Shown: positions 1 through 33,209 of the stretch, piece after piece
Layout: each line of letters opens with the position of its first letter
Position numbering within the stretch: the first letter of the stretch is position 1
Assembly (NCBI GenBank): GCA_030754885.1
Contig: JASLZL010000104.1
Coordinates: 1 to 33,209, forward strand
Reading direction: 5' to 3'
Source: Rhodospirillales bacterium
GTDB lineage: Bacteria > Pseudomonadota > Alphaproteobacteria > Rhodospirillales > JASLLZ01
Length of the DNA stretch: 33,209 bases
The notes under the pieces: generated by a model
The model's input: the letters and a program-made list of their open reading frames with translations, nothing else
Database searches by the model: none
Told to the model about the DNA's origin: nothing
Translations under genes and position numbers: made by a program

Positions 1-810
1 GCCCCAATCGCCGGGAGCGTCCGCGGCTTGGTGACGACCAGCAAGGCGGGTGCCACCGGCCGCTTGATCGGTACATTGCCCCGGCTTGAGATGATCTCTG
101 TCTCCGGCGGCCACATCCACATGATCGACCAAAAAGCGGTCGAGTCGCGGGGAATCAAGGTGGCCAGCACGCCGGGTATTTCCACGCCTGACGTGGCCGA
201 CCTGGCGATCAGCCACCTCCTTAGCGTGGCGCGGGGGATCGCCGCGAGCGATCGCTACTTGCGCGCCGGCCGCTGGGCCACGGACGGACATATGGGGCTG
301 GCGACGCAGGTTTCGGGCAAGCGCCTCGGCATCGTCGGCCTGGGCGCCATTGGCAGCATCGTGGCGCGCCGTGCCCAGGCTTTCGATCTGGAGGTCCACT
401 ACTTCGGCCCACGGCGCAAGGCGGACGTAGGCTACTGCTACCACGACGACTTGGTGGAGATGGCGGCGGCGGTGGACTTTTTGGTCGTGACCTGCGTCGC
501 CAACGCCGAGACCCGCCACATCGTCGATGAGGATGTACTCGCGGCCCTGGGGCCTGCCGGTTTTCTGATCAACGTCACTTTCGGCACCGCCGATACGTCA
601 GCACTTATCAAGGCCCTGCAGACAGGAGCTCTCGCCGGCGCCGGCATCGACGTCTATGACGATGCGCCCAATGTGCCCCAGGAGTTCCTGGAAATGGAAA
701 ACGTGGTGCTGACGTCACATATCGGCAGCGCCACCCGCGAGACTCGTGGCCGGATGGCCGAGCAGACCATCGCCGCTCTCTGCCAGCATTTCGGTCTGTC
801 GATGCCGTGA
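1..810 (+). CDS. D-2-hydroxyacid dehydrogenase family protein, 5'-truncated by window edge, catalytic residues lost
   Basis: The reading frame is open from base 1 and the first residues already align inside the catalytic domain of the paralogs at 9901-12781, so the true start lies outside the window. The NAD(P)-binding motif GLGAIG is intact. The family normally has a catalytic Arg (N-x-A-R-G), Glu (x-E-P) and His (P-H). Here the Arg position reads NVTFG, with a Phe codon at 580-582. The Glu position reads DDAP, with an Ala codon at 664-666. The His (codon 718-720) remains. Two of three catalytic residues are therefore absent, which is unlike an active dehydrogenase. The closest paralog in the window by eye is the 11825 gene (shared GPRRK and EMAAAVDF). 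It converges on the DapA-like gene with a 9-bp gap. It could be a pseudoenzyme or a decaying duplicate, but there is no stop or frameshift in the visible part. Confidence 0.85.
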   Translation, partial: APIAGSVRGLVTTSKAGATGRLIGTLPRLEMISVSGGHIHMIDQKAVESRGIKVASTPGISTPDVADLAISHLLSVARGIAASDRYLRAGRWATDGHMGLATQVSGKRLGIVGLGAIGSIVARRAQAFDLEVHYFGPRRKADVGYCYHDDLVEMAAAVDFLVVTCVANAETRHIVDEDVLAALGPAGFLINVTFGTADTSALIKALQTGALAGAGIDVYDDAPNVPQEFLEMENVVLTSHIGSATRETRGRMAEQTIAALCQHFGLSMP

Positions 811-819
811 CGGCGGTAT

Positions 820-1734
820 TCAGGCCCGCTTGCGTTCGTCCTCGCCTTCCAAGATACCGGCGTCGATCAGCACCTCGCGCATGATGGCGCGGCCCTCCGG
901 CGTTACCGGCTTGACCGGGTCGCGTGGCCAGCCGCCGGGCCGGCCCAGGATATCCAGCGCCGCCTTGATGCCGGCGGGGAAGGTGCCGGTTGCGTCAAAA
1001 CCGGGGCGCAGCTTAGTGATTTGGATCTGGATGGCGCGCGCCGTATCCAGATCGCCCGTGGTGGCGGCACGGAAGAACTTGGGCGACAGCGGCCCCAATA
1101 CGGACGTTGAGGAATCGACGTAGCCCACCGCCCCCTCGCCGAGCGCCGCCAGTCCCGTCAATCCGATATAGCCGCCAAGGACGCTGATGCGGTCACGGCA
1201 GCGGCGGATGAATTGGGAGAGCTGGTTCCAGTCCTTGGAGCTTTCCTTAAGTGCCACGATGGTGGGCTCATCGGCCAGGCGGTCCATAAGATCAACGCTC
1301 AACGCCACGCCGGTGCGCTTGGGATGATTGTAGACCATGATCGGCATGGCACTTGCGGCGATGATTTCCTTGAAGAAGGTATAGATGTCGTCCTGGGTCG
1401 GCATGATGTAGGGTGGCGCCGTAATCATCACCGCGTCGCAGCCGGCGCGCTCGGCCAGGCGCACCTTGTCGATCACACCGCTGACGAAGATATCGCCGCA
1501 ACCGCCGATAACCGGCGCACGACCCGCCGTTTGGTCCACCGCCGCCTCGAATATGGCCAGGCGCTCGTCGTCGTTAAGCGCCCAGGTCTCTCCCGAGCAG
1601 CCGGCGACCAGGACGCCGTCGACGCCGTCGTCGAGCACGATGTCAGTGAGCTTGCGCAAGGCCGCAAGATCGAGCGAGCGGTCCTCCTTGAACGGGGTGG
1701 TCAAGGCGGGAATGACGCCCTTCAGTTCAACCAT
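820..1734 (-). CDS. DapA / N-acetylneuraminate lyase family class I aldolase
   Basis: A 304-residue TIM-barrel lyase of the dihydrodipicolinate synthase family. Such enzymes form a Schiff base between a lysine and a 2-oxo acid (usually pyruvate) and make or break a C-C bond, or dehydrate sugar acids. Visible: the Schiff-base Lys about residue 163 (ALKESS), the Tyr about 135 (MVYNHP), the carboxylate-binding Arg about 140 (KRTG), and the substrate loop GCSGE about 45-49. True DapA has GTTGE there, so Cys replaces the first Thr; together with the catabolic neighbourhood this argues against lysine biosynthesis. The start at 1734 is chosen because AGGAG lies 8 bases upstream; an ATG 17 codons earlier is open but adds no family sequence. 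It is divergent from the TAXI transporter genes and probably shares their control region. Substrate unknown. Confidence 0.9.
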   Translation of the reverse strand: MVELKGVIPALTTPFKEDRSLDLAALRKLTDIVLDDGVDGVLVAGCSGETWALNDDERLAIFEAAVDQTAGRAPVIGGCGDIFVSGVIDKVRLAERAGCDAVMITAPPYIMPTQDDIYTFFKEIIAASAMPIMVYNHPKRTGVALSVDLMDRLADEPTIVALKESSKDWNQLSQFIRRCRDRISVLGGYIGLTGLAALGEGAVGYVDSSTSVLGPLSPKFFRAATTGDLDTARAIQIQITKLRPGFDATGTFPAGIKAALDILGRPGGWPRDPVKPVTPEGRAIMREVLIDAGILEGEDERKRA

Positions 1735-2043
1735 ATGCTGGTCTCCTAATCCTAGGCAGCGGGCGGCGCGACGAGTGGACGCCATTCTTCCACAGCGGGA
1801 CCGAGGGCGCCAGGGAGCTTAGGGATAGAGTGCCGTTATTTCCTTGACCTATGTCATTGCGGGACCTTTCGGGGGCTCTAGCTTGCACGTTGAAACGGAC
1901 GCCCACGGCGTTTTGATCGGGTCCGAGCGGACGACATACTACCCTTGAACCGGAGACTATAACCGGTTAGTCCTCCGGGCGGATTCTTCACGGATCACGG
2001 TCTCATGGGGGATCGAGATGAAAGAAACAGGAGCTAAGACATC
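1735..2043. other. Divergent intergenic control region
   Basis: This 309-bp stretch separates the minus-strand DapA-like gene from the plus-strand TAXI operon and must hold both promoters. I see no convincing coding sequence. Two dyads stand out: a perfect 12-bp palindrome GTCCGAGCGGAC at 1921-1932 and a longer imperfect palindrome at 1950-1978. No pair of strong -35/-10 boxes is obvious. AGGAG at about 2029-2033 serves the gene starting at 2044. Confidence 0.6.
1950..1978. promoter_or_regulatory. Imperfect palindrome, candidate operator
   Basis: The arms CCGGAG-ACTATAACC and CCGGAGGACT-AACC (right arm read in reverse complement) meet at a central AACCGGTT. A palindrome with a central CG is common for LacI-type repressors, though other families fit too. 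It lies 66 bp before the TAXI start, in the divergent region. No regulator gene is in the window. The function is inference. Confidence 0.4.
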
Positions 2044-3024
2044 ATGAAAAGACGCAACATTTTACGCACCATCGGAACGGTTTCGGCCGTCATTGCGCTG
2101 GCCGTCGCCGGTCAGTTCGCGGCGACCAGCAGCGCCGAAGCTCAGGGCCGGTTTACCCTCGCCACCTCGCAGCCGGGCGGTGCCTGGTATCCCATGGCGG
2201 CCGGACTGGTCTCCATGTACAACGACAAGGTTCCCAACACCGTGTGGACGGTGGAGAAGGGCGGCGGGTCTTCCAACAACAAGACGCTATCGGCGGAAAA
2301 GGTGGAGTTTGCCTGGGTCTCTGGCGACATGATGCACGCTGCCCGTGACGGTAAGCCGCCGTTCGATAAGAAATATGACCAAACCCACTTCCGCGCGCTG
2401 CTCCAACTGCCGGCCAGTCACTCGCACTGGCTGGTGATGAAGGCGAGTGGCATCAAATCCCTTGCCGACCTCAAGGGCAAGCGGGTCGCCATCGCCAAGC
2501 GCGGTTCTTCGGGCAACCGGCGCGCCTATCAGTTGCTCGGCGCCTATGGGATTGGTGAAAAGGACTTCACGCCGTCCTACATCGGTGATGAGCAGGCCTC
2601 CAAGGCGTTGATCGACGGGCGCATTGACGCTTCGGTCGACTTCGTCGCGGCACCGGCTCCGGCCGTGTCCAGCCTGTCGACCACCCACGATATCGTGCTT
2701 CTTGAGATGGAACCCGACAAGGCGGCCGCAACTCGCAAGAAGTATCCCTACTTCGCGCCTATGGTCATTCCCGGTGGCACTTACCGGGGTGTCCCGAATG
2801 ACGTTGGGGCCTTTGGCGTGCCGGGCATGTTCATGTGTCTGGACCGGGTGCCGGACGAAGTCGCCTACCAGGCGGTCAAGGTGCTGATGGGGAACATCAA
2901 GGAGTTGATGAAAATCCACCCGGCTTTTGAGCGGGTGCAGGCCAATCCGTTGATCGAATCCATCACTACCCACAAACTGCATCCGGGCGCCAAACGCTAC
3001 TACAAGGAAAAAGGCGTCCTCTAG
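2044..3024 (+). CDS. TAXI-family TRAP transporter solute-binding protein
   Basis: A 326-residue periplasmic binding protein. The N-terminus is a signal peptide: KRR, then a hydrophobic stretch to about residue 29, with a likely cleavage after SAEA. The mature start, FTLATSQPGGAWYPMAAGL, is typical of the TAXI (TRAP-associated extracytoplasmic immunogenic) family. These proteins capture small organic acids or amino acids and pass them to a TRAP permease driven by an ion gradient. LKGKRVAIAKRGSSGNRRA matches the ligand-loop region of the family. AGGAG lies 10 bases before the ATG. The fused permease follows after 192 bp that contain a strong hairpin, an arrangement that often lets the binding protein be made in excess. 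Ligand not predictable. Confidence 0.93.
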   Translation: MKRRNILRTIGTVSAVIALAVAGQFAATSSAEAQGRFTLATSQPGGAWYPMAAGLVSMYNDKVPNTVWTVEKGGGSSNNKTLSAEKVEFAWVSGDMMHAARDGKPPFDKKYDQTHFRALLQLPASHSHWLVMKASGIKSLADLKGKRVAIAKRGSSGNRRAYQLLGAYGIGEKDFTPSYIGDEQASKALIDGRIDASVDFVAAPAPAVSSLSTTHDIVLLEMEPDKAAATRKKYPYFAPMVIPGGTYRGVPNDVGAFGVPGMFMCLDRVPDEVAYQAVKVLMGNIKELMKIHPAFERVQANPLIESITTHKLHPGAKRYYKEKGVL

Positions 3025-3091
3025 GTGCTGCTGTAAGCGATAATTGGTTCCGGCGCGCCCTGGCGTGGCTCGGAATAGGTAAGCAACTCAC

Positions 3092-3122
3092 CACCCGCCG
3101 GCGGAGGCACCGCCGGCGGGTG
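3092..3122 (+). terminator. Strong intercistronic hairpin between binding protein and permease
   Basis: A perfect 13-bp stem: CACCCGCCGGCGG (3092-3104), loop AGGCA, CCGCCGGCGGGTG (3110-3122), followed by ATTTTCG. The T-run is short, so this is probably a leaky terminator or mRNA-stabilising element protecting the upstream binding-protein message rather than a full stop. Such hairpins are common between binding-protein and permease genes. Confidence 0.65.
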
Positions 3123-3216
3123 ATTTTCGCGGGCATCCTTGCGGCGGTCTTGGCGCCCTGATAAGAGTTGCGTCGACGGGTCCGAAGTAGGTCCATGGTG
3201 AGGCGGGGGGGGATCC

Positions 3217-5184
3217 ATGCAACAACAAAAAATATACAGCACAACCGAGGGTCCGGGCCTAGAGCGGTTTCTAGGGTATACCGTGATCGTCTGCGCCGCC
3301 GGTTATGCATGTTTTCATTTGTGGCTCGGCGGCGCCGGCGTCCTCATTTGGCTCGCAACCACCGGTGGCAGTTTCCTGGCCGTCGACTTCAAAGCCTTTG
3401 CCGCAATTCCGGTGCTGGGAGTGGATGCGGCACGCCACATCAACCTGATCGGCTCCACGGTCCTGGTCCTCCTTCTCTATCCCCTGTCGCGCGAAACGCC
3501 ACGTCACTGGAAGTTCGCGGTCGACTTGGTATTCATCGGGCTCGCCATCGCCGCCGGCGTCTGGCTCGAATATCAGGCGGAGGAGCTCATCTACCGGGAA
3601 AGCGAGCCCAACAACATCGACATGTTCTTAGGCATCTGTGCCATCTTGTTGACCTTTGAGATCGGCCGGCGCGCGATCGGCCTTCCCATCGTCATTACCG
3701 TCGCGGTCTTCGTCGCCTATGCCCATTTCGGCGATCATATTCCCGGCTATTGGGGGCATCGAGGCCAGGATCTGGAATCCCTCGTCAACGCCTTTTACAT
3801 CATCCTTGAGGGTATATACGGCGCGCCGCTGGGGGTCGTTGTCGAGTTCGTCGTCCTCTTTGTCCTCTTCGGCGCCTTTTTGCAGAAGACCGGCGGCGGC
3901 GATTTCTTTATCGACCTGGCACGTGCCATCACCGGCCCGCTGCGTGGCGGCCCGGCCAAAACGGCGGTGGTCGCCAGCGCACTTATGGGATCTATTTCCG
4001 GCAGCTCCACCGCCAACGTGGTGACCACCGGGTCGTTCACCATCCCGATGATGAAGAAGGCCGGCTACCCGCCCCATATCGCGGCGGGAACCGAGGTTGC
4101 ATCGTCGGTCGGCGGCGTCCTTCTGCCACCGGTGATGGGGGCCGCCGCCTTCCTCATGGTCGGTCTGACGGCAGTTCCCTATACCGACATCATCAAGGCG
4201 GCCGCCCTGCCGGCGCTCTTGTACTTCATTAGCGTTTATGCCCAAGTCCATTACACCGCCTGCCGGTTGAACCTGGGCGGCACGCCCTTCCCGTCGGATT
4301 ATTGGTCCAATCTGGCCCGCGTGATCATTCGCGGCCTGCCTTATCTGGTTCCGTTGGTGACCCTGGTCTGGCTGCTGCTTGTCGGCCGCTCGGCCCAGTT
4401 TGCCGCCTTCGCCGCCATTCTCCTGATGATCGCCATGTCGTTCATCCGCGAGGAGACGCGCATGGGGCCCAAGCAGTTTGTCGAGGCCCTCCAGACCGGG
4501 GCCAAGAACGCGCTGCCGGTGGCCGCCGCATGCGCCTGCGTCGGCATGATCATCGGCGTCGTGGATTTGACCGGCGTCGGTATCAAGTTTTCGGCCCTGA
4601 TGACCTCGGGCACCGGTGGCAGCGTGTTTTTGGCCATCATCTTAGTGGCGCTGGCGTCGCTGGTTTTGGGCATCGAGCTGCCGATTAGCGCGTCCTATCT
4701 TGTGGTTGCGTTACTTGCCGCACCGGCACTCGTAGACCTCGGCGTACCCCTCATTCCGGCCCACTTGATCTGTATGTGGTTCGCCATCGACGCGGCGGTT
4801 ACGCCACCGGTATGCATAACCTCTTACGTCGCCTCGGGGGTGGCCAATTCCGATCCCTTCAAGACGGCCAAGGGCCTCTACGTCGTTCCCTTCCTCATGG
4901 CCTACACCCCGATCACGCTGAACGGTGCTTGGCCCGACGTGGTGATGGCATTCACAAGCGGCGCCATCGGCCTGATCAGCTTGGCCGCCGCCTGGGAGGG
5001 CCACTTTATCATCAAGGCCACGATCATCGAACGTCTGATACTGGCCGGAGTCGTGGTTACCGCTATCGATCCCTCGGGGCCGACCGACTACGCCGGCATC
5101 GCCGGCTTCTTCTTGGTCATCGTCTTGCAGTACATGCGCAAGGGCCGGGCTTCCGGGGTAGAAAGTACGCCGCCCGCCGGATAG
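3217..5184 (+). CDS. TRAP transporter fused permease (4TM + 12TM, TAXI type)
   Basis: A 655-residue, very hydrophobic inner-membrane protein. The N-terminal third (residues about 15-200) holds the small DctQ-like helices. The remainder is the large DctM-like permease, with the typical stretch GPAKTAVVASALMGSISGSSTANVV split across residues about 245-270, the GGVLLPPVMGAAAF segment about 295-310, and a TPPVCI motif about 529. Fusion of the two membrane subunits is usual in TAXI systems. It imports the ligand of the 2044 binding protein using an ion gradient. The start is the ATG at 3217 behind a G-rich Shine-Dalgarno (GAGGCGGGGGGG). A terminator follows the gene. Confidence 0.93.
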   Translation: MQQQKIYSTTEGPGLERFLGYTVIVCAAGYACFHLWLGGAGVLIWLATTGGSFLAVDFKAFAAIPVLGVDAARHINLIGSTVLVLLLYPLSRETPRHWKFAVDLVFIGLAIAAGVWLEYQAEELIYRESEPNNIDMFLGICAILLTFEIGRRAIGLPIVITVAVFVAYAHFGDHIPGYWGHRGQDLESLVNAFYIILEGIYGAPLGVVVEFVVLFVLFGAFLQKTGGGDFFIDLARAITGPLRGGPAKTAVVASALMGSISGSSTANVVTTGSFTIPMMKKAGYPPHIAAGTEVASSVGGVLLPPVMGAAAFLMVGLTAVPYTDIIKAAALPALLYFISVYAQVHYTACRLNLGGTPFPSDYWSNLARVIIRGLPYLVPLVTLVWLLLVGRSAQFAAFAAILLMIAMSFIREETRMGPKQFVEALQTGAKNALPVAAACACVGMIIGVVDLTGVGIKFSALMTSGTGGSVFLAIILVALASLVLGIELPISASYLVVALLAAPALVDLGVPLIPAHLICMWFAIDAAVTPPVCITSYVASGVANSDPFKTAKGLYVVPFLMAYTPITLNGAWPDVVMAFTSGAIGLISLAAAWEGHFIIKATIIERLILAGVVVTAIDPSGPTDYAGIAGFFLVIVLQYMRKGRASGVESTPPAG

Positions 5185-5214
5185 AACGGTGCCTTTTCAA
5201 GGCCTTGGTCAATA

Positions 5215-5247
5215 CGGGGGCTTCGTCCAGGCGGAGCCCCCGTTTTT
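5215..5247 (+). terminator. Rho-independent terminator after TRAP permease
   Basis: Stem CGGGGGCT (5215-5222) pairs with AGCCCCCG (5235-5242) around a 12-nt loop, followed by TTTTT at 5243-5247. It lies 31 bp after the permease stop and closes the TAXI operon, so the RraA-like gene downstream probably has its own promoter. Confidence 0.8.
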
Positions 5248-5253
5248 CTGATT

Positions 5254-5278
5254 GTTGCGATTAGTTTTGTATTGCAAC
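5254..5278. promoter_or_regulatory. Inverted repeat, candidate operator upstream of RraA-like gene
   Basis: GTTGCGAT (5254-5261) and ATTGCAAC (5271-5278) are inverted copies with one mismatch and a 9-bp AT-rich spacer. They lie just after the terminator and 57 bp before the start at 5335, where a promoter is required. No clear -35/-10 pair can be assigned. Confidence 0.3.
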
Positions 5279-5334
5279 GGCTCTTTGGTAATGTTCATCG
5301 AACTTTTGGCCAGGCTTCAAAAAGGGGGGACAAG

Positions 5335-6096
5335 ATGACACAAGAAATGGTTGGGATTCTCGATCCCGAGAAAATAACCCTTCGGGAAATTCAACGCGTG
5401 GATCCTGAAATCATTCGCGGGTTCGAGGAACTGAAGGACCTGGCGGGAATTGTCGCTCGCGCGCTGGACAATTTCGGTATCTGCGGAACGGTTCCCGCGA
5501 CCTCTTTGCCTCCGCTGGCGCCCGGGTCTCGGGTGGTCGGCTCCGCCATAACGGTTCGCAGCATTCCGGAACGGGAAATTCCCTACCGATACTGGGAACG
5601 GGGAGATCCTACCCTGTTGGGAGAGCGAGAGGCGTTTTTCCTGGCCAAAGAGGGGGACGTCATTGTCATTGACGGCAGCTCCGTCTACCCGGCGTCCAAT
5701 CTGGGTTCCATGTCGGTTGCCCTGGCCGCTCGGCTAGGTGCGGTCGGAATAATCGTCGACGGAACCGTCACCGGCGTCGAACTCATACGCACCGTTCCCA
5801 TACCCGTGTGGTCCAAGGGAGGAACGACGGTGACCGGACATCACAGGCTGGAGACGGCGGAGATCAACGGCCCCATCGGTATTTGCGGCGTTCGGGTCGA
5901 GCCGGGAGACGTGATGATCGGCGATGAATCGGGCGTGACTGTCGTCCCCCGCGAGGCTGCACCCGACGTGCTGGCGCTTTGTCAGGAAATGCGCGGGGCA
6001 TTTACCAAGGTTCGCGACATGGTCGCCGAAGGCGGCGATCGCGACGAGTTACGCCGGGTGCTGGGCGACCAGATGAAAGCCTACACGGAAAAGTAG
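5335..6096 (+). CDS. RraA / HMG-aldolase-like protein lacking the Arg-Asp motif
   Basis: 253 residues with the RraA fold signature: GTVPATSLPPLAPGSRVVGSA region about 51-71, then GDVIVIDG about 108-114 and LGAVGIIVDGTV about 134-145. Active 4-hydroxy-4-methyl-2-oxoglutarate (pyruvate-releasing, Mg-dependent) aldolases carry G-x-x-x-D/E followed about 20 residues later by Arg-Asp (VDGAVRD). Here the equivalent reads VDGTVTG (Thr146-Gly147), and the earlier acidic residue is replaced in LGSMSVAL. The usual pyruvate and metal ligands are thus missing. ATG 5335 is chosen because AAAGGGGGGACAAG precedes it; an ATG at 5272 sits inside the inverted repeat. Glycine codons are often GGA, unlike neighbours, hinting at a different origin. 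Function uncertain. Confidence 0.85.
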   Translation: MTQEMVGILDPEKITLREIQRVDPEIIRGFEELKDLAGIVARALDNFGICGTVPATSLPPLAPGSRVVGSAITVRSIPEREIPYRYWERGDPTLLGEREAFFLAKEGDVIVIDGSSVYPASNLGSMSVALAARLGAVGIIVDGTVTGVELIRTVPIPVWSKGGTTVTGHHRLETAEINGPIGICGVRVEPGDVMIGDESGVTVVPREAAPDVLALCQEMRGAFTKVRDMVAEGGDRDELRRVLGDQMKAYTEK

Positions 6097-6106
6097 CCGA
6101 TTCCTG

Positions 6107-6131
6107 AAGCCTGGGCCGGTAGCCCAGGTTT
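6107..6131. terminator. Bidirectional hairpin between convergent genes
   Basis: CCTGGGC (6110-6116), loop CGGTA, GCCCAGG (6122-6128), with flanking A and T residues extending the stem weakly. It fills the 33-bp gap between the convergent RraA-like and PLP genes, and its 3' edge overlaps the stop codon of the PLP gene (6130-6132). The T-run is short (TTTA on the plus strand), so efficiency is uncertain. Confidence 0.5.
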
Positions 6132-7626
6132 ACTCGGCGGCGTTGCGCACCGCGCCCTTCTGATCCATGACGCCAGAGTGGCGGCACATGAGCTCGCAGA
6201 AGCGGGCCAGGGCGCGGACCATCCAGCGCGTGTTGTCCTCGATGATATTGCCCTCGTCATCGGTCGTGCCGAGTCCGATCGACATCTTGATGTTGGCGTC
6301 ATAGGCAACACACGGGATGATACCCATCGCCTTCATGCCGCTCTGGGGCAGGGACGTGCCGGCGTACATGTCCTCGATCGAGAAGATGGGCCAGCCCATG
6401 CGGCCGTCCTTCCAGGTGTCTTGATAATTGATCTCGACGCCGCAACTGCCGTAGTCCTTGTCGATGCGCACGCCATCCATCAGGCCCTGGTCGATCTTTG
6501 AGAACTCGTCGACGACGATCTGGTGGAAGATGTCGCAGTTCTCGCGGAACTGATCACCCCTTTCCAAGAGAATCCTCAGCGCCGCGACGAGGCCCAAGAG
6601 CGATTCCTTACCCGGGTCCATCTGCACGAACATGGCCTTGCCGTGGGAAATGACGCCACCGGCCCGGGGACCGGCGGTGCCGAGCGCACGGGACAAGGGC
6701 GAGATGGCCGCCTCTTTTCCGATGGCAAGCCCACAGGTCGTGGCGCCCGACGCCTTGTCCATGGAAAACGTGATGATGTCGGCGCCGATCTTGCGGATGT
6801 CGGTGCATTGGAAGGGAATGGCGGCGGCGTTGTCGATGACGTAGGGCACGTCATATTCCTGGGCCATCTTGGCGATTTCCTTTTGCAAGATGGGCACGCC
6901 GTCGGCGTCCGTGTCCTTATAGCCGTACGACGGGTTGGTGTAGCCGAGAGAGGTGAAGCCGGCGAGGGAGTCCTCGTGGCGACGCGCTGTCTTGGCCATC
7001 CTTTCCGCCGTCGCCTTGGCATCGACGTGGGTGAGCAGCGCGCAAGGATGATAGCGCAGCCCATGGCTGTTGTATTTGGCTCCCTCCATGGGCACCAAGA
7101 CGACATCTAAGTTGTTGAGGCGTTTGCCCATTTGGCCGTATTCGCCAGCGGTGACGCCGCGGTCGGCAAAGATGTCCTTGTACTTGGGCGGGAAGGGCCG
7201 GCCATAGCCCGCCTGGTGATGGGCGTGGCGCTCATAGGGTGCCATGTAACGGGTCCGATAGTTCTCGCCCCGCCCGGCCAGGGGCGGCGTGAACAGGTTG
7301 TCACAGGCAGCCAACAAAAGGCCCTCGCAGGTGCTTGCCGTCACCGCGTCGTAGTCATCGCCGTAATAGCTCTTGACCAGTTTGCGGATCTCGAAATCAA
7401 GGGTGCCACTGTTGATGACCTTGCGGTTGCCGGCCTCGACGGCGTCAGAAATCTCCTTGCGCAGTAACCCGTGGCATTCGGAAATCATGCCCGAAAGGCC
7501 GATCTTGCCCAACAGTTCGCTGGGCATGCCGATCTCTTTCGGGATCTTCTTGCCTTCCTCGAAAAGCTTTTCGCGGGTATCCGAGAGGTGGTTGTAAAGT
7601 TCGATCTTGGTGTTGAACCTGCCCAT
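6130..7626 (-). CDS. PLP-dependent fold-type I enzyme (SelA-like region), substrate unknown
   Basis: A 498-residue protein. The centre is a fold-type I PLP domain: VIDNAA about 264-269, with Asp265 placed to contact the pyridine nitrogen, and ITFSMDKASG about 285-294, with Lys291 as the likely Schiff-base lysine. The pattern ITFS-x-DK-x-x-G resembles SelA and related lyases rather than classical aminotransferases. A GTLDFE segment about 74-79 and a long Arg/Tyr/His-rich loop about 120-145 precede it. The N-terminal 60 residues are not recognised. The start at 7626 has AAGGGGGA upstream; a candidate extended -10 promoter lies just before. It stands alone between a convergent and a divergent neighbour, so it is probably monocistronic. 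It could be an amino-acid lyase, racemase or transferase; I cannot choose. Confidence 0.85.
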   Translation of the reverse strand: MGRFNTKIELYNHLSDTREKLFEEGKKIPKEIGMPSELLGKIGLSGMISECHGLLRKEISDAVEAGNRKVINSGTLDFEIRKLVKSYYGDDYDAVTASTCEGLLLAACDNLFTPPLAGRGENYRTRYMAPYERHAHHQAGYGRPFPPKYKDIFADRGVTAGEYGQMGKRLNNLDVVLVPMEGAKYNSHGLRYHPCALLTHVDAKATAERMAKTARRHEDSLAGFTSLGYTNPSYGYKDTDADGVPILQKEIAKMAQEYDVPYVIDNAAAIPFQCTDIRKIGADIITFSMDKASGATTCGLAIGKEAAISPLSRALGTAGPRAGGVISHGKAMFVQMDPGKESLLGLVAALRILLERGDQFRENCDIFHQIVVDEFSKIDQGLMDGVRIDKDYGSCGVEINYQDTWKDGRMGWPIFSIEDMYAGTSLPQSGMKAMGIIPCVAYDANIKMSIGLGTTDDEGNIIEDNTRWMVRALARFCELMCRHSGVMDQKGAVRNAAE

Positions 7627-7664
7627 GATTTCCCCCTTGGGTCGGTGACGTTGCGTTAGCCTAC

Positions 7665-7673
7665 AGTATACCA
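7665..7673 (-). promoter_or_regulatory. Candidate extended -10 promoter for the PLP gene
   Basis: On the minus strand the sequence reads TGGTATACT: an extended -10 TG-N followed by TATACT (five of six matches to TATAAT). It lies 39 bp before the start codon, giving a leader of about 30 nt that contains the Shine-Dalgarno. No good -35 is seen, which is tolerated with an extended -10. Confidence 0.4.
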
Positions 7674-7775
7674 AATGGCACCGCAGTCCACCGCCGATCT
7701 TTGGCGATTTCGACGCGTGGACGGCGGCGGTCGGGCCGGTTATGGTAGGCTGGCAAAAAAGGAATGGAGGGGGCC

Positions 7776-8759
7776 ATGCGTCTTGTGACTTTCGAAGAAG
7801 CCCGGCGTCGCCGGGTCGGGGCCGTCATTTCCTCCGGGCCCGGCCGGCGGGGCCGCAAGGTGGTTGACCTGCAGGCTGCCGGCCGGGTCATGAAGCGGCG
7901 CACCGGTAAGGCCAACCGCTTGGTAGGCGTGGACGATATGATCGGCCTGTTGAGGGCCGGCCATACGGGCATGGCCGACGCCAAGCGGGCCGTCCGCATG
8001 GCCGCGCGTGAGATCAGGGAGAACGGCGGGGAAATTCCTGCTCGACTCGGCAAGGTTGTTTTCGGGCGGTTTCGCCTTTGCGCCCCCATTCCACGGCCGC
8101 CCAAATTCGTTTGCGTCGGCATCAACTACAAGGACCACGCCAAAGAGACCAAGACCCCCATTCCAGACGTGCCGGTCCTATTCTCCAAGTTTCCGTCCAG
8201 CGTCATTGGGCCCCAGGATCGCATCGTCCTGCCCCGGGTCAGCAAAATGGTCGACTACGAAGGAGAGTTCACCTTCATCATCGGCAAAGCGGGACGCAAC
8301 ATACCCAAATCGAAGGCGATGAAGTACGTCGCTGGCTACACCGTGGTCAACGACGTGAGTGCAAGGGACTTCCAGAAACGGACCAGCCAGTGGCTACCCG
8401 GCAAGACCTTCGATACCTTTGGTGTCATGGGACCCGAGATCGTCACGGTCGATGAGGTGCCAAAGCCGGGTGCGCTCTCGGTCAAGACCTGGGTCAATGA
8501 CGAACTCAGGCAAAGCTCGAACACCAGACAACTGATTTTTGGCATCCGCGATTTGATTGCCGACATCTCGCGCATCTGGACTCTGGAGCCCGGTGACGTT
8601 ATTGCCACCGGCACGCCGGGCGGCGTCGGCATGTACTCAAAGCCACCCAAGCTGTTGAAGGCGGGTGATTGGGTGCGCATCGAGATCGAAGGCGTCGGCG
8701 TGCTTAGAAACAAGGTGGTGGCTGAGAAAAAACAAACCCGGCGGCGGCGCAAGAAATAA
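7776..8759 (+). CDS. Fumarylacetoacetate hydrolase (FAH) family protein
   Basis: 327 residues. FAH-family enzymes hydrolyse or decarboxylate 2,4-dioxo acids, or isomerise and hydrate ring-cleavage products, using a divalent metal. Visible: CVGINYKDHAKE about 111-122, the metal-binding acids in DYEGEFTFIIGK, the VNDVSARDFQ segment carrying another ligand Asp, and the C-terminal DVIATGTPGGVG. The first 100 residues form the usual N-terminal domain (MRLVTFE). The start at 7776 follows GGAGG at 5 bases; an ATG four codons earlier is open. The last residues, QTRRRRKK, form an unusual basic tail. It is first in a run of plus-strand genes and lies 27 bp before the Rossmann protein. The exact reaction is unknown. 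Confidence 0.9.
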   Translation: MRLVTFEEARRRRVGAVISSGPGRRGRKVVDLQAAGRVMKRRTGKANRLVGVDDMIGLLRAGHTGMADAKRAVRMAAREIRENGGEIPARLGKVVFGRFRLCAPIPRPPKFVCVGINYKDHAKETKTPIPDVPVLFSKFPSSVIGPQDRIVLPRVSKMVDYEGEFTFIIGKAGRNIPKSKAMKYVAGYTVVNDVSARDFQKRTSQWLPGKTFDTFGVMGPEIVTVDEVPKPGALSVKTWVNDELRQSSNTRQLIFGIRDLIADISRIWTLEPGDVIATGTPGGVGMYSKPPKLLKAGDWVRIEIEGVGVLRNKVVAEKKQTRRRRKK

Positions 8760-8786
8760 CCGGGAACCGTCTGGAGAGGTAGAACG

Positions 8787-9866
8787 GTGGCTGACAAGTG
8801 CGATATCTTGGTGACCGGCACCGGCGCGTTAGCCGAGCGGCTGATCTTCGACTTGGCAATCACGGCCGAAAAACCGGTAAGCGTGGCCGTTTCGGGGCGT
8901 AACGCGGCGCGCATGGCGTGGCTAAGCACGGCGGGCAACGCGCGCGCCGCTCTGTTCGGTCACCCGGTCACCGTCTTTGCGCGGCCGGTCGTTTGGGATT
9001 CGGCCGAAACCATCGCCGAGGTTATTGACGCCTGCCAACCGGACGTGATTGTTCATGCCGCCACCGTTCAGTCGCCCAAAGACGTACGCGGCAAGGACAC
9101 TCCGTGGACACGGCTGCTGCGCCAGGCCGGCGGCTTTGGTGCTACCGGCTTGTTGCAAGTGCTGCTGAGCTCGCGGGCCGCTCAGGCGATGCTTCTGGCC
9201 GGCAATTCCGGCGCCTTCGTCAACGCCTGTTATCCCGATCTGGTCAACCCGGTCCTGGCCGCCAAGGGCTTGGCGGTAACCTGTGGCCTGGGTAACGTGG
9301 AGATCATTGCCGCGCTGTATGCCAGTTCCTTGGGGTTGCGCCGGCCCGGGGCGCTCAGGGTGCTGGCTCATCATCACAATCTGCATATGATGCGATCTCC
9401 GGTAGCGGAACGGGGAACCGCGCCCCGCGTCTGGTTCGAGGGCGAGGAGCTTGACGACGTGCACAACCGTTTCGCCGAAATCACACTGCCTACCGAACCC
9501 CTGGACGCACTGGCCGGCGCCACCGGCGTTGATGTGGTCTTGGCGCTTGCCGGTCAAAAAAATCACGTCGGCCATGCCCCCGGTCCGAACGGTCTGCCGG
9601 GCGGATATCCGATTGCCGTCAAGGACCGGGTTTTGTCCCTGGACCTGCCGGCCGGCCTGGGCGCCGACGAGGCGGCGGCCTGGAACCAGGCCTTTGGCGA
9701 GCACGAGGGCCTGATACTGGGCGACGACGGCCGGGTTCAATATTCGGCGGCGGCAAGGGCCGCATTCGCGGCCCACGATCCCGCCATCGCCGAAGGGTTT
9801 CACATCGACGATATAGAGCCCGCTTCGGCCGCCATGTTGGCGTTGCGCCATAAACTCGAAGGTTAG
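8787..9866 (+). CDS. Rossmann-fold NAD(P)-binding protein of unknown function
   Basis: 359 residues with a GTG start behind GAGAGG at 7 bases. The N-terminus, ILVTGTGALAERL, is a dinucleotide-binding beta-alpha-beta (G-x-G-x-x-A). It is followed by VSVAVSGRNAARMAWL and VIDACQPDVIVHAATVQSP, as in dehydrogenases that scan to a second strand and a conserved HAA. Later VNACYPDLVNP and CGLGNVEI recall saccharopine/homoserine-dehydrogenase-like families, but I cannot assign one. A histidine pair plus HNLHMM about 195-201 and a QKNHVGHAPGPNGLPGGYP segment look like a substrate or metal site. No membrane segment or signal peptide. It sits 34 bp before three 2-hydroxyacid dehydrogenases, so it probably acts in the same pathway. 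Confidence 0.8.
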   Translation: MADKCDILVTGTGALAERLIFDLAITAEKPVSVAVSGRNAARMAWLSTAGNARAALFGHPVTVFARPVVWDSAETIAEVIDACQPDVIVHAATVQSPKDVRGKDTPWTRLLRQAGGFGATGLLQVLLSSRAAQAMLLAGNSGAFVNACYPDLVNPVLAAKGLAVTCGLGNVEIIAALYASSLGLRRPGALRVLAHHHNLHMMRSPVAERGTAPRVWFEGEELDDVHNRFAEITLPTEPLDALAGATGVDVVLALAGQKNHVGHAPGPNGLPGGYPIAVKDRVLSLDLPAGLGADEAAAWNQAFGEHEGLILGDDGRVQYSAAARAAFAAHDPAIAEGFHIDDIEPASAAMLALRHKLEG

Positions 9867-9900
9867 CCTTGCCAGGGCGCGCCGACCGAATAGCAGAACC

Positions 9901-10872
9901 ATGAAACCGGAAATCCTTCTTGTTCTCGCACCGTCCAATCCACCCGGGATTATCGAGGCCCTGGAAGAACACTTCGTGGTGCACCCGATTTCGATGAGCG
10001 GCAATATGGCCCGGACCGCGGCGAATCTGGGTGCCGGCGTGCGGGCCTTGGTAACCACGACCCAGGCGGGCGCCGACGCGGCTCTCATCGACGCTTTGCC
10101 GAGTCTCGAGATCATCGTCTGTCCGGGTGCGCATGTCGACGCTATCGACCGCGCCGCTGCCGCCAAGCGCGACATCGTGGTGACCAACGCACCCGGCATC
10201 TCGGCACCCGACGTGGCCGACTTTGCCATCGCTCACCTCCTCGCCGTGGCGCGCGGAATTGCCAAGGGGGACGATTTCGTGCGCGCCGGGCACTGGACGT
10301 CGGGTCCCATGGGGTTCAGTACACGGGTATCGGGCAAGACCTTGGGCATCGTCGGTATGGGCGAGATAGGGCGCATCGTCGCCCGGCGGGCCGAGGGATT
10401 GGATATGACCGTCTGTTATCATGAACCCAAGCGCAAGCCCGATGTTTCCTACCGTTATTTCGATAGCTTGGTCGAATTGGCGCGCCATGTGGATTTCCTC
10501 AGCCTTCATTGCCGGGCCGGGCCGGAGACCCGCCACTTGGTTGATCGCGCCGTTCTTGAGGCCCTTGGCCCCGAAGGCATTTTGGTCAACATGGCACGCG
10601 GTCTGGTGGTTGACGAAGAGGCACTCATCGAGGCCTTGGAGACCAGCGCCATCGCCGGCGCCGGGCTCGACGTGTTCGAAAACGAGCCCCATGTGCCTGC
10701 GCGACTACGCGCTATGCCCAATGTTATCTTATCCCCCCATAAGGCGGCTTTTACGGTTGAGACCAAGGCGCAAATGTTGGAACTGGCGCTGGCTAATCTT
10801 TGCGCCCATTTTGCCGGACAGCCCTTGATTTCGCCGGTGCCCGCCATGACGGCGAGCGGAGCCATGCCATGA
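9901..10872 (+). CDS. D-2-hydroxyacid dehydrogenase, paralog 2 (hydroxyphenylpyruvate/glyoxylate-reductase-like)
   Basis: 323 residues. It interconverts a 2-oxo acid and a D-2-hydroxy acid with NAD(P)H in the cytosol. The full catalytic set is present: Arg233 (NMARG), Glu262 (NEP) and His280 (SPHK). The dinucleotide motif is GMGEIG about 152-157. The second strand ends CYHEPKRK rather than with the Asp of NAD-specific enzymes; the basic residues suggest NADPH, as in hydroxyphenylpyruvate and glyoxylate reductases. It is the most canonical of the four paralogs, keeping the full-length ARG-xVVDE loop. The Shine-Dalgarno is weak. Its stop overlaps the next paralog's start in ATGA (10869-10872), so translation is likely coupled. 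Confidence 0.93.
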   Translation: MKPEILLVLAPSNPPGIIEALEEHFVVHPISMSGNMARTAANLGAGVRALVTTTQAGADAALIDALPSLEIIVCPGAHVDAIDRAAAAKRDIVVTNAPGISAPDVADFAIAHLLAVARGIAKGDDFVRAGHWTSGPMGFSTRVSGKTLGIVGMGEIGRIVARRAEGLDMTVCYHEPKRKPDVSYRYFDSLVELARHVDFLSLHCRAGPETRHLVDRAVLEALGPEGILVNMARGLVVDEEALIEALETSAIAGAGLDVFENEPHVPARLRAMPNVILSPHKAAFTVETKAQMLELALANLCAHFAGQPLISPVPAMTASGAMP

Positions 10873-11810
10873 AGCCCGATATTTTACTGGTGGAAGATAT
10901 TTCCACGGCACTCCCCATCATGGAGCTTCTGGAGCCCCATTACACGGTCCACGTCCTGCCCCAGGACGGCGGCCCGAACGACGTGTCCGCCGCTGTCGCC
11001 AAACGCATCCGCGCCCTGGTGACGACCACCAACAAAGGGGTCGAAGGCGCCCTGATCGAAGCCCTGCCCAACCTGGAGATGATTGCAAATGCCGGGGCGC
11101 ACCTGGACAGGATCGACCTGGCGGCGGCCAGTGCGCGCGGCATTCCCGTGACCTACACGCCGAATATCTCAGCGGCCGAGGTAGCCGACCTGGCCTTCGC
11201 CCTATTGCTCAGCGCCGCCCGGCTGACCTGCGAGGGCGACCGTTATGTGCGCGCCGGTGGCTGGCACGACGGAATGCTGCGTTTCGGCATCCGGGTCAAT
11301 CGCAAGCGGCTCGGCATCGTCGGCCTGGGCCGCATCGGCCGCGTCGTCGCCAAGCGGGCCGGGGGCTTCGCTATGGAGGTCCACTATCACGAGCCCCGCG
11401 AATTGGCCGACACCCCGTATCGTTACCACGCCGATCTGATCGATCTTGCCCGAACCGTCGACTTTCTGGTTGTTACCTGCTCGTCGGGTCCCGAAACCGA
11501 TGGCTTGATCGACGGTCCGGTCCTCAAGGCTCTTGGCAGCGGCGGGTTTCTCGTCAACATGGCGAGGTGCGCCGTTGACGAACCTGCCCTGATCGATGCG
11601 CTTGAGAACGGCGTTATCGCCGGCGCCGGCCTTGACACCTTCACCGATGAGCCCCGCGTTCCGGACGTGCTTACGACCATGGAGAACGTCGTCTTGACGG
11701 CCCATATGGGCACCAAGACGTGGGAAACCAAGCGTACTTTTGCCACCCGGACGGCAGCAAACCTCAGTGCTCATTTCGCCGGCGCGCCGCTGCCCGACCC
11801 GGTGCCATGA
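10869..11810 (+). CDS. D-2-hydroxyacid dehydrogenase, paralog 3
   Basis: 313 residues. The start ATG at 10869 overlaps the previous stop (ATGA) and the N-terminus MKPDILLV aligns with paralog 2 (MKPEILLV), which fixes the start. Catalytic Arg233 (NMARC), Glu261 (DEP) and His279 (TAHM) are present. The loop after the Arg is one residue shorter than in paralog 2 (ARCAVDE against ARGLVVDE), a deletion shared with the paralogs at 1 and 11825. The NAD(P) motif is GLGRIG. The second strand ends HYHEPRE. Substrate preference probably differs from paralog 2, but nothing identifies it. Open frames run upstream of 10869, but they overlap the neighbour and add no family sequence. Confidence 0.92.
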   Translation: MKPDILLVEDISTALPIMELLEPHYTVHVLPQDGGPNDVSAAVAKRIRALVTTTNKGVEGALIEALPNLEMIANAGAHLDRIDLAAASARGIPVTYTPNISAAEVADLAFALLLSAARLTCEGDRYVRAGGWHDGMLRFGIRVNRKRLGIVGLGRIGRVVAKRAGGFAMEVHYHEPRELADTPYRYHADLIDLARTVDFLVVTCSSGPETDGLIDGPVLKALGSGGFLVNMARCAVDEPALIDALENGVIAGAGLDTFTDEPRVPDVLTTMENVVLTAHMGTKTWETKRTFATRTAANLSAHFAGAPLPDPVP

Positions 11811-11824
11811 GCGAGGACCACAAG

Positions 11825-12781
11825 ATGACATCCGACAAACCGGATCTTCTGCTCATACACACCTCCGCCCCCATGGTGTTGCCGGGGTTGGAGGAACGCT
11901 TCGTTGTTCATCGGCCGCCTGAGGGAAGTGACCCAGGAGACGGCCGCGACGCCTTCGTTGCCGGCATAGCAGATCGCATCCGGGCCTTGATGGTGAGCAC
12001 TTTCTTCGGCGCCGATGCGGATTTGATCAATGCCTTGCCTAACTTGGAGATCGTCATCAACGGCGGTGGACATTACGACAGCACGGATGTGGAAGCGGTG
12101 CGCGCGCGTGGCCTGCCCATGACATATACGCCACAGCTTACGACCGAAGAAGTGGCCGATCATGTTATCTCGCTTCTCCTCCACGTGGCGCGACGCATGT
12201 GCGAGGGCGACCGGTTCGTGCGCGCCGGCAACTGGTTGCACGGTCCCATGGGCTTCGGCACCCAGGTTCATGGCAAGCGGTTTGGCATTGTCGGTCTGGG
12301 CCATATTGGCCGAGCGGTGGGCCGGCGTGCCGAGGCCTTCGACCTTGATGTCTGCTATAACGGGCCCCGGCGCAAGGACGACGTCTCCTACCGCTATTAC
12401 GCCGACTTGGCGGAAATGGCGGCAGCCGTCGATTTCATGGCGGTGACCTGTTGCACCGCGCCGGATACGCGCCACATCGTGGATGGGCGCGTGCTTCAAG
12501 CCCTTGGCGGCGAAGGGCTTTTGGTCAACGTGGCACGGCAAACCATTGACCAGACCGCCCTGATAGCGGCTCTGGAAGACGGCACCGTCGCCGGCGCGGG
12601 TCTGGATGTTTTTGAAAGCGAGCCCGACTTGCCCGACGTCCTTCTCGCCATGGAGAACGTGGTCCTGACCCCCCACATGGCCAGCTCCGCCATTGAGGCC
12701 AAGCAGGACCAGAGGGACATGATCTTAGCGAACCTCGATGCCCATTTCGCCGGCCAACCTCTGCCGACGCCGATCCCCTGA
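11825..12781 (+). CDS. D-2-hydroxyacid dehydrogenase, paralog 4
   Basis: 318 residues from ATG 11825. GAGGA lies 7 bases upstream, and MTSDKPDLLLI then aligns with the paralogs. An ATG at 11807 overlaps the previous stop (ATGA) but has no Shine-Dalgarno; it is the alternative start, adding six residues. Catalytic Arg238 (NVARQ), Glu266 (SEP) and His284 (TPHM) are intact; the shortened loop reads ARQTIDQ. The dinucleotide motif is GLGHIG. The second strand ends CYNGPRRK, suggesting NADPH. It has an insertion of about five residues near 33-40 (PPEGSDPG) relative to paralogs 2 and 3. It is the closest relative in the window of the eroded paralog at the left edge. A 73-bp gap separates it from the FAD oxidoreductase. 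Confidence 0.92.
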   Translation: MTSDKPDLLLIHTSAPMVLPGLEERFVVHRPPEGSDPGDGRDAFVAGIADRIRALMVSTFFGADADLINALPNLEIVINGGGHYDSTDVEAVRARGLPMTYTPQLTTEEVADHVISLLLHVARRMCEGDRFVRAGNWLHGPMGFGTQVHGKRFGIVGLGHIGRAVGRRAEAFDLDVCYNGPRRKDDVSYRYYADLAEMAAAVDFMAVTCCTAPDTRHIVDGRVLQALGGEGLLVNVARQTIDQTALIAALEDGTVAGAGLDVFESEPDLPDVLLAMENVVLTPHMASSAIEAKQDQRDMILANLDAHFAGQPLPTPIP

Positions 12782-12854
12782 GTGAGGTGGCGCGTATTGT
12801 CGTCGCCCCGGCCTTGCCGTATCGTGGCGCCAAATTCACGGGGGAACGTTAACG

Positions 12855-14117
12855 ATGAGTGATTCGACATCCGGTTCGGCCGGCGGCCACGTTACCGTCA
12901 TTGGCGCCGGCATCGTGGGGACGTGCTCGGCCCTTTACCTGCAGCGCGAGGGCTTCGATGTGACCCTGATCGACCGGGACGGCCCGGGAGAAGGAGCATC
13001 GCTGGGTAACGCCGGTAGTCTGGGAGTGGCCTCCATCCCGCCTGGCTCAATGCCGGGATTGATCTGGAAGCTGCCCGGCATGATGTTGGACCCCCTCACT
13101 CCGCTTGCCGTCGACAGGCTTTACATGCTGCGTTCCATGCCCTGGTTCCTGCGTTTTATGTGGAACAGCCGGCGGTCGAAGGTAGAACAGATCGCTGATG
13201 GCCGAAACGCGCTTCTAAGCCGCATTTTCGAGGGGTATCAGCCGCTGCTTGACGACGCCGGCGCCGAGGACCTGGTCGCTCATCACGGCAAGCTTCACGT
13301 CTACGAGCGCGCCGATGGCTTGGCCCGATCGGCCTATGCGCTTGAGATGCGCCGCCGGCGTGGCGTCAAGGTCCAGGAGATGAGCGGCGATGAGGCGCGT
13401 GAGATGGAACCGGTGCTTTCGCCGATCATTAAGGGCGCGGCCTTCTTTCCCGACGTTCATACGGTAATTAATCCGTTGCGATTGGTGCAGGTCTTCGCTC
13501 AGCATTTTGTGCGCCGCGGCGGCACACTTCTTCGCGAGTCGGTTAGCGGGTTCGAAATCGGCGCCGACGGGCCCAGCCGCATAATTACCGACGCCGGCAG
13601 CCACGAAGTGGACAAGGTAGTCATCGCAACCGGTGCGTGGTCGATACCACTGGCTAAGCAAATGGGATTGAACCCACCCTTGGAGGCGGAGCGTGGCTAC
13701 CACAACATGATCACGGACCCCGGCATCGAGATCAGCGTCTCGATCACATCGAACGAACGCTACGTCGTTTTGACGCAAATGGAACACGGCCTCAGGGTAT
13801 CGGGAATCGCTCAGTTCTCCGGCCTGCATTCCGAGCCCGACTACACTTTGGCGGATCGGGTTCTCGAAAACGCCCGTGTTGTCGTGCCGGGCCTCAAGGG
13901 AAAGGTGGAGTCCAAATGGGCGGGGCCCAGGCCGTCTCTGCCCGATTCTCTTCCCATCATCGGCCCGTCGCCGCGCTATCCCAAGATTTACTTCGCCTTC
14001 GGCCACGATCATGTGGGGCTGGCCACCGGCGCGATCACCGGCAAGCTGATCGGTGAGTTGGTCGCCGGGCGTCCGACTTCGGTCGATCTGACCCCCTATC
14101 GTGCCGATCGCTATTAG
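12855..14117 (+). CDS. FAD-dependent oxidoreductase, D-amino-acid dehydrogenase (DadA)-like
   Basis: 420 residues of the DAO fold. FAD-binding N-terminus VIGAGIVGTCSALYL about 17-31 (G-x-G-x-x-G), then the strand-2 acid in VTLIDRDGPG. The GNAGSLG segment follows. C-terminal GHDHVGLATGAITGKLIGEL is the family's second flavin-contact region and is close to DadA (GHGTLGWTMA-type region). The family oxidises D-amino acids or related imino/hydroxy acids to 2-oxo acids, passing electrons to the membrane. A 2-oxo product would be a substrate for the dehydrogenases just upstream; this link is inference. The start has GGGGGAACG upstream. The stop codon TAG (14115-14117) is also the first three bases of the structured inverted repeat, so that element may supply the present stop. 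Confidence 0.9.
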   Translation: MSDSTSGSAGGHVTVIGAGIVGTCSALYLQREGFDVTLIDRDGPGEGASLGNAGSLGVASIPPGSMPGLIWKLPGMMLDPLTPLAVDRLYMLRSMPWFLRFMWNSRRSKVEQIADGRNALLSRIFEGYQPLLDDAGAEDLVAHHGKLHVYERADGLARSAYALEMRRRRGVKVQEMSGDEAREMEPVLSPIIKGAAFFPDVHTVINPLRLVQVFAQHFVRRGGTLLRESVSGFEIGADGPSRIITDAGSHEVDKVVIATGAWSIPLAKQMGLNPPLEAERGYHNMITDPGIEISVSITSNERYVVLTQMEHGLRVSGIAQFSGLHSEPDYTLADRVLENARVVVPGLKGKVESKWAGPRPSLPDSLPIIGPSPRYPKIYFAFGHDHVGLATGAITGKLIGELVAGRPTSVDLTPYRADRY

Positions 14118-14382
14118 TGTTCTGGATCGGACTTATGGTACCCATACGACGGCCTTCCGAGTTCATCCGGCTAGGCGCGTGGTGCGCCTTGATGCTGGAG
14201 CATCACAAGCATCACGCAACGACGCCGGGGGGCTCGGAAGGCCGCCCTCTGGGTCGCTTTCCCCGCCCCCTCGGTGCGTCAGGAAGGCTTGCTGATGCAA
14301 AGGCATCGCCGCCACCTCCCTTCCTGCCGAGCGAACGGGAAAAGCGATCGTATGGGCACCATAAGTCCGATCCAGAACACTA
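14115..14382. repeat. 268-bp structured inverted-repeat element (MITE-like), three-way-junction fold
   Basis: The ends are 35-bp inverted copies (14115-14149 and 14348-14382) with 34 of 35 matches; the single difference is A/G in GGTACCC/GGTGCCC. Inside, nested stems fill nearly the whole interval. The left arm is 14150-14161 with 14233-14244 (12 bp, CGGCCTTCCGAG), enclosing AGGCGC/GCGCCT (14173-14189) and TGATGC/GCATCA (14190-14205). The right arm is 14254-14263 with 14337-14347 (one bulge), then CTCGG/CCGAG (14270-14274, 14327-14331), CAGGAAGG/CCTTCCTG (14280-14287, 14319-14326), and GATGC/GCATC (14294-14307). Both arms abut the long stem. Short open frames on both strands come from the palindrome and are not credible genes. 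The element starts in the stop codon of the FAD gene and ends one base into the Shine-Dalgarno AGGGAG of the next gene. No clear target duplication is seen. Confidence 0.9.
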
Positions 14383-14392
14383 GGGAGATGCA

Positions 14393-15403
14393 ATGAGCGT
14401 TAGGTGGAAGACGCGGCCCGAGGGTTCGAACTGGGGTGATTTCGGAGCCGACGACCAAATCGGGCGGCTCAACCTACTGACCCCTGAGCGCGTGCGCCGC
14501 GCCGTGGCCGAGGTGCGGGAGGGACGCGTTTTTTGCCTCTCCATGCCGCTTGACTATCCAGGCGGCAATTACCACGACCTGGGCCGCAAGCCGCCCAAGC
14601 TTCATCCGGTCGTGCGCGGTGGGCGCATCAAGTACGACGACCGCGGCAGCGAGCGCCATCCGGATGCCTCTTGCGACGACTGGGTCGAGTTCTACACCCA
14701 GTACTCCACACAATGGGACGCGCTTTGCCATATCGGCTCGGCATTTGATGCCGATGGCGATGGCGTCGCCGAGACGGTCTATTATAACGGCTATCGCGGC
14801 GGCGAGCACGTCGCCCGGCCGACGGTTGCCGAAGACGATTTCGCCGGCGCCCGGGCGCTCGGCATCGAAAACATGGCGGCGACCGGCGTGCAGGGGCGCG
14901 GCGTCATGGTCGACCTCTTTGCCGCCTGCGGCCGCGAGCGCACCATCGTCGGCTACGACGCTCTGATGCGTGTCATAGAGTCAGACGGCGTCACGGTCGA
15001 AGACGGCGACATGCTGTGCCTGCACACCGGCCAGGTCAGTGCCATCCTGGAAATGAATAAGAATCCCGACCACGAGACCCTGGAAGACGCCTTTTCCCAC
15101 CTTGACGGCTGCGACGAACGATTGCTGCGCTGGATCGACGACAGCGGCGTCGTGGCGATCGCCGCCGATAACTTTTCCGTTGAGGCAGTGCCGCCCAGCG
15201 CCGCCGTCGAGGGCCGAGCCTATGAGGGTCTGCACGAACTTTGCATCTTCAAGCTTGGCATTCATCTGGGCGAGCTATGGCACCTGGGTCCGCTCAACGC
15301 CTGGCTCAAGGAACACGGCCGCTATCGGTTCCTACTCACCGCGCCGCCCTTGCGCCTGCCTGGTGCCGCGGGCTCACCCGTTACCCCGGTGGCCACGGTA
15401 TGA
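14393..15403 (+). CDS. Cyclase-family metal-dependent hydrolase (kynurenine-formamidase-like)
   Basis: 336 residues. The first part, WGDFGADDQIGRLNLLTPE about 15-33, followed by a VFCLSMPLDYPGG strand, is typical of long members of the cyclase family (PF04199). The metal motif, usually H-x-G-T-H-x-D-x-x-x-H, appears as YSTQWDALCHIG about 103-114; the long subgroup commonly has T-Q-W-D-A/G. A second family motif is GVMVDL about 166-171, and DMLCLHTGQ about 205-213 follows. Such enzymes hydrolyse amides, lactones or cyclic acyl compounds with Mn or Zn. AGGGAG sits 5 bases before the ATG, immediately after the repeat element. The stop overlaps the next start in ATGA (15400-15403), so translational coupling with the CoA-transferase is likely. 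Confidence 0.88.
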   Translation: MSVRWKTRPEGSNWGDFGADDQIGRLNLLTPERVRRAVAEVREGRVFCLSMPLDYPGGNYHDLGRKPPKLHPVVRGGRIKYDDRGSERHPDASCDDWVEFYTQYSTQWDALCHIGSAFDADGDGVAETVYYNGYRGGEHVARPTVAEDDFAGARALGIENMAATGVQGRGVMVDLFAACGRERTIVGYDALMRVIESDGVTVEDGDMLCLHTGQVSAILEMNKNPDHETLEDAFSHLDGCDERLLRWIDDSGVVAIAADNFSVEAVPPSAAVEGRAYEGLHELCIFKLGIHLGELWHLGPLNAWLKEHGRYRFLLTAPPLRLPGAAGSPVTPVATV

Positions 15404-16593
15404 GCCGGCCCTTCGAAGGGCTGCGCGTGATCGACCTGACGCACGTTTTGGCGGGTCCTTTCTGCGCTTATCAGTTGGCGGTGCTCGGTGCCGAGACCAT
15501 CAAGGTGGAGCCGCCGGATGAGCCCGACCAGGCGCGCGAGGGAGGATCGGACCGGGACTTGAACGAAAGCCGCATGGGCACCCTTTATATGGCCCAGGGG
15601 GCAAACAAGCGCTCCGTCACCCTCGATTTGAAGCAGATCGAGGGGCGCGAGGTACTGAAACGCCTGGTGGCCGGCGCCGATGTTTTGGTCGAGAACTACC
15701 GCTCGGGTGCGCTGGCGGCGCTCGGCCTTGGCTACGAGGACCTAAGCGCCCTCAACCCGACACTCGTTTATTGTTCCATGACCGGTTATGGCCAGGACGG
15801 TCCCAAGGGCGGGCACACGGCCTATGACCAGGTCATCCAGGCGGCCTCGGGCTTGATGAGCGTGTCGGGAACCGCCGAGGTGAACCCCCTTATGGTGGGG
15901 GCGCCGGTGGTCGATTACGCGTCGGGCACCATGGCGGCGTTCGCTATCGCCAGCGCGCTTTACCAACGCGCTCAGACGGGACGCGGGCAATACATCGATT
16001 TTTCCATGCTTGATACGGCGCTGATTTTGATGGCGTCCAGCGTCACGGCATTCCTCCATGACGGCACACTGCCCAAGCCGAGCGGCAACAAGAAATCCTA
16101 CGCCGGCAACAGTTGTTACCAGACCGCCGACGGGTTTCTTATGTTGGGCGCCTTCAACCGGCGTCAGCATGAACGCCTGTGGCGGGCGCTCGACCGTCCC
16201 GACCTGGCGGAGCTTTCCAGTTGGGACGCAATGGCGGCCAACCGAGAGAAATTGTCGGCCGAGCTTGCGCGTATCTTGGTGACGCGCCCGGCGGCGGAGT
16301 GGGAGGCGTTCTTTAACGATCACGCGGTCCCCGCAGCCCGCGTCCGGTCCCTGGCCGAGGCCCTGGATCAGGGCCAGCTCGACCACCGCGAAAATCTGCT
16401 GCACACTTTCGATGATGCCCCCGGGGTCGAGGGACCGATGACCGTTCCCGTCGCTGCCTTCCGCTATGCCCACGGCGGGCCCCGGGCCGACAGCCCACCG
16501 CCCGCGATGGGCGCCGACACCGACGAGGTGCTGGGCGAGGCGGGCTACGGGGCGGATGAGATCGCCGCGCTGCGCGGCGCCGGCGTAATCTGA
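15400..16593 (+). CDS. Class III CoA-transferase (CaiB/BaiF family), copy 1
   Basis: 397 residues. It transfers CoA between carboxylic acids through a covalent aspartyl intermediate. The N-terminus LRVIDLTHVLAGPFCAYQLAVLGA is the family's signature start (V-x-D-x-x-x-x-x-A-G-P). The region GANKRSVTLDLK about 67-78, then VLVENYRSG about 95-103, follows. The likely catalytic Asp is 172 in VVDYASG, by comparison with Asp169 of formyl-CoA transferase and CaiB. The start at 15400 overlaps the cyclase stop (ATGA); a longer open frame upstream is not family sequence. The second copy begins 22 bp downstream. It probably activates the acid made by the upstream genes, with donor and acceptor unknown. 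Confidence 0.93.
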   Translation: MSRPFEGLRVIDLTHVLAGPFCAYQLAVLGAETIKVEPPDEPDQAREGGSDRDLNESRMGTLYMAQGANKRSVTLDLKQIEGREVLKRLVAGADVLVENYRSGALAALGLGYEDLSALNPTLVYCSMTGYGQDGPKGGHTAYDQVIQAASGLMSVSGTAEVNPLMVGAPVVDYASGTMAAFAIASALYQRAQTGRGQYIDFSMLDTALILMASSVTAFLHDGTLPKPSGNKKSYAGNSCYQTADGFLMLGAFNRRQHERLWRALDRPDLAELSSWDAMAANREKLSAELARILVTRPAAEWEAFFNDHAVPAARVRSLAEALDQGQLDHRENLLHTFDDAPGVEGPMTVPVAAFRYAHGGPRADSPPPAMGADTDEVLGEAGYGADEIAALRGAGVI

Positions 16594-16615
16594 GCCGCGA
16601 GGGGAGGGAACGACG

Positions 16616-17836
16616 ATGAATGACGAACCAATCAGCGCCGAGGCGCGTCCCTTCGAGGGCATCAAGGTTGTCGATCTGACCCATGTACTGGCGGGGCCGT
16701 TCTGCGCCTACCAACTGGCTGTTCTGGGCGCCGACGTCATTAAGGTGGAACCGCCGGACCAGCCCGACCAGGTGCGCAAGAGCGGTACGGATAAGGACCT
16801 TAATCGAGCCGGGATGGGAACCAACTTCCTGGGCCAAGCCGCCAACAAGCGTTCCATGACCTTGGATCTGAAAACGGAAAAAGGGCGTGAAGTTCTGCGC
16901 CGCATGACGGCCGGTGCCGACGTTTTGATGGAGAACTACCGCTCTGGCGCCATGGCGGGGCTCGGCCTTGGCTATGAAGACTTAAAGGCGGTCAACCCGT
17001 CGCTCGTTTATTGCTCCATGACGGGCTACGGACAGGACGGGCCGATGGGCCCCTATACCGCCTACGACGGAGCCATTCAGGCGGCCTCGGGTTTGATGAG
17101 CGTGTCCGGTACGCCGGAGGTAACGCCGCTCAAGGTCGGGGCGCCGGTAGTCGATTATGCATCCGGCACCATGGCCGCCTTTGCGGTGTCCAGCGCCCTC
17201 TTCCAGCGTTCCCGCTCGGGTCTGGGCCAATATATCGATTGCTCCATGCTTGACACCTCGCTCCTCATGCTGACTTCGACGGTGACCGCCTATCTCTACG
17301 GCGGCAAGCTGTTGTCGGTGCCGCGCGGCAATGATTTGCCGAGCGCCAACGGATGCTGTTACCAGACCAGGGACGGTCTTCTCATGCTGGCCGTCAACAA
17401 TCCCCGCCAACACGAGCGCCTGTGGACGGCGCTCGGCCACCCCGACCTGGCGGCACAGTCGAGTTACGAGGAATGGGAAGGCATCGAGGACACCATGAAG
17501 GCGGAGCTGAAGCGTGTATTTCTTACCCAGACGGCCGACGAATGGGAGGAATACCTAAACGGCATCGGTGTGCCGGCGGCGCGGGTGCGCACCCTGCCTG
17601 AGTCCCTGGATCTTGACCAGATTGATCACCGCGATGCCCTCTTTCACCGCTTCGAGAAGGTCCCCGGCGCCGACAAGCCGGTGACCGTGCCGGTGGCGGC
17701 CTTTAGTTATGCCCATGGCGGTCCACGCGTCGATACGCCGCCGCCCGCGATGGGCGCTCACACCGACGACGTACTGGGTGAATTGGGCTATGGTGTCGAC
17801 GACATCGCTGCCTTGCGCCGCGCCGGCGTTATCTAG
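16616..17836 (+). CDS. Class III CoA-transferase (CaiB/BaiF family), copy 2
   Basis: 406 residues, a close tandem paralog of the preceding gene, with long identical stretches such as LTHVLAGPFCAYQLAVLGA and YCSMTGYGQDGP. The likely catalytic Asp is 180 (VVDYASG). The copies differ most in the region about 210-245 (TAYLYGGKLLSVPRG here, TAFLHDGTLPKPSG in copy 1), which lies after the catalytic half and may shape the acyl pocket. An N-terminal extension, MNDEPISAEA, is absent from copy 1. The start has GAGGGGAGGG upstream. Class III CoA-transferases are often homodimers of interlocked rings; two adjacent copies could form a heteromer or serve two acids. The SDR gene follows after 28 bp. Confidence 0.93.
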   Translation: MNDEPISAEARPFEGIKVVDLTHVLAGPFCAYQLAVLGADVIKVEPPDQPDQVRKSGTDKDLNRAGMGTNFLGQAANKRSMTLDLKTEKGREVLRRMTAGADVLMENYRSGAMAGLGLGYEDLKAVNPSLVYCSMTGYGQDGPMGPYTAYDGAIQAASGLMSVSGTPEVTPLKVGAPVVDYASGTMAAFAVSSALFQRSRSGLGQYIDCSMLDTSLLMLTSTVTAYLYGGKLLSVPRGNDLPSANGCCYQTRDGLLMLAVNNPRQHERLWTALGHPDLAAQSSYEEWEGIEDTMKAELKRVFLTQTADEWEEYLNGIGVPAARVRTLPESLDLDQIDHRDALFHRFEKVPGADKPVTVPVAAFSYAHGGPRVDTPPPAMGAHTDDVLGELGYGVDDIAALRRAGVI

Positions 17837-17864
17837 TAATCACAATCCCATTAAGGAGCACTCA

Positions 17865-18629
17865 ATGGCGGGTATTCTCGACGGCAAGGTTGCGGTGGTC
17901 ACGGGCGGCGGCTCGGGTATTGGCGAGGCGATTGCGCGTATGTTTGCCGCCGAGGGTGCCAAGGTGGTGGTTTCGGGCCGGCGCCCAGAGCCCATAGAGC
18001 AGGTTGCGACCGACATCTCGGGCCTTGCCGTCACCGCCGATGTTTCCAGCGAAGATAGCGTCAAGGCCCTGTTCAAGGCCTGCGAGGAAGCCCATGGGCG
18101 GCTCGACATCTTGGTCAGCAATGCCGGCATCACCGGTCCGGTTGCCAACGCCGAGGACATGAACATGGCCGAGTGGGACGAGACCATGGCCATCAACGTG
18201 CGCGGCGTCCTCTTGTGCGCCAAGCACGCGGTGCCGATGCTCAAGCGCCAGGGCGGCTCGATCATCAACCTGTCGTCGCGCATGGGTCTCAAGGGCTATC
18301 CCATGCGTAGCCCCTATGCGGCGAGCAAATTCGCCGTCATCGGCATCACCCAGTCGATCGCCTTCGAGGTCGGCGCCGACGGCATCCGCTGTAATGCGCT
18401 CTGCCCCGGTGCCGTCCACGGTGAGTTGATGGAGCGCGTCATCGCCTCGCGGTCGGAGAAAGAAGGCCGCCCGGTCGAAGACATCATCAAGGAGAGCTAC
18501 ACCAACACGGCCGCCCTGCGAAAATGGGTCGAGCCCGAGGAAGTGGCCTCGACGGCGCTGTTCCTGGCCTCCGACGCAGCCAGCGCCATCACCGGCGAAA
18601 GCATCCTGGTCGATTGTGGGCGGACGTGA
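17865..18629 (+). CDS. SDR-family NAD(P)-dependent oxidoreductase
   Basis: 254 residues of a classical short-chain dehydrogenase. Cofactor motif TGGGSGIG at 13-20; NAG at 86-88; catalytic Asn111, Ser138 (NLSSRM), Tyr151 and Lys155 (YAASK). It ends with the family's ESILVDCG, where most members have VDGG; the Cys is unusual but not catalytic. It oxidises a secondary alcohol or reduces a ketone. The basic residues in VVVSGRRPE after the second strand suggest NADP(H). AAGGAG lies 6 bases before the ATG; an open frame starting at 17709 runs inside the CoA-transferase and is not the start. Last gene of the long plus-strand cluster; it could act on a hydroxyacyl-CoA product of the two CoA-transferases (inference). 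Confidence 0.93.
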   Translation: MAGILDGKVAVVTGGGSGIGEAIARMFAAEGAKVVVSGRRPEPIEQVATDISGLAVTADVSSEDSVKALFKACEEAHGRLDILVSNAGITGPVANAEDMNMAEWDETMAINVRGVLLCAKHAVPMLKRQGGSIINLSSRMGLKGYPMRSPYAASKFAVIGITQSIAFEVGADGIRCNALCPGAVHGELMERVIASRSEKEGRPVEDIIKESYTNTAALRKWVEPEEVASTALFLASDAASAITGESILVDCGRT

Positions 18630-18677
18630 AGACGCAGTTGTCCGCCACCCCAGCGAAACAACCCCGCACCTGACGGC

Positions 18678-19049
18678 CTAAACGAGGCCGCTATCGTCTA
18701 TGAAGCGGCGTAATTCGGGATTATTGCGGTGGTGTTCCTCAATTTCCGGGTCAACGGGCTCATAGGTCAATTGGAAAATTTCGTCTTTCATTGGATGGCG
18801 CTGGCCCGTCACGCCGGTAACGATCCAGTCGCTGCTCTCGACGACTTGCCAACCCTCGAGGGCCCTGATCAGGGGGGCGACGCGCCCTGCCGAAGCGTCG
18901 AAGTCTTGGTACCACGTCTCGGCGGCGGCTTGGGTGTCGGCATGGAACTGAACGGCGCCGTCTTCGCTCACTACCCCCCAACCGTCTTCCATGCCGGGTA
19001 CGTATGGCTCGGCCTCGATCGTCAAGGGCTTATGTTTATATTTTGCCAT
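18678..19049 (-). CDS. Small conserved-looking hypothetical protein (123 aa)
   Basis: The N-terminus MAKYKHKPLTIEAEPY and the later segment IVTGVTGQRHPMKDEIFQLTYEPV recall small phage-type or cargo-like proteins with a pattern of MAKYRKKPVVIEA and later GDYIVTGV-x-G-x-x-x-P...F-x-x-TYEPV. The resemblance is by memory and gives no biochemical role. It has no signal peptide or membrane segment, and is acidic. A clean Shine-Dalgarno (GAGGGGACG) precedes the ATG, which supports this strand over the open frame running opposite. It lies 52 bp downstream of the PRISE-like gene on the same strand and may be co-transcribed. A gap of 48 bp to the convergent SDR gene holds no clear terminator. Confidence 0.7.
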   Translation of the reverse strand: MAKYKHKPLTIEAEPYVPGMEDGWGVVSEDGAVQFHADTQAAAETWYQDFDASAGRVAPLIRALEGWQVVESSDWIVTGVTGQRHPMKDEIFQLTYEPVDPEIEEHHRNNPELRRFIDDSGLV

Positions 19050-19101
19050 CGTCCCCTCGTTCGGTACGCAACAACGGGTTGAGTAGTATAGCAGAAAGTG
19101 A

Positions 19102-20157
19102 CTATGGCGTCAGCTGGGCGGTGCGGTATTCGTCCAGCAGGCGAAAGAACATTTCCTCGCTGTCGATAACGTCGTGAAAGCCGAAACGCCGGCACTTGGT
19201 AGTGTCGGAGAACATGTCGTAGGGGCGCCGGAAGTTGGCGTCGCCGTACTCCCAAAGCGCCATGTCCCGGTAAGGCGTTGGCTTCAGACCGTGGCGGGCG
19301 ACGACGCGCTCCCACACCGATCCTTTGTCAGCCATGGACTGGGCCAAGGTCTCGGTCCGCACCGGGCCTAGTTCCATGCCGAAGAACTCCGCCATCCGGG
19401 GCCACAGGTTGCACCAACGGAAGGTGCTCCCGTTGGTGACGTTGAAAGCCTGGTTGGCGCAGGCGTCCGTGGTTGCCATCCACTTGCTCGCCCGGGCCAG
19501 CATCGATGCCTCGGTGATCTCGATCAGTGCGGCGTAGTTTCCCGCTGTGCCGGGAAACGAGAACGGCAAGCCCATCTCTTGTCGGACGGCGGCATAGGTG
19601 GCGATGATAGAGATCATGTTGCGCGCCCGGCCGGAACGGAAATCCGCGATGACGTCGGGGCGCGCGATTGACCAGGTCCATGCCTTGCCGCTCTGGCGGT
19701 CCACGATATAGTCCTGCTGGTCGTAATAGAAGTTGGGCATGTCCCGCCGGGGTGCGTCCTCGCGCGCCGGCGTCTTATAGGGGCCAAGGCCGACGCCGTA
19801 GTAGTTGGTGCCGTGGACCACATGGACATGGCGCATTGACTTGGCCGTTGCCTCAATGGCCTCAACGACGTTTTGCAGCATGCCCAGGTTGGCGGCCACG
19901 TCCTCGGGCGCGTCCTCGTCATGGGGAGCGCGGGCGGCATAGAAGAGATGTGTGGTGCCCGAAAGGGTGCCAAGTTTGGTGCGGCAGTCGTTTGTGTCGC
20001 TGAGGTCGACGGAAAGATACGTAACGCCGCCGCCGGACATCGGCGGGACACGGCAGAGGCCGACCACGTCGAAGTCGCCATCAGCGGCCAACAGCTCTAC
20101 CAATCGCGTCGCCGCCGTTCCCGTGGCGCCGGCGACAACGGCCTTGTTGGGTGTCAT
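19102..20157 (-). CDS. PRISE-like extended SDR (progesterone 5-beta-reductase / iridoid-synthase type)
   Basis: 351 residues. The N-terminal AVVAGATGTAATRLVELL about 6-23 is the Rossmann motif of extended SDRs (G-A-T-G-x-x-x). Landmarks of the PRISE group are visible: THLFYAARA about 69-77, HVHVVHGTNYYGVGLG about 109-124 and FYYDQQDYI about 145-153, with the catalytic Tyr expected in YYDQ-type motifs, plus WSIARPDVI about 163-171 and the LPFSFPG segment. These enzymes reduce the C=C bond of enones with NADPH. In bacteria their natural substrates are mostly unknown. The start is 1 bp after the stop of the HpaI-type aldolase, so the two are one operon. Annotations as a generic NAD-dependent epimerase are also possible. 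Confidence 0.87.
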   Translation of the reverse strand: MTPNKAVVAGATGTAATRLVELLAADGDFDVVGLCRVPPMSGGGVTYLSVDLSDTNDCRTKLGTLSGTTHLFYAARAPHDEDAPEDVAANLGMLQNVVEAIEATAKSMRHVHVVHGTNYYGVGLGPYKTPAREDAPRRDMPNFYYDQQDYIVDRQSGKAWTWSIARPDVIADFRSGRARNMISIIATYAAVRQEMGLPFSFPGTAGNYAALIEITEASMLARASKWMATTDACANQAFNVTNGSTFRWCNLWPRMAEFFGMELGPVRTETLAQSMADKGSVWERVVARHGLKPTPYRDMALWEYGDANFRRPYDMFSDTTKCRRFGFHDVIDSEEMFFRLLDEYRTAQLTP

Positions 20158-20158
20158 G

Positions 20159-20839
20159 CTAAGGGGTTACCAGGGCCTGGAAGGCGGCGCCGCCGGACTC
20201 CAAGAACCGGTTGGCGTGGATATAGACGTAGCGGACGCCCTTTTCGATTAGCGGGCGGGTGTTGTCCCAGTCGACTGCCGCGCCGACCGGTTTCCCGGCG
20301 GCCAGGGCCCTAGTGATGATACCGTCCATGGCGGCCGCCACTTCCGGGTGATTGGGTTGCCCTGGGAAACCCATTGTCTGTGACAGGTCGGAGGGCCCGA
20401 TGAACACCATGTCGATGCCGTCGACGGCCAGGATACCGTCCAAGTTGGCGATGGCCTCGGGCGATTCAATCATGGCGATGATCAGCGTATCCTCGGGATT
20501 TTCAAAGCGGGCGTAGCGTACCGTCTCGACGATACGCTCGGCGGCCTCCGCCGTATCCACATGGGGCACCATCAGCCCATCCACCCCACGGTCGAGGTAG
20601 CGGACGATCATCGGCCGGTTGTTTTCGGCGGGCCTGAGAACGGTTGAGATTCCGGCGACCTTGGCGGCACGCACCATGTCTTCGATGCGTTCCATGCCGA
20701 TGGGACCGTGTTCGGTGTCAATAAAGGCGACGTCGAACCCAAGCTTGCCAATGAATTCTACGATGCCAGGGGACGGGTAGTTGGGGTTCACCATCACCAC
20801 CGTCTCGCCTCGTTCCAACTTCTCCTTGACCTTGTTCAC
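20159..20839 (-). CDS. HpcH/HpaI-family class II aldolase
   Basis: 226 residues with a GTG start behind GGAGG at 8 bases. Metal-dependent pyruvate aldolase family acting on 4-hydroxy-2-oxo acids. Visible: the catalytic His in FIDTEHGP about 39-46, the Arg in VLRPAENN about 67-74, the metal ligand Glu in IIAMIESPEAI and the Asp in FIGPSDLSQTMG. The protein is shorter than the usual 250-260 residues. The N-terminus starts close to the first barrel strand and the C-terminus ends soon after the last, with the usual swapped tail apparently reduced. It is followed after 1 bp by the PRISE-like reductase. Upstream lie 183 bp before the amidohydrolase stop, with only weak promoter-like sequence. Substrate unknown. 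Confidence 0.9.
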   Translation of the reverse strand: MNKVKEKLERGETVVMVNPNYPSPGIVEFIGKLGFDVAFIDTEHGPIGMERIEDMVRAAKVAGISTVLRPAENNRPMIVRYLDRGVDGLMVPHVDTAEAAERIVETVRYARFENPEDTLIIAMIESPEAIANLDGILAVDGIDMVFIGPSDLSQTMGFPGQPNHPEVAAAMDGIITRALAAGKPVGAAVDWDNTRPLIEKGVRYVYIHANRFLESGGAAFQALVTP

Positions 20840-21022
20840 CTTGCCGTCCTCCCCCTGATCGCCGACGCGCTTGGCGGCACGATCCTGATATTGACAAACG
20901 TTCAGTCGACAAGAAAGCAGCTTGCGGCGGCGGCAGTCAACGGTTGCCCATCGATGAGCTGCCTTGGATAAAGCCTTTGCCGCCGCCTAGATTGCGGACG
21001 TGATCGCCCAAAAAAAATCGAC

Positions 21023-22000
21023 TTATCCCGTGGGCGGCGTTGATTGCGTCGGCGGCAGTTTCCAAAGGCGTTCGGCGTTTTTGTGGGCGATGGCATGGGC
21101 GACCGGTTCGGGTAGGTCCGTCAGCGCGCGCCGCCAAAGATTGGCCTGATCGACATAATAGTCGCCCCAGTGATCGGGAAACACATTGTCGAAGGCAAGC
21201 ACGAAACGATCTGGATGGTCGATCATTAGCTTGGACCAGGTCGGGTGGAGCCGGTCACCGTCAAAAAGGTTGGCCCAAGGAAATTCCGGTCTGCCGTGGG
21301 TGAGCGGATTACAGTGCGAGGTGATGAAATGCAGGTTGGGGTGATCTTCAATCAATCGGCGGGCCTCGGCCGGGTCGTCAATCTGTCCCATATGAATCAG
21401 GGCCATGGGGTGGTCGGGGTGTTGTCTCAGGACCGCCTTCATCTTTTTCATGAACGGTTCCCGGTCGGAGCCGGCGCCGCCAAACTCAATGTGAAAGATG
21501 AAGGACCAATCATTTTTCACCGCCGCGTCGACATAGACCTGTACCCGGGGGTGGTCGGGCGCGATCACCGCCTTGCCGGCTTTGTTGCCCTTCTGGTCGT
21601 GCCAAAGGATTACCTCCGCTAGGGCGCCGTATTCGCCGGCGGCAATCTCGCGCGTGAAGGAGTTGCGAAAGAATTCCGTGCCTTTGAAGCCTTTTAGATA
21701 ATTTTTGGTCTTGGTGCGCGCAGTGGCGGTGATGCGGTCGGGGTGAGCCTTGGCCAAGGCGAGGATGTCGTCGGGCTTTCGGCCGAACCGTGCCGAGAGC
21801 AGCGCCCGGCCGATGCCTGCTCGGTCCATGGTCGCGATCACCACGTTCATGTCTGTTTCGCCATCGATCTGGGTGTGGGCATCAACGATCGGTAGGTTGA
21901 GTGCCCTGGCCGACAGGGCCGGCCGCTTGGCGGGGCCGCCCTGGCAGCCCGTCGCCAAGAAGGCAAGAGTCAAGAAGGCGATAACTGTATTTTGCTTCAT
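21023..22000 (-). CDS. Amidohydrolase-family (amidohydrolase_2-like) lipoprotein
   Basis: 325 residues. The N-terminus is a lipoprotein signal: KQN, a hydrophobic stretch, then FLATGC with Cys19 as the lipidated residue, so the protein should be anchored in an envelope membrane. After it comes a TIM-barrel hydrolase: IVDAHTQID about 38-46, FIFHIEFG, LIHMGQID, FITSHCNP and VLAFDNVFPDHW. The usual metal motif is H-x-H; here it reads His42-Thr-Gln44, so the second His is missing. Later His and Asp residues are retained. Such proteins hydrolyse lactones or decarboxylate acids. The start at 22000 is set by the signal peptide; an upstream start at 22039 would spoil it. Export of an amidohydrolase of this type is uncommon. 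Confidence 0.87.
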   Translation of the reverse strand: MKQNTVIAFLTLAFLATGCQGGPAKRPALSARALNLPIVDAHTQIDGETDMNVVIATMDRAGIGRALLSARFGRKPDDILALAKAHPDRITATARTKTKNYLKGFKGTEFFRNSFTREIAAGEYGALAEVILWHDQKGNKAGKAVIAPDHPRVQVYVDAAVKNDWSFIFHIEFGGAGSDREPFMKKMKAVLRQHPDHPMALIHMGQIDDPAEARRLIEDHPNLHFITSHCNPLTHGRPEFPWANLFDGDRLHPTWSKLMIDHPDRFVLAFDNVFPDHWGDYYVDQANLWRRALTDLPEPVAHAIAHKNAERLWKLPPTQSTPPTG

Positions 22001-22011
22001 GAGTGCGTACC

Positions 22012-22839
22012 CTAGTCCGCCGGTCCTTCCCAACCCCACTGGGCGAGCAGGCGCTGGCTCTCGGCGATATCGCGGTCGGGGGTCGGTGAGACGATCTCCA
22101 ACATCGAAGGCCCATCGTAGCCGATGGCGCGCAGTGTCTCTGCCACGTCCTTGAAATCGACATCGCCGGTGCCGACGGGGTCGTGGCGCCAGCGGTCAGT
22201 GGGAGTGTCGGAAAGATGCACCAGGCGCAGCCGCTTCTTGGCTTTGGGCAGCCACTCGGCTGGGTCCTCGCCGGAGAAGACGGCGTTGGCGACGTCATAG
22301 ATCAAGCCGATGCGCTCATCTCCGATGTCGTCGAGTGCGGCTAGGATGTCTCCGGTGGTCGGCAGGTAGGCGAGCGAAACATTCTCGATCAAGAGACGGA
22401 CTCCGGCCTTCTCGGCATGGTCGGCCATCTCGGCCAGCCCCTCGGCCAGCCAACCCTTCAGCCAATCGGCCGGGGCCGGAAGGAAGGCCGACACCCGGCC
22501 CGGAATGACGATGATGTTGGGCACCCCCCATTCGCCGGCGACGTCGATCAGGCCGAGGAAGGTGTCGATGGTGAACCGGCGCACCTCGGGCGTCGGCGCC
22601 ACCAGGTTGGCGTCGAGAAGCGGCAGGTTCAGCGACGTGATGGCGAGGCCCCGGTCAGCCAGGGTCCTGGGCATGTCGCGGCGTACGCCGGCATCAAGGT
22701 CGGGCACCCAAAAATGAGGCGGCGTGACCAGGATCTCGAAGCGCCGGTAGCCTTGCCCGGCCAGATGCATCATGCACTCAAGCGCCGAGTGGGTGTAGAC
22801 GTAAGAGTACGTGTTGATACCGATGGGTAGTGCGGCCAT
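22012..22839 (-). CDS. Sugar phosphate isomerase/epimerase-like TIM-barrel protein
   Basis: 275 residues of the xylose-isomerase-like AP endonuclease 2 family (PF01261). Metal ligands can be placed in order: Glu in LLIENVSLAY, Asp in GLIYDVANAVF, His in LRLVHLSDTP and Glu in SMLEIVSPT. The start MAALPIGINTYSYVY is typical of inositol-catabolism or tagatose-epimerase relatives. The family isomerises or epimerises keto sugars and related compounds, or dehydrates inosose. The gene is 47 bp after the TPP enzyme and 11 bp before the amidohydrolase, all on the minus strand. Substrate unknown. A Shine-Dalgarno AAGGA lies 9 bases upstream. Confidence 0.9.
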   Translation of the reverse strand: MAALPIGINTYSYVYTHSALECMMHLAGQGYRRFEILVTPPHFWVPDLDAGVRRDMPRTLADRGLAITSLNLPLLDANLVAPTPEVRRFTIDTFLGLIDVAGEWGVPNIIVIPGRVSAFLPAPADWLKGWLAEGLAEMADHAEKAGVRLLIENVSLAYLPTTGDILAALDDIGDERIGLIYDVANAVFSGEDPAEWLPKAKKRLRLVHLSDTPTDRWRHDPVGTGDVDFKDVAETLRAIGYDGPSMLEIVSPTPDRDIAESQRLLAQWGWEGPAD

Positions 22840-22886
22840 AGGTTCGGGTCCTTTTTGGGGTTCGGGATGGGGCGCCTCGGGAATTC

Positions 22887-24680
22887 TCAGATAGGCTCCT
22901 TACCCGGGACGTAGCGCTTGCCGAAAGTCGGCTCGGAATAAGGTGTCGGTGGCAACTGCCAGGTGCCGGTGGCTGTCGGCCGCACGTCGGCGTCGACGTG
23001 CACGTCGAGAAGGCATGGTTTTCCCAAGTCAAGCGCGTGACTGAGCGCATCGGCGAACTGATCGGAATGGGTCACCTGGATGCCCTCGACGCCGTAGGAA
23101 CGTGCCATGGCCGCGAAGTCCGGGTTGTAGGGCTGCTTGTCGTCGCCGGCGTAGAAGCCGGTGCCAATTTCGCGGCCGTTATAGAGGCCATACTGGATGT
23201 CGCGGATGGCACCCCAGGCGAAGTTGTTCCACACCACCCAGACGGCGGCGATGTCGTACTCGACGGCGGTGGCAAGGACATGGGGCGTCATGGAGAAACC
23301 GCCGTCACCGCACACCGAGACACATTGAACGTCGGGCGCCGCCAACTTGGCGCCTAGAATGCCACTGACGCCGAAGCCCATGGATGAAAAGCCCCAGGAA
23401 TTAAGCATGCGTTGCGGCCGGCGGGGCTTCCAGAACTGCATGAACCAATTGTGGTGAACGCCGGAATCAAGGGACAGAATGGCATCTTCCCCCAGCAGGT
23501 CTTGCAGGCCGCCAACCACTGCCTCGGGACGCAAGGGCGAGCCGCTGATGGAGAAGTTGGGTCTGACATGCGCCTCCCACTCTGCGCTCCAGTCCTCGAT
23601 AGCTCCGTGCCAGGGTGCCAGCCGTTCGCCGTTCCATGTCGCACGCTGTTCAAGCTCGGTAATGAGTTGGCGTAGAAAGGTGCGGGCGTCAGCGACGATG
23701 CCCAGCGCCACCGGATAGTTGCGTCCGATCTCGTCGGTGTCGATATCGACGTGGATCAGGCGTGTCGGCGGGATGTTCCACGAATAACCCTTCAACCACG
23801 ACGACGCCGATCGGTCGTCGAAGCGGGCGCCGATGGTCAGCAGTACGTCGCAGCGGCGCCCCGCCTGATTGGCCGGATAGGCGCCGTTGCGGCCGATGAA
23901 GCCGAGCGCCAGCGGGTGCGTCATGTCCAGCGTTCCCATGCCGTTGGGCGAATTGACCACGGGGATGGAGAAGCGTTCGACCAGCGCCGTCAGTTCGGGT
24001 CCTGCCTCCGATAAGGTCATGCCGTGGCCGGCGAAGATGAGCGGCCGCTTGGCGGCAAGCAGCAGTTCAGCGGTCTTGGCGACGTCTTCGGGCGAGGCAC
24101 CGGGGCGCCAACTGGTGGCGTCGCCGTCGGTGGCGGGGACCTCTACCTCGTCGGCTTCCTGGAAGACGTTATAGGGCACGTCGATCTGTACCGGTCCCGG
24201 ACGGCCCGCCGTCACCAGGCTTAGCCCCTGGCGCAACGCCAGCGGCAGCATGTCGACCCGCGTTGTCTGGAAGCTGCGTTTGACATAGGGCCGCATGACG
24301 GCGGGAAAGTCGCCGCCGTTCAAGCGATAGGTTTCCTGAAACGGGGCGCGGTTGAACTGGCCGGTGGCGACGTTGCCGGTGATTGCCAGGAAGCCCGACG
24401 AATCGGCCTGGGCGCAGGCCGTCGCCATGACCAAGTTGGCTGAACCCGGCCCACACGACGTGAGCGTCGCCACTGGTCTATGGGCAACACGGAAATAGGC
24501 GTCAGCCATGTGTCCAGCGGTCTGTTCGTGGCGAGGTGAGATCAGGGTGATTTCGTCCCGGCGGTCGTAGAGAGGGTCCAGCATGCCGACATTGCCGTGT
24601 CCGCAGAGGCCAAAGACGTAAGGCACACCCTCGCGCACCAAGAACTCAGCGATCAGTTCGCCGCCTTTCATGAACGTCAT
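22887..24680 (-). CDS. Thiamine-diphosphate enzyme, acetolactate-synthase-like
   Basis: 597 residues with the three-domain layout of the family: Pyr domain (about 1-170), central domain (about 190-330) and PP domain (about 370-560). The catalytic Glu is residue 52 (PRHEQTAGHMA). The ThDP motif GDGG with the later WNN is at about 440-470. A Glu at position 52 rules out glyoxylate carboligase, which has Val there. The family includes acetolactate synthase and many 2-oxo acid decarboxylases or lyases. No small regulatory subunit is nearby, so it is more likely catabolic. Start 24680 is chosen because GGAGG lies 9 bases upstream; ATGs at 24701 and 24698 are open. First gene of the minus-strand set; divergent from the ABC transporter. 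Confidence 0.9.
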   Translation of the reverse strand: MTFMKGGELIAEFLVREGVPYVFGLCGHGNVGMLDPLYDRRDEITLISPRHEQTAGHMADAYFRVAHRPVATLTSCGPGSANLVMATACAQADSSGFLAITGNVATGQFNRAPFQETYRLNGGDFPAVMRPYVKRSFQTTRVDMLPLALRQGLSLVTAGRPGPVQIDVPYNVFQEADEVEVPATDGDATSWRPGASPEDVAKTAELLLAAKRPLIFAGHGMTLSEAGPELTALVERFSIPVVNSPNGMGTLDMTHPLALGFIGRNGAYPANQAGRRCDVLLTIGARFDDRSASSWLKGYSWNIPPTRLIHVDIDTDEIGRNYPVALGIVADARTFLRQLITELEQRATWNGERLAPWHGAIEDWSAEWEAHVRPNFSISGSPLRPEAVVGGLQDLLGEDAILSLDSGVHHNWFMQFWKPRRPQRMLNSWGFSSMGFGVSGILGAKLAAPDVQCVSVCGDGGFSMTPHVLATAVEYDIAAVWVVWNNFAWGAIRDIQYGLYNGREIGTGFYAGDDKQPYNPDFAAMARSYGVEGIQVTHSDQFADALSHALDLGKPCLLDVHVDADVRPTATGTWQLPPTPYSEPTFGKRYVPGKEPI

Positions 24681-24831
24681 GGCCAACCCCCTCCCCATCA
24701 AGGCTCCCGGTCACGCTATCGTCTTGCAAATTGCCATGTCAACCAACGATACTCGGTGGACGGGTCAGGCTTTATCTCGCCGCCGCGCCCGCCGGATGGG
24801 GAAGGATGTTGAGAGTGGTCCAGCACCCCTG

Positions 24832-24845
24832 TTGATGCTAATCAA
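24832..24845. promoter_or_regulatory. 14-bp palindrome in divergent intergenic region
   Basis: TTGAT-GCTA-ATCAA is a dyad with 5-bp arms in the AT-rich patch between the divergent TPP enzyme and ABC exporter genes, 48 bp before the ATG at 24893. It could be an operator or part of the promoter. No sure -35/-10 pair. Confidence 0.3.
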
Positions 24846-24892
24846 AATCATTATATCTAAGATCAAGGATGAAGCCGGGAGAGCCGACGAGC

Positions 24893-27800
24893 ATGTATTT
24901 CGACTTAAGATTATGGAGTCTGACCAAAGGCGTGCGCCTGCGAATCGCGGGCGCCGCGGCCGTCGGTTTGTTGGCGGCGGCGTCGGGCGTCGGCCGCTTG
25001 GCCCTATTGGGCTGGCTGCTCGCCCTGATCTTCAGGGGTGAGCCACTGGACGCCTTGACCGTCCCGTTTGCCTGGGTAGCCGGGGCCATGCTTTTGCGTG
25101 GCTTTTTCGACTATTGGCGCAACATGGTCGCCCATCGCACCGCCGCCGTGGTGCAGCTCCACCTTCGCGAACGCCTTTACGACAAAGTGGTCGAGCTGGG
25201 ACCCGGTCACTTCGCCCTTGAACGTACCGGTGGCGTCATCCTTTCGGTGATCGACGGGGTCGAGCAACTGGAGACGTATTTCGGCCAATATCTGCCTCAT
25301 GTCTTCGTCTCTTTATTGACGCCGCTCGGTATCTTTGCCTTTGTCGCTTACCTTGATCTTCCGGTTGCCGCGGTTCTGCTCTCCTTCTCGCTCGTCACCT
25401 TACTTGCTCCGCTTCTTATCAAGAGGCTGGATCGGGTCGGAGCGCGCCGTCGCCAGGTTGCCTATCGCAACTTTGCGGCCGAGTTCTTGGATTCGATCCA
25501 GGGTCTGGCAACGCTCAAGGCCTTCGGTCAAAGCACGGCGCGCGTGCGTTTGTTGGCGGACAGGGCTCACGAGCTGTTCCGCAGCACTATGTGGGTGCTG
25601 GCGACCAACCAGCTGCAAAGGGGAATCACCGACGTCGGCATCGCGCTTGGCGCCGCCGCGGCGCTCGCGCTTGGCGCTTGGAGGGTGGATGCCGGCACCA
25701 TGAGTCTTGAGGCGCTCTTGATAATCTTGATGATGGGAATCGAGACTTTCCGGCCCCTGCGCGAGCTGCGCGAGCTGTTGCATGCGGGCATGAACGGCCA
25801 ATCGGCGGCCCAAGCCATATTCCAGCTCTTCGATACCCAGCCCATGATCCGTGATTCGGTCGCCGTGAAGGCGGCTGAGAGGCTGGCGCCGACCGTGGAG
25901 TTCGACGACGTCGAGTTCGCCTATCCCGGAGGCCGGCGCGGCGCCCACTCCGGGCTTCGCTTTGCCGTGAAGGCTGGCGAGCGGGTTGGGTTCGTTGGTC
26001 CAAGCGGTGCCGGCAAGTCCACTGTCGTGCGCCTTTTGCTGCGCCTTTACGATCCTCAAAAGGGATGTATCCGCCTCGGCGGCCGCGATTTGCGGGAGTT
26101 GAGCTTCGATGAGATACGCAGCAATTTGGCCATTCTGAACCAAGACACTTATCTCTTCCACGGCACCGTCGAAGACAACCTGCATCTGGGCAAGCCCGAC
26201 GCTACCCACGACGAGATGGAGGCGGCTGCTCGCGCCGCCAACGCCCACGAATTCGTTTCGCAATTGCCCGAGGGTTACCGAACGGTGATTGGCGAACGGG
26301 GAATCCGTCTTTCCGGTGGCCAGCGCCAGCGCATCGCTATCGCCCGGGCGCTCCTGCGCGACGCTGCCATCTTAGTCCTCGACGAGGCCCTGTCCTCGGT
26401 CGATTCTGAGAATGAGGCGGTTATTCTGGAGGCCCTGGACCGCCTGATGAAGGGGCGTACCACCCTGATCTTCGCCCATCGGCTTTCCAGTGTCATCGGT
26501 GCCGATCGAATCGTCGTCATCGATGAAGGACGGGTCGCGGAAAGTGGCACCCACGTCCAGCTGATGGGGCACAAAGGCGCCTATCACCGACTTATGGCTG
26601 GTCAGGCCGAGGACAGCATGGCGGCCGAGCCTCTTATCGACGCCGGTACAGACGATCAACCCGATCCTATCGCCGCCGCCGATCTGCCCGGTTACGATGC
26701 GTCGGCCCAGATGGAGCCCACCGACGCCATCCTGCGGGCCGAAGGCATGGGATGGTTTGATGCCATCCGTGAACTTATGAGCCTGGCGATGCCTTGGAAG
26801 GTGAAGCTGGCGGGGACCTTCGTTCTGGGGATCGCACGGGTTTGCACCCTCATCGGCGTCGGGGTGGTGAGTGCGTTAACCGTGGCCGCCATCAAGACCG
26901 GATCGCCATTCGACGATCTTCTCGTCCTTTTATGGATCGTTGCGCCGATGGCCGGCGTCCTGCATTGGTTGGAATCGTGGTTGGCCCACGATTTTGCCTT
27001 CCGTTTGCTCTCGGAAATGCGCATTGACCTGTTCAACAAGCTCGACCGGTTGGCGCCAGCGTATCTTTTGCGCCGGCGGACCGGTGACTTGGTGGCTATG
27101 GCGACCCATGATACGGAATTGGTTGAATTCTTCTTCGCCCATACCATTGCGCCCGTCGCCGTTGCCGTGCTTGTGCCTAGCGCGGTTCTTGCCATCTTGG
27201 TCTCGGCTGGCTGGCCGATGGCGGTGGCGTTACTGCCCTTTCTTGGTTTGGTGGCATTGAGTCCGTTTTTTATGCGCGGGCGGATCGACGCACTCGGCTC
27301 ACGTGCCCGCGAGGCCCTGGGCGAGTTGAATGCCCACGCCGTCGATACCGTTCAGGGGCTAGCCGAAATCGTTGCCTTCCAAGCGACCGTGTCCCGCCGT
27401 CGCGAGTTTGTTAAGCGCATCCGCAATCACCACCGGGTGCGCCTTCCTTTCTTTCGCGATCTGACCATACAAACGGCCTTGGTGGAGGCCGCGACCGGGT
27501 TTGGCGGCCTAGCCATAGTCGTCAGCGGGGCAAACCTGGTCGCGGCGGGTATGCTGGAGCCGGCCTATCTGCCCCTTCTCGCGCTACTTGCCATGGCATC
27601 GTTCCTGCCACTTTCAGAGATCTCCAACATCGGGCGTCAATTGGCCGATACTTTGGGATCGACACGGCGTTTATACGCCGTTCACAACGAACCCGTCCTC
27701 ATTGCCGACGGCCCGGGTTTTGCGGCCATCGGCGATGCCCTGGGGGCTATTGGGGGACGCCCCCGTGACTCCCAGGGCGCCAATTTGGAGTTCACAGATG

Positions 27801-28528
27801 TCGATTTCGCTTACCCGGGGGTCAGCAGCCTGGCTCTTGCGGATGTCGGATTCTCGGTGCCGCCGGGGCAAAGAGTGGCCTTGGTCGGGCCGTCGGGGGC
27901 CGGAAAGACAACCGCCGCCAATCTGTTGCTTCGATTCTGGGACCCGCTCCGGGGCGACATCACAATGGATGGCCACGATTTGCGAGACTACCGTCTTGAT
28001 GATCTGCGCCGTCGCATCGCCCTGGTGACCCAGGACACATATCTGTTCAACACGACGTTGCGTGACAACATTATGATCGCCCGCCCCGATGCGTGCGCAG
28101 CTGACCTGGAGGGGGCCATCCAAAGATCGGCCTTGACTGAATTCGTGGATTCGCTGCCCGAAGGTCTAGAGACACCGGTCGGCGAACGCGGCGTGCAGTT
28201 GTCCGGCGGTCAACGTCAACGTGTGGCCATTGCCAGGGCTTTCCTCAAGGATGCGCCGGTCCTTATCCTTGACGAGGCAACGTCCCATTTGGACGCGGTC
28301 AACGAACAAGCCGTGCACCAGGCGCTGGAACAGCTCATGTTCCATCGAACAAGCGTGGTCATCGCCCATCGGCTGTCGACCATTCGCACCGCCCATCGCA
28401 TTGTCGTTCTCAATGCGGGGCGGGTGGTGGAGACGGGGACCCACGAAGAACTCCTTGCCCGGGGCGATCTCTATGCCCATCTGGTATCGCGACAGCTTGC
28501 CGGCGCTCTCTCGCCGGCCGCCGAATGA
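24893..28528 (+). CDS. Single-chain double ABC exporter (TMD-NBD-TMD-NBD)
   Basis: About 1211 residues, two complete half-exporters in one chain, related to CydCD/MsbA-type ABC transporters. NBD1: Walker A GPSGAGKST about 369-377, signature LSGGQRQRIAIARALL about 474, Walker B VLDEALSSVD about 495, H-loop FAHRLS. NBD2: Walker A GPSGAGKTT about 999, LSGGQRQRVAIARAFL about 1102, Walker B ILDEATSHLD about 1124, switch His in IAHRLS. Both sites keep the catalytic Glu, so both look active. Each is preceded by about six membrane helices. A linker of about 60 residues (about 565-625) joins the halves. The start MYFDLRLWSLT at 24893 looks natural with GGGAG upstream; an ATG at 24869 is the alternative, but its Shine-Dalgarno is poor. 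Transports an unknown substrate outward. Full-length fusions are uncommon in bacteria. Confidence 0.92.
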   Translation: MYFDLRLWSLTKGVRLRIAGAAAVGLLAAASGVGRLALLGWLLALIFRGEPLDALTVPFAWVAGAMLLRGFFDYWRNMVAHRTAAVVQLHLRERLYDKVVELGPGHFALERTGGVILSVIDGVEQLETYFGQYLPHVFVSLLTPLGIFAFVAYLDLPVAAVLLSFSLVTLLAPLLIKRLDRVGARRRQVAYRNFAAEFLDSIQGLATLKAFGQSTARVRLLADRAHELFRSTMWVLATNQLQRGITDVGIALGAAAALALGAWRVDAGTMSLEALLIILMMGIETFRPLRELRELLHAGMNGQSAAQAIFQLFDTQPMIRDSVAVKAAERLAPTVEFDDVEFAYPGGRRGAHSGLRFAVKAGERVGFVGPSGAGKSTVVRLLLRLYDPQKGCIRLGGRDLRELSFDEIRSNLAILNQDTYLFHGTVEDNLHLGKPDATHDEMEAAARAANAHEFVSQLPEGYRTVIGERGIRLSGGQRQRIAIARALLRDAAILVLDEALSSVDSENEAVILEALDRLMKGRTTLIFAHRLSSVIGADRIVVIDEGRVAESGTHVQLMGHKGAYHRLMAGQAEDSMAAEPLIDAGTDDQPDPIAAADLPGYDASAQMEPTDAILRAEGMGWFDAIRELMSLAMPWKVKLAGTFVLGIARVCTLIGVGVVSALTVAAIKTGSPFDDLLVLLWIVAPMAGVLHWLESWLAHDFAFRLLSEMRIDLFNKLDRLAPAYLLRRRTGDLVAMATHDTELVEFFFAHTIAPVAVAVLVPSAVLAILVSAGWPMAVALLPFLGLVALSPFFMRGRIDALGSRAREALGELNAHAVDTVQGLAEIVAFQATVSRRREFVKRIRNHHRVRLPFFRDLTIQTALVEAATGFGGLAIVVSGANLVAAGMLEPAYLPLLALLAMASFLPLSEISNIGRQLADTLGSTRRLYAVHNEPVLIADGPGFAAIGDALGAIGGRPRDSQGANLEFTDVDFAYPGVSSLALADVGFSVPPGQRVALVGPSGAGKTTAANLLLRFWDPLRGDITMDGHDLRDYRLDDLRRRIALVTQDTYLFNTTLRDNIMIARPDACAADLEGAIQRSALTEFVDSLPEGLETPVGERGVQLSGGQRQRVAIARAFLKDAPVLILDEATSHLDAVNEQAVHQALEQLMFHRTSVVIAHRLSTIRTAHRIVVLNAGRVVETGTHEELLARGDLYAHLVSRQLAGALSPAAE

Positions 28529-28583
28529 GTAGCGGGATTTCGCAACTGTTTCTCATGTCGGCTGATTGCGGTAAAACAAGCTC

Positions 28584-29798
28584 ATGACGAACGCCGCCAC
28601 CATTCCATTGCGGCGCGATGCCCGAGTCTTAGGGCTGGTGTGCACCGGCCATTTCATAAGCCATTTTTACCAGATTATCCTGCCGCCGCTGTTCCTCTTC
28701 CTCAGGGCCGAATTCGACGTCAGCTATGCGGCGCTCGGCCTAACGGTGACTTTATTCATGGGCGCCAATGGGGTCAGCCAGGTGCCAACCGGCTTTCTGG
28801 TCGATCGTGTTGGGGCCCGCGTCATTCTTGTCGGTGGGCTATTTCTTGAGGCGGCGGCGATCGGACTCATGGCCGTCGTCCCATCATTCGAATGGATTTT
28901 ATTGCTGGCGTTCCTGGCCGGCCTGGGCCATAGCGTTTTTCACCCCGCCAATTACGCTATCTTGTCTTCTTCGGTGGACGAGGGGCGCATGGGCCGCGCC
29001 TTCAGCCTGCATTCATTCGCCGGTTTCCTGGGCACCGCGATCTCACCGTTGACGATCATCTTTCTGGCCACGCTGTGGGGTTGGCGCTGGGCGGTGGGTT
29101 TGGCCGCGGTGGTCGGCATCGCCACGGCCTTCGCCATTCTGGCCGGCGGCGCCGTCCTCAAAGACGACAGCACGCCTCAGGGTTCGACGGCGGCGGGTGG
29201 CGACGCCGCCTCACTGACAGACGGGCTCAAGCTACTGGTCTCGCGACCGATGATAATGATGTTTCTTTTCTGGGTTACCACCAGCCTCGCCCAATCGGGT
29301 ATTTCCTCATTTTCCGTCGTTGCCATTGTCGCCATGAACGACACCACGGTAACCTTGGCCGGTTGGGTGCTGACCGCGTATCTCTTTGCCGTCGCCGGAG
29401 GCATTCTCGTTGGCGGCGCCCTGGCCGATCACACGACGCGCCACGACCTCATCGCCTGCGTGGCCTTCCTTGTGACCGCCGCGATGATTGCCTTGGTGGG
29501 GCTGGTTTCCCTGCCCATTTATCTGATCGTCGGTCTTTTTGCCCTGGTTGGCCTGTGCCTGGGCTTGGTCATGCCGGCGCGTGACATGATGGTTCGTGCC
29601 GCGGCACCGCCGGGCGCCACGGGAAAGGCGTTCGGTTTCATGGCGGCCGGCGGATCGGTGGGCGGCATCGTGACGCCGCCGTTGTTCGGATGGATGCTGG
29701 ATCAGGGCGATCCACAAGGGATATTCTGGGTTATGGCGATTTTCATGGTTATCGCCGTTGCGACAGCGCTGCCTGGTAAAAAAACGTCCGAGACATAA
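28584..29798 (+). CDS. Major facilitator superfamily transporter (FSR-like)
   Basis: 404 residues with about 12 transmembrane helices. The N-terminus GHFISHFYQIILPPLFLFL and the segment GLGHSVFHPANYAILSSSV recall the fosmidomycin-resistance-like branch of the superfamily. The A-type motif GFLVDRVGAR about 71-80 lies in the loop between helices 2 and 3. It is likely an efflux or organic-anion carrier; direction and substrate cannot be read from sequence. It lies 55 bp after the ABC exporter on the same strand, possibly co-transcribed. There is no convincing Shine-Dalgarno before the ATG (GGTAAAACAAGCTC). The stop (TAA, 29796-29798) touches the T-run of the terminator serving the opposite-strand gene. 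Confidence 0.92.
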   Translation: MTNAATIPLRRDARVLGLVCTGHFISHFYQIILPPLFLFLRAEFDVSYAALGLTVTLFMGANGVSQVPTGFLVDRVGARVILVGGLFLEAAAIGLMAVVPSFEWILLLAFLAGLGHSVFHPANYAILSSSVDEGRMGRAFSLHSFAGFLGTAISPLTIIFLATLWGWRWAVGLAAVVGIATAFAILAGGAVLKDDSTPQGSTAAGGDAASLTDGLKLLVSRPMIMMFLFWVTTSLAQSGISSFSVVAIVAMNDTTVTLAGWVLTAYLFAVAGGILVGGALADHTTRHDLIACVAFLVTAAMIALVGLVSLPIYLIVGLFALVGLCLGLVMPARDMMVRAAAPPGATGKAFGFMAAGGSVGGIVTPPLFGWMLDQGDPQGIFWVMAIFMVIAVATALPGKKTSET

Positions 29799-29830
29799 AA
29801 AAAAGGCCCCCGCCCCGAAGGACGGAGGCC
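29797..29830 (-). terminator. Rho-independent terminator of the orphan binding-protein gene
   Basis: On the minus strand an 11-bp stem GGCCTCCGTCC / GGGCGGGGGCC (with two G-U pairs) closes a TTCG tetraloop and is followed by eight T residues (29804 down to 29797). It lies 20 bp after the stop of the minus-strand gene. The plus strand has only AAAAAT after the stem, so it should not end the MFS transcript by itself. Confidence 0.85.
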
Positions 29831-29850
29831 AAAAATTAGATTCCCGAAAC

Positions 29851-30696
29851 TTAGAAGTAGAACTTCTCGGGAAGCGAGTCTTCGGTAATGCCGATGCCGA
29901 TCAGGCCGTCTTTGACCCAGCGCTCGACTTGACCACGCAGGCGATACCACTCGGCCCACCAGTGGACGAAGTCACGGAAACGCTTGTCGGGCTCGTTGGC
30001 CACGCCGACGTAGGCGGGGAACGAGAACAACGGCGTCGGGATCACAAAGTCGCCCATGTCCGGATTCTTCTGCTTGGCGACAACGCCGTTAATGACCGTA
30101 GTGATCATGGCGTCGGCGCGACCGGCGATAACGGACAACGGAACCTCAGCCGCCTTGGGCAGCTCAACGGCAGTCGCCTTAGGAGCGACGAAACGACGCA
30201 CCAATGCGACGCTGGTGCCGCCGGTGACGGCGATCTTCACGGACGGCTTGTCATAGTCGGCCCAAGTGCGAGCCTTAAAGTTCTTGTTGTTGACCGTCAT
30301 GAAGCCGTGATTGTAGAGCGGACCAGCAAAGGTGATAGCCGTCGCGCGGATGGGCGTCGCCTGCATGGCAAAGAGATAGTCAAGCTTGCCAGCCTGGATA
30401 CCAAGAGCCGCGGTACCCCAAGTGGTCATCTCGCAATCCCATCCCTTGACGCCTACAGGTGCCAAGTCCTTGGCCATCTGCTTGGTGCCGTCGATGGCCC
30501 AACCGACCCATTCGTCCGAACCTTTCTTCTTGTACCAATAAGGCACATGAAGGATACAGCCAGCATTTAGTTTGCCGCTGCTTTTGATCCGATCCCAAGT
30601 GCTCTGGGCGTTGGACGTGCTAGGCACCGTGGTAAGTGCGAACGCGAACGCCGCAGCTGCCATGGTCGCCAAGCCCAATGTGGATTTCATACGCAT
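29851..30696 (-). CDS. Family-3 extracellular solute-binding protein (ABC type), orphan
   Basis: 281 residues. Signal peptide MRMKSTLGLATMAAAAFAF up to a cleavage about NAQ-ST (residue 31). The mature part starts WDRIKSSGKLNAGC, typical of polar-amino-acid binding proteins (SBP_bac_3), then WVGWAIDGTKQMAKDLA and the GIQAGKLDYLFAMQATPIRATAITFAGPLY region in pieces, where the family's ligand-binding Arg and Asp normally lie. Two cysteines (about residues 46 and 88) could form a disulfide in the periplasm. AGGGAG lies 6 bases before the ATG. A strong dedicated terminator and a 46-codon ORF 39 bp upstream frame the gene. No matching permease or ATPase lies nearby, so it works with a distant transporter or as a sensor input. 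Confidence 0.92.
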   Translation of the reverse strand: MRMKSTLGLATMAAAAFAFALTTVPSTSNAQSTWDRIKSSGKLNAGCILHVPYWYKKKGSDEWVGWAIDGTKQMAKDLAPVGVKGWDCEMTTWGTAALGIQAGKLDYLFAMQATPIRATAITFAGPLYNHGFMTVNNKNFKARTWADYDKPSVKIAVTGGTSVALVRRFVAPKATAVELPKAAEVPLSVIAGRADAMITTVINGVVAKQKNPDMGDFVIPTPLFSFPAYVGVANEPDKRFRDFVHWWAEWYRLRGQVERWVKDGLIGIGITEDSLPEKFYF

Positions 30697-30735
30697 CTGT
30701 GTCTCCCTAAGTGAGTTGATAATCTGAACATCTTG

Positions 30736-30876
30736 TTATTGCCCGCTAAATGGGGATTGGTCGCCCAGTGCGACGTCATTTCCAACAATGTTTGGAAGCC
30801 GCACGTTAAAGGCACCCCAGATGTCAGAAACTTGGCCGGATGATGCACTGCCAGGGACCTTGGGGTCAAGGCCCAT
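30736..30876 (-). CDS. Small ORF (46 aa) upstream of the binding-protein gene
   Basis: Read on the minus strand, ATG at 30876-30874 runs 46 codons to TAA at 30738-30736. AGGAG sits 8 bases before the ATG, a consensus ribosome-binding site. The peptide begins MGLDPKVPGSASSGQ and ends DQSPFSGQ; it has one Trp, no Cys, no hydrophobic segment and no signal peptide. It ends 39 bp before the binding-protein start on the same strand, so both are probably on one transcript. It is too short to assign to a family. It could be a regulatory leader, a secreted or cytosolic small protein, or chance. Third-position GC is near half by my count, lower than in the large genes. Confidence 0.45.
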   Translation of the reverse strand: MGLDPKVPGSASSGQVSDIWGAFNVRLPNIVGNDVALGDQSPFSGQ

Positions 30877-30884
30877 TTAGCGAT

Positions 30885-30900
30885 CTCCTTTCACCAGGAG
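30885..30900 (-). promoter_or_regulatory. Hairpin covering the Shine-Dalgarno of the small ORF
   Basis: In the minus-strand transcript CTCCT, loop GGTGAA, then AGGAG can form a 5-bp stem that pairs the whole Shine-Dalgarno of the 46-codon ORF. Such an arrangement can repress translation until the stem is opened. The stem is short, so the effect is uncertain. Confidence 0.35.
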
Positions 30901-31006
30901 TATCCCAGAAAAAAGAAGGCGTGGGCATGCGTGCCGGGGCGAGGACGAAAATGATGTCGCTCCGTCAGTTCCAGGAGAGAAATCCTTGTGGAATGACCGG
31001 GAAAAT

Positions 31007-31033
31007 GTTTGTATGCCGCACCATCGTACAAAC
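31007..31033. promoter_or_regulatory. Inverted repeat, candidate operator
   Basis: GTTTGTA (31007-31013) and TACAAAC (31027-31033) are perfect inverted 7-bp arms around a 13-bp spacer. They lie between the divergent small ORF and small membrane protein, about 110-130 bp from each start. Arm and spacer sizes fit a dimeric regulator site, but no regulator gene is present here. Confidence 0.35.
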
Positions 31034-31144
31034 GAGTAGCTGCGCGGAGTTAAACGCGGAGGGTGGAGACGGCGCGGCTTTTCGGGGTGCCAAGGCTTGA
31101 GCCACTTTATGAAATTCTTTAAAACGAGTTGACGAGGTCGAAGC

Positions 31145-31432
31145 ATGAGTCGAAGAAAAAAAGATCCGTACCGGTGGCACAGTTTCTCTCTATGGCTGGT
31201 TGGCTCTATCGCGGCTGCTTATTATGCCCACCGGTGGGAATTGTCGACCTCTCCCCAGACGGAGAAGGCCATTCTTGAGGCTAGGGATCAATTCGGTAAT
31301 CTCAATCCCGAATACTCATGGGTTCGAGTGATGATTTACGCTGCCTTTTGCTCGTTTGTCGTCTATTTGATCGTCCGCTTTATCTTTCAAATGATCAAGA
31401 AAATGAACCAAAAGGAGCCGACACCAACCTAG
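31145..31432 (+). CDS. Small two-helix membrane protein, unknown
   Basis: 95 residues. The N-terminus is basic (SRRKKDPYRW), then a hydrophobic helix about 13-27 (FSLWLVGSIAAAYYA), a soluble loop about 28-58, and a second helix about 60-80 (VRVMIYAAFCSFVVYLIVRF) followed by a basic end (KKMNQKE). By the positive-inside rule both ends should face the cytoplasm. GAGG lies 7 bases before the ATG. No family recognised. AGA/CGA and AAA codons are more frequent than in the large neighbours. The Sel1 lipoprotein follows after 123 bp on the same strand, and both concern the envelope. Confidence 0.65.
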   Translation: MSRRKKDPYRWHSFSLWLVGSIAAAYYAHRWELSTSPQTEKAILEARDQFGNLNPEYSWVRVMIYAAFCSFVVYLIVRFIFQMIKKMNQKEPTPT

Positions 31433-31555
31433 TCCGTCCGTGTTCCTCGCGGGGCATCCCGAAACTCCTGATCAGGGCTTTTGCCGCTGCGGGACGGATA
31501 ACTTCAGGCCATTAAGAAACGAATGTTTTTGATGCTAGAATTGAGAGGTCCCACG

Positions 31556-32137
31556 ATGAAACATTTTCTAATTGCGATCGGTCTTTCGGTCCTGCTGGTT
31601 GCTTGTGGCGATAGCGAAATGATAAGCAAGGCGAACAGTGGCGATCCTCAAGCGCAGTTCGACCTCGCCATGGCCTATCGTGAAGGCAAGGACATCCAGA
31701 AGGACCTGCAGTCCTCGTTCAAGTGGCTGAAGGAGGCCGCGAAGGGTGGGCACCTCGAGGCCCAATATGAACTCGCAAAGGACTATGCCGTCGAGGCCGA
31801 GGGCAACCGGGAAACAGCTAGGCTCGGCGTTGGCACGGCCATCAAGTACTTTGCCCGGGATTACGGCTTCGCCGTTCAGTGGTTCCACGAGGCCGCGCAG
31901 AAGGGTCACGTCGGTGCCGAGTTAGAACTCGCTAAACTTTACTTCGCCGGTTGGGGCATCAAGCAAGACGACGCCAAGGCAAAGAAATGGGCGGAGAAGG
32001 CCAAGGAGGACGGAAACAAGGATGCCGACAAGTTGCTGGCTGACATTGCCGCTGGCAATCGGCCTGATACCGGTTTTGGTAAAGTGCGGGGAAATCCGGT
32101 CGGCAGCGGAACCGGCAAGTCGGGAATCGATTTTTAA
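31556..32137 (+). CDS. Sel1-repeat lipoprotein
   Basis: 193 residues. A lipoprotein signal with the lipobox LLVAC (Cys17) at the N-terminus. The start at 31556 is chosen for this and for GAGAGG 7 bases upstream; an ATG 11 codons earlier would bury the signal. The mature part has Sel1-like repeats: GDPQAQFDLAMAYREGKDIQ about 30-50, then KWLKEAAKGGHLEAQYELAKDY, and further on QWFHEAAQKGHVGAELELAKLY with KKWAEKAKEDGNKDAD. The alpha-helical repeats mediate protein-protein contacts. The C-terminal tail (GNRPDTGFGKVRGNPVGSG) is Gly-rich and probably disordered. Specific partner unknown. Confidence 0.88.
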   Translation: MKHFLIAIGLSVLLVACGDSEMISKANSGDPQAQFDLAMAYREGKDIQKDLQSSFKWLKEAAKGGHLEAQYELAKDYAVEAEGNRETARLGVGTAIKYFARDYGFAVQWFHEAAQKGHVGAELELAKLYFAGWGIKQDDAKAKKWAEKAKEDGNKDADKLLADIAAGNRPDTGFGKVRGNPVGSGTGKSGIDF

Positions 32138-32201
32138 AGCCCATTTCGCGGACTTCGATCCCGATGGCCGCTTCCGAGAAGAGGCGGGCGGCGCCCCGTC
32201 T

Positions 32202-32978
32202 TCAGACGTAGGACGTCATCCACGCCAACCCTTCCAGGGTCGCGCCTTTGGGCCGGTATTCGCAGCCTACCCAGCCGTCCCAACCGGCGTCGTCGATCAT
32301 TTTGAAGACGTATGAATAATTGATTTCGCCCGTCCCCGGCTCGTGGCGCCCTGGGGTGTCGGCGATTTGGATGTGTGCGGTCACGGGCAGAGCGTTGTGG
32401 AACAAGCCCGTCAGGCTGCCTTCCATGATCTGGGCATGGTAGAAATCGAATTGCAGGTAGAGGTTGGGCTCTTCGATCGAACGGAGAATTGCCAGCGCAT
32501 CGCTCGGCCGGTCGAGAAAATAGCCGGGAACGTCGATCTTGCTATTAACCCCCTCGATCAACGCCTTGATGCCGTGCCCGCCCAGCGCCCGAGCGGCAAA
32601 CTGTATGTTGTCGATATAGGTCTTTAGCAAGACGTCGGCGGAGGAGCCTTCGGGCCGCTTGCCCGCCATTACGTGAACGTGGCCTGTACCCATGGCCTTG
32701 GCATAATCGATGGCAAGGCCAACGCTGTCCTCGAACTCGCCCTGTCGGTCGGGATTGCAGGCTAATCCGTGGTCGCCCTCCACATCCCCCTTTGGCGCAT
32801 TGATGAGTACCTGTTCCAAGTTGTGAGTACCCAGGTACTCCACCAATTCATCAACATCTTTGTTATAGGGATAGTGAAACTCAACGGCATGAAATCCAGC
32901 CTCGGCGGCTGCGGCGAAGCGCTCCATGAAGGGATGCTCGGAGAACATGAATTCTAAGTTGGCGCAGAATCTGGGCAT
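32202..32978 (-). CDS. hyi: Hydroxypyruvate isomerase
   Basis: 258 residues, the same length as E. coli Hyi and alignable along its full length from memory: MPRFCANLEFMF, FHYPYNKDVDEL, then LIEGVN with Glu142 and GWVGCEYRP with Glu240, the two catalytic acids of the family. Other shared segments are LQFDFYHAQIMEG and HIQIADTPGRHEPGTGEINY. It interconverts hydroxypyruvate and tartronate semialdehyde in glyoxylate/glycerate metabolism. Start 32978 has AAGGA 6 bases upstream; a longer open frame (to 33122) is not family sequence. It converges on the Sel1 gene with a 64-bp gap and no clear terminator. No glyoxylate carboligase is in the window, so it may serve one of the 2-hydroxyacid dehydrogenase steps or a distant operon. 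Related isomerases of unknown sugar acids are an alternative. Confidence 0.9.
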   Translation of the reverse strand: MPRFCANLEFMFSEHPFMERFAAAAEAGFHAVEFHYPYNKDVDELVEYLGTHNLEQVLINAPKGDVEGDHGLACNPDRQGEFEDSVGLAIDYAKAMGTGHVHVMAGKRPEGSSADVLLKTYIDNIQFAARALGGHGIKALIEGVNSKIDVPGYFLDRPSDALAILRSIEEPNLYLQFDFYHAQIMEGSLTGLFHNALPVTAHIQIADTPGRHEPGTGEINYSYVFKMIDDAGWDGWVGCEYRPKGATLEGLAWMTSYV

Positions 32979-33153
32979 AGTTGGTCCTTGTCCGCAGTGT
33001 AGGGCGCGGGAACGGACATATAGAGGAGCCCTTGCCCCTAGGCAAGGAAGACGGCCGGTCTCTCTATGCACCGTCCGGCGTTGACGATGGGAAGCCGAGC
33101 CAATAGTGTCGCGGGCAATCACGTTGAGCGTTTACAAATGGAGATTGGGGATA

Positions 33154-33209
33154 ATGTCGATCCGCATAGAGGGATCCGTTGACCGCGGAGCTGCGGTTGA
33201 GGTGATGGT
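33154..33209 (+). CDS. Possible start of a gene running off the window
   Basis: ATG at 33154 is followed by 18 open codons to the window end (MSIRIEGSVDRGAA...), with GGGG close upstream. Divergent from hyi. Too little is present to recognise a family, and the start could be accidental. Confidence 0.3.
   Translation, partial: MSIRIEGSVDRGAAVEVM

Follow-up and report, generated by a model that had tools for sequence, protein, structure and literature searches.

The usual hallmark of a MITE, a non-autonomous transposable element, is a pair of conserved ends around a degenerate middle. In Streptococcus pneumoniae, the 107-bp RUP element is short, lacks a conserved open reading frame (ORF), carries terminal repeats resembling those of a resident IS630 element, targets TA and folds tightly with its ends paired, and its mobilisation by IS630-Spn1 was proposed (PMC2229807, PMC3049150). 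Correia/NEMIS elements of Neisseria have terminal repeats with TA ends and are inserted near genes (PMC2229807, PMC10969869), and transcripts of Correia elements can be cut by RNase III (PMC10969869). The BOX element of S. pneumoniae is a modular interspersed repeat with folded modules (boxA, boxB and boxC; PMC3049150). Chunjie (Geobacter) and QMITE (Coxiella; PMC10969869) are dispersed repeats of about 190-400 bp with ends, a core and, in QMITE2, a stable stem-loop fold. ISY100 inserts almost only into TA, which is duplicated, and some one-sided TA losses occurred in vitro (PMC2170065); a preference of IS630 for CTAG is stated in the title of Tenzen and Ohtsubo 1991, which is cited in PMC2170065.

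Many of these traits recur in an element of 268 bp (including both TA) and 64% GC, located in a 33,209-nt contig of a Rhodospirillales genome; this whole contig is termed the window below. Compared by description, RUP has one end type (PMC2229807, PMC3049150), whereas the present element is longer and possesses two covarying arms, many unrelated end types per core and a distribution over many families of Alphaproteobacteria. Correia/NEMIS elements are likewise set apart by description, as they differ in host and size and no fixed-boundary exchange of ends is described for them in PMC2229807 and PMC10969869. In BOX, again by description, the number of internal modules varies, whereas here variation lies in the terminal modules, which match different transposons; like BOX, however, the present element also shows internal variation in the form of arm loss and extra hairpins. 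For QMITE1, the ends were described as better conserved than the rest (PMC10969869), which is reversed in the present element. The open-access literature yielded no description of this MITE family, nor of one core combined with several unrelated ends.

The first three bases of the element (14115-14117) double as the TAG stop of an upstream FAD oxidoreductase gene (DAO type); an earlier note on this DNA had stated that the element starts in this stop codon. It ends directly 5' of GGGAG, the Shine-Dalgarno-like sequence of a cyclase gene (Table 1). The earlier note had placed this end one base into the Shine-Dalgarno sequence, but the second TA stops just before GGGAG. Both the upstream stop codon and the downstream ribosome-binding site are preserved, as read from the sequence. 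Insertion would have occurred into the TA of the stop codon, which survived because the element itself begins with TAG, and the next gene would have kept its ribosome-binding site. An effect on the two-gene mRNA (processing, insulation or stability, e.g. through RNase III cutting as in Correia elements) is possible by analogy.

Table 1. Coordinates of the element and its flanking genes in the window.
Feature	Position	Strand	Basis
Upstream gene, FAD-dependent oxidoreductase (DAO, PF01266); TAG stop includes target TA	12855..14117	+	ORF, domain
Left TA, target-site duplication, also bases 1-2 of upstream TAG stop	14115..14116	.	Empty sites and ORF 12855-14117
Left 29-bp terminal module, an exchangeable terminal inverted repeat of IS630 type	14115..14143	+	Boundary 29/30, alignment
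Conserved 210-bp core with both hairpin arms	14144..14353	+	Copy alignment, end/core boundaries
Hairpin arm A, GGCCTTCCGAG...CTCGGAAGGCC, apical GATGC...GCATC stem-loop	14150..14244	+	Fold, covariation helices 2-4
Tiny central hairpin CCC-TCT-GGG	14245..14253	+	Fold, covariation helix 5
Hairpin arm B, reverse complement resembles arm A	14254..14347	+	Fold, covariation helices 6-10, arm comparison
Right 29-bp terminal module, left module in inverted orientation	14354..14382	-	Inverted repeat, sharp boundary
Right TA, second target-duplication copy, directly 5' of GGGAG	14381..14382	.	Empty sites
Putative cyclase gene (PF04199) downstream, with intact start and Shine-Dalgarno	14393..15403	+	ORF, domain

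The 35-bp termini (14115-14149 and 14348-14382) are complementary at 34 of 35 positions with one mismatch, in agreement with the earlier description, and the window contains two occurrences of the 25-bp end, compared to zero expected by chance. The outermost TA on each side represents the target duplication and the mobile part proper comprises positions 14117-14380. At the RNA level, a minimum free energy of -172.9 kcal/mol was computed for 14115-14382, compared to -100.6 +/- 5.2 kcal/mol for 200 dinucleotide shuffles (z = -13.96); none of the 200 shuffled sequences, a control that had been suggested for this locus, was as stable. The predicted fold consists of a single long outer stem and two long hairpin arms with a tiny CCC-TCT-GGG hairpin between them. 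Thus, the long stem and the two arms of the three-way junction proposed earlier are retained, but the junction is strictly four-way once the tiny hairpin is counted. As arm A resembles the reverse complement of arm B (64 of 97 consensus positions identical, 5 SD above shuffles), the core probably arose long ago when a single hairpin arm was duplicated in inverted orientation. Any one reading frame is open in at most 19 of 59 copies, so that the element has no conserved ORF and is devoid of a transposase. An 88-codon open frame of the window copy (14117-14383, + strand) crosses the element from an edge GTG to an edge TAG and is unconserved among copies.

Comparison of loci with and without the element, a check named in the earlier note, revealed a TA duplication and two empty sites. 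When joined at one TA, the flanks of the window copy align to an element-free orthologous locus of the sister species G001 (L170) at 85% identity with two single-base gaps at the junction. In a nested case, L091 carries an uninterrupted CTAG (...CATTCGGCTAGGAGCG...), while L125 and L166 harbour an insertion at exactly that TA. The flanking base at position -1 is C in 62 of 93 left and 74 of 93 right ends and T in most of the others, which defines a (C/T)TAG target. TA was found on both sides of 47 of the 93 copies and on one side only in 39. The left and right ends are terminal inverted repeats with a mean identity of 0.93 and a minimum of 0.84 (57 copies). Taken together, the TA duplication and the (C/T)TAG target are a mark of IS630/Tc1-mariner transposition. 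A perfect TA has been lost on one or both sides in about half of the copies, which counts against the IS630 reading; at such ends the outermost T is often replaced, mostly by C and usually on one side only, and L125 and L166, which share the same insertion, differ in this base.

IS630 elements were searched for in the same order by scans for DDE_3 (PF13358) and with one full-length transposase, and the inverted repeats flanking each transposase gene were taken as their ends. Their transposases exhibit DDE_3 and HTH domains. Complete or partial elements with ends matching MITE end types were identified: TAGTGGATAGAATC is matched by L025 of the host genome, L200, L243, L266 and L267, TAGTGTCCTG by L190 and L241, TAGTGGCCTGTATCA by L202, TAGTACNGCCCAGCG by L186 and, more weakly, TAATACCAA by L197. 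The autonomous elements (e.g. L190, L202 and L186) have terminal repeats identical at 20-26 of 30 bases to particular end types, CTAG flanks and a DDE_3 transposase; they measure about 1.2-1.3 kb including the transposase gene, and a likeness to the MITE was noticed in the ends only. When the first five bases were held fixed and the rest was shuffled, between 0 and 7 of 1000 trials attained the observed match, and four unrelated control IS630 elements with TAGAGCA or TAGC ends showed no match to MITE ends. Between end types, the transposases are 27-49% identical to each other, with the exception of L198 and the TAGTGGATAGAATC group (67-71%). The host genome contains no intact IS630 element with the end type of the window copy, and the exact end type has weaker IS630 matches only, in other genomes. 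As the sole DDE_3 match of the host genome is truncated (184-aa ORF) and associated with a different end type, the window copy may now be inactive there.

Searches of the parent and related genomes revealed that the element is not a single-copy sequence. Six sites are present in the host genome (G000; 3.1 Mb, 131 contigs), about a dozen matches in G001 and 66-67 matches in each of G006, G007 and G008, some of which are pieces of one copy. Order-wide, 33 of 317 genomes contain matches, and in several of the marine Rhodospirillales MAGs that were searched the element is abundant. Outside the order, six of the sampled genomes of the class (Alphaproteobacteria) match and add further end types; the family is spread over many families of Alphaproteobacteria and is sparse in those outside the order. 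A core-pattern search of genome contigs recovered at least 115 stretches. The exact 25-base end was without a match in the genome contigs because the ends vary, and plasmid records contained no match to the element. Among pattern matches in Phycisphaerales, Nitrospira and ZJ7, L059 and L092 look like chance matches, and L076:988-1017 (Nitrospira MAG contig VRUB01000190.1), seemingly an end relic, comprises a piece of arm B and an end with a TACGATC boundary on a short, possibly mis-binned contig. Several variant forms were observed. Shorter derivatives seemingly without arm A or most of it are located at L138:5280-5441, L021:1447-1612 and L105:6582-6779, and copies of 280-390 bp, several with extra GC-rich hairpins, at L004, L005, L016, L055 and L097. 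A lone TAGTGTTCTGGATAGG end-like sequence between genes of the host genome (L011:1501-1523, G000 C98) is perhaps a decayed copy. A distinct palindromic repeat of 81 bp, bounded by TAATACCAAGGAGCGCTGATCATG ends, occurs at L067:2176-2256, L067:2780-2860 and L102:1572-1652, and this end type is also found on a longer copy that has the core (L081:3538) and on a 235-bp copy (L120:3613-3847).

Based on these observations, the element is identified, with a probability of roughly 0.93, as a MITE mobilised in trans by IS630-family (Tc1/mariner-type DDE) transposases. The earlier suggestion of a MITE-like repeat is strongly backed by the empty orthologous site, the TA duplication, the CTAG target, the dispersed copies and the ends shared with IS630. 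In the proposed mechanism, an IS630-type transposase would bind the terminal repeats of about 29 bp and excise the element, which would then be pasted into a TA, preferably within CTAG, with duplication of the TA. The sequences themselves show a history of mobility with a TA/CTAG target, multiple copies, IS630-matching ends, sharp boundaries and paired stem changes; binding, excision and catalysis in trans are deduced from such marks together with knowledge of the family.

The pairing potential of the element is conserved. Across 41 diverse copies, 96.0% of stem cells are standard pairs, and 70 of 99 pairs changed on both sides, which answers the earlier call for a search for compensatory changes. 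The covariation score of these copies is 0.434, compared to 0.07-0.09 when partners were slid by 1-3 columns and 0.134 for shuffles. Part of the covariation of the ends would follow from two ends serving one transposase, while that of the arms implies a constraint on pairing at the DNA or RNA level. This strong arm covariation, the very stable fold, the conservation of the core above the ends and the location between two co-directional genes would all suit a functional structured RNA or a cis-regulatory mRNA element (processing, termination or insulation) with incidental ends. However, mobility marks and IS630 ends speak against such a role, and paired changes can also stem from a constraint on DNA. 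G-T to A-C mismatches amount to 44:42 in the outer stem, 140:13 in arm A and 11:38 in arm B, a strand test that is swayed by a few pair columns and favours no consistent strand. The orientation relative to flanking genes (26 sense, 16 antisense) points the same way, but was obtained with a crude ORF caller that allowed open-ended ORFs, and is not relied on. A search of the window against Rfam at gathering thresholds yielded no family match. An RNA function is consequently regarded as unlikely, and the structured RNA considered in the earlier note is unsupported as the reason for the element, given the mismatch balance and the lack of an Rfam family and of a conserved frame. Far more improbable still is a REP/BIME element moved by RAYT or a single-strand element of the IS200/IS605 type: these systems use hairpins too, and the element is hairpin-rich, intergenic in the window and present in high copy number in some genomes, but its full-length copies have matched terminal inverted repeats with TA target marks, and its ends match IS630 termini.

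The IS630-mobilised MITE displays an unusual distribution of conservation. Among 57 aligned copies, mean identity is 78% in the core compared to 51% in the ends, and copies in one MAG lineage exhibit cores that are 92-96% identical and ends that are 22-47% identical, with both ends changing together. In 42 pairs of copies (core at least 88%, ends at most 60% identical), identity climbs between positions 29 and 30 from low values to about 1.0, and it drops between 239 and 240. The boundaries are symmetric to the base, exactly 29 bp from each terminus, so that the 29-bp terminal modules and the 210-bp core behave as separate units. Judged by sequence, one core is repeatedly associated with ends of different IS630 lineages. 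That the core surpasses the ends in conservation runs opposite to the expectation for a simple MITE and counts against a plain MITE reading. Candidate reasons for this conservation are a cruciform aiding transposition, a mild insulating effect and concerted evolution by gene conversion. A change of both ends by re-duplication of one half was considered and dropped, as arms A and B stay distinct when the ends change. One hybrid copy (L062:4833-5085), whose left end is TAGTGGCCTTTATCAG and whose right end is of the TAGTGTCCTGTCCCAG type, is likely a recombinant of two copies.

Our working model is a MITE mobilised by IS630 in which copies with different ends share cores through recombination; an exchange of ends would take place among resident copies, by recombination or by ectopic gene conversion. 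Capture of ends by the core and homogenisation of cores by gene conversion both fit. It is also conceivable, at somewhat less than even odds, that no end exchange took place: end types would have diverged with their own transposases from one ancestral MITE, while ectopic gene conversion homogenised the cores within genomes. This scenario concerns the history of the family and is compatible with the identification as a MITE. Core identity is indeed highest for copies of the same genus with the same ends (mean 0.935), cores with different ends are more similar within a genus (0.82) than between genera (0.76), and conversion confined to the shared core would also yield sharp boundaries. However, conversion tracts would have to stop at 29 bp on both sides repeatedly. 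Furthermore, copies with the same ends from different genera have a mean core identity of only 0.82, the same as copies with different ends within a genus, so that cores do not simply follow ends and ends do not dictate cores. More doubtful is the idea that the hairpin core is itself the selfish or functional module, repeatedly switching both ends in concert, and that one parasite lineage would thereby alternate between, or simultaneously use, several divergent IS630 transposases; the folded core would then be selected, possibly since cruciform DNA aids transposition or shields the insertion.

As an IS630-type MITE, the element is ordinary in kind; what sets it apart is the combination of a conserved double-hairpin core with many interchangeable ends. 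Repeat finders relying on ends for clustering would break the family apart. In nature, the family provides a system for testing how terminal repeats are exchanged and whether a cruciform core helps transposition. It shows how a non-autonomous element whose middle is conserved and whose ends are replaceable can persist beyond any single transposase and spread across families.
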